Shown here one piece after another: positions 1-57,079 of a stretch of DNA of 57,079 nucleotides. The DNA comes from Actinomycetota bacterium (GTDB taxonomy: Bacteria > Actinomycetota > Acidimicrobiia > Acidimicrobiales > MedAcidi-G1): contig JACNKQ010000022.1 in assembly GCA_014381945.1 (NCBI GenBank), positions 1 through 57,079 of the forward strand. Reading direction: 5' to 3'. How positions within the stretch are numbered: position 1 is the stretch's first letter; each line of letters begins with the position of its first letter. Under the pieces are notes generated by a model. It was not told where the DNA came from. It ran no database searches and saw only the letters and a list, made by a program, of their open reading frames with translations. A program made the position numbers and the translations under genes.

Positions 1-1197
1 TCAGCCGAGGGGCAGGACCACCTCGGGCAGGGGGTGCCGGTAGAGGCGGGCGGCGTTTTCACAGCAGAGCATCCGGAGCTCTTCCGGCGGCAGGTGGCCC
101 CAGGCATCGGCGATGACCTGCTGGGTGTGCGGCCAGGTGCTGTCTCCGTGGGGGTAGTCGGTCTCGACGCAGATGTTGTCGATGCCGATGGTGTGGCGGG
201 TGTCGATGGTGGATGGGTCGTCGAGCGTGCAGAACCAGAAGTTGCGGCGCAGGACATCGGCAGGGTGCTCCTCCCAGCCCTGTCCGTAGCCCGAGCGCCC
301 GACGAGGTTGTCGAGGCGGTCGATGAGCATGGCGACCCAGCCGATGCCGCCTTCGGACATGGCGACCTTGAGTCGGGGGTGGCGGACCGGGTATTCCGAC
401 CAGAGCCACTCGGCGCAGGCCTGGAGGGAGAGCTGCCCGAAGAGGGTGGCGCCGATCTGGAGCGCAGGACCCCCGGGCGGCGCCGGGTGCATTCCGGAAC
501 TGCCCACGTGGAGGGAGATCACCGTGTCGGTCTCGACGCAGGCGGCGATGATCGGGTCCCAGTGGTCGCGGTCCCAGAGGCTCGGGAGCCCGACCGCGTG
601 GGGGCGCTCGGGTAGGGCTACCGAGACGAAGCCCCGCTCTGAGTTGCGGTGGATCTCCCGGACCGCCTCTGCCGGGTCGGAGAGGAAGGTGATGCCGCAC
701 GGGACGATCCGGTCCGGATGGGGCGCATACCATTCGGTGTACAGCCAGTCGTTCCACGCCCGCATGGCGTCGATGCCCACCGTGGCGTCGTCGGCGTCGG
801 TGAACACCCGTCCGCAGAACCCTGTGATCTGGGAGGGGAAGTTGAGCATCGCCCAGATGCCGGCCAGGTCCATGTCGGCGATCCGGGCGTCGACGTCGTA
901 GCAGCCGGGGCGCATCTGGTCGAAGCGGAACGGTTCGAGCCGCACGGTCTCGGGGCGGCGTCCGGCCACGGCGTTCATCCCGACCTGGGAGTATGTGTTG
1001 CCCTCGAACTCCCAGACCTGGTGCCCTTCGGGTGTCTCGACCAGTTGTGGGCCGTGCCCGCGCAGCGCCGGGGACATGTACTCGGCGAACAGGTGGGGTG
1101 GCTCGACGACGTGGTCGTCGACCGAGATGATCGTGCAGCGGACCTCGGCCGGCTCGGGTTCCGGAAGGAACAGCGCCGGGTCGAGGCTCGGGCCCAT
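1..1197 (-). CDS. Amidohydrolase family 2 (TIM-barrel metal hydrolase)
   Basis: 398 aa protein of the amidohydrolase-2 superfamily, which hydrolyses or decarboxylates cyclic and aromatic catabolic intermediates. The N-terminal metal-binding strand SVDDHVVEPP lies at residues 25-34 and the C-terminal strand has ETDYPHGDSTW, both typical of the family. I start it at the ATG at 1197 (MGPSLDP), 13 nt after the stop of the upstream ADC-like gene; the frame stays open far upstream, but that stretch is the antisense of the neighbour and is low-complexity. It is probably co-transcribed with the ADC-like gene and may continue an operon off the left edge. The exact substrate is unknown. Confidence 0.85.
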   Translation of the reverse strand: MGPSLDPALFLPEPEPAEVRCTIISVDDHVVEPPHLFAEYMSPALRGHGPQLVETPEGHQVWEFEGNTYSQVGMNAVAGRRPETVRLEPFRFDQMRPGCYDVDARIADMDLAGIWAMLNFPSQITGFCGRVFTDADDATVGIDAMRAWNDWLYTEWYAPHPDRIVPCGITFLSDPAEAVREIHRNSERGFVSVALPERPHAVGLPSLWDRDHWDPIIAACVETDTVISLHVGSSGMHPAPPGGPALQIGATLFGQLSLQACAEWLWSEYPVRHPRLKVAMSEGGIGWVAMLIDRLDNLVGRSGYGQGWEEHPADVLRRNFWFCTLDDPSTIDTRHTIGIDNICVETDYPHGDSTWPHTQQVIADAWGHLPPEELRMLCCENAARLYRHPLPEVVLPLG

Positions 1198-1210
1198 CGT
1201 TGCCGACGAC

Positions 1211-1993
1211 TCAGCGCAGGTTGCGGGGGCCGCCCCGTCGGCCGGGCCAGCGGGAGCCGCCGATGGTGTCGGCGTGGGGCCAGAAGGCGACCGGGTCGAG
1301 GGGGCCTGCGTTGGTGATCTCTCGTGCCTTGTGGACCGAGGTGATGAGCCGGGCCGAGAGTTGCTCGCGCATGGGCAGGAGGTCGGTGTGGGGGTCCCAC
1401 GGGCTGTCCCGCAGGGTGAGGGTGCCGTCGAGTTCCTCGACGTGGACCTGTTGGCTGACCTGGCGTACCCGCACGACGTGGGGCGGGTAGTCCCACTCGC
1501 CCTCGGCGCCACCGATCGCCCGCGAGTACTTGAGCCACCATTCGTTCTCCTCCCGGTCGCCCGGTTCGGGATCGACGATCCCGGTGGATCGGCCCCGGAA
1601 CTCGAAGAACGTGTAGCCCTGGTGCGTGGCCGTGGCCTCGACGGCGTCTCCGAACCGGAAGAAGCGGGTGGTGCACGGGAACTTCGGCTGCCCGTTGATC
1701 TCCTTCGAGTTGAAGATTGCCGCCTCCTGGTCTATGCCGATGCCGAGCGAGAACTGTCCGGCGATGCCGTCGAAGTCGGCCTGGACCCTCGTGCTGGTGC
1801 CGAACTCGGGCTCGTCGAGGATCGGTACGCAGTAGACGCCGATCGTGACGATGGGCTCGGCACCCGGCTCGATGCCGGGGGGGAGCAGGGCGGCCACCTT
1901 GTCGGTGTCGGTGCGGTACGTGATGACCAGCTTGGGCCAACCGGCTATCTCGGCTGGCGCGGTGCTCTTGCCTGTATCGCCGGTCTCGCCCAT
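1211..1993 (-). CDS. Acetoacetate decarboxylase (ADC) family protein
   Basis: 260 aa, close to the usual ADC length (about 245-265). The segment FNSKEINGQPKF (residues 94-105) aligns with the ADC active-site stretch GREL-x-YPKK, placing K104 at the Schiff-base lysine. Only one lysine is present; the Clostridium enzyme has two adjacent ones. A glutamate-containing DQEAAI segment precedes it as in ADC. The start is the ATG at 1993, with GAGGAG six nt upstream; an in-frame start at 2032 lacks a ribosome site. Family members decarboxylate or hydrolyse beta-keto acids, and many actinobacterial ones are uncharacterised. Together with the adjacent amidohydrolase it suggests a small catabolic operon, possibly under the MarR gene upstream. 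Confidence 0.8.
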   Translation of the reverse strand: MGETGDTGKSTAPAEIAGWPKLVITYRTDTDKVAALLPPGIEPGAEPIVTIGVYCVPILDEPEFGTSTRVQADFDGIAGQFSLGIGIDQEAAIFNSKEINGQPKFPCTTRFFRFGDAVEATATHQGYTFFEFRGRSTGIVDPEPGDREENEWWLKYSRAIGGAEGEWDYPPHVVRVRQVSQQVHVEELDGTLTLRDSPWDPHTDLLPMREQLSARLITSVHKAREITNAGPLDPVAFWPHADTIGGSRWPGRRGGPRNLR

Positions 1994-2011
1994 GCGGATC
2001 TCCTCAGTCTC

Positions 2012-2032
2012 GTGTCTGTGACAGTGTGACAC
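2012..2032. promoter_or_regulatory. Possible operator upstream of the ADC-like gene
   Basis: An inverted repeat GTGTC-N11-GACAC encloses two direct copies of TGTGACA spaced 8 nt apart (2017-2023 and 2025-2031). It lies 19-39 nt upstream of the ADC-like start codon, between that gene and marR. Position and symmetry suggest a regulator-binding site, but it does not resemble the larger palindrome at 2613, so the regulator is unknown. Confidence 0.35.
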
Positions 2033-2080
2033 GGGTACTGGTAGGGGGCCGAGGCGGCCCCGTGGAGGTGCCTACCCGGG

Positions 2081-2572
2081 TCAGAAGTCGCCGGCGTCCC
2101 TACGGAGTCCGGTCAGGGCTGCGGTGACCGCTGTCAGGTCGTCGCGTCGCATGCCGTCGAGCCCGAATTTGATGTCGGCGAGCGCAATGGCGGAGCGCTC
2201 GACAAGCGCCCGCCCCCGACTGGTGATCCCGGCGAGGGTGGCTCGGCGATCGGTGGGGTGGGGCGTCCGCCGCACGAGGCCGTCCGCCTCGAGCCGGTCG
2301 ATGGTGTTGGTCACCGAGGTCGGATGGACCTGGAGGCGGTCGCCGATCTTGCCGAGGGGCAGCGAGCCGCTTCTCGAGAAGTGCAGGAGGGCGAGCGCCT
2401 CGAAGCGGCTGAAGTTGAGGTCGAATGGGGCGAGGGCGGCGTCGATGCGCCGCAGGAGGACCTGGTGCGCACGCGTGATGGAGGTGGCGGCTGCCATCGG
2501 GTCGGCGGCCCCCCAGCGGTTGGACCTCCAGTTGCGACGGGCCTCGACGATCGGGTCGAACGGCAGCGGCAT
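2081..2572 (-). CDS. MarR family transcriptional regulator
   Basis: 163 aa winged-helix repressor. The recognition region reads [20 protein letters not shown] followed by the wing [11 protein letters not shown], the classic MarR pattern with a conserved D-x-R in the wing. The gene is transcribed divergently from the acyl-CoA mutase operon and upstream of the ADC/amidohydrolase genes. A perfect palindrome lies between the divergent starts, so MarR probably controls the mutase operon and possibly itself, with an acyl-CoA or aromatic acid as ligand (inference). There is no Shine-Dalgarno before ATG 2572; a TAGAAT box sits 6 nt upstream, suggesting leaderless translation. Confidence 0.9.
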
Positions 2573-2578
2573 CAGCGC

Positions 2579-2584
2579 ATTCTA
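2579..2584 (-). promoter_or_regulatory. -10 box of marR, leaderless arrangement
   Basis: On the minus strand TAGAAT is followed by GCGCTG and then the marR ATG. A six-nt gap from a TANNNT box to the start codon puts the expected transcription start at or next to the A of ATG. No ribosome-binding site is present. Confidence 0.6.
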
Positions 2585-2612
2585 GTCACTGCAGGCGAAA
2601 GCTTGGGTGGCA

Positions 2613-2634
2613 AATAGTTGGATATCCAACTATT
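2613..2634. promoter_or_regulatory. 22-bp perfect palindrome, predicted MarR operator
   Basis: The half-site AATAGTTGGAT is followed immediately by its exact reverse complement, giving 22 bp with no mismatch or spacer. It sits between the divergent marR and mutase genes and overlaps the predicted -10 box of the mutase (2631-2636). It is AT-rich against a GC-rich background. The size and symmetry are typical of MarR operators. Confidence 0.75.
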
Positions 2635-2636
2635 GT
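2631..2636 (+). promoter_or_regulatory. -10 box of the acyl-CoA mutase operon, leaderless
   Basis: TATTGT lies 7 nt before the GTG start at 2644 and overlaps the right end of the palindrome. No Shine-Dalgarno precedes the GTG, so the mRNA probably starts at or next to the start codon. A repressor on the palindrome would cover the -10 box. Confidence 0.55.
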
Positions 2637-2643
2637 TCTCTGT

Positions 2644-4217
<1,574 letters not shown>

Positions 4218-4221
<4 letters not shown>

Positions 4222-4643
4222 TGGATGGTCCTGAGGAGGGCGCAACACCGATCCGCGTGGTGCTCGCCAAGCTCGGCCTGGACGGGCACGACCGGGGGCT
4301 CAAGGTGGTCGCCCGGATCCTGCGCGACGCCGGCATGGAGGTCGTCTACCTGGGGCTCCGTCAGACGACGGCGACGATCGTCGATGCGGTCGAACAGGAG
4401 GACGCCGACGTCGTAGGCATCTCGATGCACAACGCCGGACACCTCACCCTGGCACCCCTGATCGTCGCCGCCCTCGTCGCCGCAGGGCTCGGCAATGTAC
4501 CCGTCGTCATAGGTGGCGTCGTTCCCGACGAGGACGTAGGCGAACTCGAAGCGGCCGGTGTGGGTGCGGTCATCGGCCCCGGCACCTCGGCAACCGAGGT
4601 CGTGGCATCCGTGCGAAGGGTCGTCGATGGCCGGCACGGGTGA
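4218..4643 (+). CDS. Acyl-CoA mutase small subunit (B12-binding)
   Basis: 141 aa stand-alone cobalamin-binding domain, the size of IcmB/HcmB-type subunits. The base-off/His-on motif D-x-H-x-x-G appears as DGHDRG (22-27), and the Rossmann-like strands continue with [11 protein letters not shown] and [11 protein letters not shown]. It partners the preceding large subunit. GTG 4218 overlaps the stop of the large subunit; the ATG at 4221 is an equally likely start one codon later. Its 3' end overlaps meaB by 17 nt, so the three genes are translationally coupled. Confidence 0.92.
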
Positions 4644-5607
4644 GGAGCGGAAACCCGCCGAGTTGCTTGCTGCTGCCCGCGGTGGTCAGCGCCGGGCGGT
4701 TGCCCGCCTGCTCACGCTGGTGGAGCGGGGTGGTGGGGCCGCCGAGGCGATCGCCGCCGCCACCCACCCGTTGACCGGTGCTGCACACATCGTGGGAATC
4801 ACCGGGGCTCCGGGCACCGGCAAGTCGACGTTGACCGGCGCCCTGACCACCCTGCTGGCCGCCGAGGGCCGACGGCCGGCGGTGGTGGCGGTCGATCCCT
4901 CCTCCCCACTGACCGGCGGCGCCATCCTCGGCGACCGCGTGCGCATGGAGGCGGCCACCGGGGCGGGGGTCTTCATCCGCTCGATGGCGACCCGCGGCCA
5001 TGCCGGCGGTCTCGCCCTCGCAGTCCCTGGGGTGGTCCGGGTGCTCGACGCCTGCGGTTTCGACCCGGTGTTGGTCGAGACTGTCGGCGTCGGCCAGATC
5101 GAGGTCGATGTCGCAGCAGCCGCTGACACCGCCGTGGTCGTCGTGACCCCCGGATGGGGGGACGCAATCCAGGCCAACAAGGCGGGCCTGCTCGAGGTCG
5201 CCGACCTGTTCGTCGTCAACAAGGCCGATCGTCCCGGCGCATCCGATGCCCGCCGCGACCTCGACCTGATGCTGGACCTGAGCGAGGTCTCCGGCGCAGC
5301 AGCCGGCACCGGTGCCGACGCCGAGAGCCGGCCGGCCATCATCGAAACGACGGCAACGGAGGGCGAAGGCGTCCAGGACCTGCTCAGGGCCGTCGACGCA
5401 CACCACCGGGCCCTGAAGGCAGGACCCGGCCTCCAGGCGCGTCGGGACCGTCGGTTCGTCGCCGAGGTACGCGCCCGCCTCGAACACGTGTTGATCCAGG
5501 CGGCCGACGATGTCCTCGTTGACGTCGATTCCCGGAGCGGAGCCACACCGGTAGAGGCCGCTCGCCACCTGGCAGACCGCTTTCTGGATACCGATACTCC
5601 CCGGTGA
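4627..5607 (+). CDS. meaB: MeaB/ArgK-type G-protein chaperone of the mutase
   Basis: 326 aa P-loop GTPase. Walker A is GAPGTGKS (60-67), a DPSS switch region is present (VAVDPSSPLTGG), and the base-specificity motif is NKAD. MeaB proteins gate cobalamin loading and protect acyl-CoA mutases from inactivation, so location directly after the two mutase subunits fits. I use ATG 4627, inside the small-subunit gene, because it gives the usual family length. The protein is soluble and cytoplasmic. Confidence 0.92.
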   Translation: MAGTGEERKPAELLAAARGGQRRAVARLLTLVERGGGAAEAIAAATHPLTGAAHIVGITGAPGTGKSTLTGALTTLLAAEGRRPAVVAVDPSSPLTGGAILGDRVRMEAATGAGVFIRSMATRGHAGGLALAVPGVVRVLDACGFDPVLVETVGVGQIEVDVAAAADTAVVVVTPGWGDAIQANKAGLLEVADLFVVNKADRPGASDARRDLDLMLDLSEVSGAAAGTGADAESRPAIIETTATEGEGVQDLLRAVDAHHRALKAGPGLQARRDRRFVAEVRARLEHVLIQAADDVLVDVDSRSGATPVEAARHLADRFLDTDTPR

Positions 5608-5639
5608 CCGAAGGCACGACTCGCCGGAAATGGTGGGGA

Positions 5640-5645
5640 TAGGCT
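5640..5645 (+). promoter_or_regulatory. -10 box before the GtrA-family gene
   Basis: TAGGCT lies 8 nt before ATG 5654, with no Shine-Dalgarno between them. This supports the 5654 start over the in-frame ATG at 5630. Confidence 0.4.
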
Positions 5646-5653
5646 CTCGCCCC

Positions 5654-6118
5654 ATGGTCCGGAACCTGCTTGCCCTCCCTGCGCGCCTCTGGCGCGACTA
5701 CGGGCAGAAGCTGATCCGATTCGCCGGGGTTTCGATCATAAACGTGTGCACCGGCCAGACGCTGCTGTACATCTGTTACGCCCGCCTGGGTTGGAACGGC
5801 ATGCTCGCCAACGTGGTCGCCGTGGCTGCTGGCAGCATCCCCGCCTACCTGCTCAGCCGCCACTACGTCTGGAAGCGTGAGAAGGGCGACCACAACTTCG
5901 GCGCAGAGATCCTGCCGTTCTGGGGCCTCGCCTTCGTCGGCCTGGTGCTGTCGACCGCCCTGGTCGGCGTCGTCGACGCATTTTCGGATCGCACGCTCGC
6001 CGTGCAGGGCGCAAATGCCGCAGCGTTCGGTGCGCTCTGGATCGTCCGATTCGTGGTGCTCGAGCACCTCCTGTGGGGCGAGCGGACCGAACACGAGTTG
6101 GTGCGCAAGCACAGCTGA
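5654..6118 (+). CDS. GtrA family membrane protein
   Basis: 154 aa, four predicted transmembrane helices. The sequence has FAGVSIINVCTGQTLLY in helix 1 and the GtrA hallmark LLSRHYVWKRE after helix 2. GtrA proteins are thought to move polyprenyl-linked sugars across the membrane or to assist glycosyltransferases of the cell envelope. It precedes a methyltransferase by 3 nt, and the glycosyltransferase operon at 6799-10062 lies just beyond on the other strand, so an envelope-glycan role is plausible. An upstream ATG at 5630 would add eight residues. Confidence 0.8.
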   Translation: MVRNLLALPARLWRDYGQKLIRFAGVSIINVCTGQTLLYICYARLGWNGMLANVVAVAAGSIPAYLLSRHYVWKREKGDHNFGAEILPFWGLAFVGLVLSTALVGVVDAFSDRTLAVQGANAAAFGALWIVRFVVLEHLLWGERTEHELVRKHS

Positions 6119-6121
6119 GCC

Positions 6122-6760
6122 GTGGACGACCGCCGTCGGCAACTGTTCGGCCTTGCCGAGGCCACCCGCGGGTTCATGCCTCCCGACGAGGGAAGGGCCC
6201 TCCACGACCACGCCCTCGAGGTCACCGTCGACGGCCCCTTCCTCGAGGTGGGCAGTTACTGCGGCAGGTCGAGCGTCTACCTCGGCGCTGCAGCAGAGGC
6301 CGGCGGCCGTCTGTTGTTCGCACTCGACCACCACCACGGCTCCGAGGAGAACCAGCCCGGCTGGGAGTGGCACGAGCCTGACCTCGTCGACCCGGAGGCC
6401 GGTCGCATCGACACCCTGCCCCACTTCCGCCGGACCATCAGCGCAGCCGGCCTCGAGGAGACCGTGGTCGCCCTTGTGGGCGACTCACCCCGTGTCGCCG
6501 ATGCCTGGTCGACGCCTCTTTCCCTGCTGTTCATAGACGGTGGGCACGGGGTCGAGCCGGCACACCGTGACTACGAGGGTTGGGTGCCGCAGTTGGCCGT
6601 CGGAGGCACGCTCCTGATCCACGACGTCTTTCCGGATCCGGCCGACGGGGGGCGACCCCCCTTCGAGATCTGGTGCAGGGCGGTCGGATCGGGATCGTTC
6701 GACGAGGTCGACGCCGTGGGTTCGCTCCGGATCCTGCGCCGCACCGCCGTTGGGATCTGA
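6122..6760 (+). CDS. Class I SAM-dependent methyltransferase (Methyltransf_24-like)
   Basis: 212 aa. Motif I is FLEVGSYCGRSSVYLG, the acidic strand is LLFALDHHHG, and LLFIDGGHGVEPAHRDYEGW is typical of the Methyltransf_24/cephalosporin-hydroxylase-like group. It starts at GTG 6122, three nt after the GtrA stop, so the two are an operon. The substrate is unknown; a sugar or other small molecule is likely from context. The 3' end faces the toroid-protein gene at 6799. Confidence 0.75.
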   Translation: MDDRRRQLFGLAEATRGFMPPDEGRALHDHALEVTVDGPFLEVGSYCGRSSVYLGAAAEAGGRLLFALDHHHGSEENQPGWEWHEPDLVDPEAGRIDTLPHFRRTISAAGLEETVVALVGDSPRVADAWSTPLSLLFIDGGHGVEPAHRDYEGWVPQLAVGGTLLIHDVFPDPADGGRPPFEIWCRAVGSGSFDEVDAVGSLRILRRTAVGI

Positions 6761-6798
6761 TCACCTGATCGTCGACACCACCGGTGGGCGGGTGCCCG

Positions 6799-7905
6799 TC
6801 AGTCCAGGTCGCGGATTCGAAGGTCGATCCCCGGGTCGATCTCCGGGTCGATTCCCACGTCGATCTCCACGTCGATGATCTCAGGCAGGTTCCGGTGGTC
6901 GACGAACAGGCCGGCGGCCGGGCTCGAGCCGCTCAGCGCATCGGCGGCGAGGATCACCGCGGCTGCCGTGTAGGTCGTGTGCTCGCCATCCGGAAAGCTG
7001 ACCTCCTGCGGGTATGCGATGCCGGTCAGGTAGCGGCCATCGGGGCTGCGCATCGCCTGCGCCCAGGCGAACAGGCGCTCGGCCATCGGTTGGTCACCGA
7101 CCAGCAGGTAGGCCATGGCGCACTCGCAGGTTTCAGCGGCCGTGACCCAGTCCTTGTCCCCGACGCAGCGGACACCCCGGTCGGGCAGGATGAATTCGTC
7201 GAAGCGGGAGGCGAGTTGCAGCGCTGCCTCGTCCCCTGTGACGGCACCGGAGAGCACCGGGTAGTACCAGTCCATTGCCCACCGGTCCTTCGGAGCGAAG
7301 GCACCCCCGGGTCGGGTCCTTACGACATGGGCGAGGTGGGCCAGCGAGAGTTCCCAGTCGGGGCGCTCGTGGCCCAGTTCCTCGGCCGCGGCGATACCGC
7401 ACCGGAGGCTGTGGCACACGCTCGACGATCCGGTGAGCAGGGCGTAGGACCAGGGTGTGCCGCCGGGGTGGCGTGCCCAGAGGATCTCGCCCCGGGGAGT
7501 CTGGAGGTCGAGCACATAGTCGAGGGCCCGCTCGACGACCGGCCACAGCGACTCGAGGAATCCCCGGTCGCGGGTGAGTAGCCAGTGGTGCCAGGCGCCG
7601 GTGGCGACGTAGGCGATCACGTTGGTGTCGAACTTGGGGTCCTCGACGCCGCCGTCCACGTAGTAGGCGTGCCAGGAGCCGTCTTCGTGCTGGTTGGCGG
7701 TCAGCCACCCGTAGGCGGCCTCGGCCTCGTAGAGGTGGCCGGTGACGGCTAACGCCATGGCGGCCTCGACATGGTTCCACGGGTCGGCATGGCCGCCGGT
7801 GAACCAGGGGATCATGCCGTTGCGGAGTTGGACCTCGACGATCGAGTCGGCCGTGCGGCGCAGGTCATCGGCCGACAACAGGCCGGGCATCTCAGGCAGG
7901 GACAT
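6799..7905 (-). CDS. Alpha/alpha-toroid (prenyltransferase/terpene-cyclase-like) protein
   Basis: 368 aa with repeated helical-hairpin signatures, e.g. NQHEDGSWHAYYVDGG and LQTPRGEILWARHPGG, resembling the alpha/alpha toroid of prenyltransferases, squalene cyclases and six-hairpin glycosidases. I see no DXDD or other diagnostic cyclase motif, so the activity is open; a glycan- or lipid-modifying role is suggested by the operon. The start is ATG 7905 with AAGGAG upstream; it overlaps the end of the methyltransferase gene by 14 nt. The C-terminus is a degenerate Ile-Asp repeat encoded by a 12-bp tandem repeat and may be dispensable. Confidence 0.7.
   Translation of the reverse strand: MSLPEMPGLLSADDLRRTADSIVEVQLRNGMIPWFTGGHADPWNHVEAAMALAVTGHLYEAEAAYGWLTANQHEDGSWHAYYVDGGVEDPKFDTNVIAYVATGAWHHWLLTRDRGFLESLWPVVERALDYVLDLQTPRGEILWARHPGGTPWSYALLTGSSSVCHSLRCGIAAAEELGHERPDWELSLAHLAHVVRTRPGGAFAPKDRWAMDWYYPVLSGAVTGDEAALQLASRFDEFILPDRGVRCVGDKDWVTAAETCECAMAYLLVGDQPMAERLFAWAQAMRSPDGRYLTGIAYPQEVSFPDGEHTTYTAAAVILAADALSGSSPAAGLFVDHRNLPEIIDVEIDVGIDPEIDPGIDLRIRDLD
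6822..6881 (-). repeat. 12-bp tandem repeat in the 3' end of the toroid gene
   Basis: Five degenerate units of the type GGTCGATCTCCG (plus strand), each containing GTCGAT. In frame they encode the C-terminal I-D-x-x tail of the toroid protein. Confidence 0.85.
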
Positions 7906-8692
7906 GCGCAGGCTCCTTTTCAGGATCGGGCTCACCATGGGACCCCGGGTCGACGGTTGGTCCCGCGACCCCGGGCTTGGTGGCGTAGACGACGAGGCTC
8001 TTGCCCAGGACCGGGTTGAGGATCCTGTCAAGGGTCCTGGTCGTGCGGGGCGCCTTCACGATGTCCCATGTGAGGAAGCGATGGTAGAGGCGGACCAGCC
8101 GGTTGCCCTCGATCGGCCGGTTGGGGCCGACGGCACAGCGCAGCCACCAGTAGGGGCTGTGGAGGGCATGGGACCGGTGGTCCCCGTCGACGTCCAGGCC
8201 GGCTGTGGTCATGCGTTCACGGAGCTTGTGCCGTCCGTAGATGCGGACGTGGCCGCCGACCGCTGCCGGAGCGTGGTAGTCGGACGAGATCTTCCAGCAG
8301 ATGCGCTCGGGGAGGGCGGCCGGAACGGTGATGGCGATCGTGCCGCCCGGGCGCAACACACGGGTCAACTCGGCGAGGGCGGCGTCGTCGTCGTGGATGT
8401 GTTCCATCACCTCGCTGGCGATTACCCGGTCGAAGGAGCCGTCGGCGAACGGGAGCCGTGTGGCATCGCCGTTTGCGGTCTCGAGGACCACGTCAGGGCC
8501 GATCTCGTCGGCCTCCGACATGGCGGCCACGGTCGCCCTGACCCGGTGCAGTTCGTCGGTACCGATGTCGCAGGCGACGACGTTGGCACCCCGTCGCAGG
8601 GCCTCGAAGGCGTGTCGGCCGAAACCGCAGCCCAGGTCCAGTATCCGGTCGCCGGGTCGGAGCCCGAGTCGGTCGTAGCCGACGGTCAGCAC
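7892..8692 (-). CDS. Class I SAM-dependent methyltransferase
   Basis: 266 aa. Motif I ILDLGCGFGRHAFEAL starts near residue 17; later motifs are NGDATRLPFADGSFDRVIAS and LRPGGTIAITVPAALPE, typical of Methyltransf_11. The start is GTG 8692, overlapping the glycosyltransferase stop by 7 nt; the frame is open much further upstream but only in antisense low-complexity sequence. It sits between a GT4 glycosyltransferase and the toroid protein, all overlapping, so it is the middle gene of an operon that probably modifies a glycolipid or polysaccharide precursor. Confidence 0.82.
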   Translation of the reverse strand: MLTVGYDRLGLRPGDRILDLGCGFGRHAFEALRRGANVVACDIGTDELHRVRATVAAMSEADEIGPDVVLETANGDATRLPFADGSFDRVIASEVMEHIHDDDAALAELTRVLRPGGTIAITVPAALPERICWKISSDYHAPAAVGGHVRIYGRHKLRERMTTAGLDVDGDHRSHALHSPYWWLRCAVGPNRPIEGNRLVRLYHRFLTWDIVKAPRTTRTLDRILNPVLGKSLVVYATKPGVAGPTVDPGSHGEPDPEKEPAHVPA

Positions 8693-10062
8693 TGGCGACG
8701 GGGGCCGGACAGCAGCCCGGAGAGAGACCCGGAGCGAGCGTCGGGCCGCGGTTCTGCGAGGAGTTCCCGGTACTGGTCGACGGTCCGCTCGGCCGTGTGG
8801 CGCCAGCTCCAGTTGCCGATCACCCGTCGGCGGCCGTTGGCGCCGACCCGGCTCCGGGCATCGGGGGTGTCGAGGACGGTGCGGATCATGGCGGCCAGGG
8901 CGTCGCTGTTGCCCGGGGGCACCTGGAAGCAGGTGTCGTCGTGGGTGCCGGTCACCTCCGGCAGGGCGCCGCCCGTGGTGGTCACCAGCGGCACGCCGCA
9001 CGACATGGCTTCGATGGCGGGCAACGAGAAGCCTTCGTAGAGCGACGGCACGACCGCCACCTCGGCCTCGCTGTAGAGCTCGACTATGCGCTGGTCGGGT
9101 ACGTCGTGGACGTACGACACGCAGTCGGTCAGCCCGAGGCGCTCGAAGGTGTCGCTGGCGGCGCTCGACGCCTTGGGCCTGCCGATGATGACCAACTCGA
9201 CGTCGCGTTCCGTGCGCAGCTTGGCGACCGCCTCCAGCAGGAACCGGAGGCCCTTCATCGCCACGTCGGCGCTGGCGGTCGTGACGATGCGGCCCGGGAT
9301 CCGGGTGACGCCCTCGACGGGTCGGAACAGGTCGGGGTCGACGCCGACGGGTACGACGTGGATCCGGTCGCCGGGGACCCTGTGGTCGGCGATGATGTCC
9401 GAGCGGGACGACTCGGAGACGGTCATGACACGGTGCATCCGCTTCGCCACCCGGGTCTGCATCCGGGTGAACGAGTACCAGCGGCGCTTGCCGATTTCCT
9501 CCCAGAGGGTGCGGGCGTGTTCGATCTCGAGCTTCCGGTCGATCGTGATGGGATGGTGGATGGTGGCGAGTACTGGCATCCGGAGGTGCTCCTGCATCAG
9601 GAGCAGGCCCCAGCCGAGGCACTGGTTGTCGTGGACCAGGTCGAAGTCCCCGGTGCGCTTCCGCAGGTGGTCCCATGCGCGCATGCTGAACGCCATGGGC
9701 TCCGAGAAGTTTCCGGTGTTGAACGACATCGCCTCGGCGATGTCCCACACGCTCTTGAACTCCCAGAAGCGGGCCTTGCGCATCGGGAAGTGGTCGTTGT
9801 AGAGGTCGAGGCTGGGCAGTTCGACCAATGGGACCCGGTCGTCGAGGACCGGGTACGGCTGGCCTGAGAGGACCTCGACGTGGTGGCCGAGGTCGACGAG
9901 TGCCCGGGTGAGGTGGTGCGTGTAGACGCCCTGGCCGCCGCAGTGCGGCTTGCCACGGTAGGCCAGGTAGGCGATGCGCAGCGGGGCGTCGTCGAGCGGT
10001 CCGGGACTGGTTCCGGGACTGGTTCCGGGACTGCTTCCGGGACTGCTTCCGAGATAGGGCAT
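8686..10062 (-). CDS. Glycosyltransferase family 4 (GT-B)
   Basis: 458 aa retaining glycosyltransferase. The N-terminal domain has [20 protein letters not shown]; the C-terminal donor site has VVPVGVD and the E-x7-E motif in [19 protein letters not shown]. It begins at ATG 10062 with no good Shine-Dalgarno. Residues of about 6-21 are a Ser-Pro-Gly tandem repeat upstream of the usual family start (RIAYLAYRG), where no other ATG/GTG is available. First gene of an operon with a methyltransferase and the toroid protein; likely cytoplasmic or membrane-associated in envelope glycan synthesis. Confidence 0.85.
10001..10048 (-). repeat. 12-bp tandem repeat in the glycosyltransferase N-terminus
   Basis: Four units, CCGGGACTGGTT twice then CCGGGACTGCTT twice (plus strand). 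They encode [16 protein letters not shown] on the minus strand, at the extreme N-terminus. Confidence 0.95.
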
Positions 10063-10109
10063 CCGGCAAGTCTGGCGGGAGAGAGCGCGAAAGGCTCCAC
10101 CGGGACGGG

Positions 10110-10115
10110 TACCTT
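10110..10115 (+). promoter_or_regulatory. -10 box of dtd, leaderless
   Basis: TACCTT lies 7 nt before GTG 10123 and there is no Shine-Dalgarno, which supports GTG 10123 as the start. Confidence 0.5.
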
Positions 10116-10122
10116 CGGTCAC

Positions 10123-10560
10123 GTGCGAGCGCTGGTGCAACGGGTCGGGCGGGCCTCTGTGACCGTGGACGGGGAGGTGGTCGGCGCAATCGGGCCCGGC
10201 CTGTGCGTGTTCGTCGGCGTCACCCATGACGACGGCGTTGCGCAGGCCGACCGGATGGCCGGGAAGTTGGCCGGATTGCGGATCATGGACGACGCTGACG
10301 GGGTGATGAACCGCTCGGTAGTCGATTCCGGTGGCGAGGTGCTGGTCGTCAGCCAGTTCACCCTCTACGGCGACACGTCGCGGGGACGGCGCCCCACCTG
10401 GATTTCGGCGGCCTCACCCGAACAGGCCGAGCCGTTGGTCGAACGTGTGGCGGAGGGATTGGGCGACATGGGAATCAGGGTGGCGACCGGGCGCTTCAGG
10501 GCGCTCATGCAGGTCGAGCTCGTGAACGACGGTCCGGCGACGCTGATGATCGAGGTCTGA
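10123..10560 (+). CDS. dtd: D-aminoacyl-tRNA deacylase
   Basis: 145 aa, the standard DTD length. It hydrolyses D-amino acids from mischarged tRNAs, keeping D-residues out of proteins. The two active-site segments are present: SQFTLYGD (the S-Q-x-x-L-x-x-D type) and the C-terminal [11 protein letters not shown] carrying the Gly-Pro motif. It starts at GTG 10123. The methyltransferase downstream begins 2 nt after its stop, so they are co-transcribed. Confidence 0.93.
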
Positions 10561-10562
10561 GC

Positions 10563-11339
10563 GTGCCGGCAGTCGACGGCGACCGCTTCGGCTCCAGGGC
10601 GGCCGACTATGCCCACCACCGCGCTGAGTTCCCGGCGGACGCGGTCGACCGCATGGTCGAGGTCGGCGTGGGTCGACCCGGCCAGAGGCTGCTCGATGTG
10701 GGTTGCGGTACCGGGACGCTGGCGCGACAGTTTGCGGCCAGGGGATGTCTGGTGACCGGCCTCGACGTGGATGCCCGGATGCTCGAAGCTGCCCGACTGC
10801 TCGCCGATGAGTCCGGCCTGGACATCGTCTGGCATGAAGCGCCTGCCGAACGCACCGGCCTGCGAGGTGCCTCCTTCGACATCGTCGCCGCGGCACAGTG
10901 CTGGCACTGGTTCGACGGTCAGGCGGCTGCGGTGGAGGTACGTCGCCTGTTGGTGCCGGGTGGCCTGCTGGCGATCGGCAACTTCGACTGGCTGCCGGTG
11001 CCCGGTTCGGTGTCCGGGGAGTCCGAGGCCCTGATCCAGGCCCATCACCCGGCCTGGGACCTGGGGGGCATCCGCGATCCCCTCCCGGAGGCGATCGGGC
11101 ATGTCGAGGATGCAGGGTTCGATGTCCTCACCACCTGGGTCGAGGACATCGACGTGGCCTATGCGACCGGGTCGTGGCGTCGTCGGATCGGCGGCAGCGC
11201 CGCCATCGTCAACCTCGAGCCGGCAGCGGCTGAGGCCTTCGACCGCGATCTCAAGGCGTTGCTCGCCGAGCGCTTCCCCGGTGACGAGGTCGAAGCTCCG
11301 CACCGGGTGTCGGTGCTGGTCGCCCGGGCGACCGGGTGA
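10563..11339 (+). CDS. Class I SAM-dependent methyltransferase (Methyltransf_11)
   Basis: 258 aa. Motif I LLDVGCGTGTLARQFAARG, the acidic residue in GLDVDARMLEAARL, and AAAQCWHWFD, a feature of the family that includes trans-aconitate-type methyltransferases. It starts at GTG 10563 directly after dtd. Substrate unknown. It ends 10 nt before the convergent lnt gene. Confidence 0.8.
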   Translation: MPAVDGDRFGSRAADYAHHRAEFPADAVDRMVEVGVGRPGQRLLDVGCGTGTLARQFAARGCLVTGLDVDARMLEAARLLADESGLDIVWHEAPAERTGLRGASFDIVAAAQCWHWFDGQAAAVEVRRLLVPGGLLAIGNFDWLPVPGSVSGESEALIQAHHPAWDLGGIRDPLPEAIGHVEDAGFDVLTTWVEDIDVAYATGSWRRRIGGSAAIVNLEPAAAEAFDRDLKALLAERFPGDEVEAPHRVSVLVARATG

Positions 11340-11348
11340 TCGATTCAG

Positions 11349-12845
11349 TCAGGCAGTGGTCGATTCGCGCCGGGTGGGGGACCGGGCTGCGATGAGCAGT
11401 CCCAGTGCCAGAGCCAGCATCGGCCATGGACCGAAGCGCGTGGCCCAGGTGTCGCCCTCGCGCAGTTCGACGGTGGCGTGCAGCACGGCCTGTTCGGACA
11501 CGCCGGTCCGGACCAGGACCCGGCCCTGTGCATCTATGACGGCGCTGAAGCCGGTGGGTGCCGCCTGGAGCAGCCACCTTCCGGTCTCGAGCGCACGGAG
11601 GCGACTCGAAGCCACCTGCTGCGACTGGAGGACCGTCAACCAGTAGCTGGCCCCGTTGGTCGGGTTGAGCAGGACCTGGGCTCCGTTCCGGGCGGCATCG
11701 CGGGTCCGGTGCTCGAAGAACACCTCCCAGGAGATGCTCACGCCAAGTCGTCCGACGCTTGTTTCGAGTACCGCCGACCCCGTTCCGGGGAGCAGGTCGC
11801 GGGCGGGAAGGTCGCCGCCCGCCACCGCCTCGACGAGCCCCCGCAGCGGGACGAACTCGCCGAACGGCACCCTCAGGACCTTGTCGTAGGCGTCGACCAC
11901 CGTGCCGTCGGGTTCGATTGCGGTCGAGTAGTTGAGGTTGGCGGTCGGGATCGTGGGGTGGCGGTGGAACCATCCCGGAACCAGCACGGCGTCGAGGCGC
12001 CCGGCCTCGGCCTCGAGGGCAGCGGTGGCGTCGTCTGCGTAGATGCGGTCGGGGAAACGTCCTCCTGTTGTCGGTTCGGGTGACGGGTTGACCACGTTTT
12101 CCGGCCAGAGCACCAGGTCGACGGGCGTTTCCACCAGGGCAGCGGCCTCGAGCTGGTTGGCGAACACGATCGCCGCCCCGGTCGGGGTGGCCCGTGTCCT
12201 CTGCGGACCGCCACCCTGGACGAGCGCCACGTCGATCTCACCGACCACGTGTCCGGACGGAGCCAGGGCGGCGAGCACCCCGCACAGGACGACGGCGCCC
12301 ATGGCACCGGCCACGGCGATGACCGAACCGTTGTCGGCCCGACGGCCGTCCGCCAGGGCGCTAAGGCCGACACCGATCACGACGACGAGGGCGACGAGCA
12401 GGAGGGGACCGCCGACCCGGACCACCGGGGCGAGCGGGCCACCTGCCTGGCCCATCGGCAGGGTCGCCAGCGGAACGCCACCGAAGGGCACGCTCCAGCG
12501 CACGAACTCGGCCAGGGTTACCGCACCCACGAGCCCGACACGCCGACCGCGACCTGCGGGGATGGCCATCGCCGCCAGGCCGAAGAAGGCGCCTTGGATG
12601 AGCAGGACGATCAGCCAACCGGGTGGGGTGAGGTCCCACATCCAGAGGGTGCCGGGGGCCAACCACGCAACCGTGACGAGCAACGTCCGGACGAATCGCC
12701 GTCCGGGTGGCTGGTCGGCGAGCAGGCGGTCGAGGATTGCAATCCCGGGGAATGCCGCCGGCCACCAGCCCCACGGCGGGATCGAAGCGGCCAGCAGAAG
12801 GCCGGCTGTCAGGGCGACTGCGGCGATTCGCAGGCGTGGGGCCAC
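11349..12845 (-). CDS. lnt: Apolipoprotein N-acyltransferase-like protein, catalytic Cys replaced by Ser
   Basis: 498 aa with about six to seven N-terminal membrane helices followed by a nitrilase-fold domain (from about residue 203). Lnt transfers a third acyl chain to the N-terminus of lipoproteins at the membrane. The catalytic Glu is E249 in LVLWPEN and the Lys is K322 in YDKVLRVPFGEFVP. The position of the nucleophilic Cys (GVAICYE in E. coli) reads GVSISWE, so it is Ser372 (codon at 11730-11732). The start is uncertain: GTG 12845 gives a good membrane helix, and TTG 12854 is three codons upstream. Confidence 0.85.
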   Translation of the reverse strand: MAPRLRIAAVALTAGLLLAASIPPWGWWPAAFPGIAILDRLLADQPPGRRFVRTLLVTVAWLAPGTLWMWDLTPPGWLIVLLIQGAFFGLAAMAIPAGRGRRVGLVGAVTLAEFVRWSVPFGGVPLATLPMGQAGGPLAPVVRVGGPLLLVALVVVIGVGLSALADGRRADNGSVIAVAGAMGAVVLCGVLAALAPSGHVVGEIDVALVQGGGPQRTRATPTGAAIVFANQLEAAALVETPVDLVLWPENVVNPSPEPTTGGRFPDRIYADDATAALEAEAGRLDAVLVPGWFHRHPTIPTANLNYSTAIEPDGTVVDAYDKVLRVPFGEFVPLRGLVEAVAGGDLPARDLLPGTGSAVLETSVGRLGVSISWEVFFEHRTRDAARNGAQVLLNPTNGASYWLTVLQSQQVASSRLRALETGRWLLQAAPTGFSAVIDAQGRVLVRTGVSEQAVLHATVELREGDTWATRFGPWPMLALALGLLIAARSPTRRESTTA

Positions 12846-12913
12846 GAACTTCAACCGGTGCGGTGGCCGAGTCGCCGGACCCCGGACCCTGTGCCGCCCG
12901 AGGGGGAGAACAC

Positions 12914-13087
12914 CTGCCCGGCCCACGCGACTGCTGGTGTCGTCTGGGATTCCACGCCCACCATCGAACCACGTTGCCGACCGGTTTCCTGCGTTGCCAG
13001 CGTTGTCGCGTGCGGAAACTGCACAAGATTCCGTCAGGGCCCGGCTCAGGCCGTGTGTCCGACTGCTGCAGCGGCCTCGTTGCCTGA
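12914..13087 (+). CDS. Possible small zinc-ribbon ORF (weak)
   Basis: The roughly 200 nt between lnt and hemY hold an open frame whose peptide contains CWCRLGFHAHHRTT and then LRCQRCRVRK, a Cys/His pattern like small zinc ribbons. A purine-rich AGGGGGAG lies 5 nt before an in-frame CTG at 12914, but there is no ATG, GTG or TTG nearby. The end overlaps the 3' end of hemY by 42 nt. It may be chance or a remnant. Confidence 0.2.
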   Translation: MPGPRDCWCRLGFHAHHRTTLPTGFLRCQRCRVRKLHKIPSGPGSGRVSDCCSGLVA

Positions 13088-14413
13088 CCGGATGCAGGCC
13101 GGTATGCCGACGCCGTGGCGGAAGGCGCCGGCAACAGTGATGCCGGGGGCGGCGGCAGCGAGGCGATCGTCGATGGCCGCCATCCGGTCGGCGTGGCCGG
13201 GAGCGAACTGTGGCAGCGACCGCGGCCAACGGGACACGCGTACAGCGTCGGGAGGTGCCTCGACACCGAGCGTTTCAGCCAGGTCATCTGCGAGCGCCCG
13301 CTCCAGGGCGCCGTCGTCCATCTCGGCATGGCGGAGGTCGTCGAAGCGTCCGGCCGAGACGCGGAGCAGGACCCTGTCTCCCGTGCCGAGATGGGCCCAC
13401 TTGCTGCCGGCGTAGGAGCAGGCGGTCATGAACAGTCCTGCATCCCGGGGGACGAGGAAGCCGCTCTGGTCCCCGGGGACCTCGAGGTCATGGTGCCGGT
13501 AGGCGAACGCTGCGAGCGACACGGAGGCATACGGAACCCGAGCCAGGTGGTCGGCGGCCTCGGCCTGGACGGGGGTGAGGAGGTCGGCGGCCACGAAGGC
13601 GGGGACGGCCAGCACGACTGCGTCCGCCAACTCGACGCCACCGGTGGTGCCCACCAGCCAGCCGGCATCGCTGCGTCCCAGCCCGGTGACCCGTGAGCGC
13701 AGGCGGAGGCGGTTGCCCAGGCGCCCGGCGAGCGTGTCGACGAGGTGGCCCATTCCGGACGGATGGGCGTTGAATACCGGCGCCGCCGGGTCGGCTTGGG
13801 CATGGATGGAACGCAGGGCTGTCAGCAGGCCCTCGGGGCTGCGGGCAGCGGCAAGCAACTGCGGGGCCATCACCCCGCAGCTCATGTCGTCGGCCCGGCC
13901 GGCGTTGACACCACCCAGCAGCACATCGATCAGGCGCTCGAAGACGGCGTCGCCAACGCAGGAGCGGACAACCTGTCCTACGGTGAGATCGCCGTCGGGC
14001 AGGGGAGCATCGGGTAGCCCGGCGCCTGTGAGCCGTTCGAGGTCTTCTGGTGGGAGCAGGCCCTCCTCGACAGAGTTCGGGTCGAGGGGTATTCCGAGAA
14101 CGTTCGGCGACGGCAGGGGACGATGGGTCCCGTCCAGCCAGACGGTCGCCGTACGTGCGTGTGGGGCTACAAGTTCGTCGTCGAGGCCCAACTCCGTGCA
14201 CAGGTCGAGAGCCCACGGCACCCGGACGAGGAAGGAGTCGGCCGCCTCATCGACGGGAAGCCCGGCGAAGGGGCTGGTCCGGATCAGGCCTCCCGGAGAG
14301 GCGCCTGCCTCGAGGACGACAAGGTCGACATCGGGAAGGTCGGTCAGGAGGCGATGGGCGGTCGTCAGCCCGGTGATACCCGCACCGACGACGATGATGC
14401 GGCGGTCGGCCAT
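13046..14413 (-). CDS. hemY: Protoporphyrinogen/coproporphyrinogen III oxidase
   Basis: 455 aa FAD-dependent oxidase of haem synthesis. The N-terminal dinucleotide motif is VVGAGITGLTTAHRL, followed by VLEAGASPGGLIRT; the C-terminal FAD contact is HGVGIPACIRSGNEAAAAV. The length matches HemY. In actinobacteria this protein usually acts on coproporphyrinogen III in the coproporphyrin-dependent pathway (known for the group, not visible here). It begins at ATG 14413, 2 nt after hemE, so the two are one operon. Confidence 0.93.
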   Translation of the reverse strand: MADRRIIVVGAGITGLTTAHRLLTDLPDVDLVVLEAGASPGGLIRTSPFAGLPVDEAADSFLVRVPWALDLCTELGLDDELVAPHARTATVWLDGTHRPLPSPNVLGIPLDPNSVEEGLLPPEDLERLTGAGLPDAPLPDGDLTVGQVVRSCVGDAVFERLIDVLLGGVNAGRADDMSCGVMAPQLLAAARSPEGLLTALRSIHAQADPAAPVFNAHPSGMGHLVDTLAGRLGNRLRLRSRVTGLGRSDAGWLVGTTGGVELADAVVLAVPAFVAADLLTPVQAEAADHLARVPYASVSLAAFAYRHHDLEVPGDQSGFLVPRDAGLFMTACSYAGSKWAHLGTGDRVLLRVSAGRFDDLRHAEMDDGALERALADDLAETLGVEAPPDAVRVSRWPRSLPQFAPGHADRMAAIDDRLAAAAPGITVAGAFRHGVGIPACIRSGNEAAAAVGHTA

Positions 14414-14415
14414 GT

Positions 14416-15459
14416 TCAGCCCCCGGGCCGGTGGGCGTGGACGAGGTCGACGACGTGTTCGAGCACCGCAGGGTCTGTCTCGGGGAGCACCCCGTGGCCG
14501 AGGTTGAAGACGTACCCCGGGTGGTCGCCGTTGCGTCGCAGCACATCGCCAACTGCTGTGTCGACGGCCTCGATCGGGGCGAGGCAGACGGCGGGGTCGA
14601 GGTTGCCCTGGAGAACCGTGTCCGGTCCGATCCGTCGACGGGCTTCGTCCAGGGGGACCCGCCAGTCGACGCCGAGCACGTCGGAGCCGGCGGCAGCCAT
14701 GAGGTGGAGGATCTCGCCGGTGCCGACGCCGAAGTGGATTCCCGGAACGCCCAGGTCTGCGATCCGGTCGAAGACACTGCGGCTGGCGGGAAGCACGTAC
14801 CTTTCGTATACGGGAGGTGCCAGCGCACCGGCCCAACTGTCGAACAACTGCAGTGCCCCGGCTCCGGCATCCACCTGTGAGCGCAACGAGGCGACGGCGA
14901 GGTCGACCAGTCGGTCGAGCAGGGCGAACCAGAGGTTCGGATCGCCGAGCATCAGCGCCTTGGTGCGGGCGTATGTGCGGGACGGGCCACCCTCGATCAG
15001 GTATGAAGCGACGGTGAACGGCGCCCCGGCGAAGCCGATCAGCGGGACGGTCAACTCAGAGGCCAGGGCCCGAACCGTCTCGAGCACGTACGGGGTGTCG
15101 GCCTCGGGATCGAGTGGCCGGAGCCGATCGAGGTCGGCGGTCCGCTCGAAGGGCCGTTCGATCACCGGTCCGACACCCGGCACCACATCGACTCCGAAGC
15201 CGATGGCATGGACGGGGACGACGATGTCCGAGAAGAGGATCGCAGCATCCGTGTCGTAGCGGCGGACGGGTTGCAGCGTGATCTCGGCTGCCAACCCGGG
15301 GTCGGCGATGGCGTCGAGGATGCTTCCGGTGCCCCGGATCGACCGGTATTCCGGCAGCGAGCGTCCCGCCTGGCGCATGAACCACACCGGCGTACGTTCG
15401 TGGGGCAGTCCCCGGCAGGCGGCCAGGAACGGATCCACTTGGGCCTCCGACTGCATCAC
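14416..15459 (-). CDS. hemE: Uroporphyrinogen decarboxylase
   Basis: 347 aa, the normal length. It converts uroporphyrinogen III to coproporphyrinogen III. Signatures: [16 protein letters not shown] near the N-terminus (the invariant arginine loop), the catalytic Asp in ILFSDIVVP, and [16 protein letters not shown]. It starts at GTG 15459, directly followed by an ATG; I prefer GTG because a TAGCGT box ends exactly 6 nt before it and no Shine-Dalgarno is present. It is first in the hemE-hemY operon. Confidence 0.95.
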
Positions 15460-15465
15460 GGTGCG

Positions 15466-15471
15466 ACGCTA
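15466..15471 (-). promoter_or_regulatory. -10 box of hemE, leaderless
   Basis: TAGCGT on the minus strand, then CGCACC, then GTG. The 6-nt spacing suggests a leaderless hemE-hemY mRNA. Confidence 0.5.
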
Positions 15472-15493
15472 GCGAACGGGTGCACGGAAGCCG

Positions 15494-16492
15494 TCAGGGC
15501 ACAAGGTCCCGATCCTGGGCGGCGGTAGTGGTGAGCAGTCCCCGTGCCCGCTCGGATGCTGGGTGGGCCAGCCTTGCCAGGGTCGAAATCCGTGCGGTTT
15601 CGCAGACCTCGTTCAAGGGTGGATCATCGGGGAACGGGTCGAGGTCGTCGGACCCTCGGAGGGCGAGGTCGTCGGCCGTCGGTTCGATGACGAGGACCGC
15701 AGCCCCCCGGCGGCGGATCGCCTCTACCTCCCGGACCAGCGTGCGGCTGTGCCAGGCCCGGCCGAGGGGGCCGCCGGGCCAGGCGTCGAGGCCGCGCACG
15801 GCTGTCATCGATGACGAGACGACGACCAGGTCGAGGCCGAGCGTGGCAAGCAGGTCTGCGTTGGTGGTCGAGTGGATTCCACCGTCCACGTAGCGGTGGC
15901 CGGCGGATTCGACCGGTCGGAGGAAACCCGGCACGGCACAGGATGCATGCACGGCCGTGCCGATGTCGGCGTCGACGTCGTCGCGGCCGAACACGACCCG
16001 CCTGCCGGAGTCGAGGTCGACTGCGCAGATCCAGGTCGGTCGGTCGGGCCAGTGCCCCGGGTGGAGTTGTTCGGCCCGTTCCCGGAACAAGGTTCCTTCG
16101 ACCGTTCCTTCTGGAAGCAGGCCGGCGAGGGCGACGACCGGGCGGGGGCGTCCCCGACCGAACAGCCCGCGGGCTGCCAGCAGCGGGTTTGCCGGTCGAC
16201 GGGATTCCGGACGGGGCGGCGTAGTGGGCAGGTCGAACGGGGTGGTCACCCGGTCGACGACGGCCTGGCCTTCGGGGGAGAGTGGCCGGCCGACGTAGCG
16301 GCCTGCCTGGTCGGTGGCGCTGAGGCCGGCCCGTAGGGCAACGGCTGAGGTTGCCCCGGCGCTGGTGCCGACGATCACGTCGGCGGTGCGGGGATCCCAA
16401 CCGGTGGCCTCGGCGAGGGCCGAGAGCACTCCGGCATGGTGGGCGGCTGCGTGCATTCCGCCGGCGCTGAGTACGAGCCCCACGGTGATCAT
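15494..16492 (-). CDS. Patatin-like phospholipase
   Basis: 332 aa serine acyl hydrolase. The oxyanion segment is SAGGMHAAAHHAG near residue 9, the nucleophile is in GTSAG (G-x-S-x-G), and the dyad Asp is in YVDGGIHS (D-G-G). Bacterial patatins cleave phospholipids or lipid esters. It begins at ATG 16492 and is divergent from the helicase gene. Predicted cytoplasmic, with no signal peptide. Confidence 0.88.
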   Translation of the reverse strand: MITVGLVLSAGGMHAAAHHAGVLSALAEATGWDPRTADVIVGTSAGATSAVALRAGLSATDQAGRYVGRPLSPEGQAVVDRVTTPFDLPTTPPRPESRRPANPLLAARGLFGRGRPRPVVALAGLLPEGTVEGTLFRERAEQLHPGHWPDRPTWICAVDLDSGRRVVFGRDDVDADIGTAVHASCAVPGFLRPVESAGHRYVDGGIHSTTNADLLATLGLDLVVVSSSMTAVRGLDAWPGGPLGRAWHSRTLVREVEAIRRRGAAVLVIEPTADDLALRGSDDLDPFPDDPPLNEVCETARISTLARLAHPASERARGLLTTTAAQDRDLVP

Positions 16493-16570
16493 GGCGCCAT
16501 CGTCGCACGTGGTGGGCGACAAGGGGTGCCTGGCAGCGGGTGCGGCGGGAGTGGGACGGCGGGGGCTCAG

Positions 16571-16598
16571 TTGGCCGATACATGCCGCCCGGTAGAAT
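16571..16598 (+). promoter_or_regulatory. Sigma-70-type promoter for the HelD-like gene
   Basis: TTGGCC (16571-16576), a 16-nt spacer, then TAGAAT (16593-16598). The expected start near 16605 gives a leader of about 60 nt with AGGAGA ahead of ATG 16666, so this gene is conventionally led. Confidence 0.5.
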
Positions 16599-16665
16599 CG
16601 CTCTCCGGCCAAAACGCGTGGTTGGCACCGGAACCCTCATCGAGCACCCAGGAGAGGCGGTCGAG

Positions 16666-18837
16666 ATGCACCCCGAACTCGTCTCGGAACAGGAGTACCT
16701 GGACCACGCATTCTCCTGCCTGGAGGACGCAAGGGAGCGGGCGCTCCAACTCACGGACATGGTCCAGGTGGGTCGGGGTGGTACAAACCAGGCCCGGTTC
16801 GAGCGGGAGGCCATCTGGGATGCCGTGGCCACGCGGCTGGCGCAACTCGAGATGGGTGATGCAGCACTGGTCTTCGGCCGGATCGACCAGGAGAGTGCCG
16901 GCGAGAGTGCCGGCGAGAGTGCCGGCGAGAGTGCCGGCGAGGAGGCCGGCGAGGAGGGCGGCCGCTACTACATCGGCCGGGTCGGAGTCTGGGACGACGA
17001 TCAGGAGCCCGTGGTGGTCGACTGGCGCGCTCCGATCGCCGAGGCCTTCTACCGTGCGACGGGCCGGATGCCGATGGGGCTCGAGCGTCGTCGCCACTTT
17101 GTGAGCCGGGGTCGCGAGCTGCTGGCCATCGAGGACGAGTTGTTCGGTGATGTCGAGCGGTTCCGCGAGAACGGGGACCTCCGTGGAGAGGGTGCGCTGA
17201 TTGCCGCCCTCTCCACTGCCCGCACCGGTCGCCTGGGCGACATCGTCGGCACAATCCAGACCGAGCAGGACCTGGTGATCCGGGCACCGCTACCGGGCGT
17301 GCTGGCCGTGCAGGGCGGACCGGGCACCGGTAAGACCGTCGTGGCGCTCCACCGGGCGGCCTACCTGCTCTACACGAACCGCTTTCCACTCGAGGGCCAG
17401 GGTGTGCTCGTGGTGGGCCCGAACCGACTGTTCCTCGCCTACATCGAACAGGTCCTGCCGTCGCTCGGCGAGGCGGGTGTCGAACTGGCGACCCTGTCCG
17501 ATGTCGTGGCCAAGGCCAGCATCAGCGACCGTCATGATGCAGAGGAGGTCTCCCGCCTGAAGGGCGACCTGCGCATGGTCCGGTTCCTGTCTCGGGGGGT
17601 TCGTACCAGGCAGCGCCCACTGCGCGACGACCTCCGGATCGGCTATGGAGTGCGCTGGCTGCACATCACCGTCGAGCAGACGCAGCGGATCGTCAAAGAG
17701 GCCCACCGCCGGTTCCGGACCCACAACGCCGCACGGCGCTTTGTCGAGGAGGAGTTCTTCGGCGCCCTGGCAGAGAGCGCAAGGTCCGACCTCAATGTCG
17801 AGGACGTCCGCGAGGGCCTGCAGGGAGAACTGTCCGTGCGCCAGGCCCTCGACTGGATGTGGCCGGTCCTGAGCCCTTCGGAGATGCTCAACGACCTGTT
17901 CGGCTCACGGGCACTGATACGTGCAGCCGACCCTTCGCTCACCGACGACGAGGTGGATGCCCTCCACCGGCCGCGCTCGGCGGAGCCGGAGAGCATCCGC
18001 TGGTCTGCTTCCGATGCCCCGCTGCTCGACGAGGTCCGTGCGGTGCTCGGGGCCCGACCGGGAAGCGGTGGGCTCGACGCCGTCCGGACCTATGGCCACA
18101 TCGTCGTGGACGAGGTCCAGGACCTCTCACCGATGGAGTTGAGGATGCTCGAGCGCCGCTCCCTGAACGGATCGATGACCGTCGTCGGCGACATCGCCCA
18201 GGCCACTGGGGCCTGGGCCCACGACGGCTGGGGGAGCATCCTCGACCACCTGCCGGACAAGCGCCCGGTGCAGCACCATGAGCTGACGGTCGGCTATCGG
18301 ATTCCCGGGCCACTGATGGACCTGGCCTCCCGGGTGCTGGCCGTGGCAGTCCCGGGGCTCAAGCCCCCGGTCGCCGTGAGGGGAGACGGTGGGGAGCCGC
18401 GTTTCGTGGAGGCCGGCACGTCCGCGGGTTCAGGCATGGAAGGCGTCGGTTCCGGGGTACGGGGGACGGGCTCCGGGATCACGAGCGTGGGCGACGAGGT
18501 GGCGAGGGTCGTGGCTGAGGAGTCGGCAGCGGTCGAGCCCGGCAACGTGGCGGTCATCGTCGCCGCTTCGCAGGTCCAGGAGGTCGAGGCCGCCCTCGAA
18601 TCGGCCGGCATCGAGTTCGGTCGGCCGAACCGTCACGGGCTGGATGCGTCGGTGGCCGTTGTGCCGGTGACGCTTGTCAAGGGCCTCGAGGTGGACGCTG
18701 CAGTGATCGTCGAACCCTCCCGGATCGTGGCCGAGCAGGTGCAGGGGCTGCGGGCGCTCTATGTGGCCCTCACCCGTGCCACGCAGCGCGTCTCGATCGT
18801 CCACGCGGAGCCGTTGCCCGAGGTGCTCGAGGGCTGA
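16666..18837 (+). CDS. HelD/HelR-like UvrD-family ATPase
   Basis: 723 aa superfamily-1 helicase-like motor. An N-terminal helical part is followed by Walker A GGPGTGKT (217-224), a HelD-specific insertion, Walker B HIVVDEVQDLS near residue 480, and C-terminal motifs TLVKGLEVDAAVIVEP and LYVALTRATQR. HelD-class proteins pull stalled RNA polymerase off DNA; in actinobacteria HelR also confers rifampicin tolerance (known for the family). Residues 76-99 are a Glu-Ser-Ala-Gly tandem repeat inserted in the N-terminal part. I use ATG 16666, preceded by AGGAGA; the frame is open further upstream without support. Confidence 0.88.
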   Translation: MHPELVSEQEYLDHAFSCLEDARERALQLTDMVQVGRGGTNQARFEREAIWDAVATRLAQLEMGDAALVFGRIDQESAGESAGESAGESAGEEAGEEGGRYYIGRVGVWDDDQEPVVVDWRAPIAEAFYRATGRMPMGLERRRHFVSRGRELLAIEDELFGDVERFRENGDLRGEGALIAALSTARTGRLGDIVGTIQTEQDLVIRAPLPGVLAVQGGPGTGKTVVALHRAAYLLYTNRFPLEGQGVLVVGPNRLFLAYIEQVLPSLGEAGVELATLSDVVAKASISDRHDAEEVSRLKGDLRMVRFLSRGVRTRQRPLRDDLRIGYGVRWLHITVEQTQRIVKEAHRRFRTHNAARRFVEEEFFGALAESARSDLNVEDVREGLQGELSVRQALDWMWPVLSPSEMLNDLFGSRALIRAADPSLTDDEVDALHRPRSAEPESIRWSASDAPLLDEVRAVLGARPGSGGLDAVRTYGHIVVDEVQDLSPMELRMLERRSLNGSMTVVGDIAQATGAWAHDGWGSILDHLPDKRPVQHHELTVGYRIPGPLMDLASRVLAVAVPGLKPPVAVRGDGGEPRFVEAGTSAGSGMEGVGSGVRGTGSGITSVGDEVARVVAEESAAVEPGNVAVIVAASQVQEVEAALESAGIEFGRPNRHGLDASVAVVPVTLVKGLEVDAAVIVEPSRIVAEQVQGLRALYVALTRATQRVSIVHAEPLPEVLEG
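16891..16962 (+). repeat. 12-bp tandem repeat in the HelD-like gene
   Basis: Four exact units of GAGAGTGCCGGC followed by two diverged units (GAGGAGGCCGGC, GAGGAGGGCGGC). They encode ESAG four times, then EEAG and EEGG. Confidence 0.95.
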
Positions 18838-18985
18838 GTTGTTTCTCGACCGTCGGGTTCCCTCGAGGCGGCCCCACCTGCCACATCCACGCCGTACCCT
18901 CGTCATGAGCACCTCCCCCTGACCCGATGACCTGACCCGGCGACCCTGCCGGGTGAGTTCTGCGTTGGATGAAGAAGGTGCAAGA

Positions 18986-19432
18986 ATGCAGTTGGATGAA
19001 CAAGATCGGCAATCGTTGCGAGAGCGGCTCGAGGAAGTGCTGGGTAGCCAGCCGACCGGGGTCCTGATGGACCTACTCGAAACGCATCCCGACAACGAAC
19101 TGGCCAGGCGCAGCGATGTCCTGGCCATCGGCGCCAAGTTGAATGGGATCGATGTCAGGCTGGAAGGGATCGATGTCAGGCTGGAAGGGATCGATGTCAG
19201 GCTGGAAGGGATCGATGTCCGGCTGGATCGGATCGAGGGTCGAATGGATGGGATCGAGGGTCGAATGGATGGGATCGATGCCCGGATGGATGCGTTCGAT
19301 CGACGCATCGAGGGGGTCGAGACCCGGCTCACGCTCCAGTCAGCCGTTCTCACCAAGACGGTCGTATTCACCGGAATCGCAACCGCCACGAGCAGCTGGG
19401 GGCTGCTCTTCGGCGCCATGGCGTTCGCCTGA
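18986..19432 (+). CDS. Small heptad-repeat coiled-coil protein with C-terminal membrane helix
   Basis: 148 aa. Residues of about 54-116 are nine heptads of the type GIDVRLE, drifting to GIEGRMD, with Ile and Leu/Met at the core positions, so a parallel multimeric coiled coil is expected. The C-terminus (TVVFTGIATATSSWGLL onwards) is a single hydrophobic segment suited to membrane anchoring. Function unknown. I start at ATG 18986 (GAAGGTG upstream); GTG 18953 would add eleven residues. It lies between the HelD-like gene and an ABC exporter. Confidence 0.7.
   Translation: MQLDEQDRQSLRERLEEVLGSQPTGVLMDLLETHPDNELARRSDVLAIGAKLNGIDVRLEGIDVRLEGIDVRLEGIDVRLDRIEGRMDGIEGRMDGIDARMDAFDRRIEGVETRLTLQSAVLTKTVVFTGIATATSSWGLLFGAMAFA
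19145..19291 (+). repeat. 21-bp tandem repeat encoding heptads
   Basis: Seven 21-bp units. The first three, beginning GGGATCGATGTCAGGCTGG, are identical, the fourth differs slightly, and units 5-7 are diverged. Each unit is exactly one coiled-coil heptad. Confidence 0.95.
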
Positions 19433-19499
19433 CAGCGGGTTCCCGGCCCCGGACCGGTTCCATCGATCCAGGGCGGTTCCACCCGGGTGCTCCCGGTAA

Positions 19500-22214
19500 C
19501 TACTCGTGCGAGATCGCCTCGAGGATGTCGAGGCGGGCGGCGCGACGTGCCGGGAAGATGGCGGCGACCACTCCGAACAGGCCGGATACCACCAGGTAGA
19601 GAAGCAACTTCATGACCGGAACCGAGATCACGTCGATGAACGTCTCCGGAATGGCTGCGATTGCCGCCAGGCCGAACAACACCCCCATGGCCACCCCCAG
19701 CAGGCCACCGAACAGGGCGATGATCACGGCCTCCCAGCGCACCATCCGGCGCATCTGGCGGCGGGTCATGCCGATTGCCCGGAGCAGGCCGAGCTCGCGG
19801 GTCCGTTCGTAGACCGAAAGTGCCAGCGTGTTCGTGATTCCCAGCACGGCGACGAACAGGGACAGACCGAGGAACACGGTGATGATCGACAGGAGCTGAT
19901 CGAGCTGGCCCTCAATTTGGGCACGGAGTTCGTTGCCGTCGTTGACGCTGGCCTGCGGATAGTCGTCGGCAATGGTCTCGACCAGGGAGCGTGCGGCGAT
20001 AGGATCGGCATTCGGAGCAAAGGCGACCGACATCGAGTTGTCGGGTGTTCGGGGCAGGAAGCGGTCGAAGGCCGTGTTGTCGATCACCCAGTTGCCCATC
20101 ATCGTCGAGTCGTCGAAGATGGCGCTCACGCTGAACGTTTCTCTGTGGCCACCGGGAAAGCCCATGTCGACCTGCGAGCCGACACCGACGCCGAGGTCGG
20201 CAGCCGGATCGATATGCAGCAGCAGCGAGAAGGCGGCTCCATCTACAGGTGGGTCGGCAGGGTCTCCGTCGACGATGCCGAGGCGCATATGGGCGTCGAT
20301 CAGTGCGAGGTCGACGCCGCCCACGTCCTTGAAGTCGCCGTCTACCTCCATGCCGCCCAGTGCGAACCGGTAGACGGATATCGATGCAACGAGGTCCGGG
20401 CGCTCTGATGCAACCTCGATCAGCCTTTCGGACAGTTCGTCCGGCAGGCCACCGGTTGGGCTGAACGACACCGTATAGACGAACAGGTCGGCCTCGATGC
20501 CGTCCTCGACTGCCTGGACGAAGGTGGCCTTCATCGAGTCGCTGACAACGGCGGCTAATGACACAAGCGCCAGGCCGACGGTCAGGGCGGCGGCGGTTGC
20601 AGCTGTGCGTCGCGGTGAACGGCGGGCATTGTCGCGGGCGAGGCGGCCGGGGACCCTGTAGATGCGCTCGATGGGCCGACCCAACAGGTCGGCGACGGGC
20701 CGGGCGATCACGGGGCTGAGCATGTAGACGCCGAAGAAGGTGCCGAGGGCGCCGAGACCGAGGCAGAACAGCAGTGGCCGGGTCCCGAGGTCGGTCGCCA
20801 TTCCGACGGCCAGGAGAACAACGCCGACGAGGGCGACCAGGCCGCCGGCCTGGAGGCGGCGGCGGAGTCCGGTCGGTGTGAGTCCCACGTCGTCGCGTAG
20901 GGCGGCGACCGGCGGAATCGACCTGACCCGTCGGGACGGTCCGATTGAGGAGGCCACGGTCGTACCGATGCCGACCACGGCGGCGACGATCAGCGTGCGG
21001 GGTCGGACCGGGATGCTGCCCGGGAGTTCCCCGAAGCCGGTTGACACCAGGACCAGGCGCAGGAGCATGGCCAGCAGGTAGCCGCCGATCAGCCCGAAGA
21101 AGGTGGCCACGGTTCCGATCACGAAGCCCTCGAAGCGGATCGATCGGCTGACCTGTCGTCCCGTGGCTCCGAGCGCCCGGAGTAGTGCCAACTCGCGCAC
21201 CCGTTGGCCCAGCACGATCGAGAACGTGTTGTTGATGATGAACGCGCTCACCACGACGGCGATGACGGCGAACGCCAGCAGCACCGACGAGATGACGGTG
21301 ATGAACTGGTCGAAGTCGGTCTGCGTCTCCTCGATCTGCTGTTCGCTTGTGATGACCTCGAGCTCGGCTTCCAAGAATGGGGCCATCAGTGCCTGGATGG
21401 CCTGCAGTTCCTCGGGTATGCCAGACAGGTCGACGAGGAACTCGTCCTTTGCTGCGTCGAGTTCGGCCTGGATTGCGGCCCGGACGGTGTCGCGGTCGGC
21501 ACCGGTTTCGATCGAGACCTCAATCTCGTCGAACAGCCCATCCATGCCGAAGAACTCCTGGGCGGTCAGGCGATCGAAGGCCGACATGTTGGCGCCGACG
21601 GTCTTATTTTCGTCGGGGTCGCCGAAGTTGAAGATGCCCACGAGCGCGAAGTCGCGCAGGCCGGTCGGTCCGCTGATCGTGTAGGTCTCGCCGACGGTGA
21701 ACCCGTGGTCCTCGGCGGTTCGGGCATCGAGGATGAACTCGGCTACGAGGTCGGGGTCGTCGTGCAGGGATCCGGTCCGTTCCGGCGCCCGCCCATCGAT
21801 CAGGAACGACTGCGACAGTCCGGGAACCTCGGAGTAGACGAACCCGAGTTGTGGGGCACCCCTGGAGGGGACGGCGCGGGCCTTTTCGTCGCCGTCAGCG
21901 GGAATGATCGGGATGACGTTCCACGTCGCGATCTGGGGGTTGACCTCGGCAACCCCCGGGACACCGGCAACGATCGACTCGAGTTGTTCGGGGACCGGGA
22001 GCCGGCTGAGCCGGTCGCCGTCGCCGAGCGTCGTGCGGACCACGAGGTCGAGGTCGCCGGTGATGTCGGTGGCTAGTTCCTCGAAGGTGTCGCGGATCTT
22101 GTCGGTCAGGAAGAAGGAGGTGGACAGGAAGGCGACGCCGAGGATCACGGCCAGCGTGGTCAGGGCGTAGCGCAACTTGCGCCGGGCGATGTTGCGAAGG
22201 GTCAGGCGGAGCAT
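19500..22214 (-). CDS. ABC transporter permease, FtsX/MacB type, two FtsX domains
   Basis: 904 aa. The N-terminus LRLTLRNIARRKLRYALTT is the classic FtsX/LolE start. A large extracytoplasmic region (about 45-290) precedes three membrane helices; the second half repeats the plan with LARDNARRSPRRTAATAAAL, another large external domain and a final three-helix FtsX domain ending AARLDILEAISHE. Such permeases mechanically drive export or envelope remodelling from outside substrates rather than passing them through a channel. It is downstream of the ATPase gene by 58 nt and is its partner. Confidence 0.9.
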   Translation of the reverse strand: MLRLTLRNIARRKLRYALTTLAVILGVAFLSTSFFLTDKIRDTFEELATDITGDLDLVVRTTLGDGDRLSRLPVPEQLESIVAGVPGVAEVNPQIATWNVIPIIPADGDEKARAVPSRGAPQLGFVYSEVPGLSQSFLIDGRAPERTGSLHDDPDLVAEFILDARTAEDHGFTVGETYTISGPTGLRDFALVGIFNFGDPDENKTVGANMSAFDRLTAQEFFGMDGLFDEIEVSIETGADRDTVRAAIQAELDAAKDEFLVDLSGIPEELQAIQALMAPFLEAELEVITSEQQIEETQTDFDQFITVISSVLLAFAVIAVVVSAFIINNTFSIVLGQRVRELALLRALGATGRQVSRSIRFEGFVIGTVATFFGLIGGYLLAMLLRLVLVSTGFGELPGSIPVRPRTLIVAAVVGIGTTVASSIGPSRRVRSIPPVAALRDDVGLTPTGLRRRLQAGGLVALVGVVLLAVGMATDLGTRPLLFCLGLGALGTFFGVYMLSPVIARPVADLLGRPIERIYRVPGRLARDNARRSPRRTAATAAALTVGLALVSLAAVVSDSMKATFVQAVEDGIEADLFVYTVSFSPTGGLPDELSERLIEVASERPDLVASISVYRFALGGMEVDGDFKDVGGVDLALIDAHMRLGIVDGDPADPPVDGAAFSLLLHIDPAADLGVGVGSQVDMGFPGGHRETFSVSAIFDDSTMMGNWVIDNTAFDRFLPRTPDNSMSVAFAPNADPIAARSLVETIADDYPQASVNDGNELRAQIEGQLDQLLSIITVFLGLSLFVAVLGITNTLALSVYERTRELGLLRAIGMTRRQMRRMVRWEAVIIALFGGLLGVAMGVLFGLAAIAAIPETFIDVISVPVMKLLLYLVVSGLFGVVAAIFPARRAARLDILEAISHE

Positions 22215-22230
22215 GGGTGGCTACCTGAGC

Positions 22231-22251
22231 GTTCGGGGTTCGGGGTTCGGG
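22231..22251. repeat. 7-bp tandem repeat between ABC genes
   Basis: Three adjoining near-identical copies of GGTTCGG (the first is GTTCGG plus flank) in the 58-nt gap between the ATPase and permease genes. It is intergenic and its unit is not a multiple of three. Confidence 0.6.
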
Positions 22252-22272
22252 TTGTGCATCGGAATCCGGGTC

Positions 22273-23040
22273 TCAGCCGCCGAGTTCCCTGATGCGGTCG
22301 AAGATGGCGTCGGCGTCCGGATCGTTGATCTCGTCGACGATCTGTCCGTCGGCGAGGAACAGGACCCGGTCGGCCCGTGCGGCTGCGGCTGCGTCGTGGG
22401 TAACGAGTACTAGCGTCTGGCCGAGTTCGTCGACGACCTCTCGCAGGAAGTCGAGTACCTCGCCGCCGGTGACCGAGTCGAGGTTTCCGGTGGGTTCGTC
22501 GGCGAACACGATCGATGGCTTTGACACGAGGGCACGGGCGACGGCGACACGCTGCTGTTGGCCACCCGAGAGCTCGTTGGGTCGGTGGCTGAGGCGGTCA
22601 CCGATGCCGGTCGAGGTGACGACCTGGTCGAGCCACTCGGGATCGGCCTTCCGGCCGGCGAGGGTGAGGGGGAGCTTCAGGTTCTCGATGGCCGTCAGCG
22701 TCGGGAGCAGGTTGAAGGCCTGGAAGATGAAACCGACCTGATTTCGGCGCAGCAGGGTCAGGTCTCGTTCGGAGAGGCTGTCGAGTTCCGTGCCGTCGAT
22801 GTAGGCCGATCCTGAGGTCAGGTTGTCGAGGCCGGCGGCGCAGTGCATCAGGGTCGACTTGCCGGATCCGGAAGGTCCCATGATGGCAGTGAACTGCCCG
22901 TGGCCGAATTCGACGCTGACGCCGTCGAGGGCGTGTACCGCAGTCTCGCCGGTTCCGTAGACCTTGTGGCCGTCGACCACGCGGGCTGCGGCGGTGAGTG
23001 GGGCGGATGGTGTTTCGGACGGTGGGGCGTCGAGGCTCAT
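22273..23040 (-). CDS. ABC transporter ATP-binding protein (LolD/MacB type)
   Basis: 255 aa. Walker A is GPSGSGKS, the Q-loop is VGFIFQAFNLLP, the signature is LSGGQQQRVAVARAL, Walker B is IVFADEPTGNLD, and the H-loop is LVTHD. The EPTGNLDS motif and length are typical of the LolD/FtsE/MacB clade that pairs with FtsX permeases, as here. ATG 23040 is preceded by TAGCCT with a 7-nt gap and no Shine-Dalgarno, so it is probably leaderless. Confidence 0.93.
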   Translation of the reverse strand: MSLDAPPSETPSAPLTAAARVVDGHKVYGTGETAVHALDGVSVEFGHGQFTAIMGPSGSGKSTLMHCAAGLDNLTSGSAYIDGTELDSLSERDLTLLRRNQVGFIFQAFNLLPTLTAIENLKLPLTLAGRKADPEWLDQVVTSTGIGDRLSHRPNELSGGQQQRVAVARALVSKPSIVFADEPTGNLDSVTGGEVLDFLREVVDELGQTLVLVTHDAAAAARADRVLFLADGQIVDEINDPDADAIFDRIRELGG

Positions 23041-23047
23041 GGCTGGC

Positions 23048-23053
23048 AGGCTA
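23048..23053 (-). promoter_or_regulatory. -10 box of the ABC ATPase gene, leaderless
   Basis: TAGCCT on the minus strand, then GCCAGCC, then ATG 23040. It lies in the 64-nt divergent gap to the GNAT gene. Confidence 0.5.
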
Positions 23054-23104
23054 GGTGTGGAATGCCGACGGGCACCCAGCGATCGAGGACAAGGAGGGAC
23101 GATT

Positions 23105-23608
23105 GTGACTGATGACAAGGGGATGCTCCTGCGGCCGGTTCGGGCAGGCGACCTGGCTGCGGTGCGGCGCCTCAACACGGCAGCAGTGCCGGCGGTCAAC
23201 GGGCTTTCGGCCGGGGAACTCGTCTGGTTCAGCGAGGTTGCCACGAGTTTCCTGGTGGCGGTGCAGCCGGATTCGAGCCTCGTCGGGTTCCTGGTCGGCC
23301 TCGAGGGCCCGGGGCTCGACTACGACAGCAGCAACTACCGTTGGTTCGAACAACGCTACGAGAACTTCCTCTACGTGGACCGGGTGGTGGTCGACCCGTC
23401 GGGACAGGGCCGTGGCATCGGTCGTTCCCTGTACGGGGCATTCGTGGAGCGGGCGGAGGGGCACAGGTTCCTCTGTGCCGAGGTCAACATCAGGCCCCGA
23501 AATGACGTTTCGCTGGCCTTCCACGATGCGTTCGGATTCTGCGGGGTTGGCGAGCAGGACACCGAGGGGGGGAGCAAGCGGGTGCTGATGTTGGTGAAGG
23601 AGATCTGA
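23105..23608 (+). CDS. GNAT family N-acetyltransferase
   Basis: 167 aa. The acetyl-CoA-binding motif A is VVVDPSGQGRGIGRSLYGAF (Q-x-x-G-x-G). The remaining strands FLVGLEGPG and LCAEVNIRPRND fit a GNAT fold. Substrate unknown. It begins at GTG 23105 with AGGAGG 7 nt upstream, one of the strongest ribosome sites in the window. Confidence 0.85.
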   Translation: MTDDKGMLLRPVRAGDLAAVRRLNTAAVPAVNGLSAGELVWFSEVATSFLVAVQPDSSLVGFLVGLEGPGLDYDSSNYRWFEQRYENFLYVDRVVVDPSGQGRGIGRSLYGAFVERAEGHRFLCAEVNIRPRNDVSLAFHDAFGFCGVGEQDTEGGSKRVLMLVKEI

Positions 23609-23628
23609 ACGGGTCCGGGGCCCGCGTG

Positions 23629-23847
23629 CTACTCGGCTACGAGCACCGTGCCGGTGGGCCGGCGTCCTTCTGCACCACACGACCAGCAGGGTGCAGCCGG
23701 CCGGCCCCGCCAGGTGACCTCGCAGCGAACGCAAGTGAGCGTCATGGTGTCGGGCGGCTCGAGGACGGATGTACTGAGTGCGGGTGCTTCGTCGCCGATG
23801 AGAAAACGCATCGTCTCAGCTGGCGCTGGTAGCGGCACGGGGGCCAT
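23629..23847 (-). CDS. Small zinc-ribbon protein
   Basis: 72 aa. The C-terminal half has LTCVRCEVTWRG and then PCWSCGAEG, i.e. C-x2-C, about ten residues, C-x2-C, a compact zinc ribbon. The N-terminal half is proline-rich and probably unstructured. The start is ATG 23847 (MAPVPL); GTG 23865 is six codons upstream. It is convergent with the GNAT gene. Function unknown. Confidence 0.55.
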   Translation of the reverse strand: MAPVPLPAPAETMRFLIGDEAPALSTSVLEPPDTMTLTCVRCEVTWRGRPAAPCWSCGAEGRRPTGTVLVAE

Positions 23848-23999
23848 GCGCGGCACCCTAACCACATGGCATGGACGGCCCGGTGGACCCTCCGGCCGGC
23901 ATGGCGCTTCCTTCCTGGAGCAAGCGGTGCCCGGGCCCGTAGCCTGACCCGGCGTTGAAGAGACGTGCCTCCGGATACCCGACGAGAAGGATCCCGTTC

Positions 24000-24512
24000 A
24001 TGCAATTCGACAGCCCTCCTGAAATGGAAATCGACTCGGACAGGTCCTATTCGGCGGAGATGGTGACCAGCCTCGGGTCGATGACCATCCACCTCGATCC
24101 GGTACGTGCCCCCAGGACGGTGAACAGTTTCGTCTTCCTCGCCCGGCAGGGCTTTTTCGACGGCGTCATCTTCCACCGGGTGATCGACGGCTTCGTCGTC
24201 CAGGGTGGCGACCCCACGGGAACCGGCCGCGGCGGTCCCGGCTATCGCTTCGCCGACGAACTTCCGCAGCCCGGCCGCTACGAGCTGGGTTCGCTGGTGA
24301 TGGCGAACGCCGGGCCGGACACCAACGGAAGCCAGTTCTTCATCATCACCGGCCCCAGCGGAGTCGGTCTCCCACCGCAGTACTCATTGTTTGGCAAGGT
24401 CGTGAAGGGCTTCGAGGTGGCCGACGCCATGCAGAAGGTTGCGGTTGGCCCCGGTGATCGGCCAGTCGAGGATGTGGTGATCGAATCGGTCACGATCTCC
24501 GAGGGCGAGTAG
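24000..24512 (+). CDS. Peptidyl-prolyl cis-trans isomerase, cyclophilin type
   Basis: 170 aa cyclophilin. Conserved segments are FFDGVIFHRVIDGFVVQGGD (catalytic Arg in FHRV), MANAGPDTNGSQFFI and QYSLFGKVVKG. It catalyses prolyl isomerisation; there is no signal peptide, so it is cytoplasmic. ATG 24000 has AGAAGGA 7 nt upstream. Confidence 0.93.
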   Translation: MQFDSPPEMEIDSDRSYSAEMVTSLGSMTIHLDPVRAPRTVNSFVFLARQGFFDGVIFHRVIDGFVVQGGDPTGTGRGGPGYRFADELPQPGRYELGSLVMANAGPDTNGSQFFIITGPSGVGLPPQYSLFGKVVKGFEVADAMQKVAVGPGDRPVEDVVIESVTISEGE

Positions 24513-24552
24513 CCGGACCGGGCCACGGAACGAGAACGAGGGAGAGGAAACC

Positions 24553-25410
24553 TTGGCGATTCAGCGTGTAGGCATCGTGGGCGGGGGACAGATGGGCGGC
24601 GGCGTGGCCGAGGTCATGGCCAAGGCCGGGCTGACGACCGTCGTGCGCGAGATCGACGCTGCTGCCGCCGAGCGCAGCCGGTCGGGGATCGAGCGCTCCC
24701 TGGGCCGGGCACTCGAGCGGGGCAAGCTCGACGAGGACGGGCACGCGGCCGCACTCGGCAACCTCTCGTTCACCACCGAACTATCTGATCTCGCCGACTG
24801 CGACCTGGTGGTCGAGGCAATTGTCGAGGACTTCGGGCTCAAGGCCGAGGTGTTCGCCGAGCTGGACCGGGTGATCACGTCGCCCGATGCCATCCTGGCC
24901 ACCAACACGTCCTCGATTCCCATCATCGACATAGCGATGCGCACGGGTCGGCCCGAGCAGGTCGTCGGCCTCCACTTCTTCAATCCGGCCCCGGTCATGA
25001 AGTTGGTCGAGGTCATCCCCTCGGTCCGCACCTCGCCGGAGGTCGTCGAACGCATAACAGGTTTCGCCACCGATCTCATCGGCAAGACCGTTGTGGCTGC
25101 GAAGGACCGGGCCGGTTTCGTCGTGAACATGCTGCTTGTGCCCTACCTGCTGGGCGCCATGCGGATGCTCGAGGGTGGCCACGCCTCCGCCGAGGACATC
25201 GATACCGGCATGAAGTTGGGTGCGGCCCATCCGATGGGTCCGCTCGAGTTGAGCGACCTGATCGGCCTCGACACCATGTTGCTGGTGGGCGAGACGCTAC
25301 ATGCCGAGTACGGCGAGCCCTCATATGCGCCGCCGCCGCTGCTCAAGCGAATGGTCGCTGCCGGCCAGTTGGGCCGCAAGACCGGTAAGGGCTTCTACGA
25401 ATATTCCTGA
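24553..25410 (+). CDS. hbd: 3-hydroxyacyl-CoA (3-hydroxybutyryl-CoA) dehydrogenase
   Basis: 285 aa single-function enzyme that oxidises (S)-3-hydroxyacyl-CoA with NAD or the reverse. The NAD motif is VGIVGGGQMGGGVAEVMAKA, the catalytic His is in GLHFFNPAPVMKLVEVI, and the C-terminal dimer domain has HPMGPLELSDLIGLD. The start is TTG 24553, supported by GGAGAGGAAA upstream. It overlaps the convergent MFS gene by 16 nt at its 3' end. Confidence 0.93.
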   Translation: MAIQRVGIVGGGQMGGGVAEVMAKAGLTTVVREIDAAAAERSRSGIERSLGRALERGKLDEDGHAAALGNLSFTTELSDLADCDLVVEAIVEDFGLKAEVFAELDRVITSPDAILATNTSSIPIIDIAMRTGRPEQVVGLHFFNPAPVMKLVEVIPSVRTSPEVVERITGFATDLIGKTVVAAKDRAGFVVNMLLVPYLLGAMRMLEGGHASAEDIDTGMKLGAAHPMGPLELSDLIGLDTMLLVGETLHAEYGEPSYAPPPLLKRMVAAGQLGRKTGKGFYEYS

Positions 25411-26804
25411 GGGGAGCCTGGCCCCGGCGTCGCGCCCTCGCGGCCGATCCGGTTGGCAAAGCAGGCGGCAACGAGTGCCAGCCCGGCGGCCAGCAGGTGG
25501 AGGGCCAGGAACCGGTCGCCGCTGTCGCTGTCGCCCATGAGGGCGGTCAACACGGTGATCCCGAGCGCCGCACCGATCTGCTGGAGCATGTTGAGCGAGC
25601 CACCGGCGATGCCGAGGTTGTCGTCGCCGGCTGCCCGGGTCACGGCGTTGGCGACCGTTGCGCGGATGTAGCCGCTCCCGGCACCTGCGAGGGCTGCGCC
25701 GCCGATGAACACCGGCAACCACCGGCGTTCCGCACCGATGCCGGCAATGACCATTGCCGCGGCGAACACGAGGATGCCGCTCACCGCCACGCGGCGGGCG
25801 CCGTGCTGGGGGTCGTGGACACCGCCCAGGCGTGCGGCCATGGCGAAGCTGAGGGGACGGGGCAGCATCAGCAGGCCGATGATCGTGGGTCGGAAACCCC
25901 ACGTTCGTTCCAGCAGGAACGGAGCCATCACCATGGCGCCCATGTAGCCGGACTGCATGACCGCCTGGGCGGTCATCGGCATGGTGAAGGCGGGTTGTCG
26001 TAGCAGCATGGGCGGGAGCAGCGGGTGTGGGCTGCGGGTCTGGATCCTCGTGAACAGGGCGAGGCTGAGAGGAGCCACCACCAGTGCGCCCAGCACGGTG
26101 GGGTGGTTCCAGCCCCAGACGATGCCCCGGTTGACACCGAGGAGCAGGCTGCCGACCCCGATGCCGAGGCTGGTGGCGCCAGGGATGTCGAAGCGTGTGC
26201 CGGGTCGGGTATCGGTCTCGGGAACGGTGACCAGTGCGGCGAGCAGGGCAAGCAGGATGATGCAACCCTGGACGAGGAACAGCATCCGCCATCCCAACCA
26301 TTCGATGAGCGGCCCGCCGGTAACGACCCCGAGTGCCGGTGAGAGGGCGACGACGCCTGCCCAGATGCCGAGTACCCGGGAGCGTTCCCGACGGGGGTAG
26401 GTGGCGATGATCATCGCCATTGCAGATGGCCCGGCTGCCGCCATGGCCGCCTGTGCGAACATTCGGAGGATGATCAGGGACATGATGTCCCAGGCGAAGG
26501 CCGTGGTGATCGCCAGGGTCGTTCCGATCACGAAGCTGGTGATGTAGGTGCGCCGGTGGCCGTAGAGGTCGCCGATCTTCCCGGCGATGGGGGTGGCGAC
26601 GGCGAACGCCAGCAACGGGGCTGCGATCACCCAGGAGATCGTGTCGTCGGTGGTGCCGAGGTCTTCTGCGATCCGTGGCAGCGATGCTGACAGCACGGTC
26701 ACGGGATAGCTGGCGGCGCCGGCACCGAATAGCGCCACGAGGAGGACGAGTCGGCGATAGTCGGGCCTGTCGGCGATCCGTTCCCGGAGGGTGCGGAGCG
26801 TCAT
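25395..26804 (-). CDS. MFS transporter, drug:H+ antiporter type
   Basis: 469 aa with about 12-14 predicted helices. The loop motif GKIGDLYGHRRTYI after helix 2 is the MFS motif A, and ALSPALGVVTGGPLIEWLGWRMLF is motif C of exporters, so an efflux function is likely. The start is ATG 26804. Its 3' end overlaps hbd. Confidence 0.88.
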   Translation of the reverse strand: MTLRTLRERIADRPDYRRLVLLVALFGAGAASYPVTVLSASLPRIAEDLGTTDDTISWVIAAPLLAFAVATPIAGKIGDLYGHRRTYITSFVIGTTLAITTAFAWDIMSLIILRMFAQAAMAAAGPSAMAMIIATYPRRERSRVLGIWAGVVALSPALGVVTGGPLIEWLGWRMLFLVQGCIILLALLAALVTVPETDTRPGTRFDIPGATSLGIGVGSLLLGVNRGIVWGWNHPTVLGALVVAPLSLALFTRIQTRSPHPLLPPMLLRQPAFTMPMTAQAVMQSGYMGAMVMAPFLLERTWGFRPTIIGLLMLPRPLSFAMAARLGGVHDPQHGARRVAVSGILVFAAAMVIAGIGAERRWLPVFIGGAALAGAGSGYIRATVANAVTRAAGDDNLGIAGGSLNMLQQIGAALGITVLTALMGDSDSGDRFLALHLLAAGLALVAACFANRIGREGATPGPGSPQEYS

Positions 26805-26921
26805 GTGTCCGGTGTTGGCCGTGGCGCCGCTTCCTGCATCGGGATTGACCCTACGGGCTACCCGTCAGGACATCGTTCCGCTCTGGCGGAGGCGGCTGGG
26901 CTCGCTCCCTGACCGCCGCTG

Positions 26922-26927
26922 TACGGT
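26922..26927 (+). promoter_or_regulatory. -10 box of the NAD-kinase-like gene, leaderless
   Basis: TACGGT lies 8 nt before ATG 26936, with no ribosome-binding site. Confidence 0.4.
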
Positions 26928-26935
26928 CCAGCGCC

Positions 26936-28027
26936 ATGGCCAGCGATGTCGTCGGAAGTTCCCCGGGCGCTCCGATCGGCATTGTGGTCAACCCGCGCGC
27001 AGGTACCGATGTGCGGCGTGCGGTGGCGGCCGCCGGGAAGGTGACGCTCGAGGACAAGGTCAACGTCGTCCGACGGGTTGTCCTTGGCGCACGGGAGTCC
27101 GGGGCGACGAGTTTCGTCGTGCACCATGACCCACACCGGATCGTGCGACGTGCGACGGAGACGATCAGGGGTATCGACCTGCACTGGGTAGAAGGTCCGT
27201 TGACCGGCTCGGAGCAGGATGCGATCGATGCGGTCACCGCCATGCGGTCGGCAGGGTGCGCTGTCGTGGTCGTGCTGGGTGGTGACGGGACGAACAGGGC
27301 AGCGGCGCTGGCCTGGCCGGACCTTGTCGTAATTCCGTTGTCGACGGGCACCAACAACGCCTTCCCGGTGTTCGTCGAGGCGACCGTTGCCGGGGCGGCC
27401 GCCGGGCACGTGGCCAGAGGACGTGTGCCGGTCGCCGAGGTGGCACCACGCGCCAAGGTCGTGCGGGTGAGGTTCACTGGGGGTCCGGGTGGCGAGGGTG
27501 GCGAGGGTGGCGAGGGTGGCGAGTTTCCTTCCGGTGACCTGGCGCTGGTGGATGTGCTGGCGGTGGACGACCCGTTCGTGGGTTCGTACGAACTGTTCGA
27601 TCCGGCAACGCTGCGAACTGCGGTGTTGAGCCGTGCGGATCCGGCCGTAGTCGGATTTGTCGGGGTCGGTGGCCTGTTGGACCCGGTGAAGCCGGACGAG
27701 GACCAGGGCCTGCTCATACGGTTTTGTGCGCCCGGTGCGCCCGGTGCGCCCGGTGCGCCTGGTTCGCCTGGTTCGTGTGAACGCGTGGTGCGCGGGCCGA
27801 CTGCTCCGGGCCACTACGACGACCTGGGCATCGTCGAGGTCAGACGCCTGGCGTTCGATGAGGAGGTGGTGATCGAGGGCCCGGTTCTCCTTGCCTTCGA
27901 CGGTGAGCGCAAGCGGCGCCTGCTCGTCGGCGAGCGTGCGATCGCCACGGTGCGCCGGGATGGCCCGAGGGTGGTCGATGTTCGGGCGGTGATGCGCAGG
28001 GTCGTCGAGGCGGAACCGAACCTCTAG
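26936..28027 (+). CDS. ATP-NAD kinase / AcoX-like protein
   Basis: 363 aa. It begins with a nucleotide-fold strand IGIVVNPRAGTDVRR and has the NAD-kinase/diacylglycerol-kinase motif VVLGGDGTNR followed by STGTNNAFPV. This matches the ATP-NAD/AcoX kinase group, whose substrates are mostly unproven, rather than the housekeeping NAD kinase. Two low-complexity insertions, a Gly-Glu run near residue 186 and an Ala-Pro-Gly run near residue 266, are encoded by 9-bp tandem repeats. Its stop codon overlaps that of the convergent HAD gene within CTAG. Confidence 0.75.
   Translation: MASDVVGSSPGAPIGIVVNPRAGTDVRRAVAAAGKVTLEDKVNVVRRVVLGARESGATSFVVHHDPHRIVRRATETIRGIDLHWVEGPLTGSEQDAIDAVTAMRSAGCAVVVVLGGDGTNRAAALAWPDLVVIPLSTGTNNAFPVFVEATVAGAAAGHVARGRVPVAEVAPRAKVVRVRFTGGPGGEGGEGGEGGEFPSGDLALVDVLAVDDPFVGSYELFDPATLRTAVLSRADPAVVGFVGVGGLLDPVKPDEDQGLLIRFCAPGAPGAPGAPGSPGSCERVVRGPTAPGHYDDLGIVEVRRLAFDEEVVIEGPVLLAFDGERKRRLLVGERAIATVRRDGPRVVDVRAVMRRVVEAEPNL
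27488..27523 (+). repeat. 9-bp tandem repeat in the NAD-kinase-like gene
   Basis: Four exact copies of GGTGGCGAG, encoding Gly-Gly-Glu repeats. Confidence 0.95.
27728..27772 (+). repeat. Second 9-bp tandem repeat in the NAD-kinase-like gene
   Basis: Three copies of GCGCCCGGT plus GCGCCTGGT and TCGCCTGGT, encoding Ala-Pro-Gly (last one Ser-Pro-Gly). Confidence 0.95.
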
Positions 28028-28734
28028 TCCCGGTGCCGCCAGTCGGCGAGGAATGCCGGCAACTCAGTGAACGAGTCCAGGACCGGAAACTCGTGTCCGT
28101 CGATGTCGGAGACCGTTGCGGTCTCGAGTGCCCAGGTGAGGTGATGGGGGATGTGGACGGCTCGGCCTCCGGCTTCGAGGACCGGGATGACGTCTGACGG
28201 GACCGAGTTGCCGACCATCACGAACTCGGCCGGGTCGACGCTGTGGCGGCCCAGTACCTCCCGGTATGCATGTGTGCTCTTCTCGGCCACGACCTCGATG
28301 CGCCAGAAGTGGTCGGCCAGCCCGCTGATGTCCACCTTGCGGCGCTGGTCGGTGAGGTCGCCCTTGGTTATGAGCAGCAGTCGATGGCCATCGGCCAGGG
28401 TCCTGATCGTCGCGGCGACGTCCGGAAGCAGTGTGATCGGGGCGTCGAGCATGTGTCGGCCCCACTCCAGAACCCGGGAGATGTCTGCGGCCTCGACCGA
28501 TCCATCGGAGACTGTGATGGCGGTTTCGACCATTGAAAGGACGAATCCCTTCACGCCGTAGCCGGTGATCGGTAGGTTCGCCCGTTCTGTGTCGAGCAGG
28601 ACTGCCTCGGTGGTGGGTCCGTCGGCCCAGGGTGCCATGAGTTCGACGAAGCGCCGTTCGGTCTCCCGGAAGTGGACCTCGTTCTCCCAGAGGGTGTCGT
28701 CGGCGTCGAGCCCCAGTACGGGAAGGTCGTCCAT
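28024..28734 (-). CDS. HAD superfamily hydrolase
   Basis: 236 aa. HAD motif I is LGLDADDTLWE with D10 as nucleophile and D12 as acid/base; motif II is LLLITKG; the motif III Lys is in AEKSTHAY; motif IV is VMVGNSVPSDV. This subtype (DADDTLWEN) is common in actinobacteria and usually acts on small phosphate esters. ATG 28734 is preceded by TAGGCT with a 7-nt gap and no Shine-Dalgarno. Confidence 0.88.
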   Translation of the reverse strand: MDDLPVLGLDADDTLWENEVHFRETERRFVELMAPWADGPTTEAVLLDTERANLPITGYGVKGFVLSMVETAITVSDGSVEAADISRVLEWGRHMLDAPITLLPDVAATIRTLADGHRLLLITKGDLTDQRRKVDISGLADHFWRIEVVAEKSTHAYREVLGRHSVDPAEFVMVGNSVPSDVIPVLEAGGRAVHIPHHLTWALETATVSDIDGHEFPVLDSFTELPAFLADWRHRD

Positions 28735-28741
28735 CCGGGCG

Positions 28742-28747
28742 AGCCTA
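28742..28747 (-). promoter_or_regulatory. -10 box of the HAD gene, leaderless
   Basis: TAGGCT on the minus strand, then CGCCCGG, then ATG 28734. Confidence 0.45.
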
Positions 28748-29100
28748 GAACCTGCTGTCCGGAGAACCGGGGGAGGCTCAGGCGGTCTTGTTCGATGTGC
28801 CGGGTCGGGGTCGAGTCCGGCGAGCGTGCCTGATGGCGTGGGCGCGGGGGTGCCTGATGGCCCGGGTCGTGGATGGCGTGGGTCGTGGCTGGCCCGGGTC
28901 CTGGATGGCGTGGCCCAGGCAGATCCTGCTCGGGCTGGCCCGGGTCCTGGATGGCGTGGCCCAGGCAGATCCTGCTCGGGCTGGCCCGGGTCCTGGATGG
29001 GCATGCCTCGGGCTGGCTTGGGCCATGGACGGGCATCGCTCGGGCGGTGTGCCCCGGGTTGTGGGTTGTGGCTCGGGCGGTGTGCCCCGGGCGGCCGTGG
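28748..29100. other. Gene-free repeat-rich stretch
   Basis: About 350 nt between the HAD promoter and the HNH gene hold no credible gene. The content is degenerate G-rich repeats built around CCCGGGTCCTGGATGG, plus a 33-nt duplication of a TCGGGCGGTGTGCCCCGGG block at about 29040 and 29073. All frames are open because of base composition, which explains the overlapping ORFs here. Confidence 0.7.
28887..29000. repeat. 46-bp tandem repeat downstream of the HNH gene
   Basis: Two exact 46-bp copies (28887-28932 and 28933-28978) and a partial third (28979-29000). Each begins GGCTGGCCCGGGTCCTGG. It is intergenic and the unit is not a multiple of three. Confidence 0.95.
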
Positions 29101-31107
29101 TCAGGCCGCCGGGGTTCTTCGGGTTCTTCGGTCGGGTTCGTGGGTGCGGCCGGCCGGGTCGGTGAACCCGATGCGGCCGTTGCCGATGCCCTGTTCGGAC
29201 AAAGGGTCGAGGTGTTTGAGGGTCCAGCCGCCGTCGTGGACGTGGTGATGGTGGTTCGAACACAGCAGGCACAGGTTCCATAGTTCGGTTTCTTCCCTGT
29301 CGAGCCAGTGGATGATGTGGTGGGCGTCGCACCATGACGGTGGCCGGTCACAACCCGGGAATATGCAGCCCCCGTCGCGCACTATCAAGGCTGTGCGTTG
29401 TGCGGGTGACACGGTGCGTTGTCGCCGTCCCATGTCCAGAACCTGCCCGTTGCCACCCATCACGACCGGCAGCACCCCGGCGTCACATGCCAGGCGCCTC
29501 AGCTGCGTTGGCGTCAGCGGTATCCCGTCGTCGGTTTCGCAACGACGTTTCCCCGACAAGACATCACACAAGACATCACACAAGACATCAGACAGGGCGT
29601 CAACGTTCGAGGGCAGGGCGTCGGCGGGTGGTGGCAGTTCCAGGGCTGCTGTGTTCGGATCGCCTGTCGGCTGCGGCAGGTGTTGGAGCCTGCGTGAGAT
29701 CCACCCATAGTCCACTACGCACACGATGTCGGCCCGGCCCCGAACCGGCACACCAACTTCAGAGCCGCCGCCGGTGGCGCCCGTAGAGGAACGCCGAGCC
29801 ATCTCAACCAATGCGTCGGCATTGCGTTGCACGACGCTGCGCAACTCACCCGCACCACCTGTGTGGCCCTTCCCGGCGGCTGCGGGGCGAGCCACACCCA
29901 CCCGGCCGTCCTCGTTGCGCCACAGGCCCTGTGAGATACGCCCCAACTCACCGGCTATAACCGCACCCGCATCAGGCGCCAGGTCAGCTTCGAAGCGCAT
30001 CATCCCATCCGACAAAGTGCGCCACTGCGCCCTACGCCGCCGATGCTGACGCCCCGCCAGACGCCGACCATCGACATCACCCAGCCGGTCACGCTGCCAC
30101 TCATCGACCACCGCCCGAAACCCGTCAGCCGACAACTCCCTGGCCGCCGCCCGCAAACCCGGATCGGCATCAGCGGCAACCCGATCCAGACGGTCCACCC
30201 CATAGGCCACAGCCTCGACATGACCCGGGGTGACCTCACCGGCCGCCAACGCCGCAGCCATCACCGGAGCCTCAGCCAACGCCTCCGCCACACGCACCGA
30301 CCGCCGCGCCTCACGCTGCGACACCCCCGACGCACGCACCAGCTCCGCCGACCGTTCCGCAGCCCCCACCAACGCCGAACCCACCGGCTGCCTCGCCGCT
30401 ACCAACCGCGCCACCAACGCATCATGCCGGGCCCTGGTCCGCCCCAGAGACGCAAACAGGTACTCGCGCTCCGACGCACTCAAGGCCCCGACCCCGACAT
30501 CCTCCAACGCCACACCCGCCAACTCGAACCGGTCAACAACCACCCGCACCTGCTCCGTGGCCACGTTCTTGCCAGGGGCTGAGACACCCGACCCGGCGCC
30601 GGTCCCCGAGCCCTCTCCGTTCGTCTCCGACGTTTCTCCCATGACCACATTCTTCACCCGGGGTGTGACAGTCGCCCCGGCGCCCACGCCGGCTCCAGAG
30701 CCGTTCGACACACGTACCTGTTCCATGCCCACATTCTTGCCATGGGGTGAGACAGCCGACCCGGCGCCGGTCCCCGAGCCCGACCCGGTCCCCGCCCCTG
30801 CGCCCTCTCCGTTCGTCTCCGACGTTTCTCCCATGACCACATTCTTCACCCGGGGTGTGACAGTCGCCCCGGCGCCCACGCCGGCTCCAGAGCCGTTCGA
30901 CACACGTACCTGTTCCATGCCCACATTCTTGCCATGGGGTGAGACAGCCGACCCGGCGCCGGTCCCCGAGCCCGACCCGGTCCCCGCCCCTGCGCCCTCT
31001 CCGTTCGTCTCCGACGTTTCTCCCATGACCACATTCTTCACCCGGGGTGTGACAGTCGTACCGGGAGTGTCCCCGATGGGTCCACACTGCCGAACTACCT
31101 TTTCCAC
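29101..31107 (-). CDS. DUF222/HNH endonuclease domain protein with repetitive N-terminus
   Basis: 668 aa as drawn. Residues of about 190-480 are a DUF222 (13E12-type) helical domain (e.g. ASGVSQREARRSVRVAEAL), and the C-terminus is an HNH nuclease: GCIFPGCDRPPSWCDAHH, then LWNLCLLCSNHHHHVH. These proteins are abundant in actinobacteria and suspected to be mobile or self-propagating. The start is uncertain: GTG 31107 gives a Gly-rich repeat N-terminus of about 188 residues, while GTG 30543 (GGAGCAGG upstream) gives the normal family length of about 480 and leaves the repeats untranslated. Residues DVLCDVLCDVL come from a 12-bp repeat. Confidence 0.78.
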   Translation of the reverse strand: MEKVVRQCGPIGDTPGTTVTPRVKNVVMGETSETNGEGAGAGTGSGSGTGAGSAVSPHGKNVGMEQVRVSNGSGAGVGAGATVTPRVKNVVMGETSETNGEGAGAGTGSGSGTGAGSAVSPHGKNVGMEQVRVSNGSGAGVGAGATVTPRVKNVVMGETSETNGEGSGTGAGSGVSAPGKNVATEQVRVVVDRFELAGVALEDVGVGALSASEREYLFASLGRTRARHDALVARLVAARQPVGSALVGAAERSAELVRASGVSQREARRSVRVAEALAEAPVMAAALAAGEVTPGHVEAVAYGVDRLDRVAADADPGLRAAARELSADGFRAVVDEWQRDRLGDVDGRRLAGRQHRRRRAQWRTLSDGMMRFEADLAPDAGAVIAGELGRISQGLWRNEDGRVGVARPAAAGKGHTGGAGELRSVVQRNADALVEMARRSSTGATGGGSEVGVPVRGRADIVCVVDYGWISRRLQHLPQPTGDPNTAALELPPPADALPSNVDALSDVLCDVLCDVLSGKRRCETDDGIPLTPTQLRRLACDAGVLPVVMGGNGQVLDMGRRQRTVSPAQRTALIVRDGGCIFPGCDRPPSWCDAHHIIHWLDREETELWNLCLLCSNHHHHVHDGGWTLKHLDPLSEQGIGNGRIGFTDPAGRTHEPDRRTRRTPAA
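29556..29591 (-). repeat. 12-bp tandem repeat in the HNH gene
   Basis: Three units of ACAAGACATCAC (last one ends CAG), encoding Asp-Val-Leu-Cys repeats between the DUF222 and HNH domains. Confidence 0.9.
30611..31059. repeat. 192-bp tandem repeat, about 2.3 copies
   Basis: Two full copies, 30640-30831 and 30832-31023, appear identical base for base, with partial copies on both sides. The unit is 64 codons. In the HNH frame each unit carries two related motifs, TPRVKNVVM and SPHGKNVGM, joined by Gly-Ser-Thr-rich linkers. Several other frames are also open across the array. Confidence 0.95.
31096..31101 (+). promoter_or_regulatory. -10 box of the DUF3499 gene, leaderless
   Basis: TACCTT lies 8 nt before ATG 31110 with no Shine-Dalgarno. 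It lies inside the longest possible HNH reading frame, which argues for a shorter HNH gene. Confidence 0.45.
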
Positions 31108-31109
31108 CC

Positions 31110-31640
31110 ATGCGCACCTACTGCATGCGATCGGCCTGTCGCGGCCATGCCGTGGCGCTCGTGATGATCAATGTGGCCGACAGCTCGTTCACCGTGCGCA
31201 ACCTTGCCGAGGTCGACGGGCCGGGGCGGGTGGTGCTGTGCGAGAAGCATCTCGACCGCCTGAGCGCCCCCATGGGCTGGTCGTTGCGTGACGAACGAAC
31301 GGGTGGTGATCTGATCGCGTTTCCCGGGCCGGGTACGCCGGAGTCCAGGTCGAAGGTGGCCGACCTGATCGAGGCACCGACCCCACGCCCGGTCGTTGCC
31401 GCCACCCACCCCCTTGCGGCAGCTCGGCTGGAGTGTGCGGCAGGACAGGCCTCCGAGTCCGACAGCGAGCCCGCCCCGGAACTTGTCCGGTCCACCCTTG
31501 GAATAGATCGCCATCCGGCCGGGCTTACGGGTGGAACGCCGTCTGGTTCCCTGGGTCCGGTCGTCGACCTGGATGACTTCGAGGGGTTCGTCGACGAGCA
31601 GTTGCCGCTCGAGCCCTTCGATCCGGATCCGTCGGCCTGA
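31110..31640 (+). CDS. DUF3499 family protein
   Basis: 176 aa. The N-terminal 70 residues match the actinobacterial DUF3499 pattern: a Cys pair in YCMRSACRGHA, then VADSSFTVRNLA, then LCEKHLDRLSAPMGWSL, probably a small metal-binding domain. The remaining 100 residues are proline-rich, acidic and probably disordered. The function of DUF3499 is unknown. It begins at ATG 31110, 2 nt from the longest HNH frame on the other strand. Confidence 0.8.
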   Translation: MRTYCMRSACRGHAVALVMINVADSSFTVRNLAEVDGPGRVVLCEKHLDRLSAPMGWSLRDERTGGDLIAFPGPGTPESRSKVADLIEAPTPRPVVAATHPLAAARLECAAGQASESDSEPAPELVRSTLGIDRHPAGLTGGTPSGSLGPVVDLDDFEGFVDEQLPLEPFDPDPSA

Positions 31641-31880
31641 GGGCCAACTCCACCTGGGCGACCTGGTTGTCGGCCGGTGGAACTGCCGTGGAACCGGCTG
31701 GCGAGCCTGCATGAGCCGTTGGATCACATCTGGCCGGTGGCATCGACGTCAGCGTTGCCGAGGGGGACCGCCGGTGTGGGTCGTCGAAACGGCCACCTGC
31801 GGGTCCCCGGCTGAGGCCCGACCGGTTACCGACAGGTAGGTTCGGTGCTCGAACGAAGTCTCGCGCAACCATCAGGAACC

Positions 31881-33098
31881 ATGCCGATGCCCGACATATC
31901 CGAAGCCGAAATCCGGGACCTCACCCGCCAACTCGTGGCGGACGTCCCGCCCGACTCGGTCGATCAGTTCACGTTCCGCGGCGAGCAGTTCGACCGGGGT
32001 CTGGCGCTGGTCCAGTTCCCGGTTGGCCTCGGCGGCCTCGGCCTCGAGAGCCGACGGCTCCAGACGGTCGTCGACGAGGAGTTGCGGAATGCCGGTGTCC
32101 TCTACCACGACCTCAACATCAACCCGATCGGCATCGGCATGGGCGCCCCTGTGGTGCTCACCTACGCAAGCGACGAGCAGAAGAAGCGCCTCCTGCGCCC
32201 CATGTACACGGGTGAGGAGATCTGGTGCCAGTTGTTCAGCGAGCCCGGTGCCGGTTCCGATGTGGCCGGGCTTTCCACCCGGGCCGTGCGCGATGGCGAC
32301 GAGTGGATCGTCAACGGCCAGAAGGTCTGGACCACGCTGGCCCATGTTTCCAGGTGGGGGATGCTGGTCGCCCGAACCGACCCGGAGCAGCCCAAGCACA
32401 AGGGCATGACCTACTTCCTGCTGGACATGGAGGCCGAGGGGGTCGAGGTCCGGCCGCTCCACCAGATCACAGGCGAGGCCGAGTTCAACGAGGTCTTCTT
32501 CGACGACGTCCGCATCCCGCACGACCATGTCTTCGGCGAGGTCGGCGGCGGCTGGGGTGCTGCGGTGACCACGCTCATGAACGAACGCGTCGCCCTGGGG
32601 GGCGGTGTGCCCCGCAAGGGTGCGGGCCCCATCGGCGACCTGATTCGCGTCTGGAACGAGCGCAAGGGGTCGCTCGACGCTGCGACGCTGCCGGTGGCCC
32701 GTGACCGGGTGGTCGACCTCTGGTGTCAGGCCGAGGCGCTGCGCCTCACCAACTGGCGGGCACGCGACAGTTCGAAGTCCGGCAACCCCGGGCCGGAGGG
32801 GTCGGTCGGCAAGTTGATTTCGGCCGAGATGAACCAGCACATCTATGAAGCGTGCCTCGACCTGCTGGGCGCCGAGGGCCTGGTGCACGAGGCCGGCTAC
32901 GAACGCAAACGGCCGGACGGGCTGCGGCTCACTGGTGGCGAGAGCACCAAGTACGCATTCCTGCGGGTGCGGGCCAACACCATCGAGGGCGGCACGTCCG
33001 AGGTGATGCGCAACATCCTCGGCGAGCGTGTGCTGGGCCTCCCCGGCGACGTCCGCGTCGACAAGAGCGTGGCCTGGTCCGAGGTTCCCAGGAACTGA
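31881..33098 (+). CDS. Acyl-CoA dehydrogenase
   Basis: 405 aa FAD flavoprotein of the ACAD family, oxidising acyl-CoA thioesters at C2-C3. The FAD/substrate segment is CQLFSEPGAGSDVAGLSTRA, followed by WIVNGQKVWTT; the C-terminus has ANTIEGGTSEVMRNILGERV. It belongs to the larger ACAD-10/FadE17-like type with a long C-terminal tail ending VAWSEVPRN. ATG 31881 has AGGAA at good spacing. A near-duplicate of its last ten codons lies 73 nt downstream (see repeat). Confidence 0.9.
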   Translation: MPMPDISEAEIRDLTRQLVADVPPDSVDQFTFRGEQFDRGLALVQFPVGLGGLGLESRRLQTVVDEELRNAGVLYHDLNINPIGIGMGAPVVLTYASDEQKKRLLRPMYTGEEIWCQLFSEPGAGSDVAGLSTRAVRDGDEWIVNGQKVWTTLAHVSRWGMLVARTDPEQPKHKGMTYFLLDMEAEGVEVRPLHQITGEAEFNEVFFDDVRIPHDHVFGEVGGGWGAAVTTLMNERVALGGGVPRKGAGPIGDLIRVWNERKGSLDAATLPVARDRVVDLWCQAEALRLTNWRARDSSKSGNPGPEGSVGKLISAEMNQHIYEACLDLLGAEGLVHEAGYERKRPDGLRLTGGESTKYAFLRVRANTIEGGTSEVMRNILGERVLGLPGDVRVDKSVAWSEVPRN

Positions 33099-33141
33099 TG
33101 GTCTGAATGGCGGGCCGGGGCACGCCCCGGAGGGTCACGCA

Positions 33142-33171
33142 GTGGCCTGGAGTGAAGTTCCGCGGGACTGA
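33142..33171 (+). pseudogene. Remnant of a second acyl-CoA dehydrogenase C-terminus
   Basis: The 30 nt encode V-A-W-S-E-V-P-R-D-stop, matching the last ten codons (VAWSEVPRN-stop) of the preceding gene, with synonymous differences (AGT versus TCC for Ser, CCGCGG versus CCCAGG for Pro-Arg). The reading upstream, PEGHAVAW, also fits a family tail. It looks like the surviving 3' end of a deleted or recombined tandem paralogue. Confidence 0.5.
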
Positions 33172-33200
33172 GCCGGGCAAACGTCGGGCACCACCTGACG

Positions 33201-33206
33201 TAGCGT
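33201..33206 (+). promoter_or_regulatory. -10 box of the alpha/beta hydrolase gene
   Basis: TAGCGT lies 8 nt before ATG 33215. A GAGG lies between them but only 4 nt from the ATG, too close for normal use. Confidence 0.4.
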
Positions 33207-33214
33207 GAGGTTCG

Positions 33215-34063
33215 ATGGGCAGGTACGTCGACACGAACGGGATCAGGCTCAATGTCGTGGAGCAGGGGAAGGGCCGCTGCCTGGTCCTCATGCCGGGGCT
33301 GACGGCGAACGCCCGGTTCTTCGACTCGCTGGTGGCCGCCGGCCTCGCCGACGACCGCAGGGTGGTAGCCGTGGACCTGCGTGGTCGCGGTCTGAGTGAC
33401 AAGCCGGCGTCCGGCTATTCGATGGCCGACCACGCCCTGGACGTGTTGGGCCTGCTCGACGCCCTCGGCCTCGAGAGGGCCGACATCGGTGGCCACTCGT
33501 TCGGCGGCCTGCTGACCTACTACCTGGCTGCGAACCACGCGGACCGTGTCGAGCGGTGCGTGGTCCTGGATGCGCCGGCGACGGTGGATCCGGGGATCCT
33601 CGAACAGATCCGGCCTGCTCTCGAGCGTCTGGGGGCGACGGTCCCTTCGTTCGAGGAGTACCTGGAGATGGTCCGGGCGATGCCCTACTACGAGGGCTGG
33701 TGGGATCCGCGCATCGAGGACTACTTCCGTGCCGATGTGGAGGAACTGCCTGGTGGCTCGGTCCGGACCCGCTCGCGATCGGACAACATCGCCGAGGCGG
33801 TCGAGGGGACCCTGGAAGTCGACTGGCCCGACACGGTGCGTCGGATCCGCCAGCCGACCCTGCTGGTCCGTGCCACCGGTTCGTTCGGGCCGCCGGGGTC
33901 GCCCCCGATTCTTTCCGAGGCGGCGGCATCCGAGACGCTCGGCCTGTTGGCGGGTGGGCGCCTGGTCGAACTGGCCGGTAACCACATGACCGCCTTCTTC
34001 GGGGAGTCGGCGGGCGTGGGTGCTGCGGCGATCCGGGCCTTTCTCGGTACTCCGACTGTCTGA
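33215..34063 (+). CDS. Alpha/beta-fold hydrolase
   Basis: 282 aa. The nucleophile elbow is GGHSFGG, the Asp strand follows PTLLVRAT, and the catalytic His is probably in ELAGNHMTAFFG. The oxyanion region is VLMPGLTANARFFD. It resembles esterases and ring-cleavage product hydrolases; the substrate is unknown. It is probably independent of the preceding acyl-CoA dehydrogenase because it has its own promoter. Confidence 0.85.
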   Translation: MGRYVDTNGIRLNVVEQGKGRCLVLMPGLTANARFFDSLVAAGLADDRRVVAVDLRGRGLSDKPASGYSMADHALDVLGLLDALGLERADIGGHSFGGLLTYYLAANHADRVERCVVLDAPATVDPGILEQIRPALERLGATVPSFEEYLEMVRAMPYYEGWWDPRIEDYFRADVEELPGGSVRTRSRSDNIAEAVEGTLEVDWPDTVRRIRQPTLLVRATGSFGPPGSPPILSEAAASETLGLLAGGRLVELAGNHMTAFFGESAGVGAAAIRAFLGTPTV

Positions 34064-34082
34064 CCCCCGGAACCGGGAGCGG

Positions 34083-35465
34083 TCAGCTCCGACGCCAGGT
34101 GGTGCCGGTGGCCGAGTCCTCGATCACGATGCCGAGCGAGGTGAGTTCGTCGCGGATGCGGTCGGCCTTGGCGTAGTCCTTTGCCGCCTTGGCGGCGCTG
34201 CGGGCAGCGACCAGGTCGTCGATCGCACGGTCGGCTCCTTCGTCGACCGGGGCACCCCGGGCGCCCTTGCCGAGCCGTAGCCCGAGCACGCCGGTCAACT
34301 CGAACACGGCGGCGGCGAGTGCGGCGGCAGAGTTCTCGTCCTCGGCATCCAGGGCCCGGTTGGCGTCGCGGACGGCGTCGAAGACCACGGCCATGGCGCC
34401 GGCGGTGCCGAGGTCGTCATCCATGGCGGTGCGGAACCGTTCGACGGCTGACTCGTCGGCGGCGGCGTCGGGAAGGTCGGCACCGGCGATGCGACGGGCG
34501 AACCCGTCGAGTCGTTCGAGGGCGGCTGCTGCGGTGGTGAGCGTGACCTCGCCGATTTCCATTGTCTTGCGGTAGTGGGTCTGCAGGACCAGCAGGCGCA
34601 GCGCACGTGGGTCCCAGGTGTCGAGCAGGTCGGCGAGGGTCCGGAAGTTGCCGAGCGACTTCGACATCTTCTCGCTGCCGACCTGGACCATGCCGTTGTG
34701 CACCCACAGTTGGGCGAAGGGCCGGCCGCAGCCGAGGCATTCGGCCCGTTCGTTCTCGTGGTGGGGGAACACCAGGTCGTCGCCGCCGCCGTGGATGTCG
34801 AAGCCGTCGCCGAGCAGGTCGAGCGACATGGCCACGCACTCGATGTGCCAGCCGGGCCGACCGGGCCCCCACGGTGAGTCCCAGGTGGGTTCGCCGGGCT
34901 TGGCGGCCTTCCAGAGTGCGAAGTCGAGCGGGTCGGCCTTGTCGTCGTCGACCTCGACCCGGGCGCCGGCGCCCTCCCGCAACTGTTCGGGTGACTGGCC
35001 GGCAAGGGCGCCGTAGCCGTCGAGGCGGTCGACGTCGTAGTAGACGCCGGAGCCGGTGGTGTAGGCCATGCCCCGGTCGACGAGTTGGCTGATGATGTCG
35101 ATCATCTGGTCGACGTACTCGGTGGCCCGGGGTCGCAGGTCGGGGTGGGCGATGTCGAGGCGGTCCATCTCGGTGATGAACACGTCTTCGAAGTGCTGGG
35201 CCAGTTCGGGTTCGGTGGTCCCCTCGTCGGCGGCCCTGGCGATGATCTTGTCGTCGATGTCGGTGATGTTGGACACCGCCGTCACGTCGAGGCCGGTCCA
35301 GCGCAGGTAGCGGACGAGGATGTCGAAGGCGAGGGTGCTGCGGGCGTGGCCGAGGTGGGGGGCGTCGTAGACGGTGGGCCCGCACCAGTACACGGACGCC
35401 TTCCCCGGGTCGCGGGGGGTGAACTCGACCTTGTTGCCGGTCAGGCTGTCGGTGAGGCGCAGCAC
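34083..35465 (-). CDS. cysS: Cysteinyl-tRNA synthetase
   Basis: 460 aa class I synthetase charging tRNA-Cys. The HIGH motif is HLGHAR near residue 38, zinc ligands include the Cys in VYWCGPTVYD and the His in FPHHENE, and the KMSKS motif is exact. The C-terminal part holds the usual anticodon-binding helices. The start is GTG 35465, with TATCCT 6 nt upstream and no Shine-Dalgarno. It follows the paralogous mshC gene by 47 nt on the same strand. Confidence 0.95.
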   Translation of the reverse strand: MLRLTDSLTGNKVEFTPRDPGKASVYWCGPTVYDAPHLGHARSTLAFDILVRYLRWTGLDVTAVSNITDIDDKIIARAADEGTTEPELAQHFEDVFITEMDRLDIAHPDLRPRATEYVDQMIDIISQLVDRGMAYTTGSGVYYDVDRLDGYGALAGQSPEQLREGAGARVEVDDDKADPLDFALWKAAKPGEPTWDSPWGPGRPGWHIECVAMSLDLLGDGFDIHGGGDDLVFPHHENERAECLGCGRPFAQLWVHNGMVQVGSEKMSKSLGNFRTLADLLDTWDPRALRLLVLQTHYRKTMEIGEVTLTTAAAALERLDGFARRIAGADLPDAAADESAVERFRTAMDDDLGTAGAMAVVFDAVRDANRALDAEDENSAAALAAAVFELTGVLGLRLGKGARGAPVDEGADRAIDDLVAARSAAKAAKDYAKADRIRDELTSLGIVIEDSATGTTWRRS

Positions 35466-35471
35466 CGGTTC

Positions 35472-35477
35472 AGGATA
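35472..35477 (-). promoter_or_regulatory. -10 box of cysS, leaderless
   Basis: TATCCT on the minus strand, then GAACCG, then GTG 35465. cysS could thus be transcribed independently of mshC. Confidence 0.5.
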
Positions 35478-35512
35478 GGTGAGGGTCGGGCAGGGAGGTT
35501 CGGACGAACCGC

Positions 35513-36718
35513 TCAGGTCCCGGAGGGGGCGTCGCCCGCCGGGGACTCGTCGAGGCGGATGCCGAGCAGGCCGGCGGCCTCGCGCAGGCCGGCAGGCGCC
35601 GAAGGGTCGTCGCCGGCGTGGGCGATGATCGCACCGGCGAGCACGTCGATGGCGTCGAGGGCGGTCGGTGCGTCGAGGTCGTCGTCGAGGGCGGCCCGGA
35701 CGGCGGCGAGCGTGGGGGCCGGGTCGGGTCCGCAGGGTCGGCGTTCGGCGTCGACCAGGCGCTCGAGGCGGGTGACCCCGTCGTCGATGTCGGCGTCGAA
35801 CCACTCGAAGCCGGCTCGGTAGTGGTGGGACAGCATGGCGATGCGCAGGGCCCGTGGATCGTGGAGGTTGCGGAGCATGCGCACGAACACGAGGTTGCCG
35901 AGCGACTTCGACATCTTGGTGCCCTCGTAGGCGACCATGCCGACGTGCATCCAGTGGCGGGCCAGCGGCTCGCCGGTGGCGCCGCGGGTCTGGGCGTCTT
36001 CGCATTCGTGGTGGGGGAACACGAGGTCGTCGCCGCCACCGTGGAGGTCGATGGTGCCGGTGAGGTTGGCCATCGCCATGGCGGAGCATTCGATGTGCCA
36101 GCCGGGTCGCCCGGCCCCGAAGGGCGAGTTCCAGGCCGGCTCGTCTGTGCCGGAGGGCTGCCAGAGGATGAAGTCGAGGGGGTTGCGCTGCCTCGGGTCG
36201 TCGGGGTGGCCGCCCCGTTCGGCGGCGAGGGCCAGCATCGTGGCCTCGTCGTATCCGGACAGGGAGCCGAAGTGCTCGTCGGTGGAGACGTCGAAGAAGG
36301 TGGTGCCGTCGACGGTGTAGGTGTGGCCGGCGTCGGAGAGGCGTTGGATCAGGTCGAGCATGGGTTCGATCGACTGGGTGGCCCACGGTTCGACGGTGGC
36401 GGGGCGCATGTCGAGCGCCACCATGTCGGCGTCGAAGTGCGCCATCTCGACGGCGGCGAGGGACCGGTAGTCGACCTTGAGTTCGCGGGCCTTGGGGAGG
36501 ATCGAGTCGTCGACGTCGGTGACGTTGCGGACCATGCGCACGGTGTGCCCGAGGTCCTCGAGGCGGCGGATGACCAGGTCGAAGGTGAGGTAGGTGAAGG
36601 CGTGGCCGAGGTGGGTGGCGTCGTACGGTGTGATGCCGCAGACGTACATGGACACGTCGGGGCCGGGTTCGAACGGCACGATCTCGCCGCGGACGGTGTC
36701 GTGGAGGCGCATGGGCAT
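35513..36718 (-). CDS. mshC: Mycothiol ligase MshC (Cys:GlcN-Ins ligase)
   Basis: 401 aa, the usual MshC length. It joins L-cysteine to GlcN-Ins with ATP in mycothiol synthesis, the main thiol of actinomycetes. It is a CysS paralogue without the tRNA-binding C-terminus; MYVCGITPYDATHLGHAFTY is the MshC version of the HIGH region and KMSKS is intact. Zinc ligands include the Cys in YVCG and the His in FPHHECE. The start is ATG 36718, with TACCGT 8 nt upstream; ATG 36712 is two codons later. This gene is strong evidence for an actinobacterial host. Confidence 0.93.
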   Translation of the reverse strand: MPMRLHDTVRGEIVPFEPGPDVSMYVCGITPYDATHLGHAFTYLTFDLVIRRLEDLGHTVRMVRNVTDVDDSILPKARELKVDYRSLAAVEMAHFDADMVALDMRPATVEPWATQSIEPMLDLIQRLSDAGHTYTVDGTTFFDVSTDEHFGSLSGYDEATMLALAAERGGHPDDPRQRNPLDFILWQPSGTDEPAWNSPFGAGRPGWHIECSAMAMANLTGTIDLHGGGDDLVFPHHECEDAQTRGATGEPLARHWMHVGMVAYEGTKMSKSLGNLVFVRMLRNLHDPRALRIAMLSHHYRAGFEWFDADIDDGVTRLERLVDAERRPCGPDPAPTLAAVRAALDDDLDAPTALDAIDVLAGAIIAHAGDDPSAPAGLREAAGLLGIRLDESPAGDAPSGT

Positions 36719-36726
36719 GGGACTGA

Positions 36727-36732
36727 ACGGTA
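36727..36732 (-). promoter_or_regulatory. -10 box of mshC, leaderless
   Basis: TACCGT on the minus strand, then TCAGTCCC, then ATG 36718; no ribosome site is present. Confidence 0.4.
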
Positions 36733-36765
36733 GCGGGACGGGGAGGCTGTGTGCCCCGTCTGGGC

Positions 36766-37656
36766 CTAGTCGCGTTCGAAGGGAACCGAGTGCTCCCAGT
36801 CGGCGAGCAGGGTCCGCAGGGCGGTGACGACCAGGAGCGGTTGGTCGAGCATGAGGTGGTGGCCGGCGAGCGGGATCTCGATGACCGGGGCGACCCGGCC
36901 GAGTTGTTCGTACATGTAGGCGCCGATGTCGGGGGTGACGAGCCCGTGCTCGGCACGGAACAGCGCCACCCGGCAGGTGACGGTGGCCAGCAGTTCGTTG
37001 GCGGCGGAGCGGCGGGGCATGAAGATGGCGGGGTCGAACTTCCAGGTGACGCCGCCCTCGACGGGGCGCAGCGACGTGGCGGCGACGTGGGCCATGACCC
37101 AGGGCTCGTAGTGGTCCTGTTCGGGGACGGTGCGGAAGCGGGCGATGGCCGTGGCGGCGTCGGGGTACACCTTGGGGTCCCGGAACTGGCTGCGCCGGCC
37201 GCTTTCCATCTCGGGGTCGGGGGCGGTGACCGGCGAGTCCATGATGACTGCTCCGGCGATCCGGTCGCCGTGGGCGGCGGCGGTGGCGAGCGTGACGAAG
37301 CCACCCATGGAGTGCCCGATCACGATCGGGGGTCCGGCCATGTCGGCGTCGTCGGCCGCTGTCACGACCTCGTTGCACCAGCGTTCCAGGGAGTACTCGT
37401 CGCGACGGTCGCTGTCGCCGTGCCCGGAGAGGTCGATGGCCGCCACCCGGTAGACGCCGGCGAACTGGGCGGCCACGTGAGTCCACCAGTGGGCGTGGGC
37501 GGCGCCGCCGTGGACGAACACGAGGCCGGGCCGTCCGGTTTCGCCCCAGGCGAGGTAGTGGATGTCGGCGCCGTCGACGGTGACGGTGCGGTCGGCGTAG
37601 GGCACGTCGAGGGCGCGTCGGTACCAGGCGGGTGCGTCGTGAAATGTCGTTGGCAT
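36766..37656 (-). CDS. Alpha/beta-fold hydrolase
   Basis: 296 aa. The nucleophile elbow is IGHSMGGFV, the oxyanion region LVFVHGGAAHAHWW, the acid follows VALFRAEHGLV, and the His is in PLAGHHLMLDQP. The Arg-x-Gly of AIDLSGHGDSD is typical of epoxide hydrolase/esterase-like members. Substrate unknown. ATG 37656 is one nucleotide after the mature tRNA-Arg 3' end, so there is no room for a ribosome site and its mRNA may be made by tRNA processing. Confidence 0.83.
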   Translation of the reverse strand: MPTTFHDAPAWYRRALDVPYADRTVTVDGADIHYLAWGETGRPGLVFVHGGAAHAHWWTHVAAQFAGVYRVAAIDLSGHGDSDRRDEYSLERWCNEVVTAADDADMAGPPIVIGHSMGGFVTLATAAAHGDRIAGAVIMDSPVTAPDPEMESGRRSQFRDPKVYPDAATAIARFRTVPEQDHYEPWVMAHVAATSLRPVEGGVTWKFDPAIFMPRRSAANELLATVTCRVALFRAEHGLVTPDIGAYMYEQLGRVAPVIEIPLAGHHLMLDQPLLVVTALRTLLADWEHSVPFERD

Positions 37657-37657
37657 G

Positions 37658-37731
37658 CGCCCTCGACAGGAATCGAACCTGTGGCCTACCGCTTAGGAGG
37701 CGGTCGCTCTATCCGACTGAGCTACGAGGGC
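37658..37731 (-). tRNA. tRNA-Arg (anticodon CCU)
   Basis: 74 nt that fold as a complete cloverleaf: acceptor GCCCTCG/CGAGGGC with discriminator G, D stem GCTC/GAGC, anticodon stem ACCGC/GCGGT with loop CTCCTAA, and T stem ACAGG/CCTGT with loop TTCGATT. The anticodon CCT reads AGG. No CCA is encoded, so it is added after transcription. Confidence 0.97.
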
Positions 37732-37822
37732 GGGATGGCGCGGTTCGTGGTGCGAAATGGCCGCGACCGCGATCCCTTGTGCCCGCAAGGCTACTGAGGA
37801 GGCCGAAGCGGCACGCAGGTAG

Positions 37823-38245
37823 TCAGCCGGCGTAGGCGGAGCCTTCCCTGGGTTCGAAGGCGATGAAGGTCGCAGAGGCGGTGGCGACCTCTTCGCCACG
37901 GTCGTCGGTCGCCCGGGCCTCGAGGCTGATCCTGCGTCCCTGGTGGTCGACCACAGAGGCCGTTGCCACGACCGACCCTTCGAACACCGGCTTGAGGTAC
38001 CGGACCCGGATCTCGGCGGTGGCGCACATCTGCGTGGGCTCGAGGTAGGTGCTGGTGGTGACCCCCATGGCGAGGTCCAGCAGGGTGAACATCGCCCCGC
38101 CGTGCATCGAACCGTTCGGGTTCAGGTGCCGACCATCGATGGCGATCCGGCACTCCACCCCGTCGGGGGTGGTGACCTGTTCGATGTCGAGGAACTGCGA
38201 CAGCGGGGAAGTGTCGAGCCGCGCGCTGTCCGGGGTCGGGGTCAT
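37823..38245 (-). CDS. PaaI-type hotdog thioesterase
   Basis: 140 aa. It has the PaaI/4HBT-2 signature HLNPNGSMHGGAMFTLLDLAMG, where the H-G-G and Asp residues form the active site, and a C-terminal strand VVATASVVDHQGRR. It hydrolyses acyl- or aryl-CoA thioesters and could rescue CoA in the catabolic operon. ATG 38245 overlaps the stop of the preceding gene as ATGA. Last gene of the nine-gene operon. Confidence 0.9.
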   Translation of the reverse strand: MTPTPDSARLDTSPLSQFLDIEQVTTPDGVECRIAIDGRHLNPNGSMHGGAMFTLLDLAMGVTTSTYLEPTQMCATAEIRVRYLKPVFEGSVVATASVVDHQGRRISLEARATDDRGEEVATASATFIAFEPREGSAYAG

Positions 38246-38625
38246 GAGCCCCCGGTGAGTTCGGACATCTGCCCAGAGTATGTGGCCATGTCGAAGTAGT
38301 CGCGCCAGAGGCTGATCTTGCCGTCGGTCACCTCGAAGATGCCGGCGATGGGCAACTCGAGCCAGCCGTCGCCGACCCTGAAGCGGTCCAGGCGCTCGTT
38401 CACCACGATGTCGCCGACCTCGAACTGGCGCAGGATCGGCCACTCGACCTCCGAGGCCGGAGCGAGGAACATCTCGAGGGTGGTGGCCATGGCCTCGGGG
38501 CCGACTATCGGCTGCATGGGCATGTTCTCGTACGACACGTCGTCGGTGACGAGTGCGATGGCCGCCTCGATGTCCTTTCGCTCGATGGCGGCGATGAAGG
38601 CGTTGACGGTCTCGGTCGGGGTCAT
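38242..38625 (-). CDS. Limonene-1,2-epoxide-hydrolase-like (SnoaL/NTF2 fold) protein
   Basis: 127 aa. The C-terminal half, ERLDRFRVGDGWLELPIAG then DGKISLWRDYFD, closely follows limonene-1,2-epoxide hydrolase, including the R-x-D and final W-R-D-Y-F-D that supply its Asp-Arg-Asp catalytic triad. Epoxide opening is therefore possible; steroid-isomerase-like activity is the alternative. ATG 38625 is preceded by AGGAGG, the strongest ribosome site in the operon. It is coupled to the thioesterase downstream. Confidence 0.8.
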   Translation of the reverse strand: MTPTETVNAFIAAIERKDIEAAIALVTDDVSYENMPMQPIVGPEAMATTLEMFLAPASEVEWPILRQFEVGDIVVNERLDRFRVGDGWLELPIAGIFEVTDGKISLWRDYFDMATYSGQMSELTGGS

Positions 38626-38642
38626 GGGGATGTTCCTCCTGG

Positions 38643-39800
38643 TCAGGGCCGGAAGCCCTTCGTGGTCGCTTCGAAGATCATCTCCCGCTGCAGTTCGTTG
38701 GCGCCCTCGCCCCACTCGTTGATCTTGCAGTCACGGTAGAAGCGTTGGGCCGGACTCTCGAGCATGAAGCCCTGGGCGCCGTGGAGGTGCAGGCAGCGCT
38801 CGCTCACCCAGGTGGCCGTCTCGGAGGCGACGAGCTTGGCGATGGATGCAGCCGTGTCGTAGTCACCGCCGCCGCCCAGCGTCTCGGCAGCGGAGTAGAC
38901 GAGGTGCCGGACCGTGCGCAGGCGGGTGGCCATTTCGGCGACGGTCATCCGGACCACCTGCTTGTCTGCCAGGGGAGCGCCGAACTGCTCGCGGGTGCCG
39001 ACATGGGCGAGCGCTGAGTCGAAGGCGGCGCGTCCCAGGCCCAGGGCGAGCGCCCCGGCGAACACCCGGCCCTGCGACAGGACGGCCAGGCACTGTCGGA
39101 ACCCCCGGTCGACCTCGCCGACCAGGCGGTCGGCGGGCACGACGCAGTCGTCGAAGTGCAGTTCGGCTAGTTCGGACGGTCGCATGCCCAGCTTGTCCAT
39201 CGGTGTGCGGGTGAGTCCTTCGGAGGCCCCGTCGACGGCGAGGACCGAGAGGCCGCCGAGCCGCCCCGGCTCGCCCGAGGTCCGGACGACCACCAGGATC
39301 AGGTCGGCGAAGGTGCCGTTGGTGATGTACACCTTCGACCCGTTCAGTACGAAGTGGTCGCCGTCCCGGCTGGCGGCCAGGCGGACCCGGGTGACGTCGG
39401 CGCCTGAGTCGGGTTCGGCGTACGCCCACGCTCCGGTGGTGGTGCCGGCCAGCAGGCCGGGGACGAAGCGTTCGGCCAGTGCGGCGTCGGCGATGTCGGC
39501 GAGCGCCCCGGCCGCCAGCGCCGTGTGCACGTAGAGGCCGAGTGCCGCCCCGGCCGAGCCGTAGGCGAGCTCCTCGAACAGGATGCACCGTTCGACCGGG
39601 CCACCGCCCGAACCGCCGATCGCCTCGTCGAAACCGATTCCGAGCCACCCGAGTTCCCCCAGGCGGGTGAACAGGTGCATCGGGTAGGCGCCGTCGCCGT
39701 GCTCGGTGTCCCAGCGGGTGGCGTTCGGGGTGATCTCGGCGGCGGTGAACTTCGCCACCTCGGCCCGGAGGGCGCCCTGTTCGGACGTCGGGTCAGACAC
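38643..39800 (-). CDS. Acyl-CoA dehydrogenase
   Basis: 385 aa. FAD-binding TTGAWAYAEPDSGADVTRVR and FVLNGSKVYITNGTFAD; near the C-terminus INEWGEGANELQREMI places a Glu where MCAD has catalytic E376, so a canonical base is present. GTG 39800 overlaps the preceding crotonase stop by 8 nt (GTGTCTGA). Part of the nine-gene operon, which has two other ACADs of different subtype. Confidence 0.9.
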   Translation of the reverse strand: MSDPTSEQGALRAEVAKFTAAEITPNATRWDTEHGDGAYPMHLFTRLGELGWLGIGFDEAIGGSGGGPVERCILFEELAYGSAGAALGLYVHTALAAGALADIADAALAERFVPGLLAGTTTGAWAYAEPDSGADVTRVRLAASRDGDHFVLNGSKVYITNGTFADLILVVVRTSGEPGRLGGLSVLAVDGASEGLTRTPMDKLGMRPSELAELHFDDCVVPADRLVGEVDRGFRQCLAVLSQGRVFAGALALGLGRAAFDSALAHVGTREQFGAPLADKQVVRMTVAEMATRLRTVRHLVYSAAETLGGGGDYDTAASIAKLVASETATWVSERCLHLHGAQGFMLESPAQRFYRDCKINEWGEGANELQREMIFEATTKGFRP

Positions 39801-40590
39801 CGCGGAACTCCGGTCGGCGCTTCTCCTGGAACGCCAGGACCCCTTCGTGGTGGTCCTCGGTCTGGATGCACTGGACCTGGGCGAAGATCTCGAACTCGAA
39901 CTCTGCGTCCATGTCGACGCCGAGGGAGCGGTGGATGGCCCGCTTTGTCCAGGCGTGGGCGATGGGCGGTCCGTCGGCGAGCCTGGCCGCCAACCCGGCG
40001 ACGGCGTCGGAGAGCCCGTCGGCGTCGACGACCTGTTGCACCAGTCCGATGTCGAGCGCCTCGTCGGCGTCGACCAGGCGCCCGGTGAACATCAGCTCGG
40101 TCGCCCTGCCGAGTCCGACCAGGCGGGGCAGGAACCAGCCGGCCGACATGTCGCAGCCGGCGAGGCCGATGGGGGTGAACGGGGCGCCGAGGCGGATGCC
40201 CCTGGCGGCGATGCGGAAGTCGGAGGCCAGCGCCAGGCCCAGGCCGCCGCCGACGGCGTCGCCGTGGAGGGCGGCGATGACCGGCTTGTCCATCCCGACG
40301 ATGGCCCGGACCGGGTCGAGGTAGCGGCGCACGATCGGCTCCCATTCCTGCGGCTTGCGCTCAACCATCTCGGCCTGGTCGGCGCCGGCGCAGAAGTACC
40401 TGCCGTTGCCGGCGAGCACCACGACGCGGACGCTGTCGTCGGCGGCGACTACGTCGAGTGCGTCGACGAGCAGGCCGACCGTCGGGTTGGCCAGCGTGTT
40501 GAGCCGGTCGGGCCGGTTGAGGGTGACCGTGCCGACGCCGTCGGCGATGTCGACCAGGACGTCGTCGTTGTCTGTGGGGTCGTCGTTCAT
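39793..40590 (-). CDS. Crotonase (enoyl-CoA hydratase/isomerase) family protein
   Basis: 265 aa. The oxyanion-hole segments are FCAGADQAEM and HGDAVGGGLGLALASD. The two glutamates of classical enoyl-CoA hydratase (rat E144 and E164) are a Gly in GGGLGLA and a Phe in LGAPFTP, so simple hydratase activity is unlikely; isomerase, thioesterase or retro-Claisen chemistry are options in this superfamily. ATG 40590 overlaps the upstream ADH stop as ATGA. Confidence 0.88.
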   Translation of the reverse strand: MNDDPTDNDDVLVDIADGVGTVTLNRPDRLNTLANPTVGLLVDALDVVAADDSVRVVVLAGNGRYFCAGADQAEMVERKPQEWEPIVRRYLDPVRAIVGMDKPVIAALHGDAVGGGLGLALASDFRIAARGIRLGAPFTPIGLAGCDMSAGWFLPRLVGLGRATELMFTGRLVDADEALDIGLVQQVVDADGLSDAVAGLAARLADGPPIAHAWTKRAIHRSLGVDMDAEFEFEIFAQVQCIQTEDHHEGVLAFQEKRRPEFRGV

Positions 40591-41612
40591 TTGACCTGCT
40601 CCCTGGGGATGATCACGGTCCGGCCGGGCCCGAGGGGCTCGGTGAACACGGTGGCGGCTTCGGCGATCGGGACCTCGCGGTGGATCGACCGGGACACGTC
40701 GAGGTGCCCCGAGGCGATGAGGTCGAGCACGGTGCGGATCTCGACGGTCGTGGACCCGAACGATCCGAGGACGCCGAGTTCGGCGCCGATGAACATGCCG
40801 AGGGGCGGCAGCCGTGGCCGGTCGGTGCCGACGCCGACGACCACGAGGCGCCCGCCGGGTGCGAGGGCGCCGAGGCCGAGTTCGACGGTCTCGGCCCGCC
40901 CCACGCACTCGAGCACCAGGGTGGCGCCGCGTGCGATGCGTCGCAGCGCACGGGCCGGCTCGTCGTCGACGGTCGGGTCGAGGGTCTCGTCGGCCCCGGC
41001 GGCGATTGCTGCGTCGCGGGCCGCTGCCGACGGATCGACGGCCACGACCCGGGCGGCGCCCAGAAAGCGTGCGAGTTGGACGGCGTGGAGGCCGAGGCCA
41101 CCGGCCCCTATGACCACCACGGTCTCGCCGGCCTGCAGCCGGCCGACGGTGTCGAGGGCGTGGTACGGGGTGGCGATGGCGTCCGAGGCGATGGCGCCGA
41201 CGGCGTCGGAGATGCCGTCGGGGAGGCCGATCAGGCAGGAGGCGGGCAGGGCGACCCGTTCGGCGAACCCGCCCTGTCGGGCCATTCCGAGGATCTCCGG
41301 GGTGCGGCAGCGGTTGGAGCGGCCGTCGAGGCACGGCGGGCACGTGCCGCACGTGGCCTGGCCGAGGGAGGCCACCCGGTCGCCCGGCCTCCAGCCGTCG
41401 GCGTCGCCGTGCACCTCGAGGACCGTGCCGCAGATCTCGTGCCCGGGCACGGTGCCGGCCGGGACCCCGAGGTCGCCGGCCACGATGTGGCGGTCGGTGC
41501 CACAGACCCCGGCGGCGTCCACGGCGAGGAGTACCTCACCGTCGGCCGGGACCGGCTCGTCGATGTCGCCGAGGGTGATCCGACCGGGGCCTTCGTAGAC
41601 CAGGGCCCTCAT
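40587..41612 (-). CDS. Zinc-dependent alcohol dehydrogenase (MDR family)
   Basis: 341 aa. Catalytic zinc ligands are in AGVCGTDRH (C37) and PGHEICGT (H58, E59); structural zinc ligands are C88, C91, C94 and C102. The NAD(P) motif is VIGAGGLGLHAVQLA. It oxidises a secondary alcohol or polyol, or reduces the matching ketone. ATG 41612 overlaps the upstream ACAD stop as ATGA, within the operon. Confidence 0.92.
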   Translation of the reverse strand: MRALVYEGPGRITLGDIDEPVPADGEVLLAVDAAGVCGTDRHIVAGDLGVPAGTVPGHEICGTVLEVHGDADGWRPGDRVASLGQATCGTCPPCLDGRSNRCRTPEILGMARQGGFAERVALPASCLIGLPDGISDAVGAIASDAIATPYHALDTVGRLQAGETVVVIGAGGLGLHAVQLARFLGAARVVAVDPSAAARDAAIAAGADETLDPTVDDEPARALRRIARGATLVLECVGRAETVELGLGALAPGGRLVVVGVGTDRPRLPPLGMFIGAELGVLGSFGSTTVEIRTVLDLIASGHLDVSRSIHREVPIAEAATVFTEPLGPGRTVIIPREQVK

Positions 41613-42760
41613 CGCAGGCCCATGTGGTGGGCGATGATGTTGCGCTGGATCTGGCTGGTCCCGCCGCCGAGCTCGCAGCCCCGCACCTCGAGGTGGCGCC
41701 GCATGAAGTGCGATTCGGCCTCGAAGCCGCGGGCGCCCGCCACCTGCATGGCGTTGGAGGTGGCCCGGCCTGCCACGTTGTTGGCCAGCATCTTGGCCAT
41801 CGAGGCCTCCATGGGGCAGGGCCCCTCGACATCGCGCTTGTGGGCGGCCGCATAGACGAGCAGTCGGGCGGCGGCGACCTCGGCCTGTGATTCGGCCAGC
41901 GGGTGGGAGACGGCCTGGAACCGGGAGATGGGGCCGCCGTACTGCTCCCGGTTGCGGGCGTAGACGACGGCATCATCGATCGCCGCCTGGGCGACACCGA
42001 TCGACTGGGCGGCATTGGCGAGGCGCTCCGGGTCCATCAGCTTGGCGAGGTTCAGCCAGCCGTCGTCGATGTCGCCGAGCACCGCATCGTCGGGCACGAA
42101 GACGTCGTCGTAGGCGATGTCGTTGACCATCAGGGCCTTCATGGACAGGTAGTCGCGGCGCTCGAACGACAGGCCGGGGCTGGGGTTGTCGACGAGGAAG
42201 AGGGTGATGCCCTTCTGGCGGGGCTGGTCGGGGAAGGTGTTGGTGCGGGCGGCGGTGATGATCGTCTCGGCGCGTTCAGCGCCGGAGATCGGACCCTTGG
42301 CGCCGTTGACCCGCCAGCCGCCGTCGACCTTCTCGGCGGTGGTGGTCATGCCGGCGAAGTCCGAGCCGGCCCCGGGCTCGGACATGCCCAGGGCGAACCG
42401 CTTGTCGCCGGTGACGATGGCCGGGAGGTAGCGGGCGGCCTGTTCCGGAGAGCCGCAGATGTGCAGTGCGTGCGAGCCGAAGATGGTGCCGGTGATGTAC
42501 AGCGTGGCCATCGAGATCGACGTCTTCCCGACCTCCTCGACGAAGACGCAGAGGTCGAGGACCGAGCCGTCGGAGCCCCCGTACTCGACGGGCACCGGGA
42601 TGCCGGTCCAGCCGCGGGCGGCACACTCCCGGTAGAAGGCGTCGGGGTACTCGAGGTCCCGTTCCATCTGGAGGATCCGGTCGGGCGGATAGTGCTCGTC
42701 GAGGAAGGCACGGACCTCGGCCCGCAGCTCGAGTTGGCGTGGTGACAGGTGGACATCCAT
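41609..42760 (-). CDS. Acyl-CoA dehydrogenase
   Basis: 383 aa. FALGMSEPGAGSDFAGMTTT is the FAD/substrate segment; the C-terminus CELGGGTSQIQRNIIAHHMG has Gly at the MCAD E376 position, so the base lies elsewhere, as in several long or branched-chain ACADs. ATG 42760 shares its A with the preceding crotonase TGA. Confidence 0.92.
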   Translation of the reverse strand: MDVHLSPRQLELRAEVRAFLDEHYPPDRILQMERDLEYPDAFYRECAARGWTGIPVPVEYGGSDGSVLDLCVFVEEVGKTSISMATLYITGTIFGSHALHICGSPEQAARYLPAIVTGDKRFALGMSEPGAGSDFAGMTTTAEKVDGGWRVNGAKGPISGAERAETIITAARTNTFPDQPRQKGITLFLVDNPSPGLSFERRDYLSMKALMVNDIAYDDVFVPDDAVLGDIDDGWLNLAKLMDPERLANAAQSIGVAQAAIDDAVVYARNREQYGGPISRFQAVSHPLAESQAEVAAARLLVYAAAHKRDVEGPCPMEASMAKMLANNVAGRATSNAMQVAGARGFEAESHFMRRHLEVRGCELGGGTSQIQRNIIAHHMGLR

Positions 42761-43551
42761 CAGTTCCCCCGAAAGGTCGGTTGGCGCTTGTTCCTGGCGG
42801 CGTCGAGGCCCTCCCTGAAGTCTCCGGAAGAGATCGCCTCGGCCTGGATGGCGGCCTCGAGGTCGAGGTGCTCGGCGAGCGTCCGCTGTCCGATGCCGGC
42901 CAGGGCCCGCTTGTTGCCCCGGGTGGCGAGGGGGGCGAGCCCGGCCAGCCGGTCCACGAACCCGTCGACGGCCGTTGCGAAGTCGTCGGCCGGTGTGACC
43001 TCGGTGACCAGTCCGGCGGCGAGTGCCTCTTCGGCGGAGTAGACGGCCCCGAGGGTGACGATCTCCATGGCCCGTACCGGTCCCACCAGGCGGTTGAGCC
43101 ACCAGGTGGCGCCGGTGTCGGCTCCCGAGAGGCCCAGCCGTGCGAACACGAACCCGAGGCGGGCCCCGTCGCCCATGATCCGGAAGTCGCAGGAGAGCGC
43201 CACGGCGGCACCCCCGCCGTAGGCATCGCCGTTGACGGCGGCCACGGTGGGGACCTCGAGCCCGGCGATGGCGAGGATCCCGTCGTTGGCATGGCGCAGC
43301 TCCGCCTCGGCGTACCGGCGGTCGCCGTCGAGCAGGTCCTGGAGTGCGTCGAAGTCGCCGCCGGCTGAAAACGCCACCCCCTTGCCGGTCAGCACCATTG
43401 CCCGGGCGGCGGGGTCGGCGCCGACCTTTCCGCACGCCCCGATCAGTTCGGTGAACGCCTGCGGGTTGAGGGCGTTGCGCACCTCGGGGCGGCGGAACGT
43501 GATCGTGTGGACCCCGCGGTCGTCCCGTTCGTGGGACAGCAGGTCAGGCAT
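42760..43551 (-). CDS. Crotonase (enoyl-CoA hydratase/isomerase) family protein
   Basis: 263 aa. Oxyanion-hole segments FSAGGDFDAL and NGDAYGGGAAVALSCD are clear. The two hydratase glutamates are replaced by Ala (GGGAAVA) and Phe (LGFVFAR), the same pattern as the crotonase at 39793, suggesting paralogues with related chemistry. ATG 43551 overlaps the amidohydrolase stop by 8 nt (ATGCCTGA). Confidence 0.88.
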   Translation of the reverse strand: MPDLLSHERDDRGVHTITFRRPEVRNALNPQAFTELIGACGKVGADPAARAMVLTGKGVAFSAGGDFDALQDLLDGDRRYAEAELRHANDGILAIAGLEVPTVAAVNGDAYGGGAAVALSCDFRIMGDGARLGFVFARLGLSGADTGATWWLNRLVGPVRAMEIVTLGAVYSAEEALAAGLVTEVTPADDFATAVDGFVDRLAGLAPLATRGNKRALAGIGQRTLAEHLDLEAAIQAEAISSGDFREGLDAARNKRQPTFRGN

Positions 43552-44413
43552 CGATCTTGAACACCTTTGCGGCGTTGTCGCGCAGGATCTTGCGGGTCGC
43601 CTCGGGGGAGAACCCGCAGTCGTAGATGTCGTCGACGGTGCGCTTGAACGGCAGCAGCGGGTAGTCGGTGGCCCAGATCATCTTGTCCTGGCCGTAGCCG
43701 CCGGAGAACTTCTTGACGCTGTCGGACCAGTGGCGGGCCGGCCGGGCGGAGGCCTCCACGTAGACGTTCGGGTGCTTCCAGGCGAGGATCGTCATCTCGT
43801 CCTGCCACGGGTCGCCCACGTGCGTGCCGAGGATCTTGAGTTCGGGGAAGGTGAGGGCCACCTCGTCGAGGTAGATGGGGCGTCCGCACTCGGAGGGGAG
43901 CAGCGGCCCGGTGTGGCCGACCTGGATGCACAGCGGGATGTCGTATTCGCAGCAGGCCACGTAGAACGGCCAGTAGATGCGGTCGGTGGGCGGCGGGGCG
44001 GTGGTGCGTCCGTCGCCGCACTGGAAGGGTTCGAGGCGGAACGCCTTGTAGTCGAGTTCCTCGACGCAGCGCCGGAACTCGCGGATGGCCGGCATGGGGT
44101 CGCGGATGTCGACGGTGAAGGCGCCGATGAACCGGTCGGGGGCCTCCCGGACGTAGGCGGCGTTCTCGTCGTTGCTGACGACCCACGAGTCGAGGAACTT
44201 GAACGACGACGCCACGCCGATGTCGACGCCGGCGTCGTCCATCTCGGCGAGCACCTCGTCGACGGTGAAGCCGCGCCTGAAGCGCTCCTCGACGCCGTAC
44301 TTGCGGAAGATGTGCCAGAACGAGGTCGGCCAGCGGTCGGCGGACCCCGGCGGCGGGATCGTCATCCAGGCGTCGATGGCGCCGACCCTCGGGGTGTCTT
44401 CTGTCGTGGTCAT
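43544..44413 (-). CDS. Amidohydrolase family 2 protein
   Basis: 289 aa. It belongs to the ACMSD/2-pyrone-4,6-dicarboxylate-lactonase-like branch: PLCIQVGHTGPL, ELKILGTHVGDPWQDEM and IWATDYPLLPFKRTVDDI. The N-terminal metal motif is degenerate (GAIDAWMTIP in place of D-x-H). It starts at ATG 44413 with GAAGGGA upstream. It is the second gene of the operon and may open a ring or cleave a C-C bond in the substrate. Confidence 0.85.
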   Translation of the reverse strand: MTTTEDTPRVGAIDAWMTIPPPGSADRWPTSFWHIFRKYGVEERFRRGFTVDEVLAEMDDAGVDIGVASSFKFLDSWVVSNDENAAYVREAPDRFIGAFTVDIRDPMPAIREFRRCVEELDYKAFRLEPFQCGDGRTTAPPPTDRIYWPFYVACCEYDIPLCIQVGHTGPLLPSECGRPIYLDEVALTFPELKILGTHVGDPWQDEMTILAWKHPNVYVEASARPARHWSDSVKKFSGGYGQDKMIWATDYPLLPFKRTVDDIYDCGFSPEATRKILRDNAAKVFKIDA

Positions 44414-44441
44414 GGTCTGGTCCCTTCTCAGGTTCGGGTGG

Positions 44442-45614
44442 CTAGATGAGCGCGCGGGCGATGAGCTCGCGCATGATCTCGGACGTGCCGGCGCCGATGG
44501 AGAAGCCGGCGACGTCGCGGTAGTAGCGGGGGATCGGCGACTCTTCCATCTGGCCGAACCCGCCGTGGAGTTGGAGTACCTCTGCGGCCACGAACTGCAC
44601 GGCGTCGGCTGCGTGGAGCTTGGCCATCGACACGGCCATGTCGCCCGGCGGTTCGTGGTCGCTGAGCAGGCGTGCCGCATGGTGTGCGAGGAGCCGGGTG
44701 GCCTCGAGGCGTGTGGCCATCTCGGCGAACCGGTGCCGCCAGGTCTGCAGTCCGAGGATCGGCCCGCCGAAGACCTCGCGGCTGCCCGCATAGTCGAGCC
44801 CCAACTCGATCAGGCGCTCCATGATGCCGACGGCGAAGGCGGCGATCACCAGGCGTTCGCCGCCGAAGTGGGAGAGGATGTACCGGAGCCCGTGGCCCTC
44901 CTCGCCGACCAGGTTGGTGGCCGGGATGCGACACTCGTCGAAGAACAGTTCGCCGGTGTCCGACGCACGTGCCCCGAGCTTGTCGAGGCGCCGTCCGACC
45001 TCGAAGCCGGGCGTGTCGGTGGGGAACACGACGAGGGAGATGCCCCTGGGGCCTGCCTCGCCGGTGCGCACGGCGAGGGTGATGAAGTCGGCCCGGGTGC
45101 CGTTGGAGATGAAGGTCTTCTGACCGGAGATCACGTAGTCGCCGCCGTCGCGGCGGGCACGGGTGGTGATGGCGGCCACATCGGATCCGGCGTCGGGTTC
45201 GGACACCCCGATGGCGCCGATCAGCTCGCCGGCGATGGCCGGTGCCATCCATGCGGCCTTGAGCTCGTCGCTGGCCTCGTCGGCGAGGATGGCGAGGGCG
45301 AACTCGGACTGGGCCATGAGGGCGACGGCGGTTCCGATGGAGTCGCCCTTGGCCAGTTCTTCGGCCAGCACACAGGTGGCCATGAAGTCAAGCCCGCTGC
45401 CGCCGAGTTCGGGGTCGTAGCGGAGCCCGAGGAACCCGGCGGCACCGGCCTTCGCGTAGAGCTCACGGCTGCACTGTCCGTCCTGTTCCCATGCGTCGGC
45501 GTTGGGCCGGATCTCGCGTTCGACGAACGACGCCACGGTCCGTCGGAAGTCGTCGTGGTCGTCGGACAGGAAGCTCGACGGGGGCCGGGGGTAGGTGGTC
45601 TGTAACTGGGGCAC
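44442..45614 (-). CDS. Acyl-CoA dehydrogenase, first gene of the operon
   Basis: 390 aa. ELIGAIGVSEPDAGSDVAAI and YVISGQKTFISNGTRAD are the FAD/substrate segments; the C-terminus has FSIGAGTSEIMRELIARALI, with Ala at the MCAD E376 position. I use GTG 45614, which lies 34 nt from the operator; a better-placed alternative start was not found. It is followed by the amidohydrolase after 28 nt. Confidence 0.9.
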   Translation of the reverse strand: MPQLQTTYPRPPSSFLSDDHDDFRRTVASFVEREIRPNADAWEQDGQCSRELYAKAGAAGFLGLRYDPELGGSGLDFMATCVLAEELAKGDSIGTAVALMAQSEFALAILADEASDELKAAWMAPAIAGELIGAIGVSEPDAGSDVAAITTRARRDGGDYVISGQKTFISNGTRADFITLAVRTGEAGPRGISLVVFPTDTPGFEVGRRLDKLGARASDTGELFFDECRIPATNLVGEEGHGLRYILSHFGGERLVIAAFAVGIMERLIELGLDYAGSREVFGGPILGLQTWRHRFAEMATRLEATRLLAHHAARLLSDHEPPGDMAVSMAKLHAADAVQFVAAEVLQLHGGFGQMEESPIPRYYRDVAGFSIGAGTSEIMRELIARALI

Positions 45615-45648
45615 AGCAGGCTCGCTTTGGTGCAGGTGGCAAGAGATA

Positions 45649-45678
45649 TGACCAGTGACCAGAATAGGAGTCTGGTCA
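45649..45678. promoter_or_regulatory. Inverted-repeat operator, predicted TetR site
   Basis: TGACCAG (45656-45662), a 9-nt spacer, and its exact complement CTGGTCA (45672-45678), plus a second left half-site TGACCAG at 45649-45655 directly adjoining. It lies between divergent ACAD and TetR genes, so the TetR protein probably binds here and represses both directions. The right half-site overlaps the likely -35 region of tetR. Confidence 0.75.
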
Positions 45679-45695
45679 TTTCTTGTCAAGTGGAG

Positions 45696-45701
45696 TAGGG
45701 T
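45696..45701 (+). promoter_or_regulatory. -10 box of the TetR gene, leaderless
   Basis: TAGGGT lies 7 nt before GTG 45709 and 17 nt after TGGTCA, a plausible -35 box overlapping the operator. Confidence 0.5.
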
Positions 45702-45708
45702 GACGCCC

Positions 45709-46317
45709 GTGACCGCAACCGTTGCCACCGCCACCACCGTCGATCCCGCAGAGCGGCTACTGGCCGCCGCCGAGGCCCGGTTCCGCAGGTTCGGCTACAA
45801 GCGCACCACCGTCGAGGACATCGCCGTCGAGGCCGGCACGGGCAAGGGCAGCCTCTACCTCCACTTCGACTCCAAGCAGCACGTGTACCTGACGGTGGTC
45901 GAGCACTCGCTCGAACGGTTCCTGGACGCTGCCGAGCATGCACTTTCGGCACATGGCGCCGTTCCCGAACTGCTCCGCTCCCTGGTCGAGGCGACCGTCG
46001 ACCACTACGGCCACGACGAACTCCTGCGCGCCTCGCTGATCGGCGACACCGACCTGGTCGAGGGCGAGGTTGCCCGGATGGCATCCGACCTGCAACGCGA
46101 CCGCATCCGCGCCCTCCTTAGGGGCGTGCTCTCCCGGGGCCAGGACGAGGGCTCGGTCAGGACCGACCTCGACGTGGAGTCCGCAGCAGCCGTCCTCCAG
46201 GAGTCGGGGTGGGCGCTGGTGCGAACCGGCCTCGCCAGCGACGACCCGGCAGAACTCGAGAAGCTGCTCGAGGCCCTGAACACGATCCTGGGCCTGGGCC
46301 TGATCCCCCGGCACTGA
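45709..46317 (+). CDS. TetR family transcriptional regulator
   Basis: 202 aa. The N-terminal HTH is complete: RFRRFGYKRTTVEDIAVEAG, then GSLYLHFDSKQ. The C-terminal ligand domain is variable as usual. It is divergent from the nine-gene catabolic operon and followed by a crotonase, so it most likely senses a CoA thioester or substrate of that pathway. GTG 45709 is chosen because a -10 box is 7 nt upstream; GTG 45700 and an earlier start are in frame. Confidence 0.93.
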   Translation: MTATVATATTVDPAERLLAAAEARFRRFGYKRTTVEDIAVEAGTGKGSLYLHFDSKQHVYLTVVEHSLERFLDAAEHALSAHGAVPELLRSLVEATVDHYGHDELLRASLIGDTDLVEGEVARMASDLQRDRIRALLRGVLSRGQDEGSVRTDLDVESAAAVLQESGWALVRTGLASDDPAELEKLLEALNTILGLGLIPRH

Positions 46318-46340
46318 CCGCTGATCCCCGGAGGACACCC

Positions 46341-47003
46341 ATGGCGACATCCTCAGGCAACGGACCGCTGCGGGTCGAGGCACAGGGCGACGGCGTCGTG
46401 CTGCTCACCCTCGACCGACCCGAGCGTCGCAACGCACTCAGCGCGGAGCTCCGCCACCTGCTGGCCGACACGCTCGACGGCCTCGCAGCAGATGACGGCT
46501 GCCGGGTCGTCGTCCTGACGGGTGCCGGCACCACGTTCTGCGCCGGCTTCGACCTCGGGGAGATCGCCGAGGCCGACTCGCTCGATGAGCTCTTCGCCGA
46601 CGCCGACGCCTACCACCACGCCGTCCACACCTTCGCCAAGCCGCTGATCGCCGCCATCGCCGGACCGGCGGTGGCCGGCGGCATGGACCTGGCGCTGATG
46701 TGCGACCTGCGCCTCGCCCACGTCGACGCCACGTTCGGCCAACCCCAGGTGCAGGCCGGCATCCCCGCCGCCTACGACCTGGTGCGCACCGTCGTGCCCG
46801 ATCCCGTGGCCCGCGACCTGTGCCTCACCGGCCGGGTCATCGACGCCGCCGAGGCGCTGCGGGTCGGGTTGGCCAACCGGGTGGTCGAAGGCGACGACGT
46901 GGTGGGCGAGGCGCTGGAGACGGCTGCGGCGATCGCCGCCTCACCGGCGTCCGGTGCCACCAGGCAACAGATCGTGTCCGCCCAACCCGACCTGTTCGGC
47001 TGA
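46341..47003 (+). CDS. Crotonase (enoyl-CoA hydratase/isomerase) family protein
   Basis: 220 aa, slightly short for the family, with the C-terminal helices reduced. Oxyanion segments are FCAGFDLGEI and AGPAVAGGMDLALMCD. The catalytic glutamates of hydratase align with Asp (GGMDLA) and Gln (FGQPQVQ). ATG 46341 has GGAGG at good spacing. It is 23 nt downstream of tetR and probably co-transcribed, part of the same pathway. Confidence 0.88.
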   Translation: MATSSGNGPLRVEAQGDGVVLLTLDRPERRNALSAELRHLLADTLDGLAADDGCRVVVLTGAGTTFCAGFDLGEIAEADSLDELFADADAYHHAVHTFAKPLIAAIAGPAVAGGMDLALMCDLRLAHVDATFGQPQVQAGIPAAYDLVRTVVPDPVARDLCLTGRVIDAAEALRVGLANRVVEGDDVVGEALETAAAIAASPASGATRQQIVSAQPDLFG

Positions 47004-47089
47004 GGTGCGGCGACCCGGCTGCCGACTGCCACGATCTGGAGGTGTGGCTACAGGCTGGGGGGTCGAGGTGCGACGAGGGGTCGCTCCGC

Positions 47090-47971
47090 CTACTTCCCGA
47101 CTGCCTGGACGGTGAAGAACGAGGCCACGCTGGGCATCTCGGGAATGGTGACCTCGTAGTCGGAGCACCGGACGCGCCCCGTGTCCACGCCGACCACCAC
47201 CTCCTGGTCGAAGCGGCTGGGCAGGTGGTTGGGGGCCAGCGGGTGGGCGTCCTCGGCGTGGTACTGGACGATGAACAGCGAGCGTGCCCGGTCCGAGAGG
47301 TTCGGTGCCGAGCCGTGCAGCACCCGGGCGTTCATGAGGTAGGCGGAGCCGGCGGCCCCACAGCAGGTGACGACCTGTTCCTGCGCCCATGCCGCCACCT
47401 CGGGGCTGACCGCACCGGTGAAGATCCCGTCGTGCCAGTGCTCGTACAGCGGGCCCCGGTGGCTGCCCGGCACCACCTCGAGGGGGCCGTTCTCAGGAGT
47501 CACATCGTCGAGGTGGAACAGGACCGTGACCAGGTCCTCGTTGGTCAGGGGTCCGAACGGGAGGTCCTGGTGGAACTTCAGGTGGGTTGCCGTGCCGGCG
47601 AGCTTCGAGTTGACCTTGGACTCGCGGAAACGCAGGTTCGGGCCGATGAGCTGGGCCACGGCGTCGAGCGCCGGGTTGTCGCGCATCACGTCCAGGTAGG
47701 CGTCGGACACCTCGACCGGGGAGGCGACGCGCCGCAACGCCGGATGCTCGGCGCTGTGGCCGGGTTCCACGTCGAAGCGGGGCCGCCCGTCGAAGGTCTC
47801 GCCGTACGGTCCCTCGTGTGTCCGGCTCTCGTCCACCCATCCGTTGAACACCTCCCGAAGGAGGGACAGTCGGGCGGGGGTCAGTGCGTCCTCGAGGTAC
47901 AGGTAGCCGTCGCTCTCGTAGCGGGCCACCTGCTCCCGATCGAGCACGGGCGTCTGCCTGCCGGCCATCAT
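47090..47971 (-). CDS. Phytanoyl-CoA dioxygenase (PhyH) family protein
   Basis: 293 aa Fe(II)/2-oxoglutarate oxygenase. The metal motif is H-x-D in LKFHQDLPFG, the distal His is in RVLHGSAPN, and the 2OG-binding Arg is in SDRARSLFIVQY. It hydroxylates a small molecule; actual substrates vary widely in bacteria. ATG 47971 is preceded by TAGTCT with a 6-nt gap. It is divergent from the next oxygenase gene. Confidence 0.88.
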   Translation of the reverse strand: MMAGRQTPVLDREQVARYESDGYLYLEDALTPARLSLLREVFNGWVDESRTHEGPYGETFDGRPRFDVEPGHSAEHPALRRVASPVEVSDAYLDVMRDNPALDAVAQLIGPNLRFRESKVNSKLAGTATHLKFHQDLPFGPLTNEDLVTVLFHLDDVTPENGPLEVVPGSHRGPLYEHWHDGIFTGAVSPEVAAWAQEQVVTCCGAAGSAYLMNARVLHGSAPNLSDRARSLFIVQYHAEDAHPLAPNHLPSRFDQEVVVGVDTGRVRCSDYEVTIPEMPSVASFFTVQAVGK

Positions 47972-47977
47972 GCGCGA

Positions 47978-47998
47978 AGACTAGAAGAGACGTACCCT
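47978..47998. promoter_or_regulatory. Back-to-back leaderless promoters of two oxygenase genes
   Basis: On the minus strand TAGTCT (47983-47978), then 6 nt, then ATG 47971. On the plus strand TACCCT (47993-47998), then 7 nt, then ATG 48006. Only 34 nt separate the two start codons, so the promoters must overlap and the genes are probably regulated together. Confidence 0.55.
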
Positions 47999-48005
47999 CC
48001 GGTCC

Positions 48006-48800
48006 ATGTCGGTCCCATCCCTCTGTCAGGTCGTCGACCTCGACGCCCATCCGCTCCACGACGACGGCTACAGGGCGCAGTGCCGCGCCACCCTCGACCG
48101 GGACGGGGCGCTCGTGCTGTCGGGTTTCCTCCTCCCGGCGGCCGTCCGGCAACTCGTGGCCGAGGCCGAATCGCTCCAGCACCTGGCGTTCCACTCCGAG
48201 CAGACGCACACCGTCTACCTTGAGACCGCCGACCAGTCGTACCCGCAGAACGACGCCCGCAGCCGGGAGGTGGCCAGCACCAAAGGTGCCGTCACCGCCG
48301 ACCTGGTCCCCGATGAGTCGGCGCTGCGCACCTTCTACGACGACCCGGTGTTCCGGTCGATGCTGTGCGACGTGCTCGGCGAGGACGAACTCTTCGAATA
48401 CGCCGACCCGCTGTCGTCCATCAACGTCAACTACTTCCTCGCCGGACAGGAACTGGGCTGGCACTTCGACAACTCGTCGTTCGCCGTCACGCTGCTCGTC
48501 CAGGCACCCGGCGCCGGTGGCACGTTCGAGTACATCGACGCCATGCGCAGCGCCGAACGCGGCGAGCACAACGAGCAGGGGGTCGCCGCAGTTCTCGACG
48601 GCAGGCCGGACCGACCTCCGGTCGCCCTCGACCAGCGGGCCGGCGACCTCGCCCTGTTCCGGGGCCGGGACGCCCTCCACCGGGTCACCCCCGTGGTTGG
48701 CGACCGCACACGCATCCTCGTGGTTCTCGCCTACAACACCGAGCCGGGGCTGTCGCTCTCGGAACACGCCCGCATGACCTTCTTCGGCCGACTGGGATGA
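48006..48800 (+). CDS. HalD/BesD-related Fe(II)/2OG oxygenase, hydroxylase-type site
   Basis: 264 aa. The metal motif is H-F-D in LGWHFDNSSFAVTLLVQAP and the distal His in RDALHRVTPV, followed by the 2OG Arg in DRTRILVVLAYN; the C-terminus ends in ARMTFFGRLG. Overall it resembles the HalD/BesD group. In the halogenases of that group the carboxylate of the facial triad is a Gly; here it is Asp, so hydroxylation is predicted. ATG 48006. Confidence 0.8.
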   Translation: MSVPSLCQVVDLDAHPLHDDGYRAQCRATLDRDGALVLSGFLLPAAVRQLVAEAESLQHLAFHSEQTHTVYLETADQSYPQNDARSREVASTKGAVTADLVPDESALRTFYDDPVFRSMLCDVLGEDELFEYADPLSSINVNYFLAGQELGWHFDNSSFAVTLLVQAPGAGGTFEYIDAMRSAERGEHNEQGVAAVLDGRPDRPPVALDQRAGDLALFRGRDALHRVTPVVGDRTRILVVLAYNTEPGLSLSEHARMTFFGRLG

Positions 48801-48820
48801 CCCACTCCGCCGACCGCGCC

Positions 48821-48826
48821 TAGGTT
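48821..48826 (+). promoter_or_regulatory. -10 box of the TauD-family gene, leaderless
   Basis: TAGGTT lies 8 nt before GTG 48835; no ribosome site. Confidence 0.4.
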
Positions 48827-48834
48827 GCGCGACC

Positions 48835-49887
48835 GTGGAACCTGATTCTGCAGTTGTCATACCCGAAGCCGCCCTCTGGCGTGGGTCGGAGGGCGGCGGG
48901 ATCGACGACTTCGCGGTCGACATGGAACCGGCGGCATACGCCATGCTCGAGGAGGCGGCCGTTCGGCTGGTAGCCGAAGGCATCGACCCGGTGGATGCCG
49001 GCTCCGAGGACCTGCCGCTCGGCGACCTGGGCCCGACCATCGAGGCAGTTCGCCTCGAAGCCCTGTACGGCACCGGCATGGTCCTGCTGCGCGGGTTCCC
49101 CGTCGACCGCCTCTCGGGAGATGAAGTCGCCATGTTCTTCTGGGGCATCGGCCTGTGCCTGGGCCGGGCCGTATCGCAGAGCGTCATGGGCGAACGCCTG
49201 GGCCACGTGATCGACGTGTCCGACGTCGACCCGCACGCCCGCGCCTACCGCAACCGCTCCGAGCTCACCCCCCACTGTGACCCGGCCGACCTGTTGTCGT
49301 TCCTCTGCCTCGCCGCTGCAACCGAGGGCGGCGAGAGCCGGTTCGTCAGTTCGCCCACCGTCCACGAGGAGATCAGGGCGACCCGACCGGACCTGCTCGA
49401 GCACCTGTACCGGGGCTTCCGGTACCACCGCTTCGGTGAGAACGAGGAGGGCACCGAGCCGGTGACCCCATGGCGGGTTCCCGTGTACAGCGTGTGCGAC
49501 GGCCTCCTCAGCTGCCGCTATGTGAGGGAGTTCGTCGAGATCGCAGCCGACGAGGACCCGGCCATCGAGATCACGGACGACGAGCGGGAGGCGCTCGAAC
49601 TGTTCGAGGCGACCGCACAGCGCCCCGACCTGAGGGTCGCCTTCACGCTCCAGCCGGGTGAGGCGGTTGTCGCCAACAACTTCACGGTGCTCCACGCCCG
49701 CACGGCCTTCACCTGCGACACCGACCGGCGGCGGGAGCTGTTGCGCCTCTGGATGGCCGCCGAGCCGCCCCGCCCGGTCGTACGGGAGATAGCTCTCTAC
49801 GAGCGGGCCTACCACGGTGGCGAGGTGGGCGTGCCGCCACAACCGGGACGGGTGCCGTCGTTCGCCAGCAGGTTCGACCAGAACTGA
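48835..49887 (+). CDS. TauD/TfdA family Fe(II)/2OG dioxygenase
   Basis: 350 aa. The metal motif is H-x-D in LTPHCDPADLLSFLC, the distal His in NFTVLHARTAF, and the 2OG Arg in ELLRLWM. The C-terminal third fits the TauD fold, with a gate region before it. Substrate unknown; TauD relatives act on taurine, carnitine precursors and herbicide-like acids. GTG 48835. It is the third Fe/2OG oxygenase in a row but from a different family. Confidence 0.85.
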   Translation: MEPDSAVVIPEAALWRGSEGGGIDDFAVDMEPAAYAMLEEAAVRLVAEGIDPVDAGSEDLPLGDLGPTIEAVRLEALYGTGMVLLRGFPVDRLSGDEVAMFFWGIGLCLGRAVSQSVMGERLGHVIDVSDVDPHARAYRNRSELTPHCDPADLLSFLCLAAATEGGESRFVSSPTVHEEIRATRPDLLEHLYRGFRYHRFGENEEGTEPVTPWRVPVYSVCDGLLSCRYVREFVEIAADEDPAIEITDDEREALELFEATAQRPDLRVAFTLQPGEAVVANNFTVLHARTAFTCDTDRRRELLRLWMAAEPPRPVVREIALYERAYHGGEVGVPPQPGRVPSFASRFDQN

Positions 49888-49982
49888 CCGGGGAAGTCCG
49901 CTGTCGCAGGGCTTGTTGTCACAGGGGAGTGCGACCATGTGGGTGAGCGAGACACACACACGAGACCTGGGAAGGAGGGACC

Positions 49983-50129
49983 ATGAGCGACTTCTTCGAC
50001 GACGGCCCCGGCGTCGGCATGGGCGGCACGGCCGACGTGCCTTCCCGCAGCGGCGTGCACTGCGACGCCTGCAACGAGTGGATGGACGTCAGCGACGCCA
50101 ACTGCCCCAACTGCGGCAGCGAGCGCTAA
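49983..50129 (+). CDS. 48-aa zinc-ribbon microprotein
   Basis: Starts at ATG 49983 with AAGGAGG 6 nt upstream, and ends at TAA 50127-50129. The peptide has an acidic N-terminus (MSDFFDDGPGVGMGG), then HCDACNEWM and NCPNCGSER: C-x2-C, ten residues, C-x2-C. The strong ribosome site and cysteine pattern make it a real gene. The spacing of all Cys, Trp and Gly-Ser residues is identical to the protein at 51621-51959. Confidence 0.75.
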   Translation: MSDFFDDGPGVGMGGTADVPSRSGVHCDACNEWMDVSDANCPNCGSER

Positions 50130-50131
50130 CA

Positions 50132-50320
50132 GCCGGGCTCGCCCCCGTCGTCGACGACGACCGGCCGGCCCAGCAGCCCACCTGGTCGCCGGACGGCCGT
50201 GCCCTGGTCCACACCCTCGTAGATGCCGATGGTCCGACCGTCGTCGTGCAACCGGTCAACCCGGTGGGCGAGCGGGTAGTGGTCGGTCGGGATGATGCCG
50301 CCTGGTGGTCGCCCGGCTGA
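50132..50320 (+). pseudogene. Possible remnant of a beta-propeller (PD40/TolB-like) protein
   Basis: The open frame encodes PAQQPTWSPDGRALVHT and ends WWSPG-stop, the P-x-W-S-P-D-G-R repeat of PD40/WD40-like propellers. Only about 60 residues remain and no start or ribosome site is visible, so it looks like the 3' stump of a decayed gene. No other feature is seen in 50130-50368. Confidence 0.35.
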
Positions 50321-50368
50321 GCAGGGTCGTCGACGACATGAAGGGCCGTCGGGTGTCACGATGTCCAG

Positions 50369-51040
50369 GTGAGACCCCGGCAGCCGGCCCCGGACCCGGT
50401 AGATGCCCGTCGGCGAATGGTCGACGAGCAGATCGCGGCGCGCGGCATTTCAGACCTCCGGGTCCTGGCGGCGATGGCGGTGGTTCCCCGGCACCTGTTC
50501 GTGCCCGCCTCCGTGCAGGCTGAGGCCTACGGGGACGGTCCGCTCCCGATCGGTGCGGGCCAGACGATCTCGCAGCCGTACATCGTGGCGTTCACCCTGC
50601 AGGCCCTCGACCTGCGGCCGGGCGGGTCGGTGCTCGACGTGGGCACCGGCTCGGGCTACCAGGCTGCCCTCCTGGCCGAGATGGGGGCTGTCGTGACATC
50701 GGTCGAACGCCGGCCGTCGCTGGCTGTCGGTGCGCGCGATCGACTCGCCGACCTGTGCTACGCAGCAGACGTGGTCGAGGGGGACGGGAGCCTGGGTTGG
50801 CCTCCGGGTGCCCCCTACGACGGCATTGTGGTGGCGGCATCGGGTCCGGTCGTTCCCGACGAACTGGTGGCCCAACTGGGTGTAGGGGGCCGGCTCGTGA
50901 TGCCGGTCGGTGGGCGTCGCCACGGACAGGAACTGGTCCGGGTGACCCGGAGCGAGGAGGGGGTCGGCGGGTCTGTGCCCGAATCACTCCTGCCGGTGTC
51001 GTTCGTGCCCCTGCTGGGCGAGGCCGGCTGGTCGCGCTAG
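50369..51040 (+). CDS. pcm: Protein-L-isoaspartate O-methyltransferase
   Basis: 223 aa. It methylates isoaspartyl residues to start repair of damaged proteins. PCMT features: RRRMVDEQIAARGI near the N-terminus, PRHLFVP, GAGQTISQPYIVA (active-site loop) and motif I VLDVGTGSGYQAALLA. It begins at GTG 50369. It is convergent with the DUF2784 gene; the two stops share CTAG at 51037-51040. Confidence 0.92.
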   Translation: MRPRQPAPDPVDARRRMVDEQIAARGISDLRVLAAMAVVPRHLFVPASVQAEAYGDGPLPIGAGQTISQPYIVAFTLQALDLRPGGSVLDVGTGSGYQAALLAEMGAVVTSVERRPSLAVGARDRLADLCYAADVVEGDGSLGWPPGAPYDGIVVAASGPVVPDELVAQLGVGGRLVMPVGGRRHGQELVRVTRSEEGVGGSVPESLLPVSFVPLLGEAGWSR

Positions 51041-51408
51041 CGCCCGGGACTGAGTCGTCTCCGGATGATCCCCGCGTATGAGACGGTGACGGCCACGACC
51101 ACGACCAGGCGGGCGGTGACCAGGTGCCCCTCGGGGTAGATGACGCCTTCCAGGTAGCGCTCGATGAAGCCCCGCTCCTCTACCGACGGCCGGAAGTACC
51201 GTTCGAGGTCCGTGAGCGGGCACGGGTAGCTGATCACCACGACCCCGATCGCCCATGCCACGGTGGCCAGGTGGGGCCAGATCGCCCGGGGGAACCTCCA
51301 GGCGAGAAATCCGCCGACCACGAGGAACACGAGGTAGCCGAAATGGAGGAGGACCGCAGCGTCGGCGAGGAGCGAGTAGGTCTGGCCGGCGAACAGGTGG
51401 CTGTTCAC
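51037..51408 (-). CDS. DUF2784 family membrane protein
   Basis: 123 aa with three or four predicted helices. The family landmark PCPLTDLERYFR (in the loop after helix 3) is present, as is the N-terminal LLADAAVLLHFGYLVFLV. Function unknown. GTG 51408 has GGAGAGG upstream. It follows the DUF167 gene by 43 nt on the same strand. Confidence 0.85.
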   Translation of the reverse strand: MNSHLFAGQTYSLLADAAVLLHFGYLVFLVVGGFLAWRFPRAIWPHLATVAWAIGVVVISYPCPLTDLERYFRPSVEERGFIERYLEGVIYPEGHLVTARLVVVVAVTVSYAGIIRRRLSPGR

Positions 51409-51451
51409 GGACCTCTCCGGAGCGATCCGGCCACGGGCACAGGGTGCGGGC

Positions 51452-51724
51452 TCAGCCGTCCAGGCGTTCGAGGGCCTCGTCCCGGGAGAGGCCCTCGACA
51501 TGGAACCGCTTCGTCCGCGAGGTCATTCCGGTCCGCAGGGTCACCGAGCGGCGCCTCAGGCCCAGGGCCGTTGCCAGGACCCGGCGGGCGGCGTCGGTGG
51601 CGCGCCCGTTCTCCGGGATCTCAGCCACCCTGATCCGGACGAGGCCGTCGCTCACCCGGATGTCGTTGCGCCCGGCCCGCGGCGTGACCCGGACCTCGAT
51701 CGTGCAACGGGGATACCTTCCCAT
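51452..51724 (-). CDS. DUF167 family protein
   Basis: 90 aa, exactly the family size. The pattern TIEVRVTPRAGRNDI, then RVAEIPENGRATDAA, then SVTLRTGMTSRTKRFHVEG follows YggU/DUF167. Function unknown, usually a housekeeping-type partner of YggT in other bacteria. The start is ATG 51724; its first 104 nt overlap the zinc-ribbon gene in another frame. Confidence 0.8.
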   Translation of the reverse strand: MGRYPRCTIEVRVTPRAGRNDIRVSDGLVRIRVAEIPENGRATDAARRVLATALGLRRRSVTLRTGMTSRTKRFHVEGLSRDEALERLDG

Positions 51725-51959
51725 GCATGCAGCGTACGCCAGCGTGCCCACAGCCGTCATATGCGATGCGGGGAGGTCGGTCATCGCCGTCGTCCCTGGC
51801 GGTGCCGAAGACCTGGCACATGTCTTCGTCCGGCTCCAGGACTTCGGGGCACCTGCCGATCCAGCAGTCGGTGACCTGGGTCGAACCACACCGTGTACAC
51901 ATGTCCTCACCGAACCCCAGCCACTCGTCGCAGTACCGGCAGTGCTGTTTCGGCCCCAT
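51621..51959 (-). CDS. Zinc-ribbon protein overlapping DUF167
   Basis: 112 aa as drawn. The N-terminal 45 residues carry HCRYCDEWLGFGEDMC and TRCGSTQV, a zinc ribbon, and further cysteines (DCWIGRCPEV, EDMC). The ATG 51959 has GGAGG 8 nt upstream, and GGAGG-TTG-CCTCC can fold into a 5-bp hairpin that would mask the ribosome site. The last third runs antisense-free through DUF167 in another frame and is low-quality sequence, so the true end may be earlier through a frameshift. Confidence 0.5.
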   Translation of the reverse strand: MGPKQHCRYCDEWLGFGEDMCTRCGSTQVTDCWIGRCPEVLEPDEDMCQVFGTARDDGDDRPPRIAYDGCGHAGVRCMHGKVSPLHDRGPGHAAGRAQRHPGERRPRPDQGG

Positions 51960-51985
51960 GGAGGCAACCTCCGTTTCTTCTGCGC

Positions 51986-53155
51986 CTATCCGGTCCGCGC
52001 CCGCCGTGACACGTCCCAGACAGCCGCGACCGAACCGGGCTTGCGGAACACGAGTCCCCGGGCCGGCGTCGAGCGCTCCGGTTCGAGGCGTATCCCCGGC
52101 AACAGGTCGAGAACGGCCTCGATCGCCTCGCGGGTCTCGAGCCGGGCCAGGTGCATTCCAAGGCAGACGTGCGGCCCCTGCACGAAGGTCAGGTGCTGGC
52201 GGGCGTTGACCCGGTGCAGGTCGAAGCGGTCGGGGTCGTCGAACACTTCGGGGTCCCGGTTGGCAGCGGCCAGCGACACGGTCACCAGGTCGCCCCTGCG
52301 GATGGCCACCCCTGCGAGCACCACGTTGCGGGTGGCATAGCGGTCGACGAGGCTGGCCGCCGGTTCGATCCGAAGTGCCTCCTCGACGACGTTGGCCACC
52401 AGCGAGAGGTCGACCAGGACCTCGGCGAGCTGTTCCGGTGCGGACAGCAGGTGGAGAAGGGCACTGGCCGTGGTGCCCTCGGAGGTCTCGATGGCGCCGA
52501 ACATGATCACGGCGGCGTTGGCGAAGACCTCATCGGCGCCCAGCAGCCTGGCAGCGTCGGCGAGCAACCCGACACCCTCGGCCACGGTCGCGTCGATACG
52601 GGAACGCAGCCCGGCCACGGCGGCTACTGCTCCATCATCGACCGACTGCCCGGCGTTCACTCCCTCGATGGCTGCACCGATCGTCCTGTACCAGGCGAGC
52701 ACCCGGTCGTGATCGACGTCGCCGAGACCGAGGGTGTGGACGACCGTCGAGACCGCCAGCGGTGCGGCGAGGGCGCTCCGGAGCTCGGCGGAGCCGTCGC
52801 CGGCGAACGAGCCGACGATTCGCCGGACCTCCTCCCGGACCCAGGGCCCGAGTTCCTCCCGTACGGCGCCGGACCGGAACGGATCGCTGAAGGGCGAGCG
52901 GTGGCGGTCGTGCTCGGCGCCGTCGACCGAGAGCATGGAGCGGCCTACGACCTGTGCCGTCGAGAAGCGCTGGTCGTCGACGGTGAAGGTGGTGTCGTCG
53001 CGCATCACCTCGATTGCCGTGGCCCGGTCGGTCACCAGCCAGCCACCGAGTACCGGCAGCCAGGAGACGGGACCGGACGCACGCAGGTTGGCAAGGTGGG
53101 GGTGGGGGTCGCCCTCGAGGTCGACGAGCGACGGCGTGGATGTCGCGTCCGGCAC
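51986..53155 (-). CDS. Cytochrome P450
   Basis: 389 aa, soluble bacterial P450. The haem-binding motif is FVQGPHVCLGMHLARLE with the axial Cys, the K-helix ExxR is EALRIEP, and the I-helix has FGAIETSEGTTAS, the AG-x-E/D-T type. It oxidises a hydrophobic substrate with a ferredoxin partner not visible here. The start is GTG 53155 with GGAG upstream; the frame is open further but without support. It is divergent from the metallo-beta-lactamase-fold gene. Confidence 0.9.
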   Translation of the reverse strand: MPDATSTPSLVDLEGDPHPHLANLRASGPVSWLPVLGGWLVTDRATAIEVMRDDTTFTVDDQRFSTAQVVGRSMLSVDGAEHDRHRSPFSDPFRSGAVREELGPWVREEVRRIVGSFAGDGSAELRSALAAPLAVSTVVHTLGLGDVDHDRVLAWYRTIGAAIEGVNAGQSVDDGAVAAVAGLRSRIDATVAEGVGLLADAARLLGADEVFANAAVIMFGAIETSEGTTASALLHLLSAPEQLAEVLVDLSLVANVVEEALRIEPAASLVDRYATRNVVLAGVAIRRGDLVTVSLAAANRDPEVFDDPDRFDLHRVNARQHLTFVQGPHVCLGMHLARLETREAIEAVLDLLPGIRLEPERSTPARGLVFRKPGSVAAVWDVSRRARTG

Positions 53156-53230
53156 TGCTGCACTCCGTTGCTGGCCCTGGTCGGGATTCCGGGCGGAGCC
53201 TACGGCTGCGCAAGCCGTGCCGAGTGGTCG

Positions 53231-53236
53231 TACTGT
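53231..53236 (+). promoter_or_regulatory. -10 box of the MBL-fold gene, leaderless
   Basis: TACTGT lies 6 nt before ATG 53243; no ribosome site. Confidence 0.5.
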
Positions 53237-53242
53237 CGTCCC

Positions 53243-54496
53243 ATGGCACTCGATGGGGTCCTGCGCGGAGCGCTGGCCGGAGCCGACCTGGGCGCCGGCT
53301 TCCACGTCCTTCCGGGCCAGGGGAATGCACTCGTGGCCGAGACAGACGCCGGGCTGGTTCTCGTCGACGCTGGTTCGCTGCCGGCAGCACCGGCGATGGT
53401 CGAACACCTCCGGACGGTCACGGACTCGCCGCTCCACGCCATCTGCTACAGCCACGGACACCTGGGGTACAACGCAGCGGTCGGGACGTGGCAGGCCCAT
53501 GCCGACGAGCGCGGCGATTCACCTCCCCGACTGGTCGCCCACGAGAACCTGGTGCACCGGTACGCGCGCTACCGCGAGACGCTCCACCTCCAGGCGCGAA
53601 TGGCCGCGGTGCAGTTCCCGTCCCGCGAGGGATTCGCCTGGGAGAGGATGCTCCCGGCGTTCAGGATGGTCGACCCGACCGAGACCTTCGCCGACTCTCT
53701 GGTGGTGGTCACGGGTGGCCGCACCGTCGAGGTTCGCTGGGCACCGTCCGAGACCGACGATGCCATCGCCGTCTGGTTCCCCGACGACGGCCTTCTCTAC
53801 GGTGGTCCGGCCACGCCGGGCGATGCGATTCCCAACATCGGGACGCCCCTACGTACCCAGCGCTTCACGATCCGCTGGGCCGACACCCTCGACGCCCTGG
53901 CGGCACTGGGAGCCGACACCCTCGTGACCGAGTTCGGTCCTGTGGTGCAGGGGGCCCAGGAGGTACACCACCGGCTCTCGCACACGGCCGAGGCTCTGCG
54001 CTGGTTGCGTCGAGAGGTCGTCGACCGCATGAACCGGGGAATGGGGGAGGGGGAGGTTCTCGCCGACCTCGAGTATCCGTCCGAGTTGTTCGACCAGCCG
54101 TGGATGACCCCCAACTACGGCTGCCCGGACTACATCGCCCGCGACCTGTACCGCGAGGAGAACGGCTGGTGGGACAGGAACCCGACGACCCTGCACCCTG
54201 CGCCGCCTTCCGAGGCCGCCGCCGCAGTGCGCAGCGCGCTGGTCGACCCCGGGGCGGTCCTCGAGCGGGTCCGCGGGCTGGCCGCATCCGGTGAGACGCA
54301 GTTGGCGCTGCATGTGGTCGACCTCCTGGCCATGGCCGGTGGCGACGACCCGTTCGTGGTGGCCGCCCGAGAACTCAAGGCAGAACTGTGCCGTACCCGG
54401 GCGGGAGAAGTGGCGCCCTACGTTTCGAGGGCCGCCTACCGGTCCTCGGCCCGCCTTCTCGACGGCGGGGCGACCTCCTGGCAGGACCTGGGGTAG
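53243..54496 (+). CDS. Metallo-beta-lactamase-fold protein, alkyl-sulfatase-like
   Basis: 417 aa. The N-terminal MBL-fold has NALVAETDAGLVLVDAGS; the C-terminal half has features of alkyl sulfatases (LEYPSEL, LYREENGWWDRNP, then a dimerisation/C-terminal helical domain). The metal motif HxHxDH reads HGHLGY (residues 71-76), losing the Asp and last His. The enzyme may bind one metal or none, or act on another substrate. ATG 53243. Confidence 0.78.
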   Translation: MALDGVLRGALAGADLGAGFHVLPGQGNALVAETDAGLVLVDAGSLPAAPAMVEHLRTVTDSPLHAICYSHGHLGYNAAVGTWQAHADERGDSPPRLVAHENLVHRYARYRETLHLQARMAAVQFPSREGFAWERMLPAFRMVDPTETFADSLVVVTGGRTVEVRWAPSETDDAIAVWFPDDGLLYGGPATPGDAIPNIGTPLRTQRFTIRWADTLDALAALGADTLVTEFGPVVQGAQEVHHRLSHTAEALRWLRREVVDRMNRGMGEGEVLADLEYPSELFDQPWMTPNYGCPDYIARDLYREENGWWDRNPTTLHPAPPSEAAAAVRSALVDPGAVLERVRGLAASGETQLALHVVDLLAMAGGDDPFVVAARELKAELCRTRAGEVAPYVSRAAYRSSARLLDGGATSWQDLG

Positions 54497-54639
54497 ACAC
54501 GACCGGCTTACGCCGACCGGGGCTTTCCAACTGCGGACGGACCGGCTATCGTCCTTCACCCGGCGGGTGGGCACAGGTAACCTCACGGGCGACCCGGCTC
54601 GAAAAGGTGCTGGCGACGACCGACAGGGAGGTGGCCGCC

Positions 54640-54669
54640 GTGGCCACGGACAGGACGGGTGCCGAATGA
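54640..54669 (+). CDS. Possible 9-codon upstream ORF of the XRE gene
   Basis: GTG 54640 with AGGGAG 9 nt upstream encodes M-A-T-D-R-T-G-A-E and stops at TGA 54667-54669, overlapping the XRE start as ATGA. It could couple translation of the regulator. The alternative is that the frame starts further upstream. Confidence 0.35.
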   Translation: MATDRTGAE

Positions 54670-55277
54670 TCGTCCACGACGGCGGAGATGCGCACGCATT
54701 CTCTTCGGACGACGTCTGCCGGGTCGTGGGCGAGCGGGTGCGCGACGCACGGCGGGCACTCGGGCTGACGATGGCGCAGTTCGCCGAAGTTGCCGAGATC
54801 TCCCTCGGAATGGTTTCCAAGATCGAACACGGCCAGACCTCACCCAGCCTCTCCACCCTGACGCGGCTCGCCCACGCGGCTGAGGTGCCCATCACGGCGT
54901 TCTTCCGTGGCCTCGACGAGGAGCACGATGTCGTCATAGTCCGGGCCGGCGAGCGCATGGAGATCCTGCACGAGGGGACCCGGCCCGGCCACGTCTACGA
55001 AGACCTGGGATCGCTGCGCGGGCCGCACCGGATCATCGAACCGATGATGGTCCTGCTCGAGTCGTCCGACGACGTGTTCCCCCTGTTCCAGCACGAGGGC
55101 GTCGAGTTCCTCCACATGCTCGAGGGGTCGATGGACTACGGCTACGGCCCGAACACCTACCGGTTGGGTGCGGGCGACACCATCCAGATCCACGGTGAGG
55201 TGGCACACGGCCCCACCACCCTGATCGAAGTGCCTGTCAGGTTCATGTCGGTGAAGGTCTACACAGCGCCCGAGTAG
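54666..55277 (+). CDS. XRE-family regulator with C-terminal cupin domain
   Basis: 203 aa. The HTH spans about residues 20-75 (VRDARRALGLTMAQFAEVAE, then SLGMVSKIEHGQTSPSLSTL). The cupin domain includes HEGVEFLHMLEGSMDYGYG and GAGDTIQIHGEVAHGP. Such regulators sense small ligands and typically control adjacent catabolic or redox genes; here the MBL-fold gene and the two P450 genes are neighbours. ATG 54666 follows the possible uORF. Confidence 0.9.
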   Translation: MIVHDGGDAHAFSSDDVCRVVGERVRDARRALGLTMAQFAEVAEISLGMVSKIEHGQTSPSLSTLTRLAHAAEVPITAFFRGLDEEHDVVIVRAGERMEILHEGTRPGHVYEDLGSLRGPHRIIEPMMVLLESSDDVFPLFQHEGVEFLHMLEGSMDYGYGPNTYRLGAGDTIQIHGEVAHGPTTLIEVPVRFMSVKVYTAPE

Positions 55278-55292
55278 GCGGAGATCCCGAGG

Positions 55293-55309
55293 GCGGGCGT
55301 TCAGCCCGC
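55293..55309. terminator. GC-rich hairpin between convergent genes
   Basis: GCGGGC-GTTCA-GCCCGC, a 6-bp stem with a 5-nt loop, between the XRE and P450 stops. It overlaps the P450 stop codon. There is no T-run, so it could be a weak bidirectional terminator or stabilise 3' ends. Confidence 0.35.
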
Positions 55310-56578
55310 GGCGAGCACTGGAGTCGATGGCGTGAACGCCACCGGCAGGTGCTTGATGCCGTTCACCAGGTTCATCCGTAGGCGGTCGGGTGGCCCGGTG
55401 GCCTCGAGGTCCGGCAGGCGCCGCGCCAGGCCCTCGAACATGACCTCGATCTCCAGTCGGGCCAGGTTGGCACCGAGGCAGAAGTGGGCGCCACCACCAC
55501 CAAACGCCAGGTGGTGGTTGGGGGTGCGGGTCAGGTCGAAGCCGTGCGGGTCGTCGTAGACGGTTTCGTCGCGGTTGCCCGAGGGGTACCAGAGCGTGAC
55601 CTTGTCACCGGCCCGGATCGACTCTCCGCCCAACTCCGTGTCTGCGGTGGCGGTGCGACGGAAGAAGTTGACCGGGCTGGTGTACCGGAGTACCTCGTCG
55701 ACTGCAGTCGCGTCCATGCCCCGCTCGCAGACCCGCTGCCACTGGTCGGGATGGTCGAAGAACGCCAGCATCCCGAGGCTGATCGAGTTCCTGGTCGTCT
55801 CGTTGCCGGCAACGATGAGCAGCGTGAAGAAGAGGTCCCGCTCGAGGTCGGTGAGTTCGGTCACCGTGCCGTCGTCGAGCGTGATGCGGGCCTCGGTGAG
55901 CGCCGTCCACACGTCGTCGGCCGGCTCGGCACGCTTGCGCTCGGTCAGGTCGTGGGCGTACACCGCCATCTCGATGACGGCCTTTTCGTATTCACCCCCC
56001 GGTTCGCTGGGGTCGGTCGAGAACTCGGGATCGCTGCCGCCGATGGTGCGGTTGCTCCAGTCGAAGAGCAGCTTCCGGTCGGCATCGGGGACTCCGAGGA
56101 TGTCGGCGATCGCCATGAGGGGTAGTTCGGCGGCCACCTGGGTGACGAAGTCGGCCTCGCCGGCCTCGCAGATCCGGTCGAGGATGAGGTCGGTCCGGGT
56201 CCGCATCGTGTCCTCGAGGCGACGGATCATCCGCGGCGTGAAGCCCGTGTTGACGAGCTTGCGGTAGCGGGTGTGCTGCGGAGGGTCGGTCATCACCATC
56301 TGGAGGCCGGGGCCGCGGCCGTCCTCTATGTCGGTGAGGGCGATGCCGCCGGCGCCGTTGCGGCCGGGGCCCGTCTGGTGCGAGTAGAGGGTGCCGGACC
56401 GGTGGACCTCGGTGATGTGCTCGTACGAGGACACCACCCAGAACGGTTCGGGCTCCTCCTCGGTGGCGGGGTGGAGCCACACGGGATGCTGGCGGCGCAG
56501 GGCGTCGAACCACTCGTGCGGCATGCGTTGGACGAACACGTCCAGGTCGGTGAGGTCGATCTCGTCGAAGATGCCCAT
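55301..56578 (-). CDS. Cytochrome P450, CYP125/CYP142-like
   Basis: 425 aa. The haem motif is FGGGGAHFCLGANLARLE, the I-helix VAGNETTRNSIS, and ExxR is EVLRYTSPV. The N-E-T-T-R-N-S I-helix plus the G-A-N-L-A-R motif resemble the steroid/terpenoid C26-type P450s of actinomycetes (CYP125 group); a sterol or isoprenoid substrate is plausible but unproven. The start is ATG 56578. It is divergent from the lipoprotein gene. Confidence 0.88.
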   Translation of the reverse strand: MGIFDEIDLTDLDVFVQRMPHEWFDALRRQHPVWLHPATEEEPEPFWVVSSYEHITEVHRSGTLYSHQTGPGRNGAGGIALTDIEDGRGPGLQMVMTDPPQHTRYRKLVNTGFTPRMIRRLEDTMRTRTDLILDRICEAGEADFVTQVAAELPLMAIADILGVPDADRKLLFDWSNRTIGGSDPEFSTDPSEPGGEYEKAVIEMAVYAHDLTERKRAEPADDVWTALTEARITLDDGTVTELTDLERDLFFTLLIVAGNETTRNSISLGMLAFFDHPDQWQRVCERGMDATAVDEVLRYTSPVNFFRRTATADTELGGESIRAGDKVTLWYPSGNRDETVYDDPHGFDLTRTPNHHLAFGGGGAHFCLGANLARLEIEVMFEGLARRLPDLEATGPPDRLRMNLVNGIKHLPVAFTPSTPVLAAG

Positions 56579-56708
56579 GTGGTGGTGCCTCGAGGTCGTC
56601 GCCGGCCCGGTGTGGACGGAGCCTGGTGCGTAACGTACCGGATCGACAACCGGGGCTCCCCAGCGGACGAACCACCCACGGAAGGCTCTGCCGTTTCCCA
56701 CTGATTGC

Positions 56709-56735
56709 AGAAATTTCCTCACAGTAGAGATTTCT
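56709..56735. promoter_or_regulatory. Inverted repeat upstream of the lipoprotein promoter
   Basis: AGAAAT (56709-56714), a 15-nt spacer and its complement ATTTCT (56730-56735), ending 1 nt before the -35 box. A regulator here would affect the lipoprotein gene and possibly the divergent P450. Confidence 0.35.
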
Positions 56736-56736
56736 C

Positions 56737-56765
56737 TTGACTCGTGTGGCAGGTGTCGCTACTCT
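56737..56765 (+). promoter_or_regulatory. Promoter of the lipoprotein gene
   Basis: TTGACT (56737-56742), an exact 17-nt spacer, then TACTCT (56760-56765). The expected start near 56772 leaves a leader of about 93 nt before ATG 56865, in contrast to the leaderless neighbours. Confidence 0.6.
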
Positions 56766-56864
56766 GGTGCAAGGTTCGGGGGAGTAGTCCATTCAGGGGC
56801 GCCCTGCCGGCCGGCATGTGGGGGTGGAATCGTCACCCTCTCGATCAACCAGAGGGGAAACTCG

Positions 56865-57079
56865 ATGTTGAAGCGTCTGATCCTGATCCTCACGTCGCTG
56901 GCGCTCGTCGCCTCGGCCTGCGGATCCGACGGCGGTGGTGACACCACGCCGACAACCACGACCAAGGCACCGGTGGTGACGACCACCACCGCTGCCCCGA
57001 CGACTACAGCGACTCCGGATGCGCCGGCGGATTCCGATGATCCGATCAAGCTGCCGATCCACAACTGGTCGTCGCAGAT
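56865..57079 (+). CDS. Lipoprotein, probable solute-binding protein (truncated by window edge)
   Basis: The first 71 codons only. A signal peptide MLKRLILILTSLALVAS is followed by the lipobox A-S-A-C with Cys19 as the lipid site, then a Thr/Ala/Pro-rich linker and DDPIKLPIHNWSSQ, like the beginning of a binding protein for glycine betaine-type solutes. ATG 56865 has GAGGGGAAA upstream. Its maturation would involve the Lnt-like protein at 11349 if that is active. Confidence 0.75.
   Translation, partial: MLKRLILILTSLALVASACGSDGGGDTTPTTTTKAPVVTTTTAAPTTTATPDAPADSDDPIKLPIHNWSSQ

Follow-up and report, generated by a model that had tools for sequence, protein, structure and literature searches.

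A repeat array in front of a DUF222 gene of a MedAcidi-G1 actinobacterium resembles tandem PafBC-type promoters with in-frame start codons

The window analyzed here (the whole 57,079-nt stretch of contig JACNKQ010000022.1 from a MedAcidi-G1 member of the Actinomycetota) contains a DUF222 gene preceded by a repeat array, which raises the question of whether the array is a 5' regulatory region of the gene or a variable N-terminus of its product, the two alternatives offered by the original prediction. The array itself is real. It occupies the minus strand from 31054 to 30556 and consists of six units with successive spacings of 108, 84, 108, 84 and 84 bp; TRF reported a period of 192 bp at 30587-31058 (2.5 copies, 97% matches), a repeat search of the window found half-units 84 and 108 bp apart, and the DNA motif, with up to three mismatches allowed, occurs six times in the window versus an average of 0.01 in shuffles. 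When translated, the array is rich in Gly (26%), Ser, Thr and Ala, and five of the six V-[ST]-P-x2-K-N-V motifs described earlier fit that formula, the proximal one being a degenerate copy that reads VSAPGKNV. The array is also open in several frames, as had been noted (three of six at 30543-31060). This is ordinary for the window, in which 93 of 566 tiles of equal length have at least three open frames, and multi-frame openness was discarded as a special sign.

On the minus strand, an open frame of 668 aa extends from GTG 31107 to 29101, and its furthest start lies, as predicted, 2 nt from the ATG of the divergent DUF3499 gene at 31110. The DUF222 domain of the encoded protein scored 76.7 bits against a Pfam cut-off of 24.4, whereas the HNH_2 (13.6 bits, cut-off 21) and HNH (10.8 bits, cut-off 21.4) models remained below their cut-offs and HNH-like residues of the C-terminus were recognized by eye only. 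Within the gene, a 12-bp repeat at 29556-29594 encodes DVLCDVLCDVLS. The idea that the DUF3499 promoter sits within the array was abandoned, since a conserved stretch just before DUF3499 falls outside the array and is kept in congeners that have no array. No LexA box (GAACN4GT[TA]C or AACN4GTTCG) was found on either strand at 29000-31400, and the repeat search, as regards a terminator or stem-loop role, gave one long-range inverted pair and nothing else.

Table 1. Coordinates of the array units and neighboring features in the window
Feature	Position	Strand	Description
DUF222 (13E12-type) gene, from the unit 5 ATG	29101..30642	-	Pfam; HNH-like C-terminus
Unit 6 (proximal), decayed	30556..30586	-	TGTCTCAG, -10 AAGAAC, ACG replacing ATG
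Unit 5	30640..30670	-	closest intact promoter-like unit; ATG 30642, 513 aa
Unit 4	30724..30754	-	motif as in unit 2; ATG 30726, 541 aa
Unit 3	30832..30862	-	motif as in unit 1; ATG 30834, 577 aa
Unit 2	30916..30946	-	TGTCTCAC-N8-AAGAAT-N6-ATG; ATG 30918, 605 aa
Unit 1 (distal)	31024..31054	-	TGTCACAC-N8-AAGAAT-N6-ATG; ATG 31026, 641 aa
Block absent from G001-G003	28749..31066 (approximate edges)	.	DUF222 gene, array and 46-bp repeat
Conserved DUF3499 upstream region	31067..31109	+	GTGTCCCCGAT...GAACTACC; outside the array; putative promoter role
DUF3499 gene, divergent	31110..31640	+	Pfam

The array is best read as DNA, with VTPxxKNV being a promoter translated in frame. At the DNA level the unit takes the form TGTCNCAC-N8-nAnnAT-N6-ATG, and conservation among 16 distinct units was 1.47, 1.31 and 1.36 bits at the three codon positions. 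Without a codon-position bias, conservation of the V-[ST]-P-x2-K-N-V peptide was rejected as the driver of the repeat. The candidate -35 block of the window units has TGTCA in three of six and TGTCT in the other three, and an 8-nt gap between the 9-mer and a -10 of the form nAnnnT is present in 20 of 22 units of the genus, the exceptions being the unit C43_2 and the proximal unit of the window. The window -10, AAGAAT, is missing the first T of TAnnnT; that full form is absent from all 22 tabulated units of the genus and is present in several DUF222 units of other genera. In five of the six units an ATG lies 6 nt past the putative -10, so that each of these could yield a leaderless mRNA.

The strict unit pattern matched 16 times in the own genome (reversed control, 0), either at its three assembled DUF222 genes or at contig ends. 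A looser pattern that does not require a start codon, TGTCACAC-N9-A-N3-T, gave 19 matches (reversed control, 0), and the genes downstream of those outside the DUF222 and contig-end loci encode RecA, an SMC_N/RecN-like protein, FtsK, LysM, SNase (its frame about 250 nt downstream of the motif), ribosomal protein S6 and VWA proteins; the motif-bearing LysM gene is divergent from LexA (LexA_DNA_bind, 89.4 bits). The frames after the motif at C1:96255 and C77 contained no Pfam family. The family has 47 strong recA matches; at 30 of these loci the upstream region was inspected, and TGTCA[CT]A[CG]-N8-TANNNT was present at 29, the thirtieth having just 130 bp of upstream sequence. The own genome encodes PafA (687 bits, above cut-off) and two adjacent WYL proteins, one of which is of the PafC type (HTH_PafC, 74 bits, cut-off 32), the other being taken as PafB by position.

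These features recall the LexA/RecA-independent promoter, for which the consensus tTGTCRgtg-8nt-TannnT is reported (PMC5656591), RecA-NDp being the motif through which PafBC acts (PMC6789036) and TGTCAC-10N-TA-3N-T its variant in M. tuberculosis (PMC8151990). The units of this genome and the mycobacterial RecA-NDp/P1 promoter of the PafBC response (PMC5656591, PMC6789036, PMC8151990) share the TGTC -35 block and its spacing from the -10, a position upstream of recA and other DNA-repair genes, and a genome with pafA and two WYL genes, one of the PafC type. The units differ in their core (TGTCNCACCCC), in the absence of the first T from the window -10, in the leaderless distance at DUF222 genes and in their tandem arrangement in the window, and their dependence on PafBC is putative. 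Because that first T is missing and three of six units carry TGTCT, we describe the units as PafBC-type by anatomy and company rather than as proven members of the class. Judged from sequence, their identity as promoters is well supported, and PafBC control, the actual start sites, translation and dosage effects are predicted.

Similar units are found at nine loci of the own genome. Units with an ATG number six at C49 (one decayed), two each at C43, C53 and C59, and one at C21, and loci with cut units comprise C52 (two plus a cut unit), C27 (three plus a cut unit), and C29 and C35 (one plus a cut unit each). Six of the nine (C27, C29, C35, C52, C53 and C59; L169-L174) lie at contig ends and point outward, and a DUF222 gene is assembled at just three; the outward-pointing units probably precede DUF222 genes that were lost from the assembly. 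A 51-aa frame at the C53 contig end had no family match. The copy number of the array in the window is uncertain, because the array contains an exact self-match of 257 bp at a shift of 192. It is possible, if rather unlikely, that assembly produced the six copies from an array that is in fact shorter or longer, an explanation compatible with tandem promoters and in keeping with both this exact match and the similar arrays at contig ends elsewhere in the assembly. Against it, the proximal unit is unlike the inner ones, the contig runs through the array, and C43, C53, C59 and other genomes have unit pairs too.

The same site was compared among congeners, where the DUF222 gene may be present, survive as a remnant or be absent. 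In G001, G002 and G003 the HAD and DUF3499 genes adjoin without a DUF222 gene, and the distal edge of the array lies at the approximate edge of the block missing from these genomes, with the conserved DUF3499 upstream stretch beyond it. G004 retains one unit followed by MEQARVVVDRFGLAGV, which matches TEQVRVVVDRFELAGV, the first DUF222 codons in the window, and has no gene body. At the corresponding site of G005, the contig begins 10 bp past a unit. This distribution makes mobility of the DUF222 gene plausible. A 46-bp direct repeat (28887-29000, 2.5 copies, 100% matches) lies between the DUF222 and HAD genes. The congeners have two to four pattern matches each, all unpaired, versus 18 in the own genome (reversed control, one in each of two congeners). 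Judged by eye, six of the congener matches (L250, L253, L255, L256, L257 and L258), all single PafBC-type units at leaderless spacing, precede a conserved, small, Cys-rich protein (81-88 aa), and one precedes a LysM-like protein.

Alternatively, the unit could mainly serve a DUF222/HNH mobile element, as its end or its recognition site, with arrays recording repeated insertion or cutting. The end of the missing block near the distal edge of the array, the nine unit-bearing loci with their concentration at contig ends, and the mobile-element characteristics reported for the 13E12 family (PMC5005354) are in line with such a role, but the motif precedes recA at 29 of 30 family loci, where DUF222 is not involved, and its orientation and distance from the start codon are those of a promoter. 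We consider this explanation improbable.

Upstream regions of DUF222 genes were surveyed across 17 related genomes (own, genus, family and order). This survey covered 73 genes with at least 250 bp of upstream sequence and omitted one skipped locus (L047), three that were too short (L109, L148 and L165) and eleven matches that were fragments, lay at contig edges or had no N-terminus. The motif was found within 450 bp upstream of 23 of the 73 genes, which are not independent because many are near-copies within a genome; the reversed control gave 0, the opposite strand 2 of 73, and the region upstream of an unrelated gene, DUF3499, 0 of 19. An RTG codon lies 5-7 nt past the -10 in 22 of these 23 genes, and in relatives the unit of each single-unit DUF222 gene supplies a start codon in frame, whose distance from the -10 is nearly constant. 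Among the 50 genes without the motif, 29 have a LexA-box-like site, so that one or the other is present at 52 of 73 (reversed control, 0). The strict LexA box, GAACN4GTTC, accounts for 11 of 73 and a pattern widened after the misses had been inspected for 30 of 73, with a background of 2 of 19 DUF3499 upstream regions (one of 20 loci was unusable). For the phylum, 29 single genes were sampled (57 genomes had a match) and two of them skipped; 21 of the remaining 27 carry either type of site and 8 of 27 both, with the PafBC pattern TGTC[AG]-N11-TANNNT and a reversed control of 0; a few sites lie more than 300 nt upstream. Together these counts suggest that the DUF222 family is under DNA-damage control family-wide.

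The spacing of the units bears on how promoters and reading frame coexist. Each distinct spacing of the own genome (69, 78, 84, 90, 108 and 108) is divisible by 3 (p=0.0014 if independent), a count from which the decayed second unit at C21, located 192 bp upstream beyond an intervening stop, was excluded. Paired units are rare: spacings of 51-81 nt were found in 3 of 298 genomes and spacings of 82-112 nt in 1 of 198, which is the own genome. A scan of the GTDB collection for units 54-84 nt apart found seven loci, six actinobacterial with spacings of 69 (four), 78 and 68, and one from Bacteroidia (L181) with a spacing of 56. A DUF222 domain scored above cut-off from the start codon of the second unit at four of the seven (L179, L180, L183 and L184), and the frames tested at L178 and L182 contained no DUF222. 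At L180, a DUF222 gene, the spacing of 68 is not a multiple of 3 and the upstream start meets a stop after 23 aa. Addition of the 69 of that actinobacterial group and the 68 of L180 makes 7 of 8 spacing types divisible by 3 (p=0.0026), or 8 of 9 (p=0.001) once L182 is counted as well; L181 was left out, its unit ATGs giving short frames of 26 and 2 aa. At L178, two units 69 nt apart (1158-1257) are followed by a frame with an RF-1 domain, and this pair is perhaps a remnant like that of G004.

Spacings in multiples of 3, a frame open throughout and a peptide rich in Gly, Ser, Thr and Ala would also be expected if the array were merely a translated, repetitive low-complexity N-terminal domain with a promoter further upstream and an incidental resemblance at the DNA level. 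The same motif is, however, found upstream of recA and other genes outside predicted coding regions, conservation of the unit has no codon-position bias, and the distance from -10 to ATG is near-constant in relatives, which together make this explanation quite improbable. Least probable of all is an untranslated array with the protein start at GTG 30543 or 30549: the former is in frame and, as predicted, would give a protein of usual size, with GGAG just upstream, but the ACG at 30558 in unit 6 corresponds to the ATG of the single unit remaining in G004, single-unit DUF222 genes of relatives carry a start codon in frame at the unit, and the window units are in frame with no intervening stop.

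Returning to tandem promoters with in-frame starts, both alternatives of the original prediction appear to hold in part and together, because five units are promoter-like and carry their own in-frame ATG. The proximal part of the array, at least, is probably translated. The ATG of unit 5 at 30642 is the likely main start, being the nearest intact unit start, since unit 6 has ACG and a -10 ending in C; GTG 30543 is a less likely start, given the G004 ATG and the in-frame ATGs of the units.

We therefore propose, with good though not complete confidence, that the array is a tandem set of PafBC/RecA-NDp-type DNA-damage promoters with leaderless in-frame ATGs that specify nested tails. Upon DNA damage, RNA polymerase directed by PafBC would initiate transcription at any one of the five units that are intact. 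Because the spacings are divisible by 3, every transcript would give the same DUF222/HNH-like protein, with nested N-terminal tails rich in Gly, Ser and Thr (total length 513-641 aa). The array may have been born when a single promoter-plus-start cassette, such as remains in G004, was duplicated, if the direction of change is as we suppose; the original start would then have decayed in the window, and translation now probably starts inside the array for that reason. Since most copies carry their own in-frame start, gain or loss of copies could alter both the strength of switch-on and the length of the tail. The length-tuned switch proposed earlier is still hypothetical but has gained a concrete element, and any benefit of copy number is conjectural. 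More tentatively, the unit may be a self-amplifying promoter-plus-start cassette that expands and contracts by recombination at many DUF222 loci within a single genome and so sets both the damage-induced nuclease dose and the tail length, acting as a repeat-tunable switch in the response to DNA damage.

In bacteria with tandem or repeat-number-dependent promoters, the copy number of an element could set expression. The window array differs from tandem promoters generally in that most copies carry their own in-frame start codon, so that the number of copies would determine the N-terminus of the protein as well. In the titles and abstract openings of the literature searched, no tandem PafBC promoter array was found. 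For M. tuberculosis, 13E12 (DUF222/HNH) genes are reported in the LexA regulon (PMC5005354, PMC4181829), and REP13E12 is paired with HNH and DUF222 (PMC10589994). The window gene belongs to the same family and would have in common with these genes a DNA-damage-linked control of a multi-copy nuclease-like family, but it has PafBC-type units in an array with nested starts in place of a LexA-box-like site. An odd peptide repeat thereby becomes a testable regulatory element, and DNA damage becomes the likely trigger for a little-studied nuclease-like family. The arrangement suggests that copies of a promoter carrying its own start can accumulate while the gene stays intact, provided that the spacing is a multiple of three. 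Because DUF222 genes of the phylum often carry PafBC-type or LexA-box-like sites (21/27), the purpose of DUF222 proteins becomes a question about DNA damage.
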